From: Sutcliffiella horikoshii
GTDB taxonomy: Bacteria > Bacillota > Bacilli > Bacillales > Bacillaceae_I
DNA length: 64,000 nt
Direction: 5' to 3'
NCBI GenBank assembly: GCA_001636495.1
Contig: KV440964.1
Span: forward strand, 264,666 to 328,665
A program made the position numbers and the translations under genes. The notes beneath the pieces were generated by a model. That model worked only from the letters and a program-made list of their open reading frames with translations. It was not told the origin of the DNA and ran no database searches. Within the stretch, counting starts at the first letter, position 1; each line of letters starts with the position of its first letter. Of this stretch, positions 1 to 64,000 are shown in pieces.

Positions 1-221
1 GCTCCCATAAGTTTCGACATGCTGATAACATCTCCAAGCACTTTTGCGATAAATGAATCAATCATATCAACAGAGGTCAAATCGATGACGACTCCATTTG
101 CTCCTGTTTCATGAATTCTATTTAAAAGATCCTCTTGAAATTGCAACGCAGTTTGATCATCTAGTTCCCATTGAATTGATATTAAAAGGCAATTGTGAAG
201 CTTTAAAATAGGTATTCTCAC
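1..221 (-). CDS. rsbS: RsbS, stressosome scaffold protein (3' part cut by window edge)
   Basis: Only the first 73 codons are in the window; the gene runs off the left edge. The frame begins at a GTG whose bases overlap the TGA stop of rsbR (GTGA), so the two are translationally coupled. The peptide contains the RsbS STAS core: [11 protein letters not shown] at the N-terminus, then WELDDQTAL, then [14 protein letters not shown]. Ser56 here corresponds to the B. subtilis RsbS serine phosphorylated by RsbT (Ser59 there; the start here is three residues shorter). Known role of the family: with RsbR it forms the stressosome that sequesters the kinase RsbT and so controls sigma-B. The rest of the sigB operon is expected just left of the window (inference). 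Confidence 0.95.
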
Positions 222-1045
222 TCTTGATCCCCCACAGTCACAATTTGTCTATTTGTCATTTCAAGTGCCGTCTCTATCCCTTTTTTCAAGGAGTTTTTCG
301 TAATGATTTGATCCAGGTTGATACCTAAATTAACAATAGTCTGCGCAATTTCCGGACGGATTCCCACAAGCAGACACTTTGCCCCGACAAGACGGACTGC
401 TTCTGCTGCCTGGATGATATGGTGCGCTACCATTGTATCGACCACAGGGACACCGGTAATATCGATCAACACCACTTCCGCACGGTGCTTGACGACACCT
501 TGAAGAAGATTTTCCATGATCTGTCTCGCGCGTTCCGTATCAATGGTGCCAACAAGCGGCATTACAGAAATCTTGTCAAAAACCGGGATAAGTGGTGCAG
601 CCAATTCCTGCAATGCGATCTTCTGCATCGAAACGGTATGCTCCCAAGATCCTGTATACGTTTTGACAATTTCGTTATAAACAGGACGGAGCCACTGATC
701 AAAGTCATACATCAATGATACTTTGAGGTTGGCATCGACTTCTTTAGTCATTCCTTCAAACACAATCTTTCCAAACAGCGAAAGACCTTCCGTCACATAA
801 ATCAACGGCCATCCAAAACGCACAATCTTCTCGGCAAAATCCGTTAGAATAGTGGATAGGTCATCCGTACCCTTGCCGATGTTATTCAATAGCAAATTGA
901 TGTATTCACGGCTTGTACTCAAGTAGACCTTATCCGAAATGGCTTTCAGTTCCTTTTTTTCACCGATTTCATCCATGCCTTCGATCCATTGGTTAAAAAT
1001 TGTTTCACGATTTTCCTCAATATGATTGATGATATCCTGATTCAT
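218..1045 (-). CDS. rsbR: RsbR-family stressosome sensor (RsbRA type)
   Basis: 275-residue protein with an N-terminal non-heme globin-like sensor half (about residues 1-130) and a C-terminal STAS domain (about 150-270). Thr170 (in GTIDTER) and Thr204 (in VVDTMVAHH) align with the two RsbT phosphorylation sites of B. subtilis RsbRA (T171, T205). The start chosen is ATG 1045, preceded by AAAGGAG at good spacing; the frame is open further upstream but without a ribosome site. Length equals the family norm. It is the first gene of the sigma-B regulatory operon and overlaps rsbS by 4 nt. It integrates environmental stress upstream of RsbT/RsbU (family knowledge). Confidence 0.96.
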
Positions 1046-1117
1046 TATCCCGGCTCCTTTTTTCAATAATAGAATATATTTATAAGTTCGAAAAATAATT
1101 ATAGTTCCACTAATACC

Positions 1118-1147
1118 ACTATAAATTTTTATCATTTTAAAAGTCAA
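1118..1147 (-). promoter_or_regulatory. Sigma-A promoter of the rsbR operon
   Basis: On the minus strand a -35 TTGACT (1147-1142) and -10 TATAGT (1123-1118) are separated by 18 nt. Transcription would start near 1110, about 65 nt before the rsbR start. This fits the constitutive sigma-A promoter that drives the upstream half of sigB operons in Bacillus. Seen by motif only. Confidence 0.6.
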
Positions 1148-1236
1148 ATATGTTTAATCCCATTTCACCCAAAATTGTGGTTTATTTACCTAATTATGGT
1201 GGTATCTTCTTAGAAATAGGTGTGCAGCTTTAACGC

Positions 1237-1366
1237 CGCTGTTGATTTACGCAAACGGCTTCGCTTTCCGCGGGGCGACCTTGAGCCTCCTCACTTTGTT
1301 GCGTGGTCTCAAGATTGTCGCTTCTCCCCCGCCGGAGTCTTCGCCTTTTGCTCCAATCTACAGCTG
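1237..1366 (-). repeat. Dispersed ~130-bp palindromic element, copy A
   Basis: Begins GCTGTTGATT and ends with a near-complement AATCTACAGC. The interior holds the family core, with GCTTCGCTTTCCGCGG and GAGCCTCCTC, in reverse orientation relative to the copy at 24978. It lies between the ndoA terminator and the rsbR promoter region. The short open frame across it is an artefact of the element. Confidence 0.8.
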
Positions 1367-1390
1367 GGGTCCTTATCCTCTTACCGATAC

Positions 1391-1426
1391 AAAATAAAAA
1401 AGCTACTCACTCGCTTGTGAATAGCT
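1391..1426 (-). terminator. Intrinsic terminator after ndoA
   Basis: On the minus strand AGCTATTCAC and GTGAGTAGCT form a 10-bp stem (one T-G pair) with a short loop, followed by TTTTTTATTTT. It ends the alr-ndoAI-ndoA transcript and separates it from the sigB operon. Confidence 0.85.
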
Positions 1427-1453
1427 CCTTATTGATAAAACGGATTCAACATA

Positions 1454-1804
1454 TTAAAAGTCAATAAGTCCTAAACTTATTTGAAGCGCCTCATCCACTT
1501 TGTCCATCATCTCTTCGTCAAGATGAGTTATTTTGTCCGTTAATCTTTGTTTATCGATTGTTCGAATTTGTTCGAGCAGGATAACAGAGTCACGTTCAAA
1601 ACCATATCGCTTCGCATCGATTTCTACATGTGTTGGGAGTTTGGCTTTTTGGATTTGAGCAGTAATGGCAGCAACTATAACGGTCGGGCTAAATCGATTT
1701 CCGATATCATTTTGGATGACAAGTACTGGTCGAACGCCTCCTTGCTCAGACCCAACAACAGGGGATAAATCAGCAAAATAAACGTCACCGCGTTTGACAA
1801 TCAA
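1454..1804 (-). CDS. ndoA: EndoA (MazF-family) mRNA interferase toxin
   Basis: 116 residues, almost identical in recognisable stretches to B. subtilis Endo[21 protein letters not shown], the [12 protein letters not shown] loop and [19 protein letters not shown]. The family cleaves single-stranded RNA at UACAU in B. subtilis. The start is TTG, 4 nt after the antitoxin stop, which probably keeps toxin translation low and coupled to the antitoxin. A GGGGGG run supplies the ribosome site. Its place between alr and the sigB operon is conserved in Bacillus. Confidence 0.97.
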
Positions 1805-1808
1805 ATGA

Positions 1809-2090
1809 TTACCCCCCGCTAACTAAGCGTTCAACCGTATGCTCCGCCTCGTATTCAGCCAAAAAAGCTTCAGATGCAATGTTTAAATTAATTTTAGACA
1901 TCTCCATGTAGCCACGTCTCATGGACTCGCGAATCTGACGCTTTTTGCGCTCGCGAAGATACATCTTTGTTGCTTGAAAGATTAATTCGTTTCGATTGCC
2001 GTTTTCTTGTTTTACCAAACCATCTAATTCCGATACTAAGTTTTGAGGTAATCGAATCAAGATTTCAGTTGTTGCGCTGGATTCAGACAC
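1809..2090 (-). CDS. ndoAI: EndoAI (ribbon-helix-helix) antitoxin
   Basis: 93 residues from GTG 2090, preceded by TTGGAGGTG at 6-nt spacing; a TTG further upstream (2105) lies inside this ribosome site and is rejected. The N-terminal ribbon-helix-helix ([18 protein letters not shown]) is followed by the toxin-binding C-terminal part ([24 protein letters not shown]). Length equals that of B. subtilis EndoAI (93 aa). It neutralises EndoA and may autoregulate; four bases separate it from ndoA. Confidence 0.95.
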
Positions 2091-2235
2091 AGCATACACC
2101 TCCAAGAACTACAGACACATAATACTATTCCATATTCCATAATACCATCATTGCTGATAAAAGCAAAGTCCATTTAGTGAATTCTTCTCTATTATCACTA
2201 TATAATACCTTTTTTATGCAGGAAATTACCATTTA

Positions 2236-3405
2236 CTATTCTAATGGTTTGTCTTGCAAATAGTTTCTCACTTCCATTATACTCCCATTCCGTAAAAACA
2301 TGCGGGGTACGCGGTAACTGATCATGCAAGGGACCTCATAGTTGATGGTGTCAAGCTTGGCAGCTACATCGTTGGAACTGATTTTCTTGCCACCTTGTTC
2401 TCCAATAAGCGTCACCTTGGTCCCAATTGGAAGTTCATGTGGTAATTTAATCATAAACTGATCCATACAGATTCTTCCAACAATTGGAGCGATTTTCCCG
2501 TCCACAAGAATGTTCATTCCTTGTAGTTTTCGAATCCAACCATCCGCATAACCCACCGGCACCGTTCCAATCCACTCTTCTTCTTTCGTCGTGTAAGTTG
2601 CCCCATAACTGACACTTTCTCCGATGGAAAGTTTCTTTACATGAACGAGTTTGGTATGAACGGAAAAGGCCTCTTTTAACGGAAAAGGCAATGTCGGTTC
2701 CATTTCTGGTGATGGCGTCAGTCCATACATGGCAATGCCTACACGGACAGCGTTAAAAATCCTCGCTGGAAATCTTAATGTCGTGGCACTATTTCCGCAA
2801 TGAACCATTGGGATTGTGCGATGATTGGTTATCTCCTTGATTAATGTGTGGAACCTTTTAAACTGGCGTTCCACATAATCTGATTGCAACTCATCTGCAG
2901 TTGCAAAGTGCGTATAGATCCCTTCTATTTGCAGGTTGGGAGCTTTTTCTATCAGCTCTAGTATTTGTGTGACTTCTTCTTGAGTTCGCGCACCGATTCT
3001 CCCCATGCCAGTATCAAGTTTCAGATGAAGTTTAACCACTTCCGTCCCGTGATATGCAGCACTCGCTTCTTCTACCCATTCTTCACGGAAAACAGTGAGG
3101 GTAATATTCTCTTTTGCAGCAAGCGGTAGATCGGAAACTCTTGAAGCACCCAACACAAGTATCGGAGCAGTTATTCCTTGTTGCCTTAAAGAAATCGCCT
3201 CGTCCAAAAAGGAAACAGCAAGATACTTCGCACCCGCTTCCAAAGCAACCTTCGCAACTTGCGCATCTCCATGCCCATAAGCATTCGCCTTAACGACTGC
3301 AATCACCGTTACATCCTTTGTCACATGCTCCTGTATCGCTGTTACATTCTCATATATACAATCTAAATCCACTTCAACCCATGTGTCCCGATGAAAGCTC
3401 GACAT
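2236..3405 (-). CDS. alr: Alanine racemase
   Basis: 389 residues. PLP-dependent fold-III enzyme that interconverts L- and D-alanine for peptidoglycan. The PLP lysine lies in VVKANAYGHG (Lys39); the C-terminal beta domain contains SVSYGATY and the active-site loop GRICMDQFM. ATG 3405 is preceded by AAAGGAAGTG at slightly long spacing. It sits upstream of ndoAI-ndoA and downstream of the ydcC terminator. With ddl and murF in the same window it supplies the D-Ala-D-Ala branch of wall synthesis. Confidence 0.97.
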   Translation of the reverse strand: MSSFHRDTWVEVDLDCIYENVTAIQEHVTKDVTVIAVVKANAYGHGDAQVAKVALEAGAKYLAVSFLDEAISLRQQGITAPILVLGASRVSDLPLAAKENITLTVFREEWVEEASAAYHGTEVVKLHLKLDTGMGRIGARTQEEVTQILELIEKAPNLQIEGIYTHFATADELQSDYVERQFKRFHTLIKEITNHRTIPMVHCGNSATTLRFPARIFNAVRVGIAMYGLTPSPEMEPTLPFPLKEAFSVHTKLVHVKKLSIGESVSYGATYTTKEEEWIGTVPVGYADGWIRKLQGMNILVDGKIAPIVGRICMDQFMIKLPHELPIGTKVTLIGEQGGKKISSNDVAAKLDTINYEVPCMISYRVPRMFLRNGSIMEVRNYLQDKPLE

Positions 3406-3546
3406 CTACCTAAGCACTTCCTTTACCTAACTACAACATCAAATTAATATGTACCTATCATAACGAAAATCTCCTCCAAAGTCATGCAAGAACGCCCCCT
3501 TCGACGTGATGAGCGAAATTCCTTTGGGGGTCTGACCCCTTTTCTC

Positions 3547-3578
3547 AAAAAAAATACAGGCCCGTCTCAACGGGCCCG
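3547..3578 (-). terminator. Intrinsic terminator after the ydcC-like gene
   Basis: Minus-strand stem GGCCCGT / ACGGGCC with a TGAG loop, then TGTATTTTTTTT. Confidence 0.85.
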
Positions 3579-3593
3579 CTAGGTGTCAGTCTG

Positions 3594-4625
3594 TTATTTA
3601 ATCGCTGCGCCTTGGACGGAGCGGGCTACCATGAGTAGTTCTTCTTGGGTGAGGTCTTTGGATGCTAGGGTGAAGTCGACTCCTTGGTAGGTCCATGTTA
3701 GGCTGTTATCTGTCATGGCTCCGACGGTGAAGCCAAGGTCAGCTGGTTGTCCGTTGACGAATGTGGATGTCGGGACATCGGCATTACGGGCTTTTTCCTG
3801 GATAAGCGTGAAGGTCTTGTCGCCTTCATACGTCATGACGACACGTTTTCCATTGGCTGTTTCCACGACCGTTTCTTCTTTAAGATCAGTACCGGCAGGC
3901 GTATCTAGCGGTGTCATGGCAGAGAATTCATCAGACTCTTCCGTGACAGGTCCAGAAGCAGGCATTTCTAGGCTTGCACGAGCCCCAGTCATATTCTTTT
4001 TCACATCAAATGCGTCCGCATCGAAGCTTGCATCAAATTTAAAATCGGAGAATTCCACCAAGACCAATGGCTTCTTATCCGGATCCATCACCTTTACAGA
4101 GACAGGAGAAAGATCTTTCTTGCTAAGTGTGATTTCCTGCGTTGGCAGCAGTTTGTTATTCTGATAGTTCGTTTTTGTTTCAAATACATAATGCTCTTCC
4201 GTTGCAGTGAAGGTGGCATCTGGATCATTTTTGATGTCATTCACCAGTGACTCGAACAGGTAGGCCTGGCTGCTGTTCTGCGGCCACTCGCTGTGGAAGC
4301 GGAAGCTTTTGTTCAGCGCCGGCGTCAGGACGAATACGCCTTCATCGTTACGGATGATGATCTGGCTTTGATCTTTTTCCGCGTTTTTCAGGTTAACTCT
4401 GTAATAGTTCGGTTTGTTGTGACCGATTTGCACTTCATATACCTGTGGCTCGGCACCAGTTTGAAGTGTCATTTTTGCATTGGACTCATAACCTTTCATC
4501 TCTTCCACTTTCGCACCAAGAGAAGCCGTTACATCCTCTTTCGATTTCGTACCGCACCCTGCGAGAACAAGGATACTCACAAGGCCAACCACTAACAATA
4601 GCCATGCTTTTCTCAAATTATTCAT
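3594..4625 (-). CDS. ydcC: LolA-like outer-membrane-lipoprotein-sorting family lipoprotein (YdcC)
   Basis: About 343 residues. A type II signal peptide (RKAWLLLVVGLVSILVLAGC) gives a lipid-anchored Cys. The mature part has the DUF4367/LolA-like beta architecture seen in B. subtilis YdcC: a MKGYESNAKMTLQ strand, FRFHSEWPQNSSQAYL, and a repeated LTWTYQGVDFTLAS-type C-terminus. Function is unknown beyond membrane localisation. Start is uncertain: ATG 4625 directly follows AAAGGGG with no spacing, whereas TTG 4616 has ideal 8-nt spacing and gives a signal peptide starting MRKAWLL. It lies between acpS and alr as in B. subtilis. Confidence 0.85.
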   Translation of the reverse strand: MNNLRKAWLLLVVGLVSILVLAGCGTKSKEDVTASLGAKVEEMKGYESNAKMTLQTGAEPQVYEVQIGHNKPNYYRVNLKNAEKDQSQIIIRNDEGVFVLTPALNKSFRFHSEWPQNSSQAYLFESLVNDIKNDPDATFTATEEHYVFETKTNYQNNKLLPTQEITLSKKDLSPVSVKVMDPDKKPLVLVEFSDFKFDASFDADAFDVKKNMTGARASLEMPASGPVTEESDEFSAMTPLDTPAGTDLKEETVVETANGKRVVMTYEGDKTFTLIQEKARNADVPTSTFVNGQPADLGFTVGAMTDNSLTWTYQGVDFTLASKDLTQEELLMVARSVQGAAIK

Positions 4626-4787
4626 CCCCTTTGCTTTCAATACATGATTATCTTAGAGAAAAGTGAGAGTGTAGAGATTACAGGCCCGCTGCTTCTTTAC
4701 CTATTGCAGGTTGGCTGCACCTCTTACTTGTACACCTTGTCTCCTTTCTGAACTATGTATATGAGGCAGTTTTGGGGAATATGCAGA

Positions 4788-5153
4788 CTAGCTTGACAAG
4801 CTTTCGATAATTACTTGAGCAATTGCATATTGATTACTATGCGAGATGGACAGGTGCACCTTGCCATTCTCGATGGATGGTGCCGCAAAATAAGGCTTTC
4901 CTTTTTCCGTGGAAGCGATCGTCATGTCCTGAAAGCTCAGTTCTTTTCCAATTCCGGTTCCATTCGCTTTGGAGAAAGCCTCTTTTGCCGCAAAACGTCC
5001 GGCCAGAAATTCCACTTTTCGTTTGTTGCTAAGGGTAGAGAATTTCTCTTTTTCCGAGGGCGTGAGGATACGATCGATAAAATTCGGCTGGCGTTCCATC
5101 AACTTCTCGATCCGCGCGAGCTCGATAATGTCTATCCCGGTTCCAATAATCAT
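4788..5153 (-). CDS. acpS: Holo-[acyl-carrier-protein] synthase
   Basis: 121 residues from ATG 5153 (AAAGGTTGG ribosome site), the standard AcpS length. The two signature motifs are present: [13 protein letters not shown] at the N-terminus and [16 protein letters not shown] near residue 60. It transfers 4'-phosphopantetheine from CoA to acyl carrier protein. An upstream in-frame ATG at 5174 would add seven residues not found in the family. Divergent from the rhomboid gene. Confidence 0.96.
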
Positions 5154-5306
5154 ACTTTGACCAACCTTTCTCATATAATAGTGATATATTCTCCAGAGTT
5201 CCTCTAAAAAGACATTTGGGTGGCAACATGGTACTCTAAAAGATAGACTATATGTATCCGTCTTTTTACTATTTATCGTAAGAAGAACTTAAAAGGAGTG
5301 AAGCGG

Positions 5307-6020
5307 ATGTTCGTCCGAACGGAAAATTTCCGTACATTTACACGATTATATCCTATTATTACCACAATTGTAGCCATCCATCTCGTCTTATGGCTGGTCG
5401 TACAGTTTTCAGCAACGGTTCTCAATTTAACCATTGGGTTCAATCTACTTATTTGGCAAGGGGAAATATGGCGACTTGTCACACCCATTTTCCTTCATGC
5501 CAGTTTGACACACTTTTTATTCAACTCTTTGTCACTTGTGCTGTTCGGCCCTGGCGTGGAGAGGATGCTTGGCAGAGTGAAGTTCATTGTGTTCTATGTA
5601 TTTGGCGGTATTCTTGCCAATGTCGCCACTCTGCTTTTGAAGCCTGATCTATATACTCATCTAGGTGCATCAGGCGCTATTTTTGCGATTTTCGGCCTTT
5701 ATTTTTACATGGTTTTCCTTCGTCCAGATCTACTAGACAGAGCGAACTCCCAGATTATCTTAACCATCCTGGTGATCGGGCTTGTGATGACGTTCATGAA
5801 TCCCAATATCAATGTCATTGCCCACTTATTCGGATTCTTCGCCGGGACCGTATTGGCTCCTTTCTTTTTAGGAAGAGGACCGAACACTGCCCCACGGTCG
5901 TTCCGTGCCATCTTCCCTAAAACAGATAGACCAAGGGCACCACGAAACGGGAAGCAAAGCATTATATGGATTGTACTGATTGCTTTGGTGCTTGTTGGGA
6001 TCTTGTCGAGGTTTATGTAA
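5307..6020 (+). CDS. ydcA: Rhomboid-family intramembrane serine protease (YdcA)
   Basis: 237 residues, about six membrane helices. Catalytic Ser is in HLGASGAIFAIFG and catalytic His in NVIAHLFGFFAG; the L1-loop WRLVTPIFLHASLTHFLFN is intact. Start ATG 5307 follows AAAAGGAG by 8 nt; GTG 5298 overlaps that site. It cleaves membrane-embedded substrates; none is known here. The only plus-strand gene in this conserved block, as in B. subtilis. Confidence 0.9.
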   Translation: MFVRTENFRTFTRLYPIITTIVAIHLVLWLVVQFSATVLNLTIGFNLLIWQGEIWRLVTPIFLHASLTHFLFNSLSLVLFGPGVERMLGRVKFIVFYVFGGILANVATLLLKPDLYTHLGASGAIFAIFGLYFYMVFLRPDLLDRANSQIILTILVIGLVMTFMNPNINVIAHLFGFFAGTVLAPFFLGRGPNTAPRSFRAIFPKTDRPRAPRNGKQSIIWIVLIALVLVGILSRFM

Positions 6021-6025
6021 TAACT

Positions 6026-6078
6026 CCTGTAGATTTCCGTTCCAGGTGTTCGCTTTTTGCGGGGCGGAGCTAGAGCAA
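6026..6078 (-). repeat. Truncated copy of the dispersed ~130-bp element
   Basis: Contains GATTTCCGTTCCAGGTGTTC followed by a CGCTTT..GCGGGGCGG stretch matching one end of the full copies (compare 12893 and 47783). It then breaks off before the shared ydcA/ydbT terminator. Confidence 0.55.
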
Positions 6079-6098
6079 GTTTCTTTTCATCAAAAAAC

Positions 6099-6140
6099 AA
6101 AAGCAAGGGAGTCGGGTTACACGACGTTCCCTTGCTTTTT
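6099..6140. terminator. Bidirectional terminator between ydcA and ydbT
   Basis: AGCAAGGGA (6102-6110) and TCCCTTGCT (6128-6136) form a perfect 9-bp stem. T-runs are present on both strands (TTTTTTT to the right, TTTTGTTTTTTG on the minus strand). The ydbT stop codon lies within the loop. Confidence 0.8.
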
Positions 6141-7610
6141 TTGATAGGAATACCATTCGTATATCCGGTCGCCATCCTCGTTTTCCACGTCCATCACCTG
6201 AAAATTCTTCCCTCCAAGGCCTGTTTTGATCGCCGCCTTTACAGTATAAAGCTTTCTTTTACCTTGAAAGAACGACTCCCTCAATTCAAAGGACTGAATT
6301 CGTTTTTTTCGGACCATGACGATATTTTTGCTAAGGTGGCGGTAGGAAAGTTGCAGTTGCTCCACGCCCTCTCCAAAGGACCAGCCAGCCGTTTTGAATT
6401 GGCTGTATCCCAGAATTGCCGCAACTCCTACTGACAGTAATGCAAAATATCCATAGGGTTGAAAGAAGTAGGCAATTGGTGCAGAAAGCAAGAGTGCCGG
6501 CACTCCCAACCGTATGATATATCGGATCAACGATCGCTTAGGCAACGGATGGATGTTTTTAGAAAGCTGGTAGGATGGTACAAATTCCTTCAACCTGGCT
6601 TCGACCTCGGACATTTTAACCAAGGGGAAAAGAATCGTGGAGAAATCAGCTTCTTTCCCACCTGAGCTCCCCGCACTCTCCACATAAACGGTGGCAAACC
6701 CGAATGGCTGCCTTAAGATATTCTGGGTGATCCTGATTGCCTGAATTCTCTCAAGCGAAATGGTCAATTGTCTTTTTTCAATGATTCCCCTCGAAATCAG
6801 CAGTTCGTCCTTATTTTTGACTACAGTAAAATTCCCGTATTTGAACATGGTCATCACGATGGAAATGAGCCATGAGAGAAATAGGACGATGAAGACAATC
6901 GAGGCTATCAGAAACACGCTCGTCTGCAGGACCATGCCGAACCGGTCAATGATTGCTTCATATGGTACGAACTGATCAAACTGGGAAGCGAATGCGACGA
7001 CGGCAGATAGGACGACACCGATTCCTCCGGAGGTTGTCCCCACAATGAATAACGCCTTCCAGGAAACGGTGAAAGTCGGTTTCGGCATTTGTTCCACCGG
7101 CTCTTCATCTATCATTTCCATTTCATCGAGGTCCCAAGCTTCGTCCTGAACCACAGCCTGATGTTTTTTATACAAAAGGGCTTCCTTTAGACGATTGGCT
7201 TCCTCCTTTGTGACAGCGGTAAGGCTTGCCTCCGCTTCCGCACCGCCACCAGCCGTTTCGACCTGCACTTTCACCAAGCTGAAAATCCGTTGGATGATGC
7301 CCTCGGATGTATCCAATGTTTGAATACGCTCTTGCGGGATGAAACGGCGCTTTCTCACGAAGACTCCGTATTCCATCCGCAGCTCCCCTTCTTCAATCCA
7401 GTAATAGAAGCGGTACCAAGAAAGGATCCCCGTCACAAGTAACCCTGCAAACCACAGGACCATGACACCGATATAAACAACCCCGAACCACCCTTCTCCC
7501 GTACTGCCAAAGAAAACGAAAAGGATGATTGGAAACAGGAGTTCACGCAGCTGCTTAAAAAATCCGACGACTATAGCAGCAGGGTGCATTCTTCTTTTCT
7601 CATACATCAT
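6117..7610 (-). CDS. ydbT: Membrane protein with repeated bacterial PH (bPH2/DUF304) domains, YdbT
   Basis: 497 residues with several membrane hairpins (near residues 10-50, 180-250 and 360-400) alternating with PH-like domains (RMEYGVFVRKRRFIPQERIQ, LISRGIIEKRQLTISLERIQ, and a third near the C-terminus). The matching RIQTLDTSEGI / RIQAIRITQNI motifs are typical of the YdbS/YdbT pair. In B. subtilis YdbST has been linked to resistance to bacterial antimicrobial products (recollection); the molecular role is unclear. Overlaps ydbS by 11 nt, so co-expressed. Confidence 0.88.
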   Translation of the reverse strand: MMYEKRRMHPAAIVVGFFKQLRELLFPIILFVFFGSTGEGWFGVVYIGVMVLWFAGLLVTGILSWYRFYYWIEEGELRMEYGVFVRKRRFIPQERIQTLDTSEGIIQRIFSLVKVQVETAGGGAEAEASLTAVTKEEANRLKEALLYKKHQAVVQDEAWDLDEMEMIDEEPVEQMPKPTFTVSWKALFIVGTTSGGIGVVLSAVVAFASQFDQFVPYEAIIDRFGMVLQTSVFLIASIVFIVLFLSWLISIVMTMFKYGNFTVVKNKDELLISRGIIEKRQLTISLERIQAIRITQNILRQPFGFATVYVESAGSSGGKEADFSTILFPLVKMSEVEARLKEFVPSYQLSKNIHPLPKRSLIRYIIRLGVPALLLSAPIAYFFQPYGYFALLSVGVAAILGYSQFKTAGWSFGEGVEQLQLSYRHLSKNIVMVRKKRIQSFELRESFFQGKRKLYTVKAAIKTGLGGKNFQVMDVENEDGDRIYEWYSYQKKQGNVV

Positions 7611-8079
7611 CTTCTGTCACCCTTGCAAGCCTTGATATGTAATCACGTACCTGATCCGCCTGCTCTTCGTCAAGCGCAGGAATCTCATGGATGGTTGCGG
7701 CCGTGGAAATTAATACGGTCGAAAGATGGTGCCTTTTCAATATTGGACCCTGTCGCGTATCCACATGCTGAACACGAACCATGGGAACCAAGGTCCTTGT
7801 TTTTATAAAAATGCCATGTTGCAGGTCGATTTCATGCTCGTGCACTTCAAAGCGCCAGCGCTTCCATTGCATGGCTGGAAAAATAAATACGGTAAAAATA
7901 ATGATAATAACAAAAAGTCCTCCCGCTATCAGCAGTGTCCACCATGGCAGGCTGAATGTGTTCTGGATAAACCAAAACCCCGCTACCAGCAATAAGTAGA
8001 AGATGGCATTGAGCGCGGCGGAGATCCTCCATACCGACAGTGCTTTTCTATCTATCATCTGTTTAGGCTCGGGCCTCAT
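7600..8079 (-). CDS. ydbS: PH-domain membrane protein YdbS
   Basis: 159 residues: two N-terminal membrane helices (about 18-65), then a single bPH2 domain with LQHGIFIKTRTLVPMVRVQH and VDTRQGPILKRHHL. Upstream partner of ydbT, overlapping it by 11 nt. ATG 8079 follows GGAGGGAATGA-type sequence. Start and length fit the family. Confidence 0.87.
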   Translation of the reverse strand: MRPEPKQMIDRKALSVWRISAALNAIFYLLLVAGFWFIQNTFSLPWWTLLIAGGLFVIIIIFTVFIFPAMQWKRWRFEVHEHEIDLQHGIFIKTRTLVPMVRVQHVDTRQGPILKRHHLSTVLISTAATIHEIPALDEEQADQVRDYISRLARVTEDDV

Positions 8080-8165
8080 TTCATTCCCTCCGAATCACTT
8101 AATAGCAACTTTAATCTCGTTGCCGCAGTTCCTAGTATACTACTTAACGGTATCGTTGGAAAATT

Positions 8166-9137
8166 TTATTTGATTCTAAAGGACGCCCCATCGACAATTT
8201 CTATATCACTATAATCTTTCAGATCGTTCATCAATTGGAAAAGAGCTTCATCCTTTTTCTTCGCTTCGATCATGCAGTGGATTTCTGGCGTGCTCCCTTT
8301 CATACCTTGTAGGAAATCCATGAACATTTCTGGATTCACGTAGTCCGCGTGAGCACGGTAGTTCTTCTCATCTCTTGGGCTCGATATGTGCATTTTCACC
8401 GGCAAGGGAGAGTGTTCCCAAGTCTGAACCACCCGCTCCCAATCCTCTTCCCATGGTTTTGCTTCTTTTTCGTAATGGGCCAGGTGGTGATGGTAGTCCA
8501 ACACAAGTGGTACATTGAGTTTTTCACATACATAAAGGGCATCGCGCAGGTGGAACGTCGTATCATCATTTTCCATGATGAGCATTTCCTGTAACGGTTG
8601 TGGCACCAGCGCCCAATTGTGGATGAACTGTTCAAGCGCCAGCTCCCTGTCATCATAACCGCCGCCAATATGAAGCACACATCTGTGTTCAGTCGGGACC
8701 CTCATACCTTTTAAAAGAGACCTGTGCATACTGAGGGTTTTGATGGTCTGATTGATGATTTCCTTCTTTTTGGAGTTCAACAGCACAAAATGGTCCGGAT
8801 GAAAATCCACTCTCATTGGGTTCGCTTCTATATAGTCACCTATTTCAGTTAGAATCCGTTTAAGCGGTCGCATGAACTTCCAATCTTTCAGGTCTTCATG
8901 GTTAGCTAGCGGGATCAGCTTTGAGCTGAATCGGAAGAACCTGATATCATTGGCGACATTATGCTTTAGAAGGCGCAGGCAGTTCTCCAGATTTTCAATG
9001 GAGATCCGTTCAAGCTTGTCGATGGCTGCTTCCCGGTCCTTGAGTTTGCTGAACTGCGCATAGGTCATCGTTTTGGACGGGGATGCGTTGGTAAGCTGTA
9101 CGCTCATTGCGACATAGCCGAGTTTTACAAGGGTCAT
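8166..9137 (-). CDS. uvsE: UV DNA damage endonuclease
   Basis: 323 residues from ATG 9137 (MTLVKLGYVAMSVQL). The frame is open 36 codons upstream but that part does not resemble the family. AGGAGG lies 12 nt before the start, slightly long. The TIM-barrel UvsE/UVDE family nicks DNA 5' of UV photoproducts using divalent metals. Characteristic segments: FRFSSKLIPLANHE, RVDFHPDHFVLLNS, LHIGGGYDDRE, PLVLDYHHHLAHYE and KMHISSPRDEKNYRAHADYV. In B. subtilis uvsE (ywjD) is elsewhere, so its place between cshA and ydbS is a local insertion. Confidence 0.92.
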   Translation of the reverse strand: MTLVKLGYVAMSVQLTNASPSKTMTYAQFSKLKDREAAIDKLERISIENLENCLRLLKHNVANDIRFFRFSSKLIPLANHEDLKDWKFMRPLKRILTEIGDYIEANPMRVDFHPDHFVLLNSKKKEIINQTIKTLSMHRSLLKGMRVPTEHRCVLHIGGGYDDRELALEQFIHNWALVPQPLQEMLIMENDDTTFHLRDALYVCEKLNVPLVLDYHHHLAHYEKEAKPWEEDWERVVQTWEHSPLPVKMHISSPRDEKNYRAHADYVNPEMFMDFLQGMKGSTPEIHCMIEAKKKDEALFQLMNDLKDYSDIEIVDGASFRIK

Positions 9138-9302
9138 GGTGGCGTGGGCCCTCCTTTTGGAATTGGTGATTTGTGATTTTAGAGTAGTATGCCCAAGTGT
9201 GGTTGCTTTTTTCTCAAGATCATGGCAATAAGAAAAGTCGAGCAAAAATCGCCCTATCCAATTAGCCGTTCCACAATGGCTACGAGGTGCAGATCATTTC
9301 AT

Positions 9303-9518
9303 GAGGACCTCTCTCTCGCAACTTCCGCCTTAGGGAGGTCTTCATCTGCTTTATGAAGACCTCTCCCTTTCAATTCCTGCCTCACTCAGGTCTTCATCCG
9401 CTCTATGAGGACCTCTCTTTCTCAATTTCTGCCTCACTCAGGTCTTCATCCGCTCTATGAAGACCTCTCCCTTTCAATTTCCGCCTCACTCAGGTCTTCA
9501 TCCGCTCTACGAAGACTC
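9303..9518. repeat. Tandem 52-bp repeat array with a hairpin in most units
   Basis: Four full units start at 9303, 9355, 9407 and 9459, then a fifth fragment at 9511; the units differ at few positions. Across unit boundaries the sequence AGGTCTTCAT-CCGCTCT-ATGAAGACCT forms a 10-bp palindrome with a 7-nt loop, perfect at the second-to-third... type junctions such as 9441-9467 and varied by single bases elsewhere (ATGAGGACCT, ACGAAGACT). It fills the space between the cshA terminator and uvsE. No open frame or direct-repeat/spacer pattern, so not CRISPR. Confidence 0.92.
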
Positions 9519-9554
9519 ATATACAACGGCAATCGTCTTATTCTTCCACTCAAC

Positions 9555-9602
9555 TAAAAAAAGCCCGAAAACCAACCATCATAGGTCAGTTTTCGAGCTT
9601 TT
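9555..9602 (-). terminator. Intrinsic terminator after cshA
   Basis: Minus-strand stem AGCTCGAAAAC / GTTTTCGGGCT, extended by an inner GACC/GGTT pairing, followed by TTTTTTT. Confidence 0.9.
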
Positions 9603-9609
9603 AAATCAA

Positions 9610-11118
9610 TTATACGCGTTCTTTACGGGAGGAGCGTTTGTAACCTTGGCGCTTCGCGTTAGCGTCTCTTGAACCAGAACCGCCGCCACGGTTGTCGGAG
9701 CGCTTGTTCCAGCCGCCTTTTCCGCCGCCACCTTGACTTTTTCCACCACTACGGTTACGGTCGCCGCCACGGCCACCACCACCGCCGCCTCTTCTTGAGT
9801 GCATAGGTGCTTCTTCAGAAAGACGGATTGGAGTTTCATCCGGCTCTTTTGTGAACAATTTCAAAGCTGCAGATACAAGTGTTACTGCATCGTGCTCTTC
9901 AAGTAGCTGTTCAGCTGCGTTACGGTAGAAACCAAGGTTTTGCGCTTCAACCGCTTGCGTTAGTTTTTCCATGGACATTTTTTGTTGGCCTTCTAGTGCT
10001 TCGTCTAGAGTTGGTGCCTTCAATTTATCCATTTTACGTTTTGTTACACGTTCTACATGGTGCAAGTAGCTAACTTCACGAGGGCTAACGAATGTGATCG
10101 CCAATCCGCTCTTACCAGCACGACCTGTACGTCCAATACGGTGAACATAGCTTTCAGGGTCTTGTGGGATGTCGAAGTTGTAAACATGTGTTACACCAGA
10201 GATGTCTAGTCCACGAGCTGCTACGTCTGTTGCAACAAGTACGTCGATGGAACCTTCTTTAAACTTACGTAGAACACTCATACGCTTCGCTTGGGAAAGG
10301 TCACCGTGGATTCCTTCTGCAGAGTATCCACGCACGTTCAATGCGTCAGATAGCTCATCAACACGGCGCTTTGTACGACCGAAGATGATAGCAAGCTCTG
10401 GAGACTGGATGTCAAGAAGACGAGTCAATGTGTCAAACTTCTTCTTTTCCGGAACTTCCACGTAGAATTGTTGGATGTTGGATATTGTTAGTTCTTTCGA
10501 TTGTACCTTTACACTTACAGGCTCGCTCATGAAACGCTCAGCGATTGCACGGATTGGTCCAGGCATTGTAGCAGAGAAAAGTAATGTTTGTTTCTTTTCT
10601 GGTGTTTCAGCAAGGATTTTTTCGATATCCTCGATGAATCCCATGTTCAACATTTCATCTGCCTCATCTAGAACAACCGTGTTCACATTTTGAAGACGAA
10701 GAGTCTTACGGTTGATATGGTCAAGTAAACGACCTGGAGTACCAACTACGATGTGAGGGTTCTTTTTCAATGAACGAATCTGTCTGCTGATGTCCTGGCC
10801 TCCGAATACGGAAAGAACACGAGCACGTTTATGGTAAGAAGCTTTATAAATTTCTTCAGCAACCTGGATAGCTAATTCACGAGTCGGAGCGATAACGATA
10901 CCTTGGATGGAATCGTTTTTCACATCAACATTTTCAAGTAAAGGAAGACCGAATGCAATCGTTTTACCTGTACCAGTCTGAGCCTGGCCGATTACGTCTT
11001 TCCCTGTTAATGCCACTGGAATCGTTTCTGATTGGATAGGGGTAGCTTCTTCAAACCCCATTTTGTCAATCGACTTCATGATATCTTCTGATAAACCTAA
11101 TTCTTTAAATAACGCCAA
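9610..11118 (-). CDS. cshA: DEAD-box RNA helicase CshA
   Basis: 502 residues starting at TTG 11118, 10 nt after AAAGGAG. All helicase motifs are visible: Q motif [10 protein letters not shown], Walker [21 protein letters not shown] in [19 protein letters not shown]. The C-terminus is a Gly/Arg/Asn-rich RNA-binding tail (from about residue 440). CshA family members act in RNA degradation, ribosome assembly and cold adaptation. A sigma-A promoter and a stable leader hairpin lie upstream. Confidence 0.96.
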
Positions 11119-11153
11119 ATTATTCCTACTCCTTTATCTATACAAATTAATAA

Positions 11154-11183
11154 ATTAGGCACGCGTCTTGGCGCTTGCCTAAT
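11154..11183 (-). promoter_or_regulatory. Stem-loop in the cshA 5' leader
   Basis: ATTAGGCA (11154-11161) pairs perfectly with TGCCTAAT (11176-11183), with an additional inner GCG/CGC pairing. It lies about 35 nt upstream of the cshA start and downstream of the predicted transcription start. No U-run follows it, so it is not an obvious terminator. It may control stability or cold-dependent translation of this helicase mRNA (inference). Confidence 0.55.
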
Positions 11184-11218
11184 CTTTATAAGTAGACATA
11201 TTAAACACATTACCTGTT

Positions 11219-11247
11219 ATCATAACACTTTGGTTACTAAATAGCAA
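11219..11247 (-). promoter_or_regulatory. Sigma-A promoter of cshA
   Basis: Minus strand -35 TTGCTA (11247-11242), 17-nt spacer, -10 TATGAT (11224-11219). The leader would be about 95 nt long and include the stem-loop at 11154-11183. The remaining gap to murF (11248-11410) shows nothing further. Confidence 0.65.
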
Positions 11248-11410
11248 TAAAGGTTAATGCCAACTTATAGGAGGTTGCGCTTTCAACCGCGTTCCTCTGC
11301 CGAATAAATCGGGAAAATATTTTTCTCATTGTTCCAACTGAAACCATTGTTTCATGCACACTTCTAATTTTCTCCTATACGTGCTTTTGTATTCTTCCTA
11401 AAGAGGAAAA

Positions 11411-12772
11411 TCATTTGATTCCTTCTATCACTTCTTCCAGTTTCATCCCGCGTGAACCCTTTACCATTACCACATCACCGGACTTTAACAATGGCAGTAG
11501 TTCCCTTGTAAGCTCCTGCTTGTTCATGAACGGCTTTACATGGGATGGCTCCATGACTTCCTGCGCGCCTTTGGCAATTTCCATGCCGAGGGCACCGAAA
11601 GTGAAGACATAGTCCACATTTTTCCCTTGAACGTATTGCCCAATTTCATGGTGGAAGGACTTCTCCATGTCACCGAGTTCAAGCATATCGCCAAGCACGG
11701 CAATCTTTTTCCCGTAGCCGGACAGGCTTCCCAAAAGATCCAGTGCCGCACGCATAGAAGTCGGGCTTGCATTATAGGCATCGTTGATAACGGTCCAGCC
11801 GCCGGAGGTTTCTACCACTTCATTTCTCATACCGGTGATGGTCAAGTTCTCCAAGCCTTTTTTCCTGTTCTCTTCCGTTACCCCAAACAGCTCTCCGACT
11901 ATGATTGCAGCAAGGGCATTGGTCACGTTGTGGGCACCAAGTACCGGGATGAAATACTCTGTTTCTTCTATTATAAAATGAGTACCTTTCCCCTTAAGTG
12001 CAATGTCCTTTGCTTGGTATGCGTTTTTTTCTTTCAACCCGAATGGAATGACATTTGCATTGCCACCAACTCTGTCAGTCAGCAGCGGTTCATCTCCATT
12101 GATAATTAGCTTTCCATCCGGTTTCAGACCTGCCGCGATTTCGAGCTTCGCTTCCGCTATTCCCTCGCGTGAGCCAAGGTCCTGCATATGGGATTCCCCG
12201 ATGTTTGTGATAATGGCTGCGTCAGGCTTGGCGATAGTGGAAAGCAGTTCAATTTCCCCTCTACCGCTCATCCCCATCTCCAACACTGCCACTTCCGTAT
12301 CCTCTTTCATCGATAGGATGGTAAGTGGCAAACCGATATGGTTATTGTAGTTCCCTGCCGTCTTATGTACGCGGAAGGAAGTCTCCAAAACAGAAGTGAC
12401 CATATCCTTTGTCGTCGTCTTCCCATTGCTCCCGGTAATCCCAACTACCTTCATGCCGATTTCATTGCGATAGCTGCTTGCAAGGTACTGCAACGCCTCA
12501 ATTGTATCGTCAACAAATATAAGGTTCAAGTCTGCCGGTGGCTCAGGCTGATCTTTTTGCCAGAAGGAAGCAACTGCCCCTTTCTTCTCGATCGCGTCAC
12601 GAACAAATGCATGGCCGTTAAAATTCTCCCCGATTATCGGAATGTACAATTTGCCGCTCATGTCCTCGCGAGTGTCTTTGGACACACCCTCCACAACGAT
12701 GGCGCTGTATTCTGATGAGATTGGCTGTCCTTTTGCCATCTCTTGAATTTCTTTTAAGCTTCTCTTAATCAT
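11411..12772 (-). CDS. murF: UDP-MurNAc-tripeptide--D-alanyl-D-alanine ligase
   Basis: 453 residues. Cytoplasmic Mur ligase adding D-Ala-D-Ala to the UDP-MurNAc-tripeptide. P-loop GITGSNGKTTTKDM near residue 115, the HIGLPLTIL segment, the second-domain NDAYNASPTSM and the C-terminal GDVVMVKGSRGMKLEEV motif are all present. ATG 12772 is preceded by AAAGGAGG. It lies downstream of ddl, the enzyme that makes its dipeptide substrate, but a repeat element is inserted between them. Confidence 0.97.
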   Translation of the reverse strand: MIKRSLKEIQEMAKGQPISSEYSAIVVEGVSKDTREDMSGKLYIPIIGENFNGHAFVRDAIEKKGAVASFWQKDQPEPPADLNLIFVDDTIEALQYLASSYRNEIGMKVVGITGSNGKTTTKDMVTSVLETSFRVHKTAGNYNNHIGLPLTILSMKEDTEVAVLEMGMSGRGEIELLSTIAKPDAAIITNIGESHMQDLGSREGIAEAKLEIAAGLKPDGKLIINGDEPLLTDRVGGNANVIPFGLKEKNAYQAKDIALKGKGTHFIIEETEYFIPVLGAHNVTNALAAIIVGELFGVTEENRKKGLENLTITGMRNEVVETSGGWTVINDAYNASPTSMRAALDLLGSLSGYGKKIAVLGDMLELGDMEKSFHHEIGQYVQGKNVDYVFTFGALGMEIAKGAQEVMEPSHVKPFMNKQELTRELLPLLKSGDVVMVKGSRGMKLEEVIEGIK

Positions 12773-12892
12773 TTTCCACTTAGCCTCCTTTACTTTTTAC
12801 ACAGAGAAGGGGCTGACATCACTTGTTTATACTTCTCTCGTGATGACCCAACCCCTGTCTGTAGATTTGTATTGTGTTCCGTTAACTCCCTC

Positions 12893-13014
12893 GATTTCCG
12901 TTCCAGGTGTTCGATTTCCGCGGGACGGTGCTTGAGCCTCCTCACTTCGTTGCGGGGTCTCAAGCTACCGTTATCCCCCCGCTGGAGTCTCACACCTTGC
13001 ACTCCAATCTTCAG
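12893..13014 (-). repeat. Dispersed ~130-bp element, copy B (between ddl and murF)
   Basis: Contains GATTTCCGTTCCAGGTGTTC, GAGCCTCCTC, GGGGTCTCAAG and CTCCAATCTTCAG, in the same reverse orientation as copy A. The outer complementary arms are less complete than in copies E and F. It sits in a 257-bp gap inside what is otherwise a compact ddl-murF operon. Confidence 0.78.
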
Positions 13015-13029
13015 GGGAAATCTTTTTTA

Positions 13030-14100
13030 TTAGAATGTATGCTTAATCTTTTGTTTTTCTGCGTGACGTTCTTGGGCGTATCCAACCAGCTTTTCGATTA
13101 GTTCGGGATAGGATACATCAGTATGCTGCCATAATAATGGGAACATGCTGAACGGAGTAAATCCTGGCATCGTGTTCACTTCGTTGATGTATAGTTTACC
13201 CTCTTTTGTTAAAAAGAAATCCGCTCGCACTAGGCCTGCGCCATCAATTGCTTTAAAAGCAGTAATGGCCATTTCCTTTACTTGTTCATACACTTCATCA
13301 CTGATTTCAGCAGGAATGATCATGGCTGTATCGCCATCCTCATACTTTGCTTTGTAATCGTAGAATTCTTTCTTAGGAGCGATTTCCCCAATTACAGAGC
13401 ATTCCGGCTCGTCATTGCCAAGCACGCCGATTTCAATTTCACGGGCACCTTCCAAGCCTTGCTCGACGATGATTTTACGGTCATATTCAAACGCTTCACG
13501 GAATGCCGCTTCAAGTTCTTCGCGGTTTTTCGCTTTGCTGATTCCGACACTGGAACCTAGGTTTGCTGGCTTTACAAAGCAAGGGTAACCAAGCTCGGAT
13601 TCCACTTTTTCATATGTTGCATCTCCAGCCTTTTCCCATTCAGAACGAAGAAAGTGCGCATAGCCAACTTGTGGCAGTCCTGCTTGGTCGAAAAGGTTTT
13701 TCATGATAACTTTATCCATTCCTGCAGATGATGCCAATACACCGTTTCCTACATAAGGAAGGTTTAGAAGTTCTAACATCCCTTGAACTGTTCCATCTTC
13801 GCCATTCGGCCCATGAAGTAAAGGAAAAACAACGGTTGATGCATCTTGCCCCTCATCATCCGAAGTTAATGCAAGAGGTGCAATGGTCGTTCCGCCTTCT
13901 TCTAGTTTCAGCTGGTGTACGCTCTCAGCCGGTCCGTTCAACAGACCTCCGCGCTTCCACTCACCTGATTCCGTTATGTATAACGGATATACTTCGAATT
14001 TATCTGTGTCCAATGCCTTGGTTACAGCCAAAGCTGTTTGTAAGGAAACCTGATGTTCCGCGGATTTTCCGCCGTATAGTAAATGCAATTTCGTTTTCAT
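13030..14100 (-). CDS. ddl: D-alanine--D-alanine ligase
   Basis: 356 residues from ATG 14100, preceded by GAGGGGGAG; the open frame to 14160 lacks a ribosome site. ATP-grasp enzyme: N-terminal [24 protein letters not shown], the ATP-binding [19 protein letters not shown], and the metal-binding end [19 protein letters not shown]. It joins two D-alanines, acting between Alr and MurF, both in this window. Confidence 0.97.
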
Positions 14101-14167
14101 TTTGTGCTCCCCCTCAAGAGATAATCTGTTTATATTATGTTCTTTAGCTTTTATCCTCAATTATTTC

Positions 14168-14176
14168 ATTATAGCA
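14168..14176 (-). promoter_or_regulatory. Extended -10 promoter for ddl
   Basis: Minus strand reads TGCTATAAT, a perfect extended -10 element, about 70 nt upstream of the ddl start. No good -35 was found at 17 nt. The stretch 14180-14365 shows nothing else. Confidence 0.5.
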
Positions 14177-14367
14177 CCTACATACAAGATTTCGAAACTT
14201 CTTCCTCCATTAAGTAGCTGAAATGAGAAAATCTTTTCCCATAATATATGATTGTCATTCCACCGAGGTGTAAGAGGCAAACCTAAAAGCCTAGATTATT
14301 TTCGACAAGATTCTTTCCGAGGAAATAAAATGCCGGCGACTCCTGTCATTATTTCCACATTATCCAT

Positions 14368-14397
14368 GAAAAAGGAGAGCGAGTGTTTCCGCTCTCC
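14368..14397 (-). terminator. Intrinsic terminator after the beta-propeller gene
   Basis: Minus-strand perfect stem GGAGAGCG / CGCTCTCC with an 8-nt loop, followed by TTTTT. Confidence 0.9.
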
Positions 14398-14404
14398 GTT
14401 CCAC

Positions 14405-16585
14405 CTACCATGTGATTTTTGTTGCTTTAATCTCCTTTGGTGTAACAGTATAAAGATGCTTATCGATATAAAGAATCCGTTGCACCATGTTCTCCCAGTC
14501 CTCGTATAAGGTGTTCTCCTGCTGATGCGTTATCTTCGTGTGCAGGGTAAAGCCTTTCTCCGGATCGACACCATATACCATTGCCCCTTCAAATGCCAGG
14601 CGATAGCTGCCGTCTTTCTGGTTTTCATTGTACATGGTGATAGGGAATGCAAAGATATCCTTTTCCTTGTTGAATAGAAGTGCTTTATGGTCATAGTTCA
14701 AAGGCGAGTGGGTGGATTGCCCACCGATGATTTCCGTATGTTTCTCCAACGGATTTGTCGGATCACTCACATCAAACAAGGAAATTTTCACGCCATTTGG
14801 TATCACCCTTGTTCCCCATTGGTCTTTTTCAAGTTTCGTATCGTATCCAAAACCGATTAGATGGTTCTCATCATACGGATGCAGGTAGTTGCTAAAGCCA
14901 GGAATTTTAAGTTCGCCAAGTACCTTAGGCTCATTCGGATTGCTCAAATCAAAGACGAACAATGGATCTACCTCTTTAAAAGTGACCACATATGCTTTAT
15001 CCTGCATGAACCGGACAGAATAGATGCGCTCTCCCCTCGCCAAATCTTCCACACTGCTGACCACATTCATGCCCCCATCTAAAATAAAGAGGTTGTTGCT
15101 CGATGGCGACTGGTCATCCCATGTCTGTCCTTTGGTAGCCGCCACACGGAAATAGCCTTTGTGCTCATCCATCGAGAATTGGTTTAACAGATAGCCGGGA
15201 ATGGAGCCATTGGCACGGAACTCCACGGACGTGCCTTCTACACCAAACTTGTAAAGCTCAGTACTTTCGTTGTTTGTCCAGTGTGGTCCATAGCTATAGT
15301 TAGGAACTGCTACATATAGACTTTCCTTGGACATGTAAATCTGGTTTCCACTTCCTACATACGTTGTAATGGATGCATCCTCTTGTGGCTGATTCAGGTC
15401 AAGTGAAGCAATCGTCATGAAATTATTTTCGTTTGAATCAGGGAAATAGCTGATTTCATTGTAAGGAACAGCTTCCAGTTCCACTTCCTCATCCCCGTTC
15501 ACTTGAGCTGTACGTGGACGCAAGTCTGCTTCAGGATGCTCTCCAAGAATCCAAAAGTCGGCATACTTGTTAGTGATCAAGTAAACATGGTTGTCTATCT
15601 TCCTGCTTGATACATAATTCCCTTCAAGCGTGATCGTCTTTTGGACCACAGGATTCGAGCGGTCGGAAATGTCATAAATGATAGCCCTTGTCGCTTCATG
15701 CATTGGCAGGATCATGTCATCTGCACTGCTCTGTTTGCTTCCATACATCATTTTCTCATTCCAATGGTTCCCTATCACCACCAGCTGGTCTCCATCCAGA
15801 AACAGTTGATTTGGGTAAAAATCTTTATAGCGAAGCTCGGAAACGACGGTTAAATCCTTAACTGGTTCAGCCTTGGTAATCTTAAGCTTCTGATCGGTAG
15901 CCTGATAGATAAAACTGCCATCGGTTTTGACGATATCCGCTTCATCCACCCCTTGGACCTGGACGTTGGTATCAGAGTGGCCGCCACCGCTTGACTCTGC
16001 CTCGCCCCCTGCCATATCTGCACTCGCTCCACCGTCACTGTCATCAGAGCTGGTGGTCGATTCCTCTCTTCCGAATCCGAAAAATGACTGGCTGCTTTTC
16101 TGTGCTGCTTCCATTTGTTCGAGTTGAGCGGTGAAAAGGTCATTTAGTTCCTTTTTAGAGGATACAGTAGGCAGTGCCGCCATTGCCCTAAACTGTATCT
16201 TTTTTTGCTCTCCAAGCTTCTTCCCATCCACTGATTCAATGTCTCCACTAATGTGAAGCTCAAATGGTCCTTTGCTTGGGTCGTATCCACCATTTGGAGG
16301 AGATACCGTCACATAATCATCTGATAACTCCAACTTAGCTTCAACTCTATCCCCATTTTTGTCTGTCACATAAATGGACTCACCTTGTTGGATGGTGTCT
16401 TTCTTGAACTCTTTGGTGAACGTCAGCATCCACGTTTTATTAGAAAGTACGGTTTGTGTATCTTTTGATGAGATTGATTGGCCAGTGCCATTCACGGCAA
16501 ATGGTTCCTTTGTTTGATAGACTACTGCAAAAATGATTGCCAGACCCACTATGAGGAATGAAAAGATTACCGCCCTTTTTTTCAT
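14405..16585 (-). CDS. Membrane-anchored extracellular beta-propeller domain protein
   Basis: 726 residues from ATG 16585 (GGGGGC ribosome site; the long open frame upstream is not coding). One N-terminal membrane helix (AVIFSFLIVGLAIIFAVVY), then an Ig-like segment (about 45-130), a low-complexity Ser/Gly/Asp linker (about 165-205), and a large domain matching the family called beta propeller domain (PF09826 by recollection): VQGVDEADIVKTDGSFIY, LYVAVPNYSY, and FDVSDPTNP- and FDLSNPNEPKVLG-type blade motifs. Function is unknown; the topology suggests an exported cell-surface protein. Monocistronic, with its own terminator. Confidence 0.82.
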   Translation of the reverse strand: MKKRAVIFSFLIVGLAIIFAVVYQTKEPFAVNGTGQSISSKDTQTVLSNKTWMLTFTKEFKKDTIQQGESIYVTDKNGDRVEAKLELSDDYVTVSPPNGGYDPSKGPFELHISGDIESVDGKKLGEQKKIQFRAMAALPTVSSKKELNDLFTAQLEQMEAAQKSSQSFFGFGREESTTSSDDSDGGASADMAGGEAESSGGGHSDTNVQVQGVDEADIVKTDGSFIYQATDQKLKITKAEPVKDLTVVSELRYKDFYPNQLFLDGDQLVVIGNHWNEKMMYGSKQSSADDMILPMHEATRAIIYDISDRSNPVVQKTITLEGNYVSSRKIDNHVYLITNKYADFWILGEHPEADLRPRTAQVNGDEEVELEAVPYNEISYFPDSNENNFMTIASLDLNQPQEDASITTYVGSGNQIYMSKESLYVAVPNYSYGPHWTNNESTELYKFGVEGTSVEFRANGSIPGYLLNQFSMDEHKGYFRVAATKGQTWDDQSPSSNNLFILDGGMNVVSSVEDLARGERIYSVRFMQDKAYVVTFKEVDPLFVFDLSNPNEPKVLGELKIPGFSNYLHPYDENHLIGFGYDTKLEKDQWGTRVIPNGVKISLFDVSDPTNPLEKHTEIIGGQSTHSPLNYDHKALLFNKEKDIFAFPITMYNENQKDGSYRLAFEGAMVYGVDPEKGFTLHTKITHQQENTLYEDWENMVQRILYIDKHLYTVTPKEIKATKITW

Positions 16586-16715
16586 ACAATTGCCCCCTTT
16601 TATACGGTTAGACGAGGGTGTTGTAAAAAAGTTACAACACAGGGAGGAATTGATTGGGATGACGGGAATAGGGATTTTGGCTAAGGGGGAATGGATTTTT
16701 GTAGAAAACAGGCAA

Positions 16716-16747
16716 AAATACTCCTGAAACGGTCTGTTTTCAGGAGT
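16716..16747. terminator. Hairpin upstream of the beta-propeller gene, possible terminator
   Basis: ACTCCTGAAAC and GTTTTCAGGAGT pair over 11 bp with a short loop. On the minus strand ATTTTTG follows. It could be a backup stop for the copper operon transcript. The surrounding 16586-16870 shows no gene. Confidence 0.45.
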
Positions 16748-16874
16748 GAAAAAAGGGTTCGGACATTTCATCCCTTGGACTCCCATCTCCACGAAAAATA
16801 GACATTATTAAGGAGCCGCAGTATCACCCAATACCCCACGCGCCGGTCTGCATCCCCCCCTTAAATTTGCGCAT

Positions 16875-16935
16875 AAAAAAGAACCCGAGAAATCAGCCAT
16901 CCATCCACTTGGATCAAACCGCTGCCTTCCCGAGT
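16875..16935 (-). terminator. Terminator of the copA operon
   Basis: Minus strand: ACTCGGGAA pairs with TTCTCGGGT over 9 bp (two G-T pairs) around a longer branched loop with GATCCAAGTGGATG. TCTTTTTTATG follows. Confidence 0.65.
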
Positions 16936-16960
16936 ACCACCTCAACAAATCGAATAGCCC

Positions 16961-17587
16961 CTATGCCATTACCTTCTCTCTCAACTCTTCCAATCCATAA
17001 CGCCCAACAAACTTAGCAAACTGCTCGCGCTTCTTGCCTTCTGCGGCATAGATGTCTATCAGTCTATCAATCATTCCATATAGTACGTCTTCCGGAAGGC
17101 CATCCGCAAACAGCTCACCAGTCCTGGCATCCAGCCCTTTCGCTTTTCCCCCGACATATAAATCGAAAAGTTCACCATGCTGTTTGATGACCCCGATATC
17201 ATTAACCAATGGCTCGCCGCAACCTACCGGGCAACCTGTGTAGGCTGGCTTTAAAGTGAACGGCACCGCTCGCCCTGCAATCCGACGGTTGATTTCTTTA
17301 GCAACGGGCATCCCCTCCTCGAGCTCCCCCTTACAAAAGTTGCAGGTGCGAAGGCTTTTGACAAAATTGCCGACAGGATAGCAGTGAAGACCGACGCTCG
17401 CAAAATCGGACTTCGCCTCCTCCACCATGTTCTCTGGAACATCTACATACAGTTGCTGAAAGGTGGTGACCTCCAGTTTCTGTTCTTCCCCCATATAGCG
17501 GGCAAGCATCAATAGCTGCTTGCCATTTAGCTTGGCACCAAAATCAATGCCGCCATTGACCGCTAGTTTCACCGTTTTTTCTCCCAT
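16961..17587 (-). CDS. Small siroheme/[4Fe-4S] nitrite-sulfite reductase-like protein
   Basis: 208 residues. An N-terminal ferredoxin-like half (NGGIDFGAKLNGKQL, residues 10-60) and a cluster-binding half with Cys82-x2-Cys85 (TCNFCKGE) and Cys119-x3-Cys123 (GCPVGCGEPL) resemble half of a nitrite/sulfite reductase (COG2221-like). Large enzymes use C-x5-C for the first pair, so the C-x2-C here marks a short subfamily. Substrate is unknown. ATG 17587 follows AAAGGGG and is 13 nt after the preceding stop, so it is the last gene of the copA operon. A link to copper-damaged Fe-S or siroheme chemistry is only inference. Confidence 0.7.
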   Translation of the reverse strand: MGEKTVKLAVNGGIDFGAKLNGKQLLMLARYMGEEQKLEVTTFQQLYVDVPENMVEEAKSDFASVGLHCYPVGNFVKSLRTCNFCKGELEEGMPVAKEINRRIAGRAVPFTLKPAYTGCPVGCGEPLVNDIGVIKQHGELFDLYVGGKAKGLDARTGELFADGLPEDVLYGMIDRLIDIYAAEGKKREQFAKFVGRYGLEELREKVMA

Positions 17588-17600
17588 ATTAAAATCCCCT

Positions 17601-18467
17601 TTATTCCGTGATTTCCAACACATACGGGAAGGCAAACACTTCTCCGTTCAATTTAAATTCAGCCCATAACTTATACATGCCCGGCTTACTGAAATGGGCT
17701 TCAAATACAGGTTCGGTCCCTTCGCGAGGATGTACATGGATGAACTCATCCAACCCTTCATCCACAACCACCACATGCCCTAAAGAACCAAGGTAATCTT
17801 CCGGCTCCGCACCCTCTATGTCAAAAGAGAGAACCACGCTATCTTTTACCGAAAAATTATCCACATCAAGTGTTACCGAATAACCACCCTGTTCCTTTGT
17901 CCATTGTGATTCAGGTTCCAGATGAACATGGGCATCTTCATGACCAGCATGCTCACCAACCATCACAGGATGTGGCTCATTCACATACTGCAACTCACTT
18001 GGCTTGATATCCACAAATGCCTGGTACATGCCATCCTCCAAATCAGCCGTCGCCTTAAAAACACCTGCCGACACTTTTTCCGGATGAAGATGCTGGAATA
18101 CTTCCAGATCCTCACTGATGACAATCAGGTGCATCAACTTCTCATGACTAACTTCAAGGTCATCCATTGGATTACCATCTAGATCGGTCAGAGTAATAGT
18201 CAACTCTTCTCCATCAAGCTGTACGTCTGCTTTCACTTCACTAGTTGTATCCCCTTGGTGGTCGCCATGGTCACCATGGCCATCCTCACCGTGGTCCTCT
18301 TCGTGTCCTTCATCTTCCCCATGTTCATCATGCGTACCCTCATTCTGATGCTCTCCGTGTCCTGCACCATCTTGTGCCTCATTTCCACCTGCATAAAACG
18401 AATAGACCGCATAGCCTCCGATGACTACCAACAAATAAATCAGTGCCGATCCAACCCACTTTTTCAT
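17601..18467 (-). CDS. His-rich membrane-anchored YtkA/FixH-like protein in the copper operon
   Basis: 288 residues. One N-terminal membrane helix (residues 4-25) is followed by a His/Asp/Glu/Gly-rich stretch with nine histidines between residues 37 and 70. Two repeated Ig-like YtkA/FixH-type domains follow, each with a matching motif: VFQHLHPEKVSAGVFKA and FIHVHPREGTEPVFEA. Both contain an H-x-HP pair suited to metal binding. The position directly after copA (15 nt) suggests extracytoplasmic copper binding or handover (inference). Ribosome site AAGGTGG. No catalytic residues recognised. Confidence 0.72.
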   Translation of the reverse strand: MKKWVGSALIYLLVVIGGYAVYSFYAGGNEAQDGAGHGEHQNEGTHDEHGEDEGHEEDHGEDGHGDHGDHQGDTTSEVKADVQLDGEELTITLTDLDGNPMDDLEVSHEKLMHLIVISEDLEVFQHLHPEKVSAGVFKATADLEDGMYQAFVDIKPSELQYVNEPHPVMVGEHAGHEDAHVHLEPESQWTKEQGGYSVTLDVDNFSVKDSVVLSFDIEGAEPEDYLGSLGHVVVVDEGLDEFIHVHPREGTEPVFEAHFSKPGMYKLWAEFKLNGEVFAFPYVLEITE

Positions 18468-18482
18468 CCTGTTCCCACCTTA

Positions 18483-20903
18483 TTAGAGTTTCACTTTCTG
18501 TAGTCGTAACGCATTTAGGACAACCGATACTGAGCTGAATGCCATTGCGGCTCCCGCTACCCATGGTGCCAGGAAGCCTAGGGCTGCAATCGGTATTCCC
18601 ATGGAATTGTAGGCGAATGCCCAGAACAGATTCTGCTTGATGTTGGTGATTGTCTTTTTACTCATGACAATCGCATCGGCAATGCTGTTCAGATCTCCTC
18701 GCATCAAGGTTATGTCTGCCGCTTCCATCGCGACATCCGTCCCTGTTCCGATTGCCATCCCAATATCTGCTGTCACCAATGCCGGCGCATCATTAATTCC
18801 GTCGCCGACCATCGCGACCTTTTTGCCTTGTTTCTGTAGCTTTGCGACCTCTTCCGCTTTCTGTTCCGGAAGTACTTCGGCTATGACGTTGTCAATGCCG
18901 GCAAGCTCTGCAATCGCTTGGGCTGTGCGTTCGTTATCCCCTGTCATCATGATGACTTCAAGGCCCATATCCTTCAAACGTTTGACCGCTTGTTTGGATG
19001 TATCTTTTATCGTATCCGCAACGGCAATAATCCCTTTGTATTCTCCATTCACCGCAATCAGCATCGCGGTTTTTCCTTCCGTTTCCAGACTGCGAACTGC
19101 TTCTTCCGCCTGCTCAACAGCCACTCCATGCTTGATCATAAGTTTCCGCGTCCCCACGATGATACGGTCTTCCCCAACACTCGCTTCAATACCATACCCG
19201 GGTATTGCTTCAAAAGAATTCACGGAACCAAACTCGATTCCCTTCTCCTTGATACCCTCTACTATCGCTTGAGCCAACGGGTGTTCCGACTGTTTCTCCG
19301 CAGCTCCGACCAACGTCAGTACTGCCGCTTCATCCTCACCAGCATTCAACTTTACATCTGTCAAAACCGGCTCCCCATTTGTCACCGTCCCTGTTTTGTC
19401 CAGCACAACGGTTGTGATGCGGTGGGTCTGTTCTAAATGCTCGCCGCCTTTAAAAAGGATTCCAAGCTCGGCTGCCCGGCCGGATCCCGCCATGATGGAC
19501 GTCGGCGTTGCAAGGCCAAGCGCACACGGACAAGCGATAACTAGGACAGCAATCAAGTTGACCAGGGCTTGTGCAAAGTTCCCCGGATCGACGATGAAAT
19601 ACCAAACCAAGAAAGTAAGGATGGCAATCCCGACTACAATCGGAACGAAAATACCCGAAATTTTATCTGCAAGACGCTGTATCGGTGCTTTGGAGCCTTG
19701 GGCCTGCTCCACAATCCGGATAATTTGAGCAAGAGCGGTCTCCTTCCCGACCTTTGTCGCTTTCATTCTCAAAAAGCCATTTTTGTTAATGGTAGACCCA
19801 TAGACGGTGTCGCCCATCTTTTTATCGACAGGGATGCTTTCCCCTGTCAGCATCGATTCATCTACTGCCGATTGCCCTTCTACAATCTCTCCATCGACTG
19901 GCACTTTTTCACCAGGCTTGACGGAAACAACATCTCCCACAAGCACCTCTTCCAACGGCACTTCGATTTCTTCTCCATCACGTAGGACAAGCGCTGTCTT
20001 TGCCTGCAAGCCCATCAGCTTTTTAATGGCTTCTGATGAACGGCCCTTTGCTCTCACTTCAAAAAGTTTTCCTAAAATAATAAGCGTAATGATGACCGCA
20101 CTTGTTTCAAAATAAAGGTCGACCATATGGGCACCAGAACCGATTGATTCAATCGATAAGTATAAACTGTACACATAGGCCGCAGTCGTCCCTAGTGCAA
20201 CCAACACATCCATATTGGCACTTTTATTTTTTAACGCTTTATAGGCACCTGTGTAGAATTGCCACCCGATAAAGAATTGAACCGGTGTCGCAAGTGCGAG
20301 CTGGACCCAAGGATTCATAAACATGTCAGGCAGATAGATGAACGATGTAAACGAAAAGTGGCTCACCATCGCCCAAAGCAACGGAAGGGTCAAAATCATG
20401 GAGAAAACAAATTTCCCTTGTTGTTTTTCCAGCTCCTTTTGGCGGAAGCTCTCGGCATTCTCGCTTTTCTCCACCTTTTCCGTTGCACCATAGCCGGCTT
20501 TTTCAATGCGGGCGATGATGTCGGAGGGCTTCAACTTGGACGGATTATATTCCACCGTTCCGCTTTCCAATGCCAGGTTCACATTAGCTGTATGAACACC
20601 TTCCATTTTGCCCAGCACCTTCTCAATCCTGCTCGAGCAAGCGGCACATGTCATTCCCATGATAAGAAATTCCGCTTTCTCCTTCACTACATCATAGCCA
20701 AGGTCCTGAATCTTCTTTTCTATCTCTTTTTCAGACACCTGCTCTGGATTATAGGTGACAGATGCATTCTCCAGTGCAAGGTTCACATTGGCCGTTTCCA
20801 CTCCGGCCAGTTTGTTCAAGCCCCTCTCCACCCTTGTGGAGCAGGCCGCACACGTCATCCCTGTAATCTGCAACTGCGTTTCTTTTCTCTTTTGATCGCT
20901 CAT
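18483..20903 (-). CDS. copA: Copper-exporting P1B-type ATPase
   Basis: 806 residues. Two N-terminal heavy-metal domains, each with MTCAACS (about residues 15 and 82), then eight membrane segments. The transmembrane CPC lies in [15 protein letters not shown], the phosphorylation site in [10 protein letters not shown], with TGES upstream and [10 protein letters not shown] downstream. It exports Cu(I). ATG 20903 follows AAAGGAGGT, which is itself immediately downstream of a CsoR-type box. Heads a unit with the His-rich and reductase-like genes. Confidence 0.96.
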
Positions 20904-20918
20904 ATTAGCAACCTCCTT

Positions 20919-20938
20919 TATACCTATAGGGGGTATAT
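20919..20938 (-). promoter_or_regulatory. CsoR operator in front of copA
   Basis: The near-palindrome ATACCTATAGGGGGTAT (20920-20936) matches the G-tract/C-tract CsoR box of Bacillus. It lies just upstream of the copA ribosome site, between a terminator and the gene, giving copA its own copper-inducible control. Confidence 0.75.
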
Positions 20939-20949
20939 TTTATTGCGAA

Positions 20950-20980
20950 TAAAACGTGCTTTTCCCGTAAGAAAGCACGC
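20950..20980 (-). terminator. Terminator between copZ and copA
   Basis: Minus-strand stem CGTGCTTT / AAAGCACG with a 9-nt loop and TTTTATT. It would end or attenuate the csoR-copZ transcript before copA. Confidence 0.75.
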
Positions 20981-20995
20981 ATATGATCGACTGAA

Positions 20996-21202
20996 TTATG
21001 CTACTTCATAACCTTCTTCATCAATTGTTTCCTTGATTTTGTCCACTGTCACTTGCTCACTTTTGTATTCTACCGCTACTGTACCAGAAGAGAGGTCAAC
21101 CTTGACAGAGTTCACTCCGTCCAATTCTCCTACACTACCTTCTACCGCTTTTACACAATGCCCGCAAGACATACCATTTACTTTTAACGTTACTTGTTCC
21201 AT
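20996..21202 (-). CDS. copZ: Copper chaperone CopZ
   Basis: 68 residues, a single heavy-metal-associated domain with the Cu(I) motif GMSCGHC near residue 10 and the IDEEGYEVA end typical of CopZ. It delivers Cu(I) to CopA and to CsoR. It follows csoR by 12 nt with a GGGGA-type ribosome site. Confidence 0.95.
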   Translation of the reverse strand: MEQVTLKVNGMSCGHCVKAVEGSVGELDGVNSVKVDLSSGTVAVEYKSEQVTVDKIKETIDEEGYEVA

Positions 21203-21214
21203 CCTAATCTCCCC

Positions 21215-21553
21215 TTATTTCATTAGTCTTTTCACTGTAACTAACAACTCATCTATTACTTCTGTATCACCATCTTGGATTCTTTCCACGATACAGGACT
21301 TCATATGTCCTTCTAAAAGCATTTTGCCAAGGCCATTGAGAGCAGACTGTACAGCCGAAATCTGTGTCAGCACATCATCGCAATAGGTGTCTTCTTCTAT
21401 TAATCGTTTCACTCCTCGCACCTGACCCTCAATTCGGTTCAAGCGGGAGATCAATGCCTTTTTATCCTCTTCGGAATGATGACTTTTACGTTCACCCTGA
21501 TCCGTATGGCAGCATTCTTCAGTATTCATTGTTTCTATTGGAAGGTTTTCCAT
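21215..21553 (-). CDS. csoR: Copper-sensing repressor CsoR
   Basis: 112 residues, all-helical DUF156/CsoR family. Copper ligands follow the C-H-C pattern: Cys in DTYCDDVLTQI, then His and Cys in LEGHMKSCIVERI. The helical core has LISRLNRIEGQVRGVKRLI. An N-terminal extension carries further Cys/His (ECCHTDQ, SHHSEE). ATG 21553 follows AGGAGGTC. Two CsoR-type boxes (before csoR and before copA) indicate autoregulation. Confidence 0.95.
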   Translation of the reverse strand: MENLPIETMNTEECCHTDQGERKSHHSEEDKKALISRLNRIEGQVRGVKRLIEEDTYCDDVLTQISAVQSALNGLGKMLLEGHMKSCIVERIQDGDTEVIDELLVTVKRLMK

Positions 21554-21577
21554 CGCTCTTGACCTCCTATCCCTTTT

Positions 21578-21610
21578 AGAGTAACATACCCCTATACGGT
21601 ATGTAAAGGG
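21578..21610 (-). promoter_or_regulatory. csoR promoter with CsoR operator
   Basis: The box ACATACCCCTATACGGTATG (21584-21603) is a near-palindrome like the one before copA. On the minus strand it occupies the spacer between TTTACA (-35) and TTACTC (a weak -10, 17 nt). On the plus strand TATAAT at 21619-21624 could serve the divergent gene, so the operator may affect both directions. Confidence 0.65.
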
Positions 21611-21654
21611 TTTGAATTTATAATATTAAAATAACTTTAAAAGAGGTAATGATC

Positions 21655-22206
21655 ATGTGGAGAGATCAAGTATTAGAATGGTTCTCGGCGGTCGGTCCAT
21701 TCGCCATCGTACTTAGTATTCTTATCAATATCATCATAAGCATACTCGCTTTTATGCCAAGTGTTTTTCTCACCGCAGCCAATCTGGCTTTCTTTGGCTT
21801 CTGGTGGGGCACGTTGATTTCTTTTTTGGGGGAATCCATCGGGGCCATCGTGAGCTTCTGGCTCTATCGAAAAGGGATCAAAAGATTTGCTCCTGATGCG
21901 TTGATGAAAAATAAATGGCTGGTGAAATTGCAGGAAACCGGCGGCCGGGAAGCTTTCCTATTGGTTTTGGCATTGCGTTTGTTTCCGTTTGCGCCATCCG
22001 GACTTGTAACATTGGCTGGAGCAACAAGCAGGATCAGCTTTTTCGGATTTGCCGTTGCAAGCACAGTTGGAAAGGTGCCGGCTTTGATGTTGGAGGCATT
22101 TTCGGTCTATCAGGTGCTGCAATGGAATACGGCGGGGAAAGTGATTTTGGCGGTGGTGGCAGCCGTGGTTGTAGTGGGGGTTTTGAAGGGTAGGCTTAAA
22201 AGATAG
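21655..22206 (+). CDS. TVP38/TMEM64 (DedA-like) family membrane protein
   Basis: 183 residues with about five membrane segments. The SNARE-associated/VTT domain signature is present: FWWGTLISFLGESIGAIVSF near the N-terminus and LALRLFPFAPSGLVTLAGAT in the middle. Relatives are thought to act in lipid or ion homeostasis; no reaction is assigned. ATG 21655 has AGAGG at 8 nt; ATG 21649 is too close. Divergent from csoR across one CsoR operator. Confidence 0.8.
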   Translation: MWRDQVLEWFSAVGPFAIVLSILINIIISILAFMPSVFLTAANLAFFGFWWGTLISFLGESIGAIVSFWLYRKGIKRFAPDALMKNKWLVKLQETGGREAFLLVLALRLFPFAPSGLVTLAGATSRISFFGFAVASTVGKVPALMLEAFSVYQVLQWNTAGKVILAVVAAVVVVGVLKGRLKR

Positions 22207-22225
22207 ATAGGTGGTGTACAACAAG

Positions 22226-22253
22226 AAAAGCAACAAAACCCCTAACAAAGGGT
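22226..22253 (-). terminator. Probable terminator after helD
   Basis: Minus strand ACCCTT-TGTT-AGGGGT hairpin (one T-G pair) followed by TTTGTTGCTTTTC. Stem is short. Confidence 0.5.
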
Positions 22254-22277
22254 CCTGTCGCTCCTAAATAATCTCTA

Positions 22278-24668
22278 CTATTTCTCAACCGAAAACTTCG
22301 CTGCTGCCACATGCCCAAGCAGAAAGTCCCCCTCATCATTCCCATAAAAACTTAAATGATGCAGCGGCCTTGTCATCGCGACGTACAGCAGCTTCACATC
22401 AATCTCGGTTTCAGTAAAAACTTCGTCCACCGTACACAACAAGACTGCATCAAACTCCAGGCCTTTCGCCAACTGGGCATGCACGATGACGACATCTTCC
22501 TGGTTGATTTCTTCATTTTCCCCTAGCAGTTGTACGCGCAAGTCCGAATGCTGACGAAGCATTCCCTCTATCTTCTTGCACTCCTTCTCTGTCTTTCCGA
22601 TTACGGCAATGGTTTTCCGCCCGTCCTCATACAGCTTTTGTATTTCACGCTCCAGCATTCCTGCCATCTTACCAGCCCCACCTGAAGTTGGCCACTGATG
22701 AAACACCGGTTTCTCGCCGTGCCTTACCACCGGCTCCACTTTCGGCAGCTCAAAAGGAAGCAACTTCAAAATGTCATTGGCCGATTCCATGATCTCGACA
22801 GTGGTACGGTAGCTTTTTTGCAAAGTCGTATAGGCCGCACGGGGGAAGATGGATTCCTTCACCTTGTTCCAGTCCTGGATACCCCGATAGGAATGGATTC
22901 CCTGGGCCAGGTCTCCAACGATGGTGAACATATCCGTCTCCAACGCACTTTTCAAGGCAGCCAATTGAAAATAGCTGTAGTCCTGCGCCTCATCAATTAC
23001 CACATTGCGTGCACGCAAGTCCTTGTCAATTCCATACAAGTGATGTTGCAAATATAGTAACGCCGCAAGATCCTCCAGTTCATACTGCTTCTGTTTATGT
23101 AATTTCACCTGATAGACGACAAAGTACTTCATTTGATAGTCATCCAGATAATCACTCGCATATTTCGCAAACGTCGACCTGTCTGTTACAAGTTCCTTAA
23201 AATAATGAAAAAGCGTGTGTTTCGGGAGCTTTCGAATAAAGGCATTGACGGCGGTTCTGGACTCCCGCTTTATCTCTTCGGTCATTGCATCCTTTTTGTC
23301 CATCGCTTTTGTGACATAGCTTTTCCGTTTGGCTGGATCTAAGTTCATATTGAACAACGCTTTGTCCAGCTTGTGGTCATAGAATTTTTCCACTTTATGC
23401 AGAAGCACTTTTTTCTCTGTCCGCACATAGTTCTGCAAGACACTTTTCACTTTTTCCACCCGGCGATAATACGGGAGGTAGGTATATTCATTACGGATTA
23501 GTTGGTCCATTTTTTCTGCTGTATATAGTTTGAATTTAGGTGTCAGATAGAAATCCTCTGTCGGAATGAGTGTTTCGAGAATGTCAGATAGATAGCGGTC
23601 AATAATCTCTTTGAATTCCAATGAGCCTTTGAAGCTTGCGAGCCATTGGACCATCTCGGGATCTTCGTATTCATGGTTGATAAAACCCATCAGTTTCTCA
23701 GACGGAGGCCGCAACTTTATTTTCTTCTTGATGCAGCTCAAGACAAAATCAATGAAGGTTGTCTGCAGGATCCGGTCCACGCCAAGCTCTGGTAGCACTT
23801 CCGAGATGTAGTCGATGAACAGATTGTTAGGTGCTAGAATCATAAGCTGTTCCGGGCGGAATTGGTCCTGGTAGGTATAGATGAAATAGGAAATCCTGTG
23901 AAGGGCAATGGTCGTTTTCCCGCTTCCCGCCGCCCCTTGGACGATGATCGGTTTATTAAGATCTGCCCGGATGATCCGGTTCTGTTCTTCCTGGATGGTG
24001 GATACGATATCGGTCAGACGATTGCTGGAGCTGCCGGAAAGCGACTCCTGCAAAAGCTCGTCCGTCGTCGTCAGGTCGACATCCCTTATGTCCTGAAGCT
24101 CACCATCCTCCATAATATATTGACGTTTCAAGGAGAGGTAGCCGTCGTAGGTCTCCCCTTCGGCTTCGTACTCCACTTCCCCTAGCCTGCCGTCATAATA
24201 GAGATTGGCAATTGGAGAGCGCCAGTCCACGATAATCGGATCTTGTGTTTCCCTGTCGAACAAAGAGGCTTTTCCAAAGTAGAGGATTTCCTCTTCTTCT
24301 TTGCCGGCGCGTTTATAGTTCACTCTGGCAAAGTAGGGTTTATGGTAGATTTTCTTGAGGCTGCGGATCTCTTCTGTCGACCGCTGGAGCATGTTTGCAT
24401 TGGTGAGCATGTTCAAATAACTTAAACTACTGTCTGAAAAATCTGTTCCATCAAGCGCTTCTTTAAAGCTGGATTTAAAGGATTCCTCATCCATCTCTGT
24501 TGCTTTGATGACAATATCCATATACTTTTTGGTAAATGCCAGCCGTTCCACTTCCTGATCAAAATCAGGATGCCTCTTCTTCTTTTCTGCCAAACTCTTC
24601 ACACCCCTGAGGTTTTTGTAAAGACGCAAAAAACCATGAACTAGAGTTTTTCTCCATTCATGGTACAC
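22278..24668 (-). CDS. helD: HelD-like SF1 helicase (RNA polymerase recycling factor family)
   Basis: About 796 residues from GTG 24668; no ATG is available in frame upstream. Family layout: N-terminal basic/helical arm (1-110), DWRSPIANLYYDGRLGEVEY (about 140-160), Walker A VQGAAGSGKTTIALHRISY (about 245), motif II VIDEAQDYSYFQL (about 570), and C-terminal motifs QKSYRTTVEIM and LLYVAMTRPLHHLSFYG. In B. subtilis HelD binds RNA polymerase and recycles stalled complexes by ATP hydrolysis. Sequence differs considerably from the B. subtilis protein, so it may be a second-type HelD; only one copy is in this window. Confidence 0.85.
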   Translation of the reverse strand: MYHEWRKTLVHGFLRLYKNLRGVKSLAEKKKRHPDFDQEVERLAFTKKYMDIVIKATEMDEESFKSSFKEALDGTDFSDSSLSYLNMLTNANMLQRSTEEIRSLKKIYHKPYFARVNYKRAGKEEEEILYFGKASLFDRETQDPIIVDWRSPIANLYYDGRLGEVEYEAEGETYDGYLSLKRQYIMEDGELQDIRDVDLTTTDELLQESLSGSSSNRLTDIVSTIQEEQNRIIRADLNKPIIVQGAAGSGKTTIALHRISYFIYTYQDQFRPEQLMILAPNNLFIDYISEVLPELGVDRILQTTFIDFVLSCIKKKIKLRPPSEKLMGFINHEYEDPEMVQWLASFKGSLEFKEIIDRYLSDILETLIPTEDFYLTPKFKLYTAEKMDQLIRNEYTYLPYYRRVEKVKSVLQNYVRTEKKVLLHKVEKFYDHKLDKALFNMNLDPAKRKSYVTKAMDKKDAMTEEIKRESRTAVNAFIRKLPKHTLFHYFKELVTDRSTFAKYASDYLDDYQMKYFVVYQVKLHKQKQYELEDLAALLYLQHHLYGIDKDLRARNVVIDEAQDYSYFQLAALKSALETDMFTIVGDLAQGIHSYRGIQDWNKVKESIFPRAAYTTLQKSYRTTVEIMESANDILKLLPFELPKVEPVVRHGEKPVFHQWPTSGGAGKMAGMLEREIQKLYEDGRKTIAVIGKTEKECKKIEGMLRQHSDLRVQLLGENEEINQEDVVIVHAQLAKGLEFDAVLLCTVDEVFTETEIDVKLLYVAMTRPLHHLSFYGNDEGDFLLGHVAAAKFSVEK

Positions 24669-24789
24669 ATCCTTGGTAACCTTTTCAAAGTACGCAACGG
24701 TTTTCTGTTTCTGTTCTTTTTTGCCGGAAAAATAATTATAACCGCTTACAAAACAATTTGCAATTTTCCATCAGATTTACCTCTTTTCC

Positions 24790-24847
24790 TTGTCAGTTAC
24801 CGTCTATATATGTAAACTTTAAATGTAATGTAGTTTACATATATAGA
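24790..24847 (+). promoter_or_regulatory. bioB promoter with long palindromic (BirA-like) operator
   Basis: TCTATATATGTAAACT (24803-24818) and AGTTTACATATATAGA (24832-24847) are perfect 16-bp inverted arms around 13 nt. The inner TGTAAAC/GTTTACA half-sites resemble the biotin repressor BirA consensus, although the gap (15 nt between the half-sites) is shorter than in E. coli bioO from memory. A promoter TTGTCA (24790-24795), 17 nt, TAAACT (24813-24818) overlaps it. The leader to bioB would be about 320 nt. Confidence 0.6.
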
Positions 24848-24871
24848 TATTCATGCAATACCTATGTTAAT

Positions 24872-24948
24872 TGGAGTGGAAGGTGCGCAGACTCCCGCGG
24901 GAGGAAGGGACAGGGGAGACCCCGCAACGGAGGAGGCCACTGAAAAAC
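24872..24948 (+). repeat. Partial copy of the dispersed element (C)
   Basis: GGAGTGGAAGGTGCGCAGACTCC, GGGGAGACCCCGCAACGGAGGAGGC matches the first two-thirds of the full elements. It stops before the terminal arm. It lies in the bioB leader, about 30 bp before a full copy. Confidence 0.65.
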
Positions 24949-24977
24949 CTAAAAACTTATCTTTTTAATGGTTTCTA

Positions 24978-25110
24978 GCTGTTGATTGGAGCAATAGGCG
25001 AAGACTCCAGCGGGGGGATAGCGACAATCTTGAGACCCCGCAGGGCGTAGCCCGAGGAGGCTCCCGGACCGCCGGCAGGAAAGCGAAGCACCTGGAACGG
25101 AAATAAACAG
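24978..25110 (+). repeat. Dispersed ~130-bp element, copy D (bioB leader)
   Basis: Starts GCTGTTGATTGGAGC and ends GGAAATAAACAG. The core contains CGAAGACTCC, GAGACCCCGC, a perfect GGGC-GTA-GCCC hairpin, GAGGAGGCTC and GGAAAGCGAAG. It ends 32 bp before the bioB start codon. Confidence 0.9.
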
Positions 25111-25142
25111 GTAAATGCAAAAAAATTTATGGAGTGATTACT

Positions 25143-26153
25143 TTGACTTGGAAACAGCTTGCAGAAAAAGTAGTGGAGGGCTATCACCTAACACCAGAAG
25201 AAGCCTTGCGCATTTTAAACGAAGACGATGACAACGTATTGGAGCTTGTACAAGCAGCCTTTCAAATCCGCAAACACTATTACGGGAAAAAAGTGAAATT
25301 GAACCTAATTATAAACGCCAAAAGCGGTCTTTGCCCGGAAGATTGCGGCTATTGCTCCCAGTCCATGAAAGCGGACACGGAAATTGACAGCTATCCGTTA
25401 GTCAGCAAAAAGATTATCGTGGACGGCGCCAAGGAAGCAAAGAAAAATAAAATCGGCACCTACTGTATCGTCATGAGCGGACGCAAACCTACGAACCGCG
25501 ATGTGGATACGGTGGTCCAAGCCGTTCAGGATATCAAAAGAAATGTCGACAATATGAAGATCTGTGCCTGCCTTGGACTTGTTAACGACGCACAGGCCAA
25601 ACTGTTAAAAGAAGCTGGGGTCGATCGCTTCAACCATAATATCAACACAAGCAAAGGGCATCACAGTGAAATTACGACGACTCACGATTACGAGGATCGC
25701 ATCCGCACCTTGGAAACGTTGAAGAATGCAGGGATTTCACCTTGCTCTGGAGTCATTTGCGGAATGGGAGAAACGCTTGAAGATCTCGTGGAAATGGCAT
25801 ATTCGTTAAAAGAGCTTGATGCAGACTCCATTCCGGTGAACTTCCTACATCCAATTGAAGGGACGAAGCTTGCTGGCATGGATGATCTCTCTCCGTTAAA
25901 ATGCCTGAAGATCTTGGCAATGTTCCGGTTTGTGAATCCTACTAAAGAAATTAGGATTTCCGGGGGACGTGAATTTAACTTGCGTACATTGCAAAGTCTT
26001 GGACTGTATATGGCAAATTCCATATTTGTCGGCGACTATTTGACAACCAGCGGGCAGGCATCCAATCAGGATTATCAAATGATTAAAGATCTTGGCTTTG
26101 AAATTGAAGAGAATGCTTTTGAAACAGAAAGCCAGCAGTTTGCAGGTGTGTAA
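25143..26153 (+). CDS. bioB: Biotin synthase
   Basis: 336 residues. Radical SAM enzyme inserting sulfur into dethiobiotin; SAM-cluster motif C-x3-C-x2-C in GLCPEDCGYCSQS near residue 60. Conserved GTYCIVMSGR, VDRFNHNINTS, GISPCSGVICGMGE and RISGGREFNLR support the identity. TTG 25143 is placed 8 nt after GGAG; GTG 25134 overlaps that site. No other biotin gene is adjacent, so it is an orphan bioB with its own promoter and operator. Confidence 0.93.
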   Translation: MTWKQLAEKVVEGYHLTPEEALRILNEDDDNVLELVQAAFQIRKHYYGKKVKLNLIINAKSGLCPEDCGYCSQSMKADTEIDSYPLVSKKIIVDGAKEAKKNKIGTYCIVMSGRKPTNRDVDTVVQAVQDIKRNVDNMKICACLGLVNDAQAKLLKEAGVDRFNHNINTSKGHHSEITTTHDYEDRIRTLETLKNAGISPCSGVICGMGETLEDLVEMAYSLKELDADSIPVNFLHPIEGTKLAGMDDLSPLKCLKILAMFRFVNPTKEIRISGGREFNLRTLQSLGLYMANSIFVGDYLTTSGQASNQDYQMIKDLGFEIEENAFETESQQFAGV

Positions 26154-26165
26154 GGAGAAGCTTAA

Positions 26166-26195
26166 GACAGTGGGACGATCCACTGTCCTTTCTCT
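26166..26195 (+). terminator. Probable terminator after bioB
   Basis: GACAGTGG / CCACTGTC perfect 8-bp stem with a 6-nt loop, followed by CTTTCTCTGTT. The U-run is weak. Confidence 0.6.
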
Positions 26196-26228
26196 GTTAA
26201 AGCATACTGTTGATTTTTGCGGCAACCT

Positions 26229-26358
26229 AGCTGTTGATTGGAGCAATAGGCGAAGACTCCTGAGGGAGATAGCGTTTAGGGGAGACCCCGCAGGCGTAAG
26301 CCGAGGAGGCTCCCCAAACGCCCCTAGGAAAGCGAAGCCTAGTGCGGAAATCAACAGC
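26229..26358 (+). repeat. Dispersed ~130-bp element, copy E
   Basis: Perfect 10-bp terminal complement: GCTGTTGATT at the start and AATCAACAGC at the end. The core has CGAAGACTCC, GGGGAGACCCCGCAGGC, GAGGAGGCTCC and GGAAAGCGAAGCC. It lies between the convergent bioB and yciI-like genes. Confidence 0.92.
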
Positions 26359-26390
26359 GGTGTTTAAAAGAGCCAAAGGCTTAAACACCG
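26358..26390. terminator. Strong hairpin at the end of the YciI-like gene
   Basis: CGGTGTTTAA (26358-26367) and TTAAACACCG (26381-26390) are perfect complements, with an inner GCC-AAA-GGC. The gene's TAA lies in the stem. No clear U-run follows, so it may act as an mRNA end or block from either side. Confidence 0.45.
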
Positions 26391-26707
26391 ACGGAAAATT
26401 TCTCGTTCAATAAAGCAAGCCGGTAGCGGGACAGCTCTCCTGTCATGATTTCGCTTGCCACAGCAGGATCGTTGTTCATGAACCTTTCCGCTTCTGTTTC
26501 GCTCCTCGCCAAGAAAATGACGATGCCAAACCCGGTTTCATCCGTCTGGTCGGTTCTTCCCGCCAGAATGACCACTCCATCTTCCACATTCTTTTTCAAA
26601 TAAGAGAAGTGGTGGGATACGATGTTTTTCTCTTCTTCTGTCCAACTTTCAGGATCGTACAATCTTTCAGGCAGACGTAACACATAGATATACGTTTGTA
26701 AGCTCAT
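26381..26707 (-). CDS. YCII-related domain protein
   Basis: 108 residues from ATG 26707 with AAAGGAG upstream. The fold is a dimeric alpha/beta YciI-like one: IYVLRLPERLYDPESWTEEE, HHFSYLKKNVEDGVVILAGRT, and the C-terminal ERFMNNDPAVASEIMTGEL motif. YciI-like proteins include small enzymes with a His-Asp pair; HHF near residue 32 and NDP near 77 fit. Substrate unknown. Monocistronic. Confidence 0.75.
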   Translation of the reverse strand: MSLQTYIYVLRLPERLYDPESWTEEEKNIVSHHFSYLKKNVEDGVVILAGRTDQTDETGFGIVIFLARSETEAERFMNNDPAVASEIMTGELSRYRLALLNEKFSVGV

Positions 26708-26871
26708 GGATTTCCCCACTCCTTTCCAGATACCTTAAATTTCTACATATTTTGAGGAAATCCTTTTTCCAGAATTTTTGCCATAACGATTGTTCCTTCT
26801 TTTTCCAAATAGTGTATAATAAAAATAATAGAAAAATATAAATTTTCACTCATTAAGAGGGGGACGCAAGG

Positions 26872-27429
26872 TTGAACAATATGGAAAAAAAGCACGTTTA
26901 TCTCGTTTATTCAATAGCGACACTCATATTGCTGCCATTATTTATATTGGTTGGTCCTTTTCTATTCCAAGGCATCCTTTTTGACGACAAAACCATTTGG
27001 CTCTTGCAGGAATCCACTGATACGTATTGGCTTTATGCGGTCTCGGGAGTCTTGTTGGCATTATTTTTCTTTCTGGCATTTCTCTTTGTAAAGTATGCCA
27101 AGTGGCTAGTGGGTGTGGGAGTGATCGCAGCGCTGTTTTTCTTCACACTTGGAACGTTCAGTTACCAGGCCTTAGGTTCCGAGAGTATCTCCTGGAGTGC
27201 TACAGGGACATTCCAGACCAATCATTATTCGTGGGATGAAGTACAAGAAGTTGTGTTGGTTTTACCGAAAAAAGGGGAAAAACATCTGATGGTCTTCCAT
27301 TTCAACGATGGAAATAGGCTTTCTATGGTACGGGATCACAAATTCACACTTCAGTTGTATCAGTTTAATCGAGCAAGGTGGGAGTACGACTTTCCTTACA
27401 ATGTTGACCGGACAAATCAATTTAACTAA
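26872..27429 (+). CDS. Small polytopic membrane protein, function unknown
   Basis: 185 residues from TTG 26872, with GAGGGGGA 8 nt upstream. Three hydrophobic segments (about 9-33, 52-73, 77-96) are followed by a soluble C-terminal domain (about 110-185) with SWDEVQEVVLVLPKKGEKHL and MVFHFNDGNRLSM. The latter resembles PH-like domains of Bacillus membrane proteins in pattern only. No family recognised. TATAAT at 26814-26819 with TTGTTC 19 nt before it is a possible promoter. Confidence 0.7.
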   Translation: MNNMEKKHVYLVYSIATLILLPLFILVGPFLFQGILFDDKTIWLLQESTDTYWLYAVSGVLLALFFFLAFLFVKYAKWLVGVGVIAALFFFTLGTFSYQALGSESISWSATGTFQTNHYSWDEVQEVVLVLPKKGEKHLMVFHFNDGNRLSMVRDHKFTLQLYQFNRARWEYDFPYNVDRTNQFN

Positions 27430-27457
27430 GGCTACGAAAACAGTTTTAACTAATGAA

Positions 27458-27500
27458 GGGACGGCTCTTTCCGCTTCAGTTGAAGTCAAAAGAACCGCCC
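27458..27500. terminator. Hairpin between convergent genes, possible bidirectional terminator
   Basis: GGGACGGCTCTTT pairs with AAAAGAACCGCCCC (few mismatches), with an inner CTTCA/TGAAG pair. U-runs are weak on both sides. Confidence 0.5.
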
Positions 27501-27516
27501 CTATTCTTACGAAAAC

Positions 27517-28395
27517 TTATCCGTTCACGACTGTTCCGCCGTTGATGTGAATCATTTGTCCTGATACATAAGAGGAATCCTCCGATGCCAGATATACATA
27601 GGCTGGTGCCAGTTCAGCTGGTTGACCTGGTCGTCCCATCGGGGAACTTGTCCCGAAGTCCTCCACTTTTTCACCATCAAAGGATGCTGGTATGAGCGGC
27701 GTCCAGATTGGTCCAGGTGCAACGCCGTTCACCCTGATCCCGCTACCTACGATGTTTTCAGACAAGGAACGAGTCAACGCCACAATTGCACCTTTGGTTG
27801 CCGAGTAATCCATTAATATCGGCATCCCTTTATAGGCTACAATCGATGCGGTATTGATGATGGAGCTCCCTTTGTCTAAGTATGGCATCGCCGCCTGGAT
27901 GAAATAAAAGTAAGAAAAGATGTTGGTCTGGAACGTACGCAACAGCTGCTCTTCCGATATATCCTCGATTTTTTTCTGCACATGCTGTTCGGCTGCATTG
28001 TTCACTAGAATATGTAAGCCTCCCAACTCTTCCACCGTCTGCTTGACCACATCTGTACAAAAATCCTTTTGGCCAATATCTCCGGAATACAATAGACACT
28101 TAGCTCCATATTCTTCGACCATCCGCTTCGTCTCTTTCGCATCCTTATGCTCATCGAGATAGACAATGCTGACATTTGCACCTTCCTTCGCGTAAGCAAT
28201 GGCTACGGCACGTCCAATTCCGCTGTCACCACCTGTTATGATGGCATTTCTGCCTTTCAGTTTGCCGCTTCCCTTATAGTCGGGATTATCGCAGATTGGT
28301 TCTGGAATCATTTCATTCTCGTCACCAGGCTGTTTCCCTTGTTCCTGGGCTGGTTGACCATCTGTTTGTATGGAAGCAAAACGTTCTTCACTCAT
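27517..28395 (-). CDS. ydaD: Short-chain dehydrogenase, general stress protein 39 (YdaD) family
   Basis: 292 residues from ATG 28395 (AAGGAG at 9 nt). An N-terminal extension of about 50 residues (PEPICDNPDYKGSGKL) is typical of YdaD/YhdF. The Rossmann fold carries TGGDSGIGRAVA near residue 58, NNAAEQ, and the catalytic Ser-Tyr-Lys in NTASIVAYKG and MDYSATKGAIVALT. NAD(P)-dependent oxidoreductase of unknown substrate. The B. subtilis relative is sigma-B dependent; here the gene lies downstream of a csbD-like gene with a sigma-B-type promoter. Confidence 0.88.
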   Translation of the reverse strand: MSEERFASIQTDGQPAQEQGKQPGDENEMIPEPICDNPDYKGSGKLKGRNAIITGGDSGIGRAVAIAYAKEGANVSIVYLDEHKDAKETKRMVEEYGAKCLLYSGDIGQKDFCTDVVKQTVEELGGLHILVNNAAEQHVQKKIEDISEEQLLRTFQTNIFSYFYFIQAAMPYLDKGSSIINTASIVAYKGMPILMDYSATKGAIVALTRSLSENIVGSGIRVNGVAPGPIWTPLIPASFDGEKVEDFGTSSPMGRPGQPAELAPAYVYLASEDSSYVSGQMIHINGGTVVNG

Positions 28396-28439
28396 TCTTT
28401 CCCACTCCTTCATTCTTTTTATTTATTGTTACTTTAAAA

Positions 28440-28477
28440 TAGATAAAGAGGCAGCCATCCATTTTCCCGGCTGCCTT
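28440..28477 (-). terminator. Terminator after the csbD-like gene
   Basis: Minus-strand stem AGGCAGCC / GGCTGCCT with a 12-nt loop, followed by CTTTATCTATTTT. Confidence 0.7.
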
Positions 28478-28527
28478 AATCATTCTTATCTATTCATATG
28501 GTACTTTTTTGGCCAATCTCCTCGAGC

Positions 28528-28716
28528 CTAATTCCAACCGTCGACTTCGCGTTCCGCTTCTTCTTTTGACTTCCCGTAGCGTTCTTGAATTTTGCCTACC
28601 AGCTTATCACGATCTCCCTCAATTTGTTGAAGATCATCATCCGTGAGATTGCCCCATTTCTTCTTGGCGTCACCTTTCATCTGGTTCCACTTGCCTTTCA
28701 TGGTTGTACTGTTCAT
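28528..28716 (-). CDS. CsbD-family stress protein
   Basis: 62 residues from ATG 28716 (AGAGGAG upstream). Full CsbD-like pattern: MKGKWNQMKGDAKKKWGNLTDDDL, then a hydrophilic helix DKLVGKIQERYGKSKEEAEREVDGWN in two parts. A small, very hydrophilic stress protein of unknown activity. Family members are sigma-B controlled, and a matching promoter lies upstream at 28777-28803. Confidence 0.92.
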   Translation of the reverse strand: MNSTTMKGKWNQMKGDAKKKWGNLTDDDLQQIEGDRDKLVGKIQERYGKSKEEAEREVDGWN

Positions 28717-28776
28717 AATCAAACATCTCCTCTCACATCATTTTGTGACTTCTGATAGTTCGTCACTAGTTACTTC

Positions 28777-28803
28777 ATTCCTCTTATACATAATTTAAAA
28801 CCT
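28777..28803 (-). promoter_or_regulatory. Sigma-B-type promoter of the csbD-like gene
   Basis: Minus strand AGGTTTTA (28803-28796), 13 nt, AGGAAT (28782-28777). It compares well with the sigma-B consensus RGGxTTRA and GGGTAT. It lies about 60 nt upstream of the start codon. Confidence 0.6.
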
Positions 28804-28876
28804 AATTATTGGAACAAATTCACTTCCCAACTTTTGACCTAATCTACCCCTCGTAAAACAATTAAAAAAAATATTT

Positions 28877-28902
28877 GTTTAACATTTTACACGCTAGGGA
28901 AT
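28877..28902 (+). promoter_or_regulatory. Sigma-B promoter of the tandem microprotein genes
   Basis: GTTTAA (28877-28882), 14-nt spacer, GGGAAT (28897-28902): a full sigma-B consensus. The start of the first small gene is about 50 nt downstream. Divergent from the csbD promoter. Confidence 0.8.
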
Positions 28903-28959
28903 TACCTTCTGTGTAGACGTTGAAAAAAAATACCAAAACTATATTAGGAGGAAAATAAC

Positions 28960-29109
28960 ATGTTATGGACAATTTTTGCAGTACTATTAGTTCTTTGGTT
29001 ACTTGGTTTCGCAATGGAAATTGGTGGAGGACTTATTCACATTCTTTTAGTTCTAGCTGTAATAGCAATCGTATTTAACTTTTTCGGAGGAAGACGTGGC
29101 GTCAGGTAA
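28960..29109 (+). CDS. Lmo0937-like membrane microprotein, copy 1
   Basis: 49 residues, too short for many gene callers. Begins MLWTIFAVLLVLWLLGFAME, then a second hydrophobic stretch (IHILLVLAVIAIVFNFF) and a basic end GGRRGVR. Two membrane helices separated by a short Gly-rich turn match the lmo0937-type family of sigma-B/stress microproteins. ATG 28960 has TAGGAGGAAA upstream. The function is unknown. Confidence 0.9.
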   Translation: MLWTIFAVLLVLWLLGFAMEIGGGLIHILLVLAVIAIVFNFFGGRRGVR

Positions 29110-29203
29110 CATTCATCCATAAATTTCTACGACTAATTGAAATTCCTAAGGGAAAAACAATAGTACAGTTACTTTAAGTCAGACGTTTAGGAGGCATATC
29201 ACT

Positions 29204-29350
29204 ATGTTATGGACAATTTTTGCAGTATTACTTATCTTGTGGTTACTTGGATTCTCTTTTGATATCGCAGGGAACCTTATTCACATTATCCTTGTATTAG
29301 CACTAATCGCATTAGTCTTTAACTTATTCACTGGTCGCAGAAGGCCGTAG
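29204..29350 (+). CDS. Lmo0937-like membrane microprotein, copy 2
   Basis: 48 residues, starting MLWTIFAVLLILWLLGF and ending TGRRRP. It shares the first ten residues and the two-helix layout with copy 1, so it arose by tandem duplication. ATG 29204 has TTTAGGAGG upstream; 94 nt separate the copies. Both precede one terminator and are likely on one sigma-B transcript. Confidence 0.9.
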   Translation: MLWTIFAVLLILWLLGFSFDIAGNLIHIILVLALIALVFNLFTGRRRP

Positions 29351-29362
29351 TGATTATAAATA

Positions 29363-29414
29363 GAAAAAAGCTGGGAAGAATCAGTGGTTACACTGAGGCT
29401 TTCCAGCTTTTTTC
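29363..29414. terminator. Bidirectional terminator
   Basis: AAAAAGCTGG...CCAGCTTTTTT stem with an inner TCAGTG/CACTGA pair. U-runs are present in both directions, so it can stop both the microprotein genes and the opposing six-gene transporter operon. Confidence 0.9.
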
Positions 29415-29477
29415 ATGAAGATTATTATATCGCCGCTGATAATTTTTGCAACGGGCCTCGCTTTCACGAAAAGAAAC

Positions 29478-30059
29478 TTATTGTAAAATCCTCTTCGCTT
29501 CAAAGAAACGCTGCAATCCCGTAATGATCTCGACCGCCAAGAAGACCAGGGTGGTCCATAGGACGAAAGCCGGTAATAACATCATTAGCGAAAGCAAAAT
29601 AAATCCTTCCGTTCGCTCCGCAAGACCTGCCTGATAATAAAAGGACTTCATCCCCTGTTTTTCAGAAACGGCACCCACTGTCAGAAAGACCGTGATGGAA
29701 AAAATGATGGAGACGCTCAACAGGAGCAGTGCCCACTGTATTTCTGGATAGACAAAAGCCACTCCAAGAATGACACTGATCTCGACTAAGCGATCGAATG
29801 TGACATCCATCACCGTTCCCCACGGGGAAGATTTTGTTTTACGGGCCATCGTACCGTCGACCGCATCAAGAAATCCTGAAATCCAGAGCACCATTACTGC
29901 AAATAAGGGGAAACCGAAATAGAAAAAGGCTCCTGATGACACACCGATACAAAAAGAGATGATGGTAACCTGGTTAGGTGTCAAACCGAACTTCAGCAAC
30001 TGTTCCGCCGTGTTAGATATTAATGGTTGGACATATTTTCGGGCATGCGTATCTAGCAT
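29478..30059 (-). CDS. CDP-alcohol phosphatidyltransferase family membrane protein
   Basis: 193 residues, about six membrane helices. The family catalytic motif is present as D-G-x2-A-R-x7-G-x3-D-x3-D (DAVDGTMARK...WGTVMDVTFDR, about residues 65-90). The usual gap after AR is eight residues; here it is seven. Family enzymes transfer a phosphoalcohol from CDP-diacylglycerol or CDP-alcohol donors at the membrane. Last gene of a six-gene operon, 12 nt after the TVP38-like gene. Its resemblance to E. coli YnjF is by motif and context; the product is not predictable. Confidence 0.8.
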   Translation of the reverse strand: MLDTHARKYVQPLISNTAEQLLKFGLTPNQVTIISFCIGVSSGAFFYFGFPLFAVMVLWISGFLDAVDGTMARKTKSSPWGTVMDVTFDRLVEISVILGVAFVYPEIQWALLLLSVSIIFSITVFLTVGAVSEKQGMKSFYYQAGLAERTEGFILLSLMMLLPAFVLWTTLVFLAVEIITGLQRFFEAKRILQ

Positions 30060-30071
30060 AGGAACCTTCCT

Positions 30072-30713
30072 TTATTTGAAGTATTTTTTTAACTTATCCC
30101 TGAAAAAGATTGGAATAATGGCAATCAGTATAAACACCACGACCGCTGCCATGATATATGTATAGTCCCCCTCCACGAAGCTTGAGCCCAGGAAGTTATA
30201 GGCAAACGTCCCCGGGAGGATGCCAAGGAAGGTGCCAAGGACAAAATGTGAAAATTTAACTTTTGAAATCCCGGCTGAATAGCTGATCAGATCAAAAGGG
30301 AAGAGCGGCAATAAACGAAGAAAAAGGATATAGAAGAACCCTTGCTTCTCCATATTCTTCTGAATGACGGAAGCTTTTCCTTTCCAGGAATGGTTCGCCA
30401 AGCTTTTCCCTAGCTTTCTCGCAACGAAAAAAGAAAGCGCTGCGCCGAGTGTTGCCCCGATAATGGTGTAAACGGTTCCCCATAAAGCACCAAACGCAAG
30501 CCCTGCCCCAAGGGAAAGTACGGAAGCGGGGAACAGTACAAGCGGCCTTACTGTGTAAACAATGATAAAAATGAATGGCGCCCATGCCCCAAAGTCGAGA
30601 ATCCACTCTCTGATGGAGGAGGGGGACACGGATACATAGCGATAGTTGATCCAAAATAGACCACCTACCAGCGCTACCAACAATAGGAGTCGTATCGCAT
30701 TTTTCCTGCTCAC
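30072..30713 (-). CDS. TVP38/TMEM64 (DedA-like) family membrane protein
   Basis: 213 residues, about six membrane helices. VTT-domain signature: RPLVLFPASVLSLGAGLAFG, GATLGAALSFFVARKLG, and FLRLLPLFPFDLISYSAGIS. The GTG start overlaps the ATPase stop as GTGA. Similar to E. coli YdjX/YdjZ, which also accompany YnjBCD. The role is unknown; possible scrambling or transport of lipid intermediates is inference. Confidence 0.85.
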   Translation of the reverse strand: MSRKNAIRLLLLVALVGGLFWINYRYVSVSPSSIREWILDFGAWAPFIFIIVYTVRPLVLFPASVLSLGAGLAFGALWGTVYTIIGATLGAALSFFVARKLGKSLANHSWKGKASVIQKNMEKQGFFYILFLRLLPLFPFDLISYSAGISKVKFSHFVLGTFLGILPGTFAYNFLGSSFVEGDYTYIMAAVVVFILIAIIPIFFRDKLKKYFK

Positions 30714-31693
30714 TGTACTGTCCCCACAGGAAGTTTGATGATGTCGGCTTCATCCTCAACCGCCACCCATACCTTTTCAGAAGGACGCAACTGCTCCGAA
30801 GAAGGCAAGGTTAGCTTTTGGTTGAGCCCTTCCACCTGTATATCATAGAAAAGACTACCATGCTTCACCTTTGTTTGCAGCACTTTCCCCTCATAACTTT
30901 GGAATGCATGATAGGGCATTATGTTGGTTGCGGTCAGTTTCCTGGAATGAATAAAAGAGTTCGAACCGACTAATAGACCATCCGAGAAGAACTTTGCCAC
31001 AAAAGGTGTCGCCGGCTCTTCATACACATCCATGGGTTTACCGACCTGCTGGACTTTTTTTTCTGCAAATACGGCGACCCGATCCCCCATTAGCATGGCC
31101 TCTTCTATATCATGGGTTACGAAAAGGCTTGAGATACCTTCCTCTTTCAATAATTCTTTCACCCATAACCTCAATTCATCCCGTTTTTCATTATCAATGC
31201 TGCTGAACGGTTCATCCAATAACAGCAACTGAGGATTGGTGATCAATGCTCTTGCCAATGCCACCCTCTGCTGCTGGCCGCCGGAAAGTTCGTAAGGATA
31301 ATGAGTTCCATACCCTTCTAATCCGACTTTTTTCAGAAAGTTTACTGCTTGTTCCTTCTTCTGTTTTTTTGTGCCCTTTCTTTTAAAAGAAAGACCAATC
31401 ATGACGTTATCCATTACCGTCATATGTGGAAACAGCAAAGGCTGTTGAAACATCATCACAATCGGCCGTTCATTAGCCGGCATGTGAGTGATATCCTTAT
31501 CCCCTATTTTAATTGTTCCCTCTGAAAGCGGTTCGAGTCCAGCGAGACATTTCAACAAGGTGGACTTCCCACTCCCGGACGGTCCGACCATACTGATGAT
31601 TTCACCTTGTTGTATGGTCAAATGAAGGTTTTCGATGATCCCCTTCCGTTGGTAATGCTTCGATACATTTTCAATCACAATTTTTTCATTCAC
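30710..31693 (-). CDS. YnjD-like ABC transporter ATP-binding protein
   Basis: About 327 residues. Walker A VGPSGSGKSTLLKC near residue 38, Q-loop MMFQQPLLFPH, signature ELSGGQQQRVALARAL, Walker B LLLLDEPFSSID, H-loop VTHDIEEA. A C-terminal extension (about 235-327) resembles a TOBE-type regulatory domain (VLQTKVKHGSLFYDIQVEG). GTG 31693 has AAGGGTG at 7 nt; TTG 31699 is possible. Overlaps the permease gene upstream. Energises import with the two permeases and the binding protein. Confidence 0.87.
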   Translation of the reverse strand: MNEKIVIENVSKHYQRKGIIENLHLTIQQGEIISMVGPSGSGKSTLLKCLAGLEPLSEGTIKIGDKDITHMPANERPIVMMFQQPLLFPHMTVMDNVMIGLSFKRKGTKKQKKEQAVNFLKKVGLEGYGTHYPYELSGGQQQRVALARALITNPQLLLLDEPFSSIDNEKRDELRLWVKELLKEEGISSLFVTHDIEEAMLMGDRVAVFAEKKVQQVGKPMDVYEEPATPFVAKFFSDGLLVGSNSFIHSRKLTATNIMPYHAFQSYEGKVLQTKVKHGSLFYDIQVEGLNQKLTLPSSEQLRPSEKVWVAVEDEADIIKLPVGTVQ

Positions 31694-32501
31694 GATCAAT
31701 CACCCTTTTCTGATACGGAATCACCATTCGAAATACCAGTTCAAACCCTATCATTACTAGGATAGGAAGAAACGCAAAGATAAGGGAGAAGCTCGCAATG
31801 ACCGCTTCATCCACCGACGACAAGAAAGGAAAATACAGCATGGCCAACGTCAACACATTTCCTCCCCCAATTATCGATGTGAGCGCATATTGGCTTAAGG
31901 AAATGACAAAGATCAGAAAGACCATGCTCCGAAAGCTCGGCAATAACTGCGGCAAATAGATTTTATAAAGAATCACGCCTTTTGTTCCTCCGAGGGTGCT
32001 GGCCTGCTCCTCCCACTTCTGTCCGAGCCGTTCGAATCCAGAACGCAAAATTTTAATCGAATATGGTACTGTCGGAATAAGGTGCACCATGACCAAGCCG
32101 AGCCACTGGTCCGCCAAGCCCAACCGTATCATCGTGACATGAATTCCCATCGCAACTGCGAGACTTGGAATCAGGATGGGTAGGATGAGGACCGTTTCGA
32201 CCATAGATTTCCCCCTGAAGGAGTGAAAAGCGAGGGCCCTTGCTGCCGGTACCGCAATGAGGAGGTTCAAAAGGATGACGATGACACCAATCCATAATGT
32301 CATTCCTATTGCCGAGTAGAAACGGGGATCATTCAGTAGCACTTCAAACCCTCTTAATGAAAAAGCGGTCGGCAACAGTTCTCCCCACCGCCAACCGTTG
32401 GATACACTTTTGAGGAGCAATAGTATAACAGGCAGACACAGAAAGAAAACGAATGTAAAAAAAAGTATGCTAATTCTTTTATTCTTCATCCTACATCCCA
32501 T
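31686..32501 (-). CDS. ABC transporter permease (YnjC C-terminal-half-like)
   Basis: 271 residues, six membrane helices. The cytoplasmic coupling motif EQASTLGGTKGVILYKIYLP (E-A-A-type, about residue 175) marks a type I importer permease. It overlaps the previous permease by 11 nt and the ATPase by 8 nt. ATG 32489 (MKNKRISIL) is an alternative start just after the upstream stop. E. coli YnjC is one long fused permease; here it is split into two genes. Confidence 0.87.
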   Translation of the reverse strand: MGCRMKNKRISILFFTFVFFLCLPVILLLLKSVSNGWRWGELLPTAFSLRGFEVLLNDPRFYSAIGMTLWIGVIVILLNLLIAVPAARALAFHSFRGKSMVETVLILPILIPSLAVAMGIHVTMIRLGLADQWLGLVMVHLIPTVPYSIKILRSGFERLGQKWEEQASTLGGTKGVILYKIYLPQLLPSFRSMVFLIFVISLSQYALTSIIGGGNVLTLAMLYFPFLSSVDEAVIASFSLIFAFLPILVMIGFELVFRMVIPYQKRVIDRE

Positions 32502-33357
32502 TTCCTTTCATCATACGGTATCGCGTCTTGGACAATATACCTAATATAAGAACGAGCAAACCTACTATAATGCCTGTTACGAGTATCATCACCGCAAACG
32601 ATTCCGGCCTTCTGCTCCAATCTCCTTGGTAAAACCACTCATAGGCGAGCACCGACACCATTTTCGGATAGGTAGTGCCGAGTAAATAAGGCACTTCAAA
32701 TGCCGCCAAGATAAAGGCAAACACAATCAGACCTGCCTCCATCAGCACCGGAAACAGCCATGGCCATTCCACCGTTTTGAACACATGCCACCTATTGCCT
32801 CCAAGTGTCTCCACCACTCTTGGCAAATCCCTGTTCAACTGGGCATACACCGGTAGAAGCATCAGGACGACAAAGGGAATTTCCTTTAATGTGTAGGTGA
32901 TGATTATGCCAATTCCGTAGCGGTCATTGGTCAGTACCGGAAACTGCTCCGGACTGTCTATGATGGACAGTCCATGGAGGAGTGTCGAAAACCAGCCGGT
33001 CTGCGAAAAAAGCAGAATCATCATATACCCCCAGACAAAGTGTGGGAACAACATCGGCAGCCAGACAATCGTTCGTGCCAAATGGTTTTGCAAGGCTTCG
33101 AACAGGGCTTTTGTCACAATCAGTCCCAACGCCAGCGATAGAAGCGTTGATATAACGGCAATCCTCAGACTGTAAAGCAGAGAATCTAGGAAGGTCTGGT
33201 TTGCGAGGATGCTGCGGTATGCATCCAGGCTGATTCCGTTAAGGCCCGTCACACTCTCCTGTGCCGCCATGAACAGCCCATACACGACAAGGCAGAATGT
33301 GAAAAGAAAAGCCGGGAGGAGTGCGAGACTCCAGCTATTGTTTCTGTACCACTTCAT
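32491..33357 (-). CDS. ABC transporter permease (YnjC N-terminal-half-like)
   Basis: 288 residues, six membrane helices (first at about 12-32). The coupling motif is VVETLGGNRWHVFKTVEWPW near residue 185. ATG 33357 lies inside the 3' end of the binding-protein gene (23-nt overlap), with AGGAG at 10 nt. With the next permease it forms the membrane channel. Confidence 0.87.
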   Translation of the reverse strand: MKWYRNNSWSLALLPAFLFTFCLVVYGLFMAAQESVTGLNGISLDAYRSILANQTFLDSLLYSLRIAVISTLLSLALGLIVTKALFEALQNHLARTIVWLPMLFPHFVWGYMMILLFSQTGWFSTLLHGLSIIDSPEQFPVLTNDRYGIGIIITYTLKEIPFVVLMLLPVYAQLNRDLPRVVETLGGNRWHVFKTVEWPWLFPVLMEAGLIVFAFILAAFEVPYLLGTTYPKMVSVLAYEWFYQGDWSRRPESFAVMILVTGIIVGLLVLILGILSKTRYRMMKGNGM

Positions 33358-34579
33358 TGACCCAATGCTCCTTCAACCAATTCACATACCCAGCATCCAC
33401 TTCCGGCAAAAGGCTTTCACTCAATTCCTCCGGCGTCAGTACCGAAGCGCCTCTATCCATCTTGGCCAGTTTTTCCTGTGCGTCCTCTGGCAGCTTTGTC
33501 GGATCTAGCGCCATATTTTCTCCCCAGTAGGTGGACTCATATTTAGCGAGTTGCGCATCCGTGGACATCATATAATCGATGGCCACCATGGCACCAGCCT
33601 TGTTTGGGCTGTTGAATGGAATGGCTAAAAAGTGTGTATTTCCGATGGATCCTGACTCCAATACGAAGGATTTCGTTGTTTCAGGGAACACGCCGTCTTG
33701 GATCAAACTTTCCGCCCTCGCTTCGTTATACCCCATTGTCATCCATACTTCTGCTTGGCTGTACAATCGATCCAAGTCGGTTAGGGTTGCCGGATAGGTT
33801 TCCCCTTTTCTCCAGAGCGATGGTTGGATTTCGCGGAGATAACTCCATAGTTCTTCTTCGTGTTCTTTTAAAACTTCCTCATTGAAGCCCGTTTCAATTA
33901 ACTTCTCTGGACCGCCGACCGCATCGTAAAGGACATGCCTTAAAAAGGCGTTTCCTGTAAAATCATTGGCCTCCGGATAGGTGAATTTGCCGGGATTTTC
34001 TTTTATCCAATCCTTTAACTCTTCTAAGCTGGCAGGTGGCGTCTGGATTTTTTCTTCATCATATAAGAATACGAACTGCACTTTCCCCCATGGCGCCTCC
34101 ATTCCTTCCACCTCTGTACCAAAATCATATTGGACATCTAGACTTTCCGTGTCGACATAGTTTTGGTAGTTTGGTAGCTTTTCGCTGAAAGGTCCGTAGA
34201 GGAGCTCAAACTCCTTGGCGTTCTTGAAGTTTTCTCCGTTGAGCCAGATGATATCAATCGTCCCGTCATTTTTGTTCGCTCGCTTTTCAGTGGACAGCTT
34301 TTGCAGGATTTCGTTTGTATCCATCGGGACTCGTTCTAGTTCGATGTTATGGGCTTCTTTTAGATTTGGCGCGACCCACTCATCCATATAGCGGTTGATT
34401 CCATCATCGCCGCCCCACATAAAAATGCGCACTTTAGAGCCGTCGGCAAGTTCTGTGATGTCGCTCCACTCTTTGTCTTTCAATTCCTCGTCAACGCTGT
34501 TTGTTTTAGTGGTTGTGTTCGAGCAGCCACCTACTAATAGGATTGCGATCAATAATAATGCCAATACCCGGATTTTCAT
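33335..34579 (-). CDS. YnjB-like ABC transporter substrate-binding lipoprotein
   Basis: 414 residues. Lipoprotein signal LALLLIAILLVGGC, then a large two-domain binding protein. VRIFMWGGDDGINRYMDEWV near residue 50 and GTIDIIWLNGENF near 108 are characteristic of the YnjB family (COG4134 by recollection), annotated only as uncharacterised. AIPFNSPNKAGAMVAIDYMM in the C-terminal half is also typical. ATG 34579 follows AGAGGGA. First gene of a tightly overlapping six-gene operon. Substrate unknown. Confidence 0.87.
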   Translation of the reverse strand: MKIRVLALLLIAILLVGGCSNTTTKTNSVDEELKDKEWSDITELADGSKVRIFMWGGDDGINRYMDEWVAPNLKEAHNIELERVPMDTNEILQKLSTEKRANKNDGTIDIIWLNGENFKNAKEFELLYGPFSEKLPNYQNYVDTESLDVQYDFGTEVEGMEAPWGKVQFVFLYDEEKIQTPPASLEELKDWIKENPGKFTYPEANDFTGNAFLRHVLYDAVGGPEKLIETGFNEEVLKEHEEELWSYLREIQPSLWRKGETYPATLTDLDRLYSQAEVWMTMGYNEARAESLIQDGVFPETTKSFVLESGSIGNTHFLAIPFNSPNKAGAMVAIDYMMSTDAQLAKYESTYWGENMALDPTKLPEDAQEKLAKMDRGASVLTPEELSESLLPEVDAGYVNWLKEHWVNEVVQKQ

Positions 34580-34773
34580 GGTCGTCCCTCTTCTCTCTAT
34601 TTAAATATATCTATCTATATATATAACACTAACCTTTTATACTTTGAAATGTCGGTATGTTGGTGGTGGGTTTAGGTTCTTTAGGAACCTAACGTTTTGG
34701 GTGGGGATTTGGATCAGTTTTGGGGTTGGTTGGTGTTTGGATTTTTGGTCGAGAGTGCAGGGGTCAAAAAACC

Positions 34774-34820
34774 TAAAAAAACGCATGGATCAACTCACTA
34801 AAAGAATCAATCCATGCGTT
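34774..34820 (-). terminator. Terminator after ppaC
   Basis: Minus-strand stem AACGCATGGAT / ATCCATGCGTT with a 17-nt loop, then TTTTTTTAGG. Confidence 0.88.
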
Positions 34821-34828
34821 CTTCATTC

Positions 34829-35758
34829 TTATTTCGTTAAAGCTTCCGTCAACACAGGTACAACCTGCTTCTTACGGGATACGACACCCTTCAATAGGGC
34901 AGTGTTGTTCTCAAGCGTCACATTGTACGCTTTCTCAACAGCCGGTGCCTTAGAACCTAGTGCAAGTGCAACAGAATCATTCTCTAAAATATCCGTTACT
35001 ACAAGTAAGAACAAATCTAAGTCCTTATTCGCAATGTTCGCTGTAATAACCGCTTCTAGTTCTTCTTGCTTTGCAAAAACGTCGTTTGTATCAACCGTGT
35101 TCACTTGCGCGATTTCCACTTTGTAGTCGCCCATCTGGAATTCTTTTGCGTCAAGGGAGATAAGCTGTTCTACTGTCTTGTCGCTCAGGTCTGCTCCTGC
35201 TTTTAACATCGCTAAGCCGTACTCTTCTGCATTCACTCCTGCGATTTCCGCAAGTTCTTTTGCAGCTTGTACATCCTGCTCTGTGCAAGTTGGGGATTTG
35301 AACAATAAGGAGTCAGAAATGATGGCAGAAAGCATCAAACCTGCAACCGGCTTAGAGATTTCTACACCGTTTTCCTTGTAAAGCTTGTTCAAGATCGTCG
35401 CTGTACAACCAACAGGCTCTGCACGGTAGTATAACGGATCTGCTGTTTCAAAATTTGCGATACGGTGGTGATCGATTACTTCAAGGACGCGAACTTGATC
35501 AATATCACTTACGCTCTGTTGGCGCTCGTTGTGATCGACTAAAATTACTTCCTTCACTTCGTTTGCAACAGTTTCCACTAAACGCGGAACTTCACTGTTG
35601 AATTCTTTTAACGCATATTCCGTTTCGCCGTTCAATTCACCTAAGCGAACTGGTTCAGCATCCATACCTAATTGCTTTTTCAACTCTGCATAAGCAATTG
35701 CCGAGCAGATGGAATCTGTATCTGGGTTTTTATGTCCTAGTACTAAAACTTTTGTCAT
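34829..35758 (-). CDS. ppaC: Manganese-dependent (family II) inorganic pyrophosphatase
   Basis: 309 residues, the normal length. DHH-family metal motifs: [14 protein letters not shown] (His9, Asp13, Asp15), VDHNE near residue 76, and the DHH motif in [11 protein letters not shown]. The C-terminal DHHA2 domain ends with [14 protein letters not shown]. It hydrolyses pyrophosphate to phosphate, driving biosynthesis. ATG 35758 follows AAGGAG. Monocistronic. The 280-bp gap on its right holds no recognised signal. Confidence 0.96.
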
Positions 35759-36041
35759 GAGTACTCTCCTTGCGTAAATGTATTATCGAGCTAATTTTAC
35801 TAACTCTTCCACTTTGTATCTTACATCAAAATTTCTTTTGTTTCAAAAACAAAATCGGTATATTTGATATCCAGGATAAGACAAATACGTTCTTATTGAG
35901 AAAATTCAAGACGGATCTTAGGCATGCCGAAACACCACGAGTTCATGCCAAACCTCACCACTTCCCCAAATACTCTCCATTACGATATTTTCCCATCAAG
36001 TAGGGTAGGAAATAGTAACGCTAAATTTTGGAGGTTCTGAA

Positions 36042-37583
36042 ATGCACAATTCCACAAAATTATCATCTCATCCCGCTTCACTCTGGCAGCAGCAACAAAC
36101 ACCGGACACCTTTTCCTCCCTCAATGAAAACATCTCAGCGGATGTGACCATTATCGGTGCAGGAATTACAGGCATCACTGCCGCTTATCTTCTTGCAAAG
36201 GAAGGATTGAATGTCGTACTCCTTGATGCAGGGAAGGTCACCGGGGGGACTACCGGTTTTACCACCGCTAAAATTTCCTCCCAGCACGGATTAATCTATC
36301 AAGATTTAATCAAGCAACACGGACTAGAAAAAGCAAAGATTTACTATGAGGCAAATCAAGAGGGTTTATCTTTCATCCAGGAACGCATCCACGATTTGCA
36401 GATAGATTGCGACTTTGACACACTCCCATCATTCGTCTACTCCACGAGTAAGGAAATGGAGCAAAAGGTGGAGGAAGAGGCGAATGCCTATCTCAAGCTT
36501 GGTATAAATGGCGGCTTTGCTCACACAGAAGATCTGTCCCTCCCCTTTCCTATAAAAAATGGAGTGATGATGCGGGATCAGGCACAATTTCATCCTGTCA
36601 AATACCTTAACGGGCTGATACAAGCTTTTACAGAACTAGGAGGTAACGTGTATGAGCATACAAGAGCAACGGACATACAGAAGGATTCCTCTATCGTAAA
36701 AACGGATGACGGGTTTGAGGTAAAAAGCAAATATATCATTGTCAGCACCCATTACCCCTTCAACGATTGGAGCGGTCTTCTCTTTTCTAGATTGCATGTT
36801 GAACGTTCTTACGCACTTGCTGCCAAAATGGGACACGTTCAAATACCGGATGGCATGTACTTGAGTGCCGATAAACCGACCCGCTCTATCCGCTCTGCAA
36901 CTAGCCCTAACGGAGAGAAATTGTTACTTCTTGGAGGGGAGGGACATCCCACCGGTCAACATGATCGAGACACCCTCACCCATTATGAGAAGCTTGCCGA
37001 GTTTGGAGCCAGGTATTTTGATATAAATGATATCCCGTTTCATTGGTCCTCTCAGGATATTTTTTCGCTTGATCGCCTGCCATATATCGGTCCCATTCAG
37101 TCAGGGGCTGAACATGTGCTTGTAGCTACCGCCTATGCCAAGTGGGGCATGACAAACGGTACGGTTGCTGCTTGTATACTGAAAGATACTATCCTGAACC
37201 AGGTCAATCCTTATAAGGACCTTTTCCAACCTAGTAGGGGAGAAATGGAGTCCAGCAGCATCAAAAACTTTGCAAAGGAAAATGCAACAGTGGCCAAAGA
37301 GCTGATAAAAGGGAAATTAAAAAGAGCGTCTCGTAGTTTAGATGAGTTGAAGTGTGACGAGGGTGGCATTGTCCAATTGGACGGCAAAAAGGTAGGAGCC
37401 TACAAGGACAGCGAGGGCACATGCTACCTCCTTAAGCCTACTTGTACCCATATGGGGTGCGACGTGGTATGGAACGATGCCGAACGTTCATGGGATTGTC
37501 CATGCCATGCTTCACGATTCTCCTATAAAGGGGACGTATTGGAGGGGCCAGCAACGAAACCCTTAAAGGAGTATGAAAAATAA
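36042..37583 (+). CDS. yhfW: FAD-dependent oxidoreductase with C-terminal Rieske domain (YhfW-like)
   Basis: 513 residues. N-terminal FAD-binding Rossmann motif VTIIGAGITGITAAYLLA near residue 35 and GGTTGFTTAKISSQHG belong to the DAO family. A C-terminal Rieske [2Fe-2S] domain binds through Cys-x-His (PTCTHMGC) and Cys-x2-His (CPCHASRF). The arrangement equals B. subtilis YhfW. Substrate unknown. ATG 36042 has TTTTGGAGG upstream. Confidence 0.9.
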   Translation: MHNSTKLSSHPASLWQQQQTPDTFSSLNENISADVTIIGAGITGITAAYLLAKEGLNVVLLDAGKVTGGTTGFTTAKISSQHGLIYQDLIKQHGLEKAKIYYEANQEGLSFIQERIHDLQIDCDFDTLPSFVYSTSKEMEQKVEEEANAYLKLGINGGFAHTEDLSLPFPIKNGVMMRDQAQFHPVKYLNGLIQAFTELGGNVYEHTRATDIQKDSSIVKTDDGFEVKSKYIIVSTHYPFNDWSGLLFSRLHVERSYALAAKMGHVQIPDGMYLSADKPTRSIRSATSPNGEKLLLLGGEGHPTGQHDRDTLTHYEKLAEFGARYFDINDIPFHWSSQDIFSLDRLPYIGPIQSGAEHVLVATAYAKWGMTNGTVAACILKDTILNQVNPYKDLFQPSRGEMESSSIKNFAKENATVAKELIKGKLKRASRSLDELKCDEGGIVQLDGKKVGAYKDSEGTCYLLKPTCTHMGCDVVWNDAERSWDCPCHASRFSYKGDVLEGPATKPLKEYEK

Positions 37584-37602
37584 CGCTCTCCTTTTTCACC
37601 CA

Positions 37603-37646
37603 TAAAAAAGAGGAACGACTCCATTAAAGAAGTCGTTCCTCCCACT
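37603..37646. terminator. Terminator between convergent genes
   Basis: GAGGAACGACT / AGTCGTTCCTC, a perfect 11-bp stem. The minus strand has TTTTTTATGGG; the plus strand has a weaker CCCACTTTTC. Confidence 0.85.
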
Positions 37647-37648
37647 TT

Positions 37649-38071
37649 TCAATCTACCTGACTAACACCAGATGCATGCATTTCTTGCTGTCCTCGACCT
37701 TCCACGCAGGGTTCAACGATTCGCGCTTCCTGGCTCTTCCTTTCGTTCACAAGCACCAGGATCCTGCCGTTCTCCACATCTGTTGCATACATTGGTGCAT
37801 CACGGTCGGATAGGCCGAGTTCGAGCAGTTTGTTACCGACCCCTTGTGGTGCCTGTACCTCTTCTGGCAAAAGAATTTTATCGACCATAGAGTCTTCCTC
37901 TTCCGCTACAATCCTCTCGATGCGTGTTCCCATCGGATAATCGGAACCAAGGGAATCACCGATTGCCACGATGACAATCTCTTCTGCCTGATACCCTTGA
38001 ACAATCAAACCTTCTACCACATTTCTTGCTTTTTTCTCTGTATCATATACACCTAATATTGTTTTCTTCAT
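37649..38071 (-). CDS. General stress protein, YflT-domain family
   Basis: 140 residues. The N-terminal YflT-like domain (TILGVYDTEKKARNVVEGL, GYQAEEIVIVA) is followed by an acidic middle and the GRILVLVNER strand near residue 105, then a variable polar tail. Similar to heat/general stress protein 17M of B. subtilis. Function unknown. ATG 38071 has CTAGGAGGAAA upstream, and a sigma-B promoter lies at 38114-38138. Confidence 0.82.
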   Translation of the reverse strand: MKKTILGVYDTEKKARNVVEGLIVQGYQAEEIVIVAIGDSLGSDYPMGTRIERIVAEEEDSMVDKILLPEEVQAPQGVGNKLLELGLSDRDAPMYATDVENGRILVLVNERKSQEARIVEPCVEGRGQQEMHASGVSQVD

Positions 38072-38113
38072 TGTCGTTTCCTCCTAGGAAAATGATAGCT
38101 CTTTTCTCTATAC

Positions 38114-38138
38114 ATTCCCCCGTGGAGACAGTTGAAAC
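38114..38138 (-). promoter_or_regulatory. Sigma-B promoter of the YflT-like gene
   Basis: Minus strand GTTTCA (38138-38133), 13-nt spacer, GGGAAT (38119-38114), about 40 nt before the start codon. Confidence 0.7.
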
Positions 38139-38163
38139 ACCCTTACAGAAATTTCCTAGCTCT

Positions 38164-39882
38164 TTAACCAAATTGTGCATGGTGTAATCTGCTATAGATT
38201 CCCTCTGCCTCAATTAGTTCCTCATGTCGACCTTGTTCTGCGATGCCATCTTTTGTCACGACCATAATACGGTCCGCGTTTTTAATAGTGGCAAGGCGGT
38301 GAGCGATAACAAGTGTTGTCCGGTCTTTGGAAAGCTCTGTCAACGACTCCTGGATAGCGCGTTCTGTTTCGGTATCTAAAGCAGATGTCGCTTCATCTAG
38401 GATAAGGATAGGTGGGTTCTTCAAGAATATTCGCGAGATAGCAAGGCGTTGCTTCTGGCCACCTGAGAGTTTCACCCCGCGTTCCCCAATGACTGTATCA
38501 AGTCCTTGCGGCTGGGTGGAAATGAATTCATCCAGCTGGGAACGTCTTGCCGCCTCCATAATCTCTTCATCTGAGGCATCAAGTTTTCCGTATGCGATAT
38601 TCTCCCGGATGGTTCCGGAAAATAAAAACACGTCCTGCTGAACGATGCCAATTTGGCTTCGCAAAGATTCGAGCTTCAATTCGCGTGTATCATAGCCGTC
38701 AATGAGGATGCTGCCTTCTTCTAGTTCATAAAACCTTGGCAAAAGACTGCATAGCGTTGTCTTTCCGGCCCCTGAAGGACCAACAATCGCAACCGTTTCA
38801 CCCGCTCTGACGGTGAGGTTGATGTTTTTCAATACTCTCTCGTTGCCTTCATAGCCGAACGAAACATTACGATAATGAATCTCTCCCTCTAGATCAGCAT
38901 GTACCGCACCTGGTGCATCTGCAATATCAGGTTCCGTATCCATAATCTCCGTGTAGCGTTTAAACCCGGCAATCCCTTTTGGATAACTCTCAATCACGGC
39001 ATTTATTTTTTGAATAGGCCCTAGTAAGATATTGGATAGCAGAATGAATGCGACAAACTCCCCGTAGCTAAGCTCTCCGCGAATAACGAAGAAAGTCCCA
39101 AATAACAGGGTAAATAGCGTCACAAGTCGCATCAGCATATAGTTTGCCGTGACATTCTGGGCCATGATTTTATAAGAAGCAAGCTTCGTAGAACGGTAGC
39201 TATCATTGTTCACTGCAAATTGCTTCTGTTCGTGCTTTTCGTTTGCAAAAGCCTGCACAACGCGGATTCCACCGATGCTGTCCTCTACTCTCGCATTTAT
39301 TTCTGCGACGTCGCTGAACATTCTGCGGAATGTGCGCGTCATTTTTTTATTAAAATGAATGGCAAGGATCATCAGAAGCGGAATGACCAAAAATGATAGA
39401 ATGGCAAGCTTCCAGTTGATGGAGAGCATGATGATGAACGCTCCTGCGAGAGTCATCAGTGCGACGAAAACATCCTCTGGTCCATGGTGGGCCACTTCCC
39501 CTATTTCTTCCAGGTCCTTGGTCAGCCTAGAAATGGAATGACCTGTTTTGTTGTTGTCATAATAGCCGAATGACAGCTTCTGCATGTGCTGGAACAGCTT
39601 CCTGCGCATGTCGGTCTCAATATTGATTCCAAGCATATGCCCCCAATAGGTAACAATGTAATGAAGCCCTGTGTTGATGACATAAATGGCAAGCAGCCCG
39701 ATGCATGCCCAAACGATGAGAGTCCAGTTTTCTTGCGGCAACAGGCGGTCGATCACCTGGTTGACTGCAAGAGGAAACGCAAGCTCTAGCAGCCCCACTA
39801 ATACTGCGCACGAAAAATCCAAAATGAACAGCCACTTATATGGCTTATAATAGGAGAAAAACCTTCGTACCAATCCTTCCAC
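38164..39882 (-). CDS. ywjA: ABC exporter, fused permease and ATPase (YwjA-like), Fur-controlled
   Basis: 572 residues. Six membrane helices (residues about 15-310) followed by an ATPase: Walker A IVGPSGAGKTTLCSL, signature KLSGGQKQRLAISRIF, Walker B PILILDEATSALD, H-loop IAHRLATI. A type IV half-transporter that would dimerise. GTG 39882 is very close to AAAAGG; TTG 39873 (MVRRFFSYY) is better spaced. A Fur box overlaps its transcription start, as reported for B. subtilis ywjA. Likely exports something in iron limitation; substrate unknown. Confidence 0.85.
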   Translation of the reverse strand: MEGLVRRFFSYYKPYKWLFILDFSCAVLVGLLELAFPLAVNQVIDRLLPQENWTLIVWACIGLLAIYVINTGLHYIVTYWGHMLGINIETDMRRKLFQHMQKLSFGYYDNNKTGHSISRLTKDLEEIGEVAHHGPEDVFVALMTLAGAFIIMLSINWKLAILSFLVIPLLMILAIHFNKKMTRTFRRMFSDVAEINARVEDSIGGIRVVQAFANEKHEQKQFAVNNDSYRSTKLASYKIMAQNVTANYMLMRLVTLFTLLFGTFFVIRGELSYGEFVAFILLSNILLGPIQKINAVIESYPKGIAGFKRYTEIMDTEPDIADAPGAVHADLEGEIHYRNVSFGYEGNERVLKNINLTVRAGETVAIVGPSGAGKTTLCSLLPRFYELEEGSILIDGYDTRELKLESLRSQIGIVQQDVFLFSGTIRENIAYGKLDASDEEIMEAARRSQLDEFISTQPQGLDTVIGERGVKLSGGQKQRLAISRIFLKNPPILILDEATSALDTETERAIQESLTELSKDRTTLVIAHRLATIKNADRIMVVTKDGIAEQGRHEELIEAEGIYSRLHHAQFG

Positions 39883-39931
39883 ATCCTTTTCAACTAATTA
39901 TGTATATAGCCTTTTTCCTTCGAGTCCCTAA

Positions 39932-39946
39932 TGATAATCGTTATCA
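39932..39946 (-). promoter_or_regulatory. Fur box
   Basis: TGATAATCGTTATCA, a 7-1-7 Fur site with one mismatch. It sits just downstream of the -10 at 39957-39962, about 50 nt before the exporter gene. Confidence 0.8.
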
Positions 39947-39956
39947 TTTACATTCT

Positions 39957-39986
39957 ACTATACTACCCTTTCCCAATACACGTCAA
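39957..39986 (-). promoter_or_regulatory. Sigma-A promoter of the YwjA-like gene
   Basis: Minus strand TTGACG (39986-39981), 18 nt, TATAGT (39962-39957). The Fur box covers the expected start point. Confidence 0.7.
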
Positions 39987-40068
39987 TGTAATTATATTAG
40001 GAAACAAGCGACTACCTGTGTTATAAAGAAATCAAAAGGATCTTATGTAGAGAGTGGGAGAATATGCG

Positions 40069-40737
40069 ATGGCTAACATACTGATCATTGAAGACGAAAA
40101 AAAGATTGCCCGTGTCCTTCAACTAGAACTCGAGCATGAGGGCTATGAGACGGATGCCGCATTCACTGGCACCAGCGGCTTGGAGAAATTCAAAGAACAA
40201 AACTGGGACTTGGTGCTGCTTGATGTGATGCTACCCGAATTGAGCGGTTTAGAAGTGTTGAGGAGAATCCGTTCCACAGATACGAGCACTCCAGTCATCC
40301 TTCTCACCGCCCGCAACTCTATCCCAGACAAAGTAAGCGGTCTGGATCTTGGAGCAAACGATTATGTGACAAAACCTTTTGAAATAGAGGAACTTTTGGC
40401 AAGAGTAAGATCCTCCCTGCGGACGGTACAGGTAAAGTCTGAGCATTCGAGTGTCCTTACTGTCAAGGACTGGACCGTTAATGAAAAAACACGCGAGGTC
40501 CTCCGGGGCGAAGAACAAGTGGACCTGACCCCAAAAGAGTTCGATCTTCTTGTCTACTTTATCGAAAACAAAGGACAGGCACTGAATCGCGAACAGATCC
40601 TCAACCGGGTATGGGGCTTTGATTATTACGGGGACACCAATATCGTCGACGTATACGTCAGGCACCTACGGAAAAAGCTAGAACTCTCAGATGTGTTGCT
40701 GACTGTCCGAGGTGTCGGATACCGATTAAAGGAGTAG
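40069..40737 (+). CDS. ykoG: OmpR-family response regulator (YkoG-like)
   Basis: 222 residues from ATG 40069 (GAGTGGGAG at 8 nt; GTG 40054 overlaps it). Receiver domain: acidic pair in IIEDEKK, phospho-Asp in LVLLDVMLPELSG (about residue 52), Lys in YVTKPFEIEELL. C-terminal winged helix: LTPKEFDLLVYFIEN, VDVYVRHLRKKLE, TVRGVGYRL. Pairs with the next kinase; likely controls the PepSY genes (inference). Confidence 0.92.
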   Translation: MANILIIEDEKKIARVLQLELEHEGYETDAAFTGTSGLEKFKEQNWDLVLLDVMLPELSGLEVLRRIRSTDTSTPVILLTARNSIPDKVSGLDLGANDYVTKPFEIEELLARVRSSLRTVQVKSEHSSVLTVKDWTVNEKTREVLRGEEQVDLTPKEFDLLVYFIENKGQALNREQILNRVWGFDYYGDTNIVDVYVRHLRKKLELSDVLLTVRGVGYRLKE

Positions 40738-40744
40738 CAGGCAG

Positions 40745-42115
40745 ATGAAAATAAAAAGCAAAATTCTCTTGTTTAGCACCGTATGGCTCGTCATCATGCT
40801 GCTGCTTGTTAACGGGGCCATCTATTTTCTTTTTCAAAAAAACATTCTGGACAATGACCTGAACCGGGTCAGAGATCATGCCGAGTCGGTGACAGAAGCC
40901 GTGAACAGGGCCATCAGCGAGAACGAAACGGATTTCAGCTCCCTGCTCAATGCCTATCTCCCTCCTAACGGAATGATCCGCATCGTGACTGAAGAAAACA
41001 CTTCAGTGGCCAACAGTGCTAAGGAGTACGACATGAGGTTGGTTCCCACTAAGTTTCAGAATCAGCAGTTTTCCACCGTTCGAACGTTGGAAGGCACTCC
41101 ATATGCGGTGGTTTCCTATCCGTTGATTTGGACGGATGGAAATATCGTGATGCTAGAGGTCACAGAAAAGCTGGAGGATTCCAAACGGACAATTAACACC
41201 CTGCTTATCGTGCTACTACTCGCTTCGGTTTTCATCCTGATTCCTGCCTTATTTTTCGGAAACGTATTGAGTCGGATTATTTTAACGCCGATTCATGCTA
41301 TGACGAAAACGATGAAGCAGATCCAGCAGACTGGGGATTATCAGAAGCTGCGACTTGAGGGCACTTCCAAGGATGAGCTTTACACAATGGGAAACACATT
41401 CAACCAGATGATAGATATCCTCGAGAAAAACTATCAAAAACAACAGCAGTTCGTGTCCGATGCCTCCCATGAATTGAAGACGCCGCTTACGGTCATCGAG
41501 AGCTATGCAAGCATGCTTAAACGCTGGGGCATGAAGAAGCCCGAGTTATTGGAGGAATCGGTGGATGCCATCTACTCCGAGTCGATCCGTATGAAGGAAA
41601 TGACCGAGCAGATGCTGCAGCTGGCCAATGCGGATAATGATATGGTGCTAAAAAAAGAATCGGTGGATCTGCATGATCTTTGCAGGCAGGCGGCACACAA
41701 TATGGAGGTTTCTTTTAATAGGGAAATCCTGCTTGTTAATCAGGGTCTAGCATCTCCTATTTTTGCAGATACCAATAAAATAAAGCAGTTACTCTATATT
41801 CTTTTGGATAACGCGCGGAAATATAGTGAAGCAGAAATAGAGTTGGAGCTTGGCGAGACGGCTAGCAACTGCTATTTTTCCGTCCGTGATAAAGGGATGG
41901 GGATCCCGAAAGAGGACCTAGATAAAGTCTTTGACCGCTTTTATCGGGTCGATAAAGCCAGAAACCGCGAGTCAGGTGGTGCAGGCCTTGGTCTTTCCAT
42001 TGCCAAGCAGATCGTGGAAGCACATCAAGGAACGATCGACTTTATAAGTTCGGAAGGAAAAGGCACGACCGTGAAAGTGACATTGCCAAAGGGAAAGGAC
42101 AGTGAACGCGAATGA
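40745..42115 (+). CDS. ykoH: Sensor histidine kinase (YkoH-like)
   Basis: 456 residues. Membrane helices at about 8-30 and 152-175 flank an extracytoplasmic sensor; a HAMP domain (PIHAMTKTMKQIQ) follows. Phospho-His in FVSDASHELKTPLTVIES (about residue 240). ATPase boxes: NARKYS, VRDKGMGIPKEDL, GGAGLGLSIAK. It starts 7 nt after the regulator stop and overlaps the PepSY gene by 4 nt. Signal unknown; homologues are paired with PepSY proteins. Confidence 0.93.
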   Translation: MKIKSKILLFSTVWLVIMLLLVNGAIYFLFQKNILDNDLNRVRDHAESVTEAVNRAISENETDFSSLLNAYLPPNGMIRIVTEENTSVANSAKEYDMRLVPTKFQNQQFSTVRTLEGTPYAVVSYPLIWTDGNIVMLEVTEKLEDSKRTINTLLIVLLLASVFILIPALFFGNVLSRIILTPIHAMTKTMKQIQQTGDYQKLRLEGTSKDELYTMGNTFNQMIDILEKNYQKQQQFVSDASHELKTPLTVIESYASMLKRWGMKKPELLEESVDAIYSESIRMKEMTEQMLQLANADNDMVLKKESVDLHDLCRQAAHNMEVSFNREILLVNQGLASPIFADTNKIKQLLYILLDNARKYSEAEIELELGETASNCYFSVRDKGMGIPKEDLDKVFDRFYRVDKARNRESGGAGLGLSIAKQIVEAHQGTIDFISSEGKGTTVKVTLPKGKDSERE

Positions 42116-42669
42116 AAAATAAGAAACGGATTCGGATTTTGATCACTGGAGCTTTTGTGGTACTTTCAGGGGCTGCGCTCTTTTATCTTTTTTTTAACAA
42201 GACAGAGGCCTTGGCTTCAGAAACAGAAGTACGGGAGCTCGTGGAGACCCAATACAGCGGAAGCACGATTACCTCCCTGGAGCAAAAAGGGGAAATCTAT
42301 GAGGTATTTATGGAGAATGATATGGGTGAATATCAGGTGATGGTGGACGGCCGCACTCGAGAGATCACCTCTTTGAAGCTAGTGAACCGAAAAGGGGATG
42401 CCGGCGGAGGAGAACCTGGATCAGAGGAGTCGGGTGGCGAAGAGTCTCAAGATCCCGCAGAGGAGAAGCCCGCTCCAAGCATGCTTACCAGGGATGAGGC
42501 CATTGAAATTGCCTTAAAGGAAGTTCCAGGTAAAGTGGACGATGTGGAGCTTGATGAAGACAATGGTGTAAAGGTATATGAAGTCGAAATCGAAGTGGAT
42601 GAGGATTCGGAAGCGACCATCATCATCAATGCCTATACAGGGGAGATTCTGTCTTTGACTTGGGATTGA
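42112..42669 (+). CDS. Membrane-anchored PepSY-domain protein (1)
   Basis: 185 residues. N-terminal membrane helix (about 8-27), two PepSY-like modules (about 38-92 and 125-185) joined by a Gly/Glu/Pro linker. The second ends AIEIALKEVPGKVDDVELDE and INAYTGEILSLTWD. The ATG overlaps the kinase stop (ATGA), so it is co-translated. PepSY domains are proposed to inhibit peptidases or modulate sensors; a link to the YkoH-like kinase is inference. Confidence 0.85.
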   Translation: MKNKKRIRILITGAFVVLSGAALFYLFFNKTEALASETEVRELVETQYSGSTITSLEQKGEIYEVFMENDMGEYQVMVDGRTREITSLKLVNRKGDAGGGEPGSEESGGEESQDPAEEKPAPSMLTRDEAIEIALKEVPGKVDDVELDEDNGVKVYEVEIEVDEDSEATIIINAYTGEILSLTWD

Positions 42670-42693
42670 CATAAACTTCTGCTACATTAAGAT
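42666..42693 (+). promoter_or_regulatory. Promoter for the second PepSY gene
   Basis: TTGACA (42666-42671) includes the stop codon of the first PepSY gene. With 16 nt spacing, TAAGAT (42688-42693) is a fair -10. Confidence 0.5.
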
Positions 42694-42786
42694 TTTTTAA
42701 TGTTTTCCTCCTTTTCTATTAATGTTGGCTGGCTATTATGTAAGTGTAGCAAGCAAAACAAACAATATTTCAAGGAGGAATTTACA

Positions 42787-43383
42787 ATGAAAATTTTCAC
42801 AGCAGTCATGGCAGGAGCCGTACTTATCGGAGGAATCAGTGTTGGAGCGGAAGCGTTAAAGAACGAGGATACGAAGGAGAACTTGAAGCAAGTCCAGGTT
42901 GCCACTCCGTCTGACGAAAAGACTGGCATCACATTAGCCGAAGCATCTGATATCGTATTGGCAAAAGTGGAAAATGGCGTTATTAAAGAAGCGGAGAAAG
43001 ACCGCGAAAATGGACGTCTTGTTTATGAAATCGACGTGAAAAATGACGAGTACGAGTTTGAATTTAAGGTAGATGCCACGAATGGGGAAATCATCAAGGA
43101 AGAACGAGAAGAGCGTAGCCGTAATAAAGCAGCTACTACTGGTGGAAAAAAGAATAATGGGAATACGGATACGGATGAAGCCGTGATTTCCATCGGAGAG
43201 GCCATAGGAATTGCGAAAAAGGAAGTACCGGGCAAACTCGAAGACATTGAACTAGAACGAGAAAACGGAAAGCTTGTGTATGAAGTGGAAATTGAAAACT
43301 TCCAAAATGGTGATGATGAAGATGTAACGGTCTATATTGATGCCATTACCGGGAAAGTATTGTATGTAGAGTGGGATGATTAA
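42787..43383 (+). CDS. Secreted PepSY-domain protein (2)
   Basis: 198 residues from ATG 42787 (CAAGGAGGAA). A signal peptide (KIFTAVMAGAVLIGGISVGAEA) is followed by two PepSY modules (about 45-115 and 135-198): ENGRLVYEIDVKNDEYEFEF and IAKKEVPGKLEDIELERENG. The second module resembles that of the first PepSY protein (shared KEVPGK-x-x-D-x-EL), so the two genes are paralogous. A 117-nt gap with a possible promoter separates them. Confidence 0.87.
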   Translation: MKIFTAVMAGAVLIGGISVGAEALKNEDTKENLKQVQVATPSDEKTGITLAEASDIVLAKVENGVIKEAEKDRENGRLVYEIDVKNDEYEFEFKVDATNGEIIKEEREERSRNKAATTGGKKNNGNTDTDEAVISIGEAIGIAKKEVPGKLEDIELERENGKLVYEVEIENFQNGDDEDVTVYIDAITGKVLYVEWDD

Positions 43384-43400
43384 TCGTGGTTTAGTGGAGG

Positions 43401-43428
43401 AGCGGCTCTTTTAGGGGCTGCTTTTTTG
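43401..43428 (+). terminator. Terminator after the PepSY genes
   Basis: AGCGGCTC pairs with GGGGCTGCT (two wobble pairs) and is followed by TTTTTT. Confidence 0.75.
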
Positions 43429-43491
43429 GTTGGGTTTTTGAAAGGGTTTTAGCTAATCAGTCTTTTGACCTTTTGCTTTTTGATGATTTTA

Positions 43492-43533
43492 TAAAAAAAG
43501 CCGCCCAGGTCCACAAACTCTCCCCAGACGGCC
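43492..43533 (-). terminator. Terminator after cydC
   Basis: Minus-strand GCCGTC...GGGCGGC imperfect stem followed by TTTTTTTAT. Confidence 0.65.
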
Positions 43534-43545
43534 AGTACCTCCAAC

Positions 43546-45270
43546 CTACAGAAACACACTCTTCTCAATCTCTTTCATTTCATAAAAATACCCTTGCTTG
43601 CTCATCAGCTCATCAAACGTTCCCGCTTCCACGACACGCCCATTCTCCATGACAATGATCTGATCCATTTTCTCCAGTCCAGTCAAGCGGTGACTAATTA
43701 AAACCAATGTATCCTCTGCCGCCACCTCAAAAAGCTTTTCAAAAATCGCCGCTTCTGTTACAGCATCGACAGAAGAAGTCGGTTCATCCAAGAGCCACAA
43801 ACGTTCGGCCTTCAACAACGCACGGGCAATGGCAAGGCGCTGTTTCTCCCCACCGGAAAGGTTCTCCCCTTTTTCCAGTACCTCAGCATCCAAGGAAAAC
43901 CCGTCGAGCTTCACTGCGCCCAATGCACCCAGCATCTCCTCATCACTCAATCCATCTTTGGCAAGAGCAAGATTTTCCCGGATCGTGCCGTAGAAAAAGT
44001 GATTTTCCTGAAGGACTACGTTCGCCTTGCTCCACAAGTCTACTTGCTCCACTGCAGAATAGTTCCATTCATCCAACGAGACCATTCCCTCGTCTGCCTC
44101 ATAAATTTTTAACAGCAACTGTAATAACGTCGATTTACCGGAACCGCTTGGACCCACGATTGCCGTTTTGGATCCTGCAGCTAAACGGATATTCACCCCG
44201 TCCAATGTCCGGCGGGATTCTCCCGGATAGCGGAAGCTGACATCCTTCATATCAAAAGAGAATGCCTTTCGCACAGGTAGTTCCACCGTTTTCTCAGCAG
44301 AAGTCCCACCTACAAACGGCTCTCCGTCCACAACGTCATCCAGTCTTGCTGCCGCCCTCCTGCTGTCCTCATAGTGATTCGGAAAAACAGCCATCGGCGC
44401 TGCATTTTCAAATACAGTAAGAGAAATCATGACAAGCATCGCGAGGAACAGCCCTTCAAACTGTCCTTCCACAGTCAAATATGCACCGAGCGCCAGGAGC
44501 GTCCAGGACACCAGCAAGGTGACAAACGTGTTCACCGATTGATTGAACATCGCCTGCTTCCCTTCTCGTTCCTGTTCCTCCACATACGAACCGGCAGCAT
44601 CAGCCAGCAATTTCTCCTTATGATTCAGCTGCTGATAAATTTTCAAATCGCGGAATCCGTAAAACAGTTCCGTCACCTCTGTAGAAAGCGCCCCCCGCTC
44701 TTCTCTGACACGATTTTGCAAACGGCGCTGTCCTACCGCAAAAATGGCCGGTACCACAAACCCTGTCAAAATCAGTCCGACGAACATTACTAATGCTAAA
44801 TAGACAGAGAAAAAGGAAATGAAAAATATCGTACTTAAAAAGACAAGAACCAGCACAATCGGCGGGTAGAATACGCGAAGAAAGAAATTCTGTAAGCTTT
44901 CCACGTCCCCCACAATTCGTGCAAGCAAATCGCCGCTGCGGTATTTTTGAAATATTTGTGGCGCAAGCGGTTCTATTTTTTTATAAAAAGAAACACGGAG
45001 ATTACTTAAAATCGTAAAGGTCGCCCTGTGCGAGTACAGCCGCTCACCATATCGGCTGAATGCCCTCGCAAAACCGAAAAGCTTCAGGACTGCAATCATG
45101 ACAGTCAAGGTATAAATTGGCGGAGCAAGAGCCGCTTTGGAAATAAGGAATCCGCTGGAGGCGAAAAGCCCAACAGCCGTAATTCCTGCTGCGAATCCTA
45201 GTAAAATGGACAGTAGAATGTCTTTCTTCTCCAGCATGACAAGCTTCACTACATGTGCTAATTCTCTCAT
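43546..45270 (-). CDS. cydC: Thiol reductant ABC exporter subunit CydC
   Basis: 574 residues. Six-helix membrane domain with VGLFASSGFLISKAALAPP near residue 32 and RYGERLYSHRATF near 75 (CydC features), then an ATPase: Walker A GPSGSGKSTLLQLL, signature NLSGGEKQRLAIARALL, Walker B LWLLDEPTSSVD. With CydD it exports cysteine/glutathione (E. coli) and is needed for cytochrome bd assembly. Overlaps cydD by 4 nt. This equals B. subtilis CydD by naming. Confidence 0.9.
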   Translation of the reverse strand: MRELAHVVKLVMLEKKDILLSILLGFAAGITAVGLFASSGFLISKAALAPPIYTLTVMIAVLKLFGFARAFSRYGERLYSHRATFTILSNLRVSFYKKIEPLAPQIFQKYRSGDLLARIVGDVESLQNFFLRVFYPPIVLVLVFLSTIFFISFFSVYLALVMFVGLILTGFVVPAIFAVGQRRLQNRVREERGALSTEVTELFYGFRDLKIYQQLNHKEKLLADAAGSYVEEQEREGKQAMFNQSVNTFVTLLVSWTLLALGAYLTVEGQFEGLFLAMLVMISLTVFENAAPMAVFPNHYEDSRRAAARLDDVVDGEPFVGGTSAEKTVELPVRKAFSFDMKDVSFRYPGESRRTLDGVNIRLAAGSKTAIVGPSGSGKSTLLQLLLKIYEADEGMVSLDEWNYSAVEQVDLWSKANVVLQENHFFYGTIRENLALAKDGLSDEEMLGALGAVKLDGFSLDAEVLEKGENLSGGEKQRLAIARALLKAERLWLLDEPTSSVDAVTEAAIFEKLFEVAAEDTLVLISHRLTGLEKMDQIIVMENGRVVEAGTFDELMSKQGYFYEMKEIEKSVFL

Positions 45271-47000
45271 CCTGCGTTCCCTCCTTGCTGGACAGACACC
45301 ATTTCACGATAAGCCGGTACAGTTTCCTCCAGCTCCTCATGTGTTCCTTGAGCAAGTAGCTTGCCTGCTTCTAAGAGGAGGATAGAGTCTGCCTGTTTAA
45401 TTGTGTGTAGCCTGTGGGCAACGGTGATGACCGTCGACGTTTTCGCCAACTCCTTCATCGAAGCCTGCAAAATTCGTTCTGTCTGCAGGTCCAATCCTGT
45501 GGTCGGTTCGTCAAACAGGATAACCGACGGCTTTTTCAAAAAGGCCCGCGCCAATGCTAATCGTTGCTTTTCGCCACCTGAAAGCCCTCTACCAGCTTCT
45601 CCTATTTTCGTTTCGAAACCTTCTGGTAAAGATTCAACTAACGGAAGAATCCCCGCTTTTCCCGCAGCCTCTCTTATTTCCTCTTGGGTTGCTTCTGCCT
45701 TCCCACCAATCGCAATGTTGTCTGCGATGGTTCCGGAAAAAAGATAAGGATTCTGCGAGATATAGCTAACACGGTCAAACCATGCTTTTTCCTCAAATTC
45801 AAATAATGGCTTTCCATCCACCAGCACTTCGCCTTCTGACGGGCGAATCAACCCTGCCATTAGGTTAAGCAATGTTGATTTTCCAGCTCCGCTTCGACCA
45901 ATCAAGGCTACTTGCGTATAGGGCGGAATATTCACTGATATATTATTTATGGCAAAGCCCTGCTCCCCATAACGGAAGCCAAGGTTCTTCAACTGGATGG
46001 AAGGCGGTCCGCTTTCTGTTGGAAGGGATGCGTCTCCCCATTTCAAAGGTGCCTCCTCTTCAGCCAGCTCATCTGTCACTTTTTCCGCTGCCCCCATGCT
46101 TCCGCGTCCGGTATGAAAGGCGCTTCCAAGCTCCTTTAGATACAGGTAGAATTCAGGTGCCAATACCAATACGAAAAAGGCTGTAAAGAACGTGACATTT
46201 TCAAATACAACAAGCTGCAAACCTACTTCAAGAGCGATCAACCCGATGGCAAGCATCGAAATGAATTCAAGCATTAACGAGGATAAAAATGCGATCCTCA
46301 ACACTTCCATCGTCGCATCCCGGAAGCTTAAACTGCTGTTTTCGATTGTTTCCTGCTGTTTGGCCGAACGACCGAATAGCTTTAAAGTCGTGAGCCCCTG
46401 CAATGTATCAAGGAAGGTTCCGGAAAATGCATTCAGCTTATCCATCTGCTCTTCCGATTTCTTCTTTGTTTTCAACCCTACGACAATCATGAAAATAGGA
46501 ATGAACGGTGCTGTGACCAAAATGATTAGCCCTGTGTTCACATGCTGGCTGAATGCCGCAATCAAAATCATGATCGGGATGATGCTCGATTGGATGACCT
46601 GTGGCACATACCTGCTGAAATACGGATCGATTTCATCCACCGCATCCATCATGACGCTCACCTTTTGGCCAGATTGACCTTTTAGGGAAGCTTGAACCGG
46701 ACTGTTGGAATACTTTTGGAGCAAGGCGGTGCGAAAATCTCGTTTAACTTTCGTAGCAAGCTTCACCCCGGTGAGGCCGCTCCAATAGGTCAAGGCGGCC
46801 CTTGCAGCCAATACCGCTAGAAGCCCGCCAAGGAAAGGCAGGATTTCTTGGAAAGTGTGGCCCCTTAGGAACACGCGATCCACGATGGTCACGAAGAAAT
46901 ACGCCTGCCCGATGACCGTCGCCCCTGTCAGGAGGGCGATTAAGATCAGTGTCATTCTTGTGCCTCTATGTGATTTCGCGATCATTTTTAAATCAGTCAT
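45267..47000 (-). CDS. cydD: Thiol reductant ABC exporter subunit CydD
   Basis: 577 residues. Membrane domain with GVKLATKVKRDFRTALLQKY and SVMMDAVDEIDPYFSRYVPQ, typical of CydD; ATPase with IGRSGAGKSTLLNLM, GLSGGEKQRLALARAF and VILFDEPTTGLD. Partner of CydC. The oxidase genes cydAB are not adjacent in this window. A Rex-type operator lies about 55 nt upstream, suggesting induction when NADH/NAD+ is high. Confidence 0.9.
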   Translation of the reverse strand: MTDLKMIAKSHRGTRMTLILIALLTGATVIGQAYFFVTIVDRVFLRGHTFQEILPFLGGLLAVLAARAALTYWSGLTGVKLATKVKRDFRTALLQKYSNSPVQASLKGQSGQKVSVMMDAVDEIDPYFSRYVPQVIQSSIIPIMILIAAFSQHVNTGLIILVTAPFIPIFMIVVGLKTKKKSEEQMDKLNAFSGTFLDTLQGLTTLKLFGRSAKQQETIENSSLSFRDATMEVLRIAFLSSLMLEFISMLAIGLIALEVGLQLVVFENVTFFTAFFVLVLAPEFYLYLKELGSAFHTGRGSMGAAEKVTDELAEEEAPLKWGDASLPTESGPPSIQLKNLGFRYGEQGFAINNISVNIPPYTQVALIGRSGAGKSTLLNLMAGLIRPSEGEVLVDGKPLFEFEEKAWFDRVSYISQNPYLFSGTIADNIAIGGKAEATQEEIREAAGKAGILPLVESLPEGFETKIGEAGRGLSGGEKQRLALARAFLKKPSVILFDEPTTGLDLQTERILQASMKELAKTSTVITVAHRLHTIKQADSILLLEAGKLLAQGTHEELEETVPAYREMVSVQQGGNAG

Positions 47001-47053
47001 TATCGTTAAATCCCTCTTTTCTATTAGTGAAAATTGGATTGTATAGTTTAGTT

Positions 47054-47069
47054 AGTGAAAATATTCACA
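47054..47069 (-). promoter_or_regulatory. Rex-type operator upstream of cydD
   Basis: AGTGAAAATATTCACA matches TGTGAA-N4-TTCACA with a single mismatch. Rex represses cyd genes in Bacillus (family knowledge). A TATAAT lies 20 bp further upstream (47088-47093). Confidence 0.65.
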
Positions 47070-47205
47070 TACTTTATAGTTAACATTATATAACATGCCC
47101 GCTTGGATTTCCTCTTTTGTGATTGACCATTTTATGACATATTTATGGTTTCCCTCTTCCGTTATTAAAGTAACTGATTTGTTAGGAGACGAATCTGCCC
47201 TTTTT

Positions 47206-47370
47206 TCATGTGACGGGATTTTTTTGCGTTATGATGGGATTATTCGGAGATATGAAGGGATTATCTTCTCTTGTGACGGAATTAGATTATTGAAGCTTAT
47301 CCACGACCTCCTATCTAATAGGAATGTTACTCTTTGTGAAGGGATTGAACGAAGTAGTGAAGGGATTAGA
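47206..47370. repeat. Degenerate ~21-bp tandem repeat (GAAGGGATTA-type)
   Basis: The motif GA(A/C/T)GGGATTA occurs at 47212, 47233, 47253, 47274 (GACGGAATTA), 47338 and 47359; the intervals are 21, 20, 21, 64 (three periods) and 21 nt. The rest of the unit is poorly kept. A frame through it reads CDGI, YDGI, YEGI, CEGI and SEGI by the periodicity. No other signal was seen in 47100-47495. Confidence 0.75.
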
Positions 47371-47499
47371 AATAAAATCCACTATACAAAGCAAGTTTTC
47401 ATTAAAAAGCGAAACAATTTAGTAAGTACAAAAATTCCAACCCGACTACTTCTACCCCACCCCTTCACCGCATAAAATTAAATCATTCAGAAAAAAACA

Positions 47500-47528
47500 T
47501 TGCATTTCACACTCACCTGTTGTAAATT
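47500..47528 (+). promoter_or_regulatory. Promoter of the S-box methionine operon
   Basis: TTGCAT (47500-47505), 17 nt, TAAATT (47523-47528). It starts transcription about 30 nt before the riboswitch. Confidence 0.55.
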
Positions 47529-47569
47529 AGTAAAATAATTAAATTGTTCAGATAATTAAATAGTGAACT

Positions 47570-47744
47570 TTCTTATCCAGAGAGGTTGAGGGAATGGCCC
47601 GAAGACACCTCAGCAACCAGCAGCGCCCGGCAGAACGGACGTTGAAAAGGTGCTAATTCCAGTGAGCGGTGATGCTTGCAGAGATGAGAAGAATGAACTT
47701 TCAATGGAAAAGTCTTCTTCTTATAGAAGGCTTTTTCTTTTTAT
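47570..47744 (+). ncRNA. SAM-I (S-box) riboswitch with terminator
   Basis: Aptamer 47570-47692: P1 TTCTTATC / GATGAGAA, then CCAGAGAGGTTGAGGGA, CTGGCCC-like ATGGCCCGA, ACCTCAGCAACC, and AGGTGCTAATTCC. All these are S-box signatures. The expression platform is a terminator GTCTTCT / AGAAGGC followed by TTTTTCTTTTT (47711-47744). Binding of SAM favours termination, so the downstream metI-metC-yitJ-metH genes are expressed when SAM is low. Confidence 0.96.
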
Positions 47745-47774
47745 TTTCGGCCTTTTGGTATCTCTGAAACTCCC

Positions 47775-47905
47775 CTGTTGCTTTACGTTCCAGGTGTTCG
47801 CTTTCCACGGGGCGACCTTGAGCCTCCTCGGGCTATGCCCTGCGGGGTCTCAAGATTGTCGCTTCTCCCCCGTAGGAGTCTCACACCTTGCACTTCAAGC
47901 AACAG
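47775..47905 (-). repeat. Dispersed ~130-bp element, copy F (between S-box and metI)
   Basis: Perfect 11-bp terminal complement: CCCTGTTGCTT at the left, AAGCAACAGGG at the right. The core contains CAGGTGTTCGCTTTCC, GAGCCTCCTC, GGGC-TAT-GCCC and GGGGTCTCAAG, in reverse orientation. The arms differ from copy E yet remain complementary. Confidence 0.92.
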
Positions 47906-47971
47906 GGAGAGACTGAATCCCCCATCCCTTTGGAAGAAACAATCGTCACTTACCATATAGGAGGCCTATTC

Positions 47972-49090
47972 ATGTATAAAACGGAAACGAAGCTTGCACA
48001 AATTGGAAACAGATCAGAGACTGCCACTGGAACCGTGAATCCACCTGTTTATTTTTCCACTGCCTATCGCCATGAGGGCATCGGACAATCGACAGGATAT
48101 GACTATACTAGAACCGGAAATCCAACGCGCCATGTGTTAGAAAAAGCGATTGCAGACCTGGAAAGCGGCGACCAGGGGTTTGCCTGTAGCTCCGGCATGG
48201 CGGCAATTCTGACAATCCTTTCCCTGTTCAAGTCCGGTGACCACCTCATCGTTTGCAAGGATTTGTACGGTGGCACGTACCGCCTCTTTGAAGAAGGCTA
48301 TAAAAAATGGGGACTGTGTTGTAGTTATGTGGATACGACCGACCTTTCACAAATCGAAGACGCTATTACTCCACAGACGAAGGCCATTTTTGTGGAGACC
48401 CCAACCAATCCCCTGATGGTAGAAACAGATCTTGAAGCCGTATCCGAGCTCGCGAAAGCGCACGGAATCCTTTTGATCTGTGACAATACGTTCTTTACTC
48501 CTGTTCTATTAAACCCCATAACATTAGGCGCGGACATTGTCATTCACAGTGCCACCAAATACCTTGGCGGGCATAATGATGTGCTAGCAGGACTCATTGT
48601 CGCAAAAGGCGCGGAGCTTTGCGAATCACTCTCCCTCCACCATAACGCAGCCGGCGCGGTTCTGAGTCCGTTCGACTCGTGGCTTTTGATTCGTGGCATG
48701 AAAACTCTCTCCCTTCGCATGGAACGGCATGAAAAGAATGCGAAGCGAATTGCGGAATACTTAAGTCAGCATGATGTCATCACAGATGTACTTTATCCGG
48801 GAAGAGGCGGCATGCTCTCCTTCCGAATCCAAGAAGAGGCATGGGTGAACCCGTTGCTTCAGAACTTAAACCTCATTACTTTTGCCGAAAGCCTTGGCGG
48901 TGTGGAAAGCTTCATCACTTATCCAGCCACCCAGACACATGCGGACATTCCGGAAAAGATCCGCATCGAGACCGGCGTATGCAACAGGCTGTTGCGCTTT
49001 TCGGTCGGCATTGAAGACGCAGAAGACTTGATCCAAGATTTAGAGGCGGCGCTCAAGGCCGCTTCCATCCAAAAGGAGGTCCTATCATGA
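47972..49090 (+). CDS. metI: Cystathionine gamma-synthase / O-acetylhomoserine thiolyase
   Basis: 372 residues from ATG 47972 (ATAGGAGG upstream). The frame to 47888 belongs to the repeat. Fold-I PLP enzyme: FACSSGMAAI, ETPTNPLM, and the PLP-lysine HSATKYLGGHND. First gene after the S-box leader; overlaps metC by 4 nt (ATGA). B. subtilis MetI is 373 residues. It makes cystathionine (or homocysteine) from an acylated homoserine. Confidence 0.94.
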   Translation: MYKTETKLAQIGNRSETATGTVNPPVYFSTAYRHEGIGQSTGYDYTRTGNPTRHVLEKAIADLESGDQGFACSSGMAAILTILSLFKSGDHLIVCKDLYGGTYRLFEEGYKKWGLCCSYVDTTDLSQIEDAITPQTKAIFVETPTNPLMVETDLEAVSELAKAHGILLICDNTFFTPVLLNPITLGADIVIHSATKYLGGHNDVLAGLIVAKGAELCESLSLHHNAAGAVLSPFDSWLLIRGMKTLSLRMERHEKNAKRIAEYLSQHDVITDVLYPGRGGMLSFRIQEEAWVNPLLQNLNLITFAESLGGVESFITYPATQTHADIPEKIRIETGVCNRLLRFSVGIEDAEDLIQDLEAALKAASIQKEVLS

Positions 49091-50289
49091 GCCATTCTTT
49101 TCAAACGAAGCTGTTGCACAATCGCCATAAGTTTGACAAGAGCAATGGAGCGGTCAGTGTGCCAATCCAGCATGCTTCCACCTTCCATCAATCTGATATC
49201 GATTCCTTTGGCAAATATGATTATGGCCGCTCTGCGAATCCTACCCGGGAGGCACTCGAAGAAACGATCACCAACCTGGAGGAAGGAACGAGAGGCTTTG
49301 CCTTTTCATCTGGAATGGCGGCAATCTCGACTGCTTTCCTCCTTCTCTCACAAGGAGATCACGTATTAATCTCAGAAGACGTCTATGGCGGGACCTACCG
49401 GATGGTTTCAGAGGTTCTCATCCGTTACGGCGTGGAGCATACCTTTGTGGATATGACGGATTTAGATAAAGTGAAAGCAGCCATACAACCCAACACCAAG
49501 CTGTTTTATGTGGAGACGCCATCGAATCCTCTGTTGAAGGTAACGGACATCTCGGCCATTTCTACACTCGCTAAATCAATTAAAGCCTGGACATTTGTCG
49601 ATAACACCTTCCTGACACCCGCCTTGCAAAAGCCGCTGGAGCTTGGCGCGGATCTTGTCCTTCACAGCGCAACCAAGTTTCTTTCTGGCCACAGCGATGT
49701 GGTAGCAGGTCTTGCGGTAGCGAAGGATCCCGTGCTTGCCGATCGTTTAGCCTTTTTACAAAATTCCTTTGGGGCCGTACTTGGTGTTCAAGATGCATGG
49801 CTTGTCTTAAGAGGACTCAAAACGTTGCACGTAAGGCTGGAGCAATCCCAAAAATCAGCCTATAAAATTGCCGGTTATCTAGAAAAGCACCCTGCCGTGA
49901 AGAACGTGTATTTTCCAGGCCTGACGACACATCCAGGTTTCACGCTTCAACACAGACAGGCGCAAGGACCTGGGGCTGTACTTTCTTTTGAACTGCACAG
50001 CGAGGAAGATCTCAGGAATTTTGTCGGCCAGGTGGAGATTCCGGTGTTTGCTGTTAGTTTAGGGGCAGTGGAATCGATTCTCTCCTTCCCGGCGAAAATG
50101 TCCCATGCGGCGATGCCGGAAGCGGAACGGCTGAAACGCGGCATCTCGAACTCTTTGCTCCGCCTGTCGGTTGGCCTTGAGAGTGCGGATGACCTAATAG
50201 AAGACTTTGAACAGGCATTACAACTTCTAGCTACAAAAAGAAGCGCAAACCAAGAACAACGGAGGGTGTATCATGGGAATCTTAGATAG
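49087..50289 (+). CDS. metC: Cystathionine beta-lyase
   Basis: 400 residues. Same PLP family as Met[26 protein letters not shown]-lysine in [16 protein letters not shown]. It releases homocysteine from cystathionine. A polar tail of about 15 residues (after QALQLLATK) overlaps the yitJ start by 17 nt. Position second in the S-box operon supports MetC rather than MetI. Confidence 0.92.
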
Positions 50290-52132
50290 TTTACAGCAGG
50301 ACAAAATACTGATTGCAGACGGGGCGATGGGGACCCTCCTCTATTCCTTCGGCTCGGACTGTTGCTTTGAAGAGTTAAACCTGTCGCACCCAAGCCAGAT
50401 TTACAACATCCACAAGGCTTATCTAAATGCGGGTGCCAACCTCATCCAGACGAACACGTATGCGGCGAACTACCATAAGCTTGAACGCTACGGTCTGCAG
50501 GATCAGGTGAAAGAGATAAACAGCGCAGCGGTGAGGCTAGCCAAAAAAGCGGTGGCAGATCACCCTGATGCCCATGTGGTCGGTACGATTGGCGGCATCC
50601 GTGCCATCAAGCCGGAAGCCATTCCACTCGAGGAGATCAAACGTACCTTCCGCGAGCAGCTCTACTGTCTGCTGCTTGAAGGGGTGGACGGCATCCTACT
50701 AGAAACCTTCTATGACCTTGAGGAACTGGAAACAGTTTTGCAGATTGCTAGAAAAGAAACGAACCTGCCTATCATTGCTCAAGTGTCCCTGCAGGAGGTC
50801 GGCTATTTGCAGAACCGGGTGCCTATCACAGATGCCTTGAACTGCTTGGAATCACTTGGTGCAGATATCGTTGGCCTCAATTGCCGGTTGGGACCATTTC
50901 ATATGATTTCGACGCTCGAGGAGGTATCGATTCCAAAGCATGCCTACCTTTCCGCCTACCCTAATTCGAGCCTTCCCTCCTATGTCGACGGGAAGCTCGA
51001 GTATGAGAGTGACGCGGAGTATTTTAAGGAAACGGCATTGGCTTTTCGGGATCAGGGCGTGAGATTGCTTGGGGGCTGCTGCGGTACCACGCCTGCTCAT
51101 ATCCAGGCATTTTCCGAGGCGCTTCAAGGGGTGGCTCCTCTAAAAGAAAAGCAGGTAAAACGAAAAGAAAGAAAGATTATCATCCCTTCACAAAAGAAAG
51201 ATGTGCCGACACCTATTTTTGAGAAGGCAAAAAAGGAGCAATCCATCATCGTGGAGCTTGATCCCCCACGCAAATTGAACACAGAGAAGTTCATGAATGG
51301 CGCACAGGCGTTGAAGGATGCGGGCATCGATGCGCTCACATTAGCGGACAATTCCCTTGCCTCACCAAGGGTCTGCAACACGGCACTCGGCTCCATCGTG
51401 AAATCGGATATCGGCTTGCGTCCGCTCATCCATATCACCTGCCGAGACCGCAATCTGATCGGCCTGCAATCTCATTTGATGGGACTGCACCAGCTTGGCA
51501 TTCATGATGTGCTTGCGGTGACTGGCGATCCGACGAAGGTCGGCGATTTTCCCGGCGCCTCCTCCGTCTATGATGTGACATCTTTCGGCCTGATCAATAT
51601 GATCAAGCAGTTCAACCAGGGCGTCTCCCTTTCTGGAAAAGAACTTGGGGAGCGCACCAACTTTTCTGTCGGGGCAGCGTTCAACCCGAACGTCCGCGTC
51701 ATCGATAAGGCGGTCGAACGTCTGGAGAAAAAAATAGATGCAGGCGCAGACTACTTTATTAGTCAGCCCGTCTTTTCAGAAGAAAAATTACTGGAAGTCT
51801 ATCATGCAACCAAGCATATCGATGCACCCATCTATATTGGCATCATGCCATTGATCAGCAGTAGGAACGCGAATTTTCTTCACCATGAGGTGCCGGGAAT
51901 CAAGCTGACTCCACAGGTACTTGAGGCGATGAATCGTCATCAAAATGACCCGCAGCAGGCAACTCTAGAGGGGCTGAACATTGCCAAGGGTCTGCTAGAT
52001 GCCGCACTTGAACTATTCAATGGCATCTATCTGATCACACCATTCATGCGCTATGAACTGACAGTCGAGCTTGCCACCTATGCAAAAAAATACGGTCCGT
52101 TTCATTCATCCAGGAGGGTTCAAAATGTCTAA
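50273..52132 (+). CDS. yitJ: Bifunctional homocysteine S-methyltransferase / methylenetetrahydrofolate reductase
   Basis: 619 residues. The N-terminal homocysteine methyltransferase domain (1-285) has [10 protein letters not shown] and the Zn ligands in GLNCRLG and GGCCGTTP. The C-terminal MetF domain (about 315-610) has FIVELDPP-like [26 protein letters not shown], and [12 protein letters not shown]. Same architecture as B. subtilis YitJ. ATG follows GGAGGGTG. It supplies 5-methyl-THF for MetH and may itself methylate homocysteine. Confidence 0.93.
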
Positions 52133-55100
52133 ACCTATCACACTACTAGAACAACAGTTGCAAAAGAAGATACTGATTATGGACGGCGCGATGGGAACGA
52201 TGTTGCAACAGGCAAATCTCACTCCCGATGACTTTGGCGGAGAAGAATACGACGGCTGTAATGAAAACCTGAATATCACCGCCCCTGATGTCATCGAGCG
52301 CATCCATGTAGAGTACCTGAATGCCGGCGCCGATATCGTGGAGACCAATACATTCGGCGGGACAGACCTTGTCCTTGATGAGTATGACATTGGATACAAA
52401 GCGTATGAGATCAATAGATTGGGAGCGGAGATCGCCAAGCGGGCAACCTCCCAAGTTTCCACCCCGGAGTGGCCCCGCTTTGTTGCGGGTTCTATCGGTC
52501 CGACCACGAAAACACTGAGTGTTACTGGCGGAACGACGTTTGATGAGTTGACACATTCCTATGAAGAGCAGGCCCGCGGATTGTTAGACGGCGGTTCTGA
52601 TTGTCTTTTAGTAGAAACAAGCCAGGACTTATTGAACGTGAAATGTGCGTTTCTTGGGATTCAGCGTGCTTTTGAAAACACAGGAATCACTGTCCCTATC
52701 ATTATCTCCGGCACCATCGAACCGATGGGAACAACCCTTGCAGGACAGGCAATCGATGCATTTTACGTATCTGTGGAGCACATGAAGCCTCTAGCGGTCG
52801 GACTGAACTGTGCGACCGGCCCTGAGTTCATGCAAGACCATATCAGAACATTGTCCAATCTTTCGAAAAGCGCGGTCAGCTGCTATCCGAACGCAGGCCT
52901 TCCCGATGAGGAAGGTCATTACCATGAAACACCTCAGTCCCTTGCAACCAAGCTTGGCGGATTTGCCGAACAGGGCTGGCTGAACATTGTCGGTGGCTGC
53001 TGCGGGACGACGCCAGACCATATCCGCTCGATTTCTGATGTGATGAAGAATTACAAGCCGCGAGCTACGAAAGTTTCCGACCACCATAGCGTTTCCGGGA
53101 TTGAATCGTTCATCTATGACGACCCTTCCCTACGCCCGATCATGGTCGGGGAGCGTACCAATGTCATCGGCTCCCGCAAATTCAAGCGATTGATAGCCGA
53201 GAAAAAGTTTGAAGAAGCAGCAGAAGTGGCTCGTGCACAGGTCAAAGGCGGCGCCCACGTCATCGATATCTGCCTTGCCGACCCTGACCGCGATGAACTC
53301 GAGGATATGGAAGCTTTTGTACAAGAAGTTGTAAAAAAAGTAAAGGCACCGCTTGTCATCGACTCTACCGATGAAGAGGTCATTGAGGCTGCGTTGAAGT
53401 ACTCGCAAGGTAAAGCGATCATCAACTCTATCAACCTGGAGGACGGCGAGGAGCGCTTCGAAGCAATCATTCCGTTGGTCCATAAATACGGGGCGGCTCT
53501 TGTCGTCGGGACGATTGACGAGATAGGAATGGGTGTTTCCGCCGAAAGAAAGCTTGAGATTGCCAAGCGTTCGTATGATTTGCTCGTCAACAAGTACAAC
53601 GTCTCACCTACCGATATCATTTTCGATCCACTGGTCTTCCCTGTCGGTACCGGTGATGAGCAGTATATTGGTTCGGCGAATGCGACGGTAGAAGGAATAC
53701 GACTGATAAAAGAAAACTTCCCTGCCTGTCTGACGATCCTTGGTGTCAGTAATGTCTCTTTCGGTCTCCCACCGGTCGGGCGTGAAGTGCTAAATGCCGT
53801 TTACCTCTATCATTGCACACAGGCCGGCCTTGATTATGCGATTGTGAACACGGAAAAGCTGGAGCGTTTCGCCTCCATCCCAGCGGAAGAGATCGAGATG
53901 GCGGAGAAATTGTTGTTTGAAACCACTGATGAATCCCTGGCATTATTCACTGATTTTTATCGCGGTAAAAAGAAAGAGGTGAAATCCAATATTCCGGATA
54001 TGCCACTTGAAGAACGACTAGCCTACTATGTGGTGGAAGGGACAAAAGAGGGGCTTCTTCCAGACCTGGAGCTTGCTTTGGCCGCCTACCCCACTCCGCT
54101 AGAAATCATTAACGGTCCTTTAATGAACGGGATGAAGGAAGTCGGCCGGTTGTTCAACGACAACCAATTGATCGTTGCGGAAGTGTTGCAAAGCGCCGAG
54201 GTCATGAAAGCGTCCGTTGCTTTCCTTGAGCCGCACATGGAAGCAAGCGATACCTCCTCCTCAAAGGGCAAGGTGCTGCTTGCGACCGTTAAAGGCGATG
54301 TGCATGACATTGGGAAAAACCTGGTCGACATCATTTTGAGCAATAACGGCTTTGATGTGGTGGACTTGGGGATAAAAGTCACTTCCACCGACCTGATTCA
54401 GGCAATCAAAAAGGAAAAACCAGATATCGTCGGACTATCCGGACTGCTCGTGAAATCCGCCCAGCAAATGGTGTTAACGGCGCAGGATATGAAGCAGTCG
54501 GATATCTCGGTTCCTATTTTAGTTGGAGGGGCTGCATTGTCACGTAAGTTTACGGACAACAAGATCTCGAAGGAATATGAAGGACTTGTGTTGTATGCTA
54601 AGGATGCGATGAACGGTTTGTCATTGGCCAACCAGCTTCGGTCACCAGAAGAGTTGGAAGCGTTGGTTACTGAACAGGCAGAGAAGCGAAAGAAGCGGAG
54701 GGAGGCGGAGGCGTTAAAGCCTGTCGGAGAAGTTGCAGACAGCAGTGCCGTGGCGACTGCAGTTAAGATCCGCTCCAATGTATCCCGTGATGTTCGTGTA
54801 TTTACACCGAGTGATACGAAGCGCCATCTGCTGCGAAACATTTCCGTCTCCCATGTGGAGCCGTACATCAATATGCAAATGCTGATTGGCCACCATCTTG
54901 GGGTGAAGGGGAAAATAGAAAATCTTCTTGCCGAAAAGGATGAACGCACTTTGCAGGTGAAAGAGGTCGTGGATCATCTGTTAACAGAAGCGAAGCTGAA
55001 AAAGCTGATCACTCCTGCTGCAGTGTACCAATACTTCCCGGCCCAATCGGAAGGGAATACCTTATTCATCTATGACCCGGACGACACGTCCAAGGTGATC

Positions 55101-55595
55101 GAGCAGTTTGATTTTCCAAGGCAGGCAAAAGAGCCTCACCTATGTCTATCAGATTATGTGAAGTCCCGTGAAAGTGGTGTCATGGATTATGTCGGACTGT
55201 TTGCGGTAACTGCGGGTAGAGGAATTCGTGAATTGGGTGCCGCCTATAAAAAGGAAGGCCGCTTTTTGGAAAGCCATGCTCTACAGGCATTGGCACTTGA
55301 GACCGCTGAAGGCCTCGCCGAACTCGTCCACCAGCAAATGCGTGACCGCTGGGGCTTTCCGGATCCGGTGAGCTTTACGATGAAGGAGCGCTTCTCTGCC
55401 AAGTACCAAGGCCAACGTTTCTCGTTCGGATACCCAGCGTGTCCAAACCTCGATGATCAGCAAAAGTTGTTCAAACTGATTCAACCTGAGGATATCGGGG
55501 TGGAGTTGACGGATGGCTGTATGATGGAGCCGGAAGCATCGGTATCGGCAATTGTGTTTGCCCATCCGGAGGCTAGGTATTTTAATGTGTTGTAA
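52125..55595 (+). CDS. metH: Cobalamin-dependent methionine synthase
   Basis: 1156 residues from ATG 52125 (AGGAGG at 7 nt), overlapping yitJ by 8 nt. Four modules in order: homocysteine domain ([23 protein letters not shown]), pterin domain ([22 protein letters not shown]), B12 domain (DVHDIGKN with the axial His near residue 745, [10 protein letters not shown]), and the AdoMet activation domain ([18 protein letters not shown] to the C-terminus). It transfers the methyl group from 5-methyl-THF to homocysteine. Requires vitamin B12; no metE is in the window. Confidence 0.96.
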
Positions 55596-55600
55596 ATGAG

Positions 55601-55646
55601 AAACCCCGCGTGGTCAGTGATGAGCTGACTATGCGGGGTATTTTAA
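55601..55646 (+). terminator. Terminator of the methionine operon
   Basis: ACCCCGC / GCGGGGT with an inner TCAG/CTGA pair, followed by ATTTTAAAA. Confidence 0.8.
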
Positions 55647-55678
55647 AAGAAGGGACCACTCCAAGTAAAGTGATCCCC
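55644..55678 (-). terminator. Terminator after the LysM gene
   Basis: Minus strand GGGATCACT / AGTGGTCCC stem, then TTCTTTT. Confidence 0.75.
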
Positions 55679-55688
55679 CGCCTCATTA

Positions 55689-56723
55689 TCAGTAACCAAA
55701 CCCCTCATTAGCAAACACAAGGTCAACTAAAACAGGGCTGATTCCGTCTTTGTATATAATCGTTAGCTCTGCCCCTGCGATAATATCATAATTTCCGGCT
55801 GTTCCATATGCCACACGTAAGACAAGTGGTTCTTTTTCACCTTCTATTAAAAATTCCACTGAATTCCGATCGACCACTCCTGTAATGACAGCATTTGCTT
55901 TTAGTAAGCCTCCCGTTTGGATCTTGAGCTCTTGCCCTATCAATACATGATCAGATGAGAGGTTGTTATCCTTTTTCAATTTGTAAGCAGATAGATTGAA
56001 CTTGTTGGCTATTCCCCATAGTGTTTCTCCTGGCGCTACGGTGTAATATGCCTTTGAAACTGTTTCCTGTTTATTTTCCATCACCGGGATGCCACTAGAA
56101 GCCGGGATGATCAGCTGCTGACCAACAAAAATAATGTCTGTTGTGAGGTTATTTTCCTTTTGAATCAAGCCCACTGCGACACCAAATTTTTTACTGATGC
56201 TGAACAATGTATCTTCAGACTTCACCTTATAAACAGTTGTCGTTTGGACTTGGCTAACTGTAAGCGTTTGGCCCACTTTTATGACATCACTTTTCAAACC
56301 ATTTAGTTGTTTCAATCCCGAGACGGTTGTCCCGTACTTCTGGGAGATTGAGAATAAAGTATCACCTTTGGTAACCGTATGGACGACACTTTCAGCTTCT
56401 CTATCTTTAGAACTAGCCTCACTAACCTTCAATGTTTGCCCCACTTTGATGACATCAGACTTTAGACCATTAAGCGCTTTTAATTCTTTGACGGATATGC
56501 CGTGTTTTTGAGCTAACGAATATAGCGTATCACCTGGCTTAACTTGATAAACTGGAACATTTGCCAACGCCCCAGCACTTTTTGCATTGACCGTGATAAA
56601 TGCACTAGTAGCAAGCGTTCCAGCTAGGACATAACTAACCACTTTTCTATTTCTCTTTATCTTGTTTGCCCTTTTCTGCGTCTCGATTCTCTCTTTGCGA
56701 GACTTAATATTCTGACTTTCCAC
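55689..56723 (-). CDS. Cell-wall-binding protein with four LysM domains
   Basis: 344 residues. A basic N-terminus and one hydrophobic segment (VVSYVLAGTLATSAFITVNA, about 28-47) suggest export or anchoring. Four LysM repeats follow (about 57-100, 113-156, 162-205, 225-268), for example YQVKPGDTLYSLAQKHGISV and YTVAPGETLWGIANKFNLSA. The last ~75 residues form an unassigned domain (VVDRNSVEFLIEGEKEPLVL). No peptidase or glucosaminidase domain is present. Starts at GTG 56723 after AAGGGGG. Probably binds peptidoglycan. Confidence 0.85.
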   Translation of the reverse strand: MESQNIKSRKERIETQKRANKIKRNRKVVSYVLAGTLATSAFITVNAKSAGALANVPVYQVKPGDTLYSLAQKHGISVKELKALNGLKSDVIKVGQTLKVSEASSKDREAESVVHTVTKGDTLFSISQKYGTTVSGLKQLNGLKSDVIKVGQTLTVSQVQTTTVYKVKSEDTLFSISKKFGVAVGLIQKENNLTTDIIFVGQQLIIPASSGIPVMENKQETVSKAYYTVAPGETLWGIANKFNLSAYKLKKDNNLSSDHVLIGQELKIQTGGLLKANAVITGVVDRNSVEFLIEGEKEPLVLRVAYGTAGNYDIIAGAELTIIYKDGISPVLVDLVFANEGFGY

Positions 56724-56943
56724 TGTAATCCCCCTTGATATATGCCAATATATTCTTCTGTTAGAAGTATTTTGTCGAAATCAAGGAAATATTTCGTAGA
56801 AGAGTTCATAATTATTAGGGTAGAATACAAAATAGAGTAATTTGTCCCATCTATTGTATTTTAGTGTATTAATATAGAGTAAATTTACCTAATTTTATTG
56901 TTAGGAAGCACTACTAGATCAAGTATCTATTTTAAAATTAATA

Positions 56944-57075
56944 TATCCATCCAAACGGACCACGTATCCATCAAAAAACGAACATATCCATTGTAAATTC
57001 TATTTATCCATCATAAAACGAATATATCCATTGTAAATTCTATTTATCCAGAGATACTTCCATTACATCCATCCA
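56944..57075. repeat. Tandem ~20-bp repeats (TATCCA), 40-bp composite period
   Basis: TATCCA starts at 56944, 56965, 56985, 57005, 57025, 57045 and (as CATCCA) 57066. Units alternate between TATCCATTGTAAATTCTATT (identical at 56985 and 57025) and a TATCCATCAtAAAACGAATA type (56965, 57005). It lies between the LysM gene and the chemoreceptor terminator. The stretch 56724-56940 shows no gene. Confidence 0.85.
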
Positions 57076-57077
57076 AG

Positions 57078-57106
57078 CAAAAAAGCGGCTACCTGGCAGC
57101 CGCTTT
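57078..57106 (-). terminator. Terminator downstream of the chemoreceptor gene
   Basis: Minus-strand AAAGCGGCT / AGCCGCTTT perfect stem with a 7-nt loop, followed by further T. Confidence 0.88.
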
Positions 57107-57115
57107 CCTTCTTTT

Positions 57116-57220
57116 CTACTTCGATACCCAGTTCCTCGAAGAAATATTCGAAAAATCCCCGATTTGTACGTTATGGCCGACCAGCTTAGTAGGGTCGAGT
57201 CCGAAAGCGCAAAATATCAA
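57116..57220 (-). CDS. Possible 34-residue ORF, function unknown
   Basis: TTG 57220 to TAG 57116 between the chemoreceptor stop and its terminator. The peptide reads FGLDPTKLVGHNVQIGDFSN in its middle. GTAGGA lies just upstream at short spacing. It may be a small gene, a remnant, or chance. Confidence 0.2.
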   Translation of the reverse strand: MIFCAFGLDPTKLVGHNVQIGDFSNISSRNWVSK

Positions 57221-57226
57221 AAAATC

Positions 57227-59218
57227 CTACAATTTAAACCTCTTTATCAACTCGCTTAAATCCTCACTCATTGCGAGCAACTCCTCAGCCGAGTAAGCAA
57301 TACTGCTAATAGCCTTCACTTGCTCGTCTGTCGAAGCCGCAATTTCTTCCGTACCTGCAGCTGACTGCTCGGCAATGGCGGAGATGCTTTGAACGGAAGC
57401 GAGCACCTCTTCCTTCGACTCATTCATCGCGTTCATGTTAGTCATGATGTCCTCGATGAATCCGACAATGGAACGAATATTGCTAGCAATCTCCCCAAAG
57501 GATTCGCCGGTATCTTTTACAGCAACGCTCTGCTCCCCGGAGATTCGATTCGTCCTCTCCATCTCTTCTACAATCACCTTGGACTCTTCCTGGATACTGG
57601 AAATCGTCTCTTTAATGTGTTGTGTCGAATCGGCTGTCTGTTCGGCCAGCTTTCTTACTTCCGTTGCAACAACCGCAAATCCACGGCCATGTTCGCCGGC
57701 GCGTGCCGCTTCAATGCTTGCATTCAACGCCAACAGGTTCGTTTGATTAGAAATTTCATTGATGGTGTGCGTGATTTCTTCTATACTATTAATTTTGTCC
57801 GTAAACTGGGTCATCAACGCATTGAGGCTCAGCACAATTTCCGTTGATTCATGTGTATGCCCCTGAAGGACTTCTAGCTTCCTCACACCCGTCTCATTAG
57901 CCGAAATAATCTGTCCGGAAAGTGCATCCAGGGTCTCTTGTTTAGATAAAACATCTTCTATATTATCCGCAAGATTTTGTGTGCGTGAGCTTGTGCCCTC
58001 AAGGTCAGTTGCTTGTTGAACCGCTCCTTTTGAAAGCTCTTCAATCGCACGGTTCATCTCTTCACTTGTTGCGGAAACCTCTTCCGTGACTGCGCTCATA
58101 TCCTCAACGGCCGCCTTCACTTTTTGAGAAGAATCAGAAACAGTACCTATCATTTCGCGCATGTTAACAAGCATGGTTCTAAAAGAAGTCGCTAAAACAC
58201 CGATTTCATCCTTGGAGCGCACCTCGATATCCCCTGTCAAATCTCCTTCTGCCACCTTGGTCACTTCGGCGTTTAGCTTCAGGATCGGTCTAGTAATGTA
58301 GCGAGCCAGTAGTATGGTAGCGATACTTGCCACCACTAGAGCGATAATACCCACGATAATTATCGTTCGCAGAATGCCACTAGCCAGTGCAAGCATGTCT
58401 TTCTCTACGAATACTCCACCAATTTTCCAACCAGTCTTATTAATTGTATTAAAAGCAAGTATCCTTTTCTGCCCGTCGTAGGTGTATCTTTGTACCCCTT
58501 CCTTCGCTTCTTCTTGATAAATATTATCGATAAAAGGTAGATCCTGCTCTAGAAGATTCTCCCCCACCAACGTAGGGTGTACTAATGCTACCCCTGTTTT
58601 ATCCAAAAGAATGCTATAACCACCATATCCTAACTCTTTTTGAGATACCAATTCCTCTAAAGAAGATAGATTTATGTCGGTCGCAATCACCCCTTGTACA
58701 ATCCCGTTTCCGGTTACCGCTTTAGCTAGCGTTATAACCGGCTCGTTCGTACTTGTATCAATATATACATCCGTATAGATGACTTCACCAGGACTGAGCA
58801 TGGCAGCTGTGTACCAATCTCTTGTGGTCGGATCGAAATCTGCCGGCAACTCTACGAATGGCGAAGAATAGAACTCCTTTTCCTTCGTTGCCAAGTAAAG
58901 CACCTGCATACTTGGGTAGTTCTCCAATACCTGATTGAACCCTTCTAACATGGTCTCTTGGTTAGCAGATGAACCATCTAAAAGGAAGTCACTGACTAAT
59001 GAAGTACTTCCGTATGATGTCAGGACTCTAGAATAGTTATCTAAATAAATTTGAATGGTCTTTTCCAAATCTCCCATGGCCGCTTCCGCATCTGCCACCA
59101 CGTCTTGATCTATCTTCCCTTTTGCTTGATTGTATGTAATGACCCCAACACTAGCAATTATCAGGAATATTAGTAGCAAAAACGAAAAGACCAGTTTGCC
59201 TCGTAATGATGTAAACAT
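57227..59218 (-). CDS. Methyl-accepting chemotaxis protein with dCache sensor
   Basis: 663 residues from ATG 59218 (AAAGGAG at 8 nt). Membrane helix 1 (about 9-30), an extracytoplasmic dCache_1 domain (about 35-270) with [12 protein letters not shown] and [14 protein letters not shown], helix 2 (about 282-305), HAMP ([20 protein letters not shown]), then a signalling coiled coil with the hairpin tip [37 protein letters not shown]-type Cache domains often bind amino acids; the ligand is not known. Monocistronic. Confidence 0.93.
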
Positions 59219-59319
59219 GTATGTGTCTCCTTTGTTTTTAACAGATAAACATTTTATCGACATGGAAAGTTAAATGTTAATAAACATAAGAGAAGTCAGT
59301 ATTTTCGGAACAAATAGAA

Positions 59320-59343
59320 GTGTGTAAAGTTACCTTTACACAC
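59320..59343 (-). terminator. Hairpin after the LnrN-like gene
   Basis: GTGTGTAAAG / CTTTACACAC perfect 10-bp stem with a GTAA loop. A weak TTCTATTTG follows on the minus strand. Confidence 0.65.
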
Positions 59344-59357
59344 CTCCTAGAAAAAAT

Positions 59358-60461
59358 TCACACCGTTGCTTTCCGTTCCATTAGATTCAAACCGATCCCC
59401 ATAAAGAGGACCCCCATAAAGAACAACACAGAAGCCGGCAACAAAAACTGCGACCAGGACCATTCCAGTAATGTTGCGCCCTTTAACATTTCCATTCCGT
59501 ACGTCATCGGGATTAATTTCGATAAGGTGAGCAATGCCTCCGACTGGACGATTTCCAGTGGCCAATAGGCGCCTCCGATCATGGCCATACTGACCGATAT
59601 CAGGGGGATGACTGCGTCCAATTGCCTTGGGTTGGTAGCAAGCGCACTTATCAGCACACCAAGGGACACAATCGCAAACAAAAACGGAATGACCACAATC
59701 AGAACCAGTGGATATCCTCCGTACAACTCCACTCCCAAGACAAAATGAAAGAAGGAATAGATTAGCACGAGCTGTGCATACCCGAGCAGAAAACTGAAAC
59801 TTACATGCCCCATGTACAACTGGACTTTCGTCAATGGAGACAGGATTATGCGATTCCACATTCCATTCCGCTTTTGCTCCAAAATAGTACTTACCGTGTA
59901 GGTGACAGTGAAGATGACAAAGAAAAGCGAGAATCCGAACAAAGCCTGCAGAGAGGCGTCATAGATGAACTCATTCTCCTTAAAGGACTTTTCCGATACG
60001 GCAAACAGACCGCTGCTGTCTTCCACTTTTCCTCTCAACTCATCTGTGGTTGTCTCCAGCCTTTGAGCCGCTGCATTTAAGGTACTTTCTGTTTGGAGCA
60101 CATTCGCGACATGAGCTTCGATCAACGTGCTGTTAGGAGTGGTTGCCGTCAAGTAAAGCTTGTAGGAATCCCGCTCCACCTGTAATCCCATGTCGGTGGT
60201 GGCTTTTTGAAGCATTTCTTTTACCACTGTTTCTTCCTCTGCAACAAAGATTGTATTCTTCGTTTTTTCATTCAGGGCCTTGATCAGTTCTGTTTGTTCC
60301 GTTTCCGACAGACTTGTTGAATAGACAGGTACCTCCACAGGTGCCCCTTGGTTCACTTGCCCCAATGCCAGAGCGAACACAAACGTTAAGACAATCATCC
60401 CGATAACAGCAAACGGCTGCCTTCTTAAATATTGTAAATGGTTAATTAGAATCGCTCTCAT
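59358..60461 (-). CDS. ABC-2 type transporter permease (LnrN-like)
   Basis: 367 residues. One N-terminal helix (about 15-35), a long extracytoplasmic segment (about 36-170), then five helices, with EQKRNGMWNRIILSPLTKVQ in the coupling region near residue 195. Matches the ABC-2 permease family, with the layout of B. subtilis LnrN (YfiN). One nucleotide separates it from the other permease gene. Substrate likely an amphipathic antimicrobial or lipid (inference). Confidence 0.82.
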   Translation of the reverse strand: MRAILINHLQYLRRQPFAVIGMIVLTFVFALALGQVNQGAPVEVPVYSTSLSETEQTELIKALNEKTKNTIFVAEEETVVKEMLQKATTDMGLQVERDSYKLYLTATTPNSTLIEAHVANVLQTESTLNAAAQRLETTTDELRGKVEDSSGLFAVSEKSFKENEFIYDASLQALFGFSLFFVIFTVTYTVSTILEQKRNGMWNRIILSPLTKVQLYMGHVSFSFLLGYAQLVLIYSFFHFVLGVELYGGYPLVLIVVIPFLFAIVSLGVLISALATNPRQLDAVIPLISVSMAMIGGAYWPLEIVQSEALLTLSKLIPMTYGMEMLKGATLLEWSWSQFLLPASVLFFMGVLFMGIGLNLMERKATV

Positions 60462-61724
60462 TTATACCAACCTCCTTTTCGGGAAAATCGGAAGGGCTAA
60501 GAAAAGGAGACAGAGACTTACAACTGCCAACCGGAACAGATTACCTGCCACATCTGCCAGCTCCCCACCACTCAATATTTTCAAATACGCTTGCAGTGCT
60601 GCACCGTTCGGGGTGAAGGATGCTATGGTAAACATGGTGTCGGAAACCTCGTTCCAAGGGACAAAGCTTCCACCCAGGAAAGCAAATACACTGACAAGAA
60701 ACCCTGAAAACATCGTGGATATCCGTTGCGTTTCAAAACGATAATTCAAGGCAGTTATCAGTACCGCCATTGAACCGACCACAAAACTGAAAAAGAGTGT
60801 TATCAACAAAAAGGCTATTATATCCGACCAGATCACTTGATAGATAAGAGCCGCTAGACTGTATAGGGCACACAGTTGGAGAAAACAGATAAATACAGCT
60901 GAAAACCACTTGCTTGAGGCATACATCCATGGATTGGTGTTGGTCAGCAGGATGCGGTCATACACGAACGTGGCCTTTTCGTAATAGGCATAACCGGCAA
61001 CAAAGGACACGACATATAGAGCAAACATCGTACTCATTCCAACAGCAAAATAACCGAAGGAATCCACTGGCACCGAGCCGCCCATAGTGACTTTCTCTCC
61101 TGTCACTTCCGCTACCGATTCGAAATTAGGAGGTGCCTGGTTTGATTGTTGGGCTTCCTGTGTCAAAACCGTATGAAGACGCATCTGAGTTGTGAATTTC
61201 TCCACCACATCCGAAATGACGCTGGCTTCTAGTCCCTTATCTTCGTTCAGGTAAAGCTCCAATTCTTTCGTTGTTTTCTGATTAAAAAATTGCCCCTTCC
61301 ACGTTTCAAGTCGAAGGCCTTCAGAAAATTGGAGCACCCCGGCATAGCTGTCATCTGACAGAGTGCCTGCCAGGTCTGTTTCTTCTTTTACGGTCATTAA
61401 ATCTTGGAGCTCCTCCTTCATTACGGTATCCACCAACAACTCAGGCAAGGAGGTTTGTTCGGCCGCTTCGAGGATCTGTGTCCTGGCTGCCTCAGGGATA
61501 TTCTCTCCCTGCATCCACTGGTTGAACTGAGCCAGTTCTGCTTGGAAATTCCCTTGATCAATCACCGCTACCTTCGCATTCAGGGAAAGCGTATCGCTGC
61601 TGTTTCCACCTAAGGCAAATCCAAGGATGGTGATCAGCACAAATGGCATGGCAAGCAGAATCAATACTTCTTTTTTATCCCTCAGCAAGTGCAGGAGATC
61701 TTTTTTTATAAAAGCACGTAACAC
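60462..61724 (-). CDS. ABC-2 type transporter permease (LnrM-like)
   Basis: 420 residues. N-terminal helix (ILLAMPFVLITILGFALGG, about 20-42), a large extracytoplasmic domain (about 43-220), then five or six helices with YEKATFVYDRILLTNTNPWM as coupling segment. It follows the ATPase gene by 12 nt. Heterodimeric partner of the following permease. Confidence 0.82.
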   Translation of the reverse strand: MLRAFIKKDLLHLLRDKKEVLILLAMPFVLITILGFALGGNSSDTLSLNAKVAVIDQGNFQAELAQFNQWMQGENIPEAARTQILEAAEQTSLPELLVDTVMKEELQDLMTVKEETDLAGTLSDDSYAGVLQFSEGLRLETWKGQFFNQKTTKELELYLNEDKGLEASVISDVVEKFTTQMRLHTVLTQEAQQSNQAPPNFESVAEVTGEKVTMGGSVPVDSFGYFAVGMSTMFALYVVSFVAGYAYYEKATFVYDRILLTNTNPWMYASSKWFSAVFICFLQLCALYSLAALIYQVIWSDIIAFLLITLFFSFVVGSMAVLITALNYRFETQRISTMFSGFLVSVFAFLGGSFVPWNEVSDTMFTIASFTPNGAALQAYLKILSGGELADVAGNLFRLAVVSLCLLFLALPIFPKRRLV

Positions 61725-61736
61725 TTTGGAGCCCCC

Positions 61737-62669
61737 CTAATCCCGAAGTTTCCGACCGGTCAGATGCAAAAATACATCTTCAAGGGTCGGGGCTTTTATT
61801 TGGATGCCTTTTAGCGGACTTTCCGTTTGCTTGGCTGCATCAAAGACATCTTCTAGGAGGTTGATTTTCTTTGGGGCAAGCAGGATGATTTTCTTCTCCA
61901 GGGTAGTAACGGTGGAAATGGCGGGAATGGACTCCAGCTTTTCGATAAATGCCGGATTGACCTTCTCCACTTCCACCTCAATGGTGTGCTCCGATGACAG
62001 GATATTCTTCACTTCGTCCTTTGTCCCGGAGGCTATCACTTCGCCACGGTCCATGATATAGATGCGCTGGCAGAGGAATTCTACTTCCTCCATGTAGTGA
62101 CTTGTGTAGAGGACCGTTATCCCTTTTTCCTCGTTCAGTTTCTTCACCGTTTCGAGGATATAGTTTCTTGATTGCGGGTCGATCCCGACTGTCGGCTCAT
62201 CCATGATCAGGATTTCAGGACGGTGAAGCAGTGCTACTGCAATATTGAGACGACGCTTCATCCCCCCGGAAAATTGCTTCACCGGTTCTTTTTGCCGCTG
62301 TTCTAGTCCTACTAGGGTCAGGACTTCTTCTATACGCTGTTTCAGCTCACTTTTCGGAAGCTTGTAGATTTCCCCAAAAAAACTCATATTTTCGTAGGCT
62401 GTGAGTTCCGGGAACACGGCAATCTCCTGCGGGACAACACCAAGGATTTCTCGGAGGTGCTGAGGCTGCTCCTTCACACTTTCCCCTTTGAGTAGTACAT
62501 CTCCACTTGTCGGTTTGACGAGGGAGGAGAGCATAGAGATGGTGGTGGACTTACCGGCTCCGTTCGGACCAAGCAATCCCACCGTCTCCCCTTTTTCCAG
62601 ATATAAGTTGACGCCTTTAACGGCTTGCGTGTTTTTGAATGTTTTCGTCAGTTGAATGGCTTCTAGCAT
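61737..62669 (-). CDS. ABC transporter ATP-binding protein (LnrL-like)
   Basis: 310 residues. Walker A LLGPNGAGKSTTISML near residue 35, Q-loop VVPQEIAVFPELTAYENM, signature QFSGGMKRRLNIAVALL, Walker B EILIMDEPTVGIDPQSR, and a C-terminal extension (about 215-310). Same size as B. subtilis LnrL (YfiL, linearmycin resistance). ATG 62669 follows AAAGGGGG. No two-component system precedes it, unlike lnrJK in B. subtilis (recollection). Confidence 0.85.
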   Translation of the reverse strand: MLEAIQLTKTFKNTQAVKGVNLYLEKGETVGLLGPNGAGKSTTISMLSSLVKPTSGDVLLKGESVKEQPQHLREILGVVPQEIAVFPELTAYENMSFFGEIYKLPKSELKQRIEEVLTLVGLEQRQKEPVKQFSGGMKRRLNIAVALLHRPEILIMDEPTVGIDPQSRNYILETVKKLNEEKGITVLYTSHYMEEVEFLCQRIYIMDRGEVIASGTKDEVKNILSSEHTIEVEVEKVNPAFIEKLESIPAISTVTTLEKKIILLAPKKINLLEDVFDAAKQTESPLKGIQIKAPTLEDVFLHLTGRKLRD

Positions 62670-62807
62670 GTTTGGTAGACCCCCTTTGTACTTCTACTAT
62701 ACTATCGGCGCGAGGGGAGTTAACCTGAAGAAGGTCATGAGTTTGGGATGGCGAGGGTGACTTTGGTCATTTTTAATTCCAGAACGACGGTACGGTTAGC
62801 CCGTCCT

Positions 62808-62838
62808 CAAAAAAAATAGGCGAAGCACATGCCTCACC
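62808..62838 (-). terminator. Terminator after the DUF58 gene
   Basis: Minus strand GGTGAGGC / GCTTCGCC, an 8-bp stem with two wobble pairs and an ATGT loop; TATTTTTTTT follows. The gene's TGA lies in the stem. Confidence 0.8.
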
Positions 62839-64000
62839 CCACAATCTTCCGTCTTCCCTTAGATGTAATTCTCACCATCTTCACACCTTTATCGATAGCC
62901 TCCAAAACAAACCCTTCCGTCGAACCTGGCAGCTTCCATTTCTCGAATGCTGCTTGCTCGGTACAGGCAATCACATATGGAAACGTAAGGGCATGCTGAT
63001 GGACAACCTGAGCGAACATCGTCGCAGGTATCATCACGTTTTCCACCCTGATCCGGGCGAGCAGCATCAAAGCAGCATGCAGCTGTTGCTTTCCCTCCCC
63101 TGCATTCAACTCAATATACGATGGGTTTCCAAACTTTTTGATGTTGACCAGAATCGAGAATGTAATATTGTGCTTTGTGGCATATTGCACCAAAAATGCC
63201 ACCCCGCGCAGTTTTTCCTCCAAGTTGCTTGTACTGATATCAAGGATGAATAACCACGATATTTGGGATGTCCGCTCGTACACTTTGGACTGCAGGCTAT
63301 CCATCCTAGCCGTCGCCTTCCAATGAATCTGTCCAAATGGATCCCCATTCACATATTCCCTTGTGCCAAGCACCCTGCTTTTCTCATCAAACAGAGAATT
63401 TCTATTCGGATGTTCTCCCTGCTTTTTCGGAAGGACTCTCTCAAGCCCCAGCACCTGCTCACTTCTTGGATACACGATGACTTCAAACTTCATCTTGTCC
63501 CTTGTCTGAAGGTACACCTTTCCCCATCCGAAGAAGGAGTCGATTTCCATGTCGAACAACTGAAGCTGGGCCACTCCTCTCTTTACAGCGGTAAAGGGAA
63601 GCTTCACCTCCCATTGGCTTCTACCAATCTGTTGAAAGTGAAAATGTAGCTGGTTGATATGTATGAGTTCTTCCCCGTGTTGAAACAATATGTTCTTGTC
63701 TGTTCCCACCCTGAGCTTCCCGAAAAATATTGGTAGAAAGCTGTTATGAGTGATCCTGAGCCTTAACATTACCTCATCCTCGGTAAATAACTTCAACCGC
63801 TCCTCTATAATGCGAATCTCAAGCCTTTTGGCAACAAAAGTGAGATAGAGAAAGTTCCCCCACATGTAAGCTAATATAGCGAAGAAAAGGAAAATTAACG
63901 GAGTGGAACCTAAAAAAATGGCAGCAGACAGCAGGAGAAAAAGAACGGCATTTACCAGCCGATGCTGCCTATCGTTCTCAATTTGATACTTCCACCCTTT
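62834..64000 (-). CDS. DUF58 domain protein (YeaD-like; 5' end cut by window edge)
   Basis: The frame stays open to the right edge, so the true start is outside; an internal ATG at 63865 would cut a membrane hairpin. Visible: an N-terminal pair of helices (LVNAVLFLLLSAAIFLG and PLIFLFFAILAYMW), a beta-rich middle, and the DUF58 core VLGTREYVNGDPFGQIHWKA (about 210 residues from the internal ATG 63865 numbering, roughly 165-185), followed by a vWA-like SWLFILDISTSNLEEK. Such genes usually follow a MoxR ATPase and precede a transglutaminase; neither is visible here. Function unknown, possibly chaperone-like. Confidence 0.85.
   Translation of the reverse strand, partial: KGWKYQIENDRQHRLVNAVLFLLLSAAIFLGSTPLIFLFFAILAYMWGNFLYLTFVAKRLEIRIIEERLKLFTEDEVMLRLRITHNSFLPIFFGKLRVGTDKNILFQHGEELIHINQLHFHFQQIGRSQWEVKLPFTAVKRGVAQLQLFDMEIDSFFGWGKVYLQTRDKMKFEVIVYPRSEQVLGLERVLPKKQGEHPNRNSLFDEKSRVLGTREYVNGDPFGQIHWKATARMDSLQSKVYERTSQISWLFILDISTSNLEEKLRGVAFLVQYATKHNITFSILVNIKKFGNPSYIELNAGEGKQQLHAALMLLARIRVENVMIPATMFAQVVHQHALTFPYVIACTEQAAFEKWKLPGSTEGFVLEAIDKGVKMVRITSKGRRKIVG

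Follow-up and report, generated by a model that had tools for sequence, protein, structure and literature searches.

The window, a stretch of 64,000 nucleotides, carries an operon of six genes, all on the minus strand and running from position 34579 down to 29478 (Table 1). Six overlapping or nearly touching genes had been placed here in a preliminary description of the sequence, and their coordinates and families were confirmed. The YnjB gene overlaps the first permease gene by 23 nt, the two permease genes overlap by 11 nt and the ATPase and VTT genes by 4 nt, and a gap of 12 nt separates the VTT gene from that of the CDP-alcohol phosphatidyltransferase. As read from the codons, the ATPase could start at TTG 31699 or GTG 31693, giving an overlap with the second permease gene of 14 nt or 8 nt, respectively; the series of distances first described (23, 11, 8 and 4 nt, then 12 nt) is reproduced only with the GTG start. 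The terminator-like hairpin upstream of the operon suggests that it forms a separate transcript.

Table 1. Genes and signals of the operon region, in the direction of transcription of the six genes
Feature	Position	Strand	Evidence
Terminator-like hairpin, 3' of upstream pyrophosphatase gene	34777..34823	-	20-pair stem and T run; consensus match only
YnjB-type substrate-binding lipoprotein, 414 aa, lipobox Cys19	33335..34579	-	NF008633 / PRK11622, 473 bits vs cut-off 203
ABC permease 1, corresponds to E. coli YnjC N-terminal half	32491..33357	-	PF00528 (BPD_transp_1) E 1.2e-9; 26% to YnjC 12-231
ABC permease 2, corresponds to YnjC C-terminal half	31686..32501	-	PF00528 E 5.6e-10; 24% to YnjC 354-503
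ABC ATPase, YnjD type, extended C end	30710..31699	-	PF00005 (ABC_tran) E 1.3e-38; 37.5% to YnjD
VTT/TVP38-type membrane protein, putative lipid scramblase	30072..30713	-	PF09335 E 4.8e-29, 101.8 bits vs cut-off 33.9; 30-31% to YdjX and YdjZ
YnjF-type CDP-alcohol phosphatidyltransferase	29478..30059	-	CDP-OH_P_transf E 8.4e-12

All six proteins match E. coli K-12 YnjB, YnjC, YnjD, YnjF, YdjX or YdjZ, in agreement with the earlier statement that the ydjXYZ-ynjABCDEF cluster of E. coli holds proteins of the same kinds. Identity is 36% over 375 columns for YnjB and 30% over the full length for YnjF. The stretch from ynjB into ynjE was matched in 5373 of 5426 complete E. coli genomes (in 5358 over at least 80% of the stretch), and ynjF was found in 5373 of the 5426. 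Within the portions of open-licence papers covered by our literature search, we found no function assigned to YnjBCD or YnjF.

The lipobox Cys19 of YnjB is invariant across 31 alignment rows. For the structure-based ligand prediction proposed in the preliminary description, the AlphaFold2 model (mean pLDDT 90.2) has a substrate-binding-protein fold, and its matches (VIA list, and likewise Foldseek) tie among sugar, glycoside, polyamine and sugar-phosphate binders and single out no ligand. Searched against the PDB, the YnjB sequence alone gave rows at chance level only, and a YnjB profile weakly matched parts of binders of polyamines and thiamine, including PotD. Among the PHROGs, YnjB found a weak row of unknown function, the VTT protein one family of unknown function, and YnjF zero matches.

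How constant this arrangement is can be judged from the neighbourhoods of YnjB. Our set of 121 loci includes four (L120-L123) whose YnjB is under the curated cut-off and which all lack YnjF; these were excluded from the 117 stretches counted here, and a genome with a YnjB fragment at a contig end (G098) was excluded from the fetched loci. Of 115 distinct loci, 85 have a YnjF-type enzyme no more than 8 kb from YnjB (87 of 117 stretches, L104 and L110 repeating the contigs of L050 and L016), and 92 have a VTT protein at that distance (94 of 117). Among the 87, YnjF is downstream on the same strand in 70, upstream on the same strand in 13 and on the opposite strand in four. Judging from the three CDP-OH-P and eight VTT genes in the 4.26 Mb of the window's own genome, chance would place the former in about 1% and the latter in about 3% of 17-kb stretches, so that both exceed chance near YnjB, in a sample where many of the loci, contributed by a small number of Bacillaceae genera, are not independent of one another. 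Moreover, 16 of the 17 Bacillaceae-type loci without a nearby YnjF belong to genomes that carry one elsewhere, at 62-67% identity (the contig ends L057 and L065, which show no YnjF, lay outside this search).

Most YnjB loci in this sample have the membrane-enzyme neighbours, whose absence from most YnjB homologues the preliminary description had named as a refutation of its proposal. Its broader claim, of an association preserved between distant phyla, stands for YnjBCD and the CDP-alcohol phosphatidyltransferase, which occur together in Bacillota, Fusobacteriota, Gammaproteobacteria and Alphaproteobacteria with variable gene order and strand. For VTT it has to be loosened. On a VTT tree (built with seven of the eight VTT proteins of the window's own genome, without L104 and L110, and with none from L094, where the frame is ambiguous), the YnjB-linked members fall into at least three groups; seven of 61 Bacillaceae-type loci having YnjF show no VTT within 8 kb, and neither do the alphaproteobacterial loci L129 and L135. 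VTT is thus a common partner of YnjB, but a looser one than YnjF. The window's VTT protein also falls far below the equivalog cut-offs for the UptA undecaprenyl-phosphate flippase (21.8 of 300 and 21.5 of 250 bits).

In the window's phylum, where 299 genomes were surveyed, YnjB (over its cut-off) occurs in 26, YnjF (at 150 bits or more) in 20 and both in 18, with a Fisher p of 8e-21 that is uncorrected for relatedness. In the two genomes with YnjF only, YnjF is truncated or split and YnjB is lost or fragmented. The two genes thus show strong co-occurrence and co-decay. YnjF is missing from eight of the 26 YnjB genomes, a fact overlooked in the preliminary description, and the YnjF-less loci scatter on the YnjB tree in an order not better than chance (77 of 500 shuffles were as low; the repeat contigs L104 and L110 were left out of this tree and of a 51-row YnjB alignment, which also omits L118). 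In several YnjF-less genomes YnjBCD adjoins a kinase, a nucleoside hydrolase or glycosyltransferases. Other lipid genes recur near the cluster: an LPG_synthase_TM / flippase-like cluster, typed from one member, in six stretches (two of them one contig), a PlsC-type acyltransferase adjoining YnjB in Deinococcus, and genes annotated PqiA and MlaD adjoining YnjF in Roseivivax.

YnjF has the fold of the CDP-alcohol phosphatidyltransferases and their complete motif, D-xx-D-G-xx-A-R followed by G-xxx-D-xxx-D (D65, D68, G69, A72, R73, G81, D85 and D89). One of the two arginines with which phosphatidylinositol-phosphate (PIP) synthases bind phosphate, R153 (Rs) or R155 (Mt), is replaced by G, T or A in all 32 rows of a YnjF alignment that includes the duplicate contigs L104 and L110. 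Its absence suggests that the acceptor of YnjF is probably an unphosphorylated alcohol.

That YnjBCD and a lipid-head-group enzyme have been kept together from relatives of Bacillus to E. coli points to a probable, uncharacterised membrane lipid made from an imported compound. The reading we prefer, and to which we give about an even chance of being right, is that the operon encodes an import-coupled phospholipid pathway. Outside the cell, YnjB would bind an alcohol that is small and either neutral or cationic, and the two permeases and the ATPase would carry it inward. On the cytoplasmic side, the YnjF-type enzyme would exchange the alcohol for CMP on CDP-diacylglycerol, yielding a phosphatidyl-alcohol, and the VTT protein may then allow this product to cross the membrane or equilibrate between the leaflets. 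Of this reading, the six genes with their folds, the intactness of the catalytic motif, the linkage in several phyla and the joint occurrence and decay are observed, and the direction of transport, the reaction, the unphosphorylated acceptor and the part played by VTT are inferred from them. The reading is further favoured by the other lipid genes that recur nearby, by the arginine replaced in YnjF and by the single genetic-interaction group that ynjABCDEFI form in E. coli (PMC3930520).

A second theme, absent from the preliminary description, is the recurrence of disulfide/FAD oxidoreductases and rhodaneses around YnjB, together with a published link to Suf. Within 8 kb of YnjB in the 117 stretches, and with names that rest on single scanned members, we counted an Nterm_to_SelD-like FAD oxidoreductase in 58, a MerA-like disulfide reductase in 52, a rhodanese-like protein in 19 and a GltD/YgfK-like FAD protein in 14 (17 at a looser limit). 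The neighbour cluster holding YdjX, YdjZ and YnjE had merged VTT, rhodanese and disulfide-reductase proteins through fusions, and these were counted separately. ThiF, class-V aminotransferase, rhodanese and Fe-S genes adjoin one MAG cluster. A genetic-interaction study describes ynjABCDEFI as one group in E. coli, grouping with sufCDS of Suf Fe-S assembly (PMC3930520), and fusions of COG0398 DedA proteins with disulfide oxidoreductases are mentioned in another source (PMC10127716). These observations would fit a unit in which the cargo of YnjBCD, a sulfur or thiol compound, serves Fe-S or thiol repair and provides no head group, and YnjF and VTT supply or move a lipid that the redox machinery needs. 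We regard this as rather unlikely: YnjF is more constant near YnjB than any redox gene, the annotated loci L129 and L135 pair YnjF with YnjBCD without adjoining redox genes, and a delta-ynjE strain was normal in the Moco-related phenotypes given in PMC3831636.

The two themes could be one if the product were a redox-active phospholipid, with YnjF attaching to diacylglycerol phosphate an imported alcohol that bears a thiol or sulfur, and with rhodanese, AhpD-like, disulfide-reductase and Fe-S partners loading or recycling the sulfur, and TVP38-type proteins shifting the lipid between leaflets. Such a lipid would account for the lipid genes as well as for the connection to Suf, but we consider it quite a long shot. 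To our knowledge, no membrane-bound sulfur or thiol carrier of this kind has been described.

Alternatively, the ABC part could import a known nutrient, such as thiamine, a polyamine or 2-aminoethylphosphonate (2-AEP), the two membrane proteins being co-transcribed bystanders. The best weak matches of the permeases and ATPase are indeed 2-AEP, molybdate and polyamine transporters, the top Foldseek row for YnjB is 4r6y (STM0429), which we take to be a 2-AEP binder, and the profile rows to PotD point the same way. YnjB also figures among the polyamine-binding proteins in the table of a review (PMC9397018). However, all cut-offs were missed among the matches listed (for the ATPase, the best 25 of 189), including those of the 2-AEP importer equivalogs PhnT2 (276.1 of 457.7 bits), PhnV (74.5 of 358.7) and PhnU (58.4 of 283.5). 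For thiamine, whose import the preliminary description had named as evidence against its proposal, no sign was found: the operon misses the ThiQ cut-offs (178.7 of 245 and 172.1 of 298 bits) and falls far below the ThiP models. TPP riboswitches usually precede thiamine importers in Bacillota; none was detected at E up to 1 in positions 28400-36100 of the window, and 33 scanned stretches, 32 of them distinct, gave none at gathering score. A thiamine importer is accordingly unsupported. Since co-occurrence and co-decay with YnjB are unexpected of bystanders, we hold the nutrient reading as a whole to be improbable.

The families and folds closest to YnjF are the PIP and archaetidylinositol phosphate synthases, and a second inositol-phosphate-binding arginine is kept in 31 of the 32 rows. 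With the sugar-phosphate binder AfuA among the fold matches of YnjB, one might suppose that YnjF is a PIP-type synthase and that YnjBCD supplies it with imported inositol phosphate or with a sugar phosphate. We find this very unlikely: YnjF scores below the curated cut-offs of these families (78.2 of 170 and 105.1 of 180 bits), the first arginine never occurs, and S132 and K135 (Mt) seem replaced, in a region of low-confidence alignment. Inositol phosphate as the acceptor is unsupported by the cut-offs and by that arginine.

Two last readings are hardly credible. Arsenosugar phospholipids as the product of YnjF are brought to mind by the named arsenosugar glycosyltransferases TIGR04282 and TIGR04283 adjoining YnjBCD in L100, L106 and L108 (one member each scanned), but lack support from ArsS (TIGR04167), which is over its cut-off in six of 299 genomes and in neither the window's own genome nor any of the 26 with YnjB (a zero overlap also expected by chance), and the four of four TIGR04283 genomes with YnjB are without YnjF. 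A role for YnjBCD in molybdenum or tungsten cofactor metabolism is suggested by L096, where YnjB lies among Moco genes with a Moco riboswitch (RF01055, 49.5 bits) some 360 nt ahead of it, and by the annotation of E. coli ynjE as molybdopterin synthase sulfurtransferase; but this riboswitch occurs in one of 33 scanned stretches, the delta-ynjE phenotypes cited above are normal, and the riboswitch may belong to a short frame lying between it and YnjB, which begins like a lipoprotein and may be ModA-like but found no match in an NCBIfam search.

Should the import-coupled phospholipid pathway prove right, a phospholipid so far unrecognised, with a head group of extracellular origin, would be present in about 99% of complete E. 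coli genomes and in many Bacillota. The six orphan genes ynjB, ynjC, ynjD, ynjF, ydjX and ydjZ of E. coli would gain a shared purpose, and a natural lipid substrate would be suggested for bacterial proteins related to TMEM41B/VMP1, which are still poorly understood.

Among known systems, the ydjXYZ-ynjABCDEF cluster of E. coli has the importer, YnjF and TVP38-type proteins in common with our operon, but differs in its single fused permease YnjC, in YnjF being on the opposite strand, in its two TVP38 genes, and in YdjY, YnjA and YnjE, absent from the window operon. The COG0398 DedA / TVP38 proteins, kin to YdjX and YdjZ, for which a scramblase role is a proposal of PMC10127716, share the VTT domain, whereas the window's VTT protein sits within an ABC importer operon. 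The PIP synthases PgsA1 of M. tuberculosis and RsPIPS have the fold, the catalytic motif and one of two phosphate-binding arginines in common with YnjF, but differ in the other arginine, which YnjF never has, and in the cut-offs that YnjF does not reach. The 2-AEP, thiamine and polyamine ABC importers share type I importer parts and the substrate-binding fold, the window operon lying below their curated cut-offs in the matches listed; we know of no linked CDP-alcohol enzyme beside them. In bacteria that take up choline and use the phosphatidylcholine synthase Pcs, an imported alcohol is joined to CDP-diacylglycerol. The proposed YnjBCD/YnjF route would work alike, with an enzyme that is itself closest to the PIP-type synthases.

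The importer cluster is real: six genes on the minus strand, whose neighbors overlap or nearly touch, make up the operon that the preliminary description had proposed, as gene coordinates and start-codon reading bear out. Of the six products, family searches identified one as a YnjB-type binding lipoprotein, with a score above the curated cut-off, two as BPD permeases and the others as an ABC ATPase, a TVP38-type (VTT) membrane protein and a CDP-alcohol phosphatidyltransferase (YnjF). A terminator-like hairpin separates the operon from the upstream Mn-dependent pyrophosphatase gene. The host belongs to the Bacillaceae and is close to Sutcliffiella, the seven best relatives of its YnjB being 84-90% identical.

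Coordinates of the features discussed, each on its own stretch
Feature	Stretch	Position	Strand
Six-gene operon	window	34579 to 29478	-
Second VTT gene	window	21649-22206	+
First Moco riboswitch	L096	3351-3483	
Second Moco riboswitch	L096	7168-7294	
LPG_synthase_TM type gene	L107	4227-5237	

To follow the association across genomes we assembled 121 stretches around YnjB matches: the 80 best of 101 Bacillaceae-type loci, 28 from genomes of the phylum, 12 from a plasmid collection (out of 74 records with a match) and the E. coli K-12 locus. YnjB exceeded the curated cut-off in 117 of them, and since two contigs are present twice, 115 are distinct. The core claim, a preserved association of importer and CDP-alcohol enzyme, stands: YnjF lies within 8 kb of YnjB in 85/115 distinct loci, VTT in 92, both in 73 and neither in 11 (87, 94, 75 and 11 of the 117 stretches). 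The corresponding counts are 61, 69, 54 and 4 for the 80 Bacillaceae-type loci, 16, 17, 13 and 4 in a subset of 24, and 10, 8, 8 and 3 in a subset of 13; the window's genome, which lies outside the counted stretches, has three CDP-OH-P and eight VTT genes. Linked YnjF genes vary in position and strand (70 of 87 downstream and 13 upstream on the same strand, four on the opposite strand), and the linkage therefore outlasts rearrangement. Loci that lack a YnjF nearby are spread over the YnjB tree and require 11 changes (bootstrap range 10-11), of which well-supported branches force at least 7; 77 of 500 label shuffles gave a number as low.

Where the YnjB locus had no YnjF nearby, the enzyme was often encoded elsewhere. 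Among 17 such genomes (14 Halobacillus, Salsuginibacillus kocurii, Anoxybacillus voinovskiensis and Pseudalkalibacillus decolorationis), 16 carry one YnjF elsewhere in the genome (62-67% identity), which adjoins a VTT gene in P. decolorationis; none was found in A. voinovskiensis. Of three plasmid records included in this search, one gave no YnjF and two gave nothing beyond weak matches, at 29 and 28% identity. In the phylum sample (n=299), YnjB is above cut-off in 26 genomes, YnjF reaches 150 bits in 20 (the next score down is 67) and both occur in 18; in genome G280, YnjF sits at the end of another contig. The two YnjF-only genomes hold clusters in decay: G075 has YnjB in pieces and a split YnjF, while in G254 YnjF, VTT, rhodanese and FAD protein are truncated and a search found no YnjB. 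The 299 genomes therefore show no intact YnjF without YnjB. At these two loci (L165 and L164), importer and YnjF break down together.

Eight YnjB genomes of the sample lack YnjF, one of them being a fragment at a contig end, and here the compound may have a second fate. A TIGR04283 glycosyltransferase occurs in four of the eight versus none of the 18 with YnjF (p 0.005), and an APH/choline-kinase-like kinase or a nucleoside hydrolase adjoins YnjBCD in several. At loci L100, L106 and L108, the place of YnjF after YnjBCD is taken by TIGR04283- and TIGR04282-type transferases together with an APH/choline-kinase-like kinase; the arsenosugar marker ArsS was not above cut-off in these three genomes. 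At L096, YnjBCD lies with an APH-type kinase and a nucleoside hydrolase within a molybdenum-cofactor gene cluster, and the stretch has two Moco riboswitches.

The predicted YnjB model is good (pLDDT 90.2), with a fold common to many binders. Positions at least 90% conserved in 51 diverse proteins include W55, G56, G57, N62, D109, W112, the run 114-118 (NGENF), Q168, W256 and N323, for which we assume a role in binding; they comprise no Arg and a single Lys (K346, 92%). R83 and R288 are also invariant in 31 Bacillaceae-type and Desulfosporosinus rows. YnjB differs at six of the conserved positions at L111 and L125, both of which have a nucleoside hydrolase. No TPP riboswitch was found in window positions 28400-36100 or in 33 stretches.

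VTT is placed less firmly. In Sutcliffiella relatives (L001-L003, L005-L007) it is absent from the operon and a relative 55-61% identical lies elsewhere; in each of the three stretches read, this relative neighbors a MerA-like disulfide reductase. The window's genome has its closest such reductase (62% identical) at a distance of 2.4 Mb. On the tree, the linked VTT proteins fall into at least three groups (YdjX, YdjZ and window types), several branches being long and uncertain. VTT is therefore a frequent helper, not core. Members of the subfamily may, it is suggested, be phospholipid scramblases, and its fusions to disulfide oxidoreductases and tie to aerobic metabolism are described in the same text (PMC10127716); YdjX and YdjZ could not replace YqjA/YghB in work cited by PMC3836016. 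The window's second VTT gene stands apart from the operon's on the tree, next to a CsoR-like regulator and a copper-type P-type ATPase, both named by sequence reading. A flippase-like LPG_synthase_TM type protein beside the cluster in L107, L049, L050, L078, L104 and L109 (L050 and L104 being one contig) is a possible companion of VTT.

Redox genes also surround the importer. Of the 117 stretches, 58 have a Nterm_to_SelD-like FAD oxidoreductase within 8 kb of YnjB, 52 a MerA-like disulfide reductase and 19 rhodanese-like genes; a GltD/YgfK-like FAD protein occurs in 14 when genes are assigned to their best query, and in 17 when the limit is loosened. The FNR regulon lists E. coli ydjXYZ-ynjABCD and ynjE, the latter named as directly activated (PMC3688515), a BaeR regulon table includes ynjA and ynjB (PMC2731931), and the ynjB deletion appears in the mutant table of a ciprofloxacin-tolerance screen (PMC13131330). 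Genetic-interaction data group ynjABCDEFI with Suf genes (PMC3930520); this is independent support for ynjB, C, D and F acting together, and also a warning that the purpose of the cluster may be redox or sulfur related.

An import-to-lipid pathway, in which YnjBCD would import an alcohol, YnjF would join it to CDP-diacylglycerol and VTT would redistribute the lipid, is the most economical explanation, every step of it being predicted. The module's distribution suggests movement between species: plasmid records of Salmonella, Escherichia, Citrobacter and Providencia contain a YnjB match with the range and identity of the one on a Klebsiella IncR plasmid (L131). The YnjB-YnjC-YnjD-YnjF set itself was read in L131 alone, with an annotated TVP38/FAD-oxidoreductase fusion. 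A control search for YnjB in B. subtilis gave no match. The ynjB-ynjE stretch is matched in 5373/5426 complete E. coli genomes (at least 80% of it in 5358), ynjF is likewise present in 5373/5426, and the ydjXYZ-ynjABCDEF region of that species has a counterpart for every part of the window operon.
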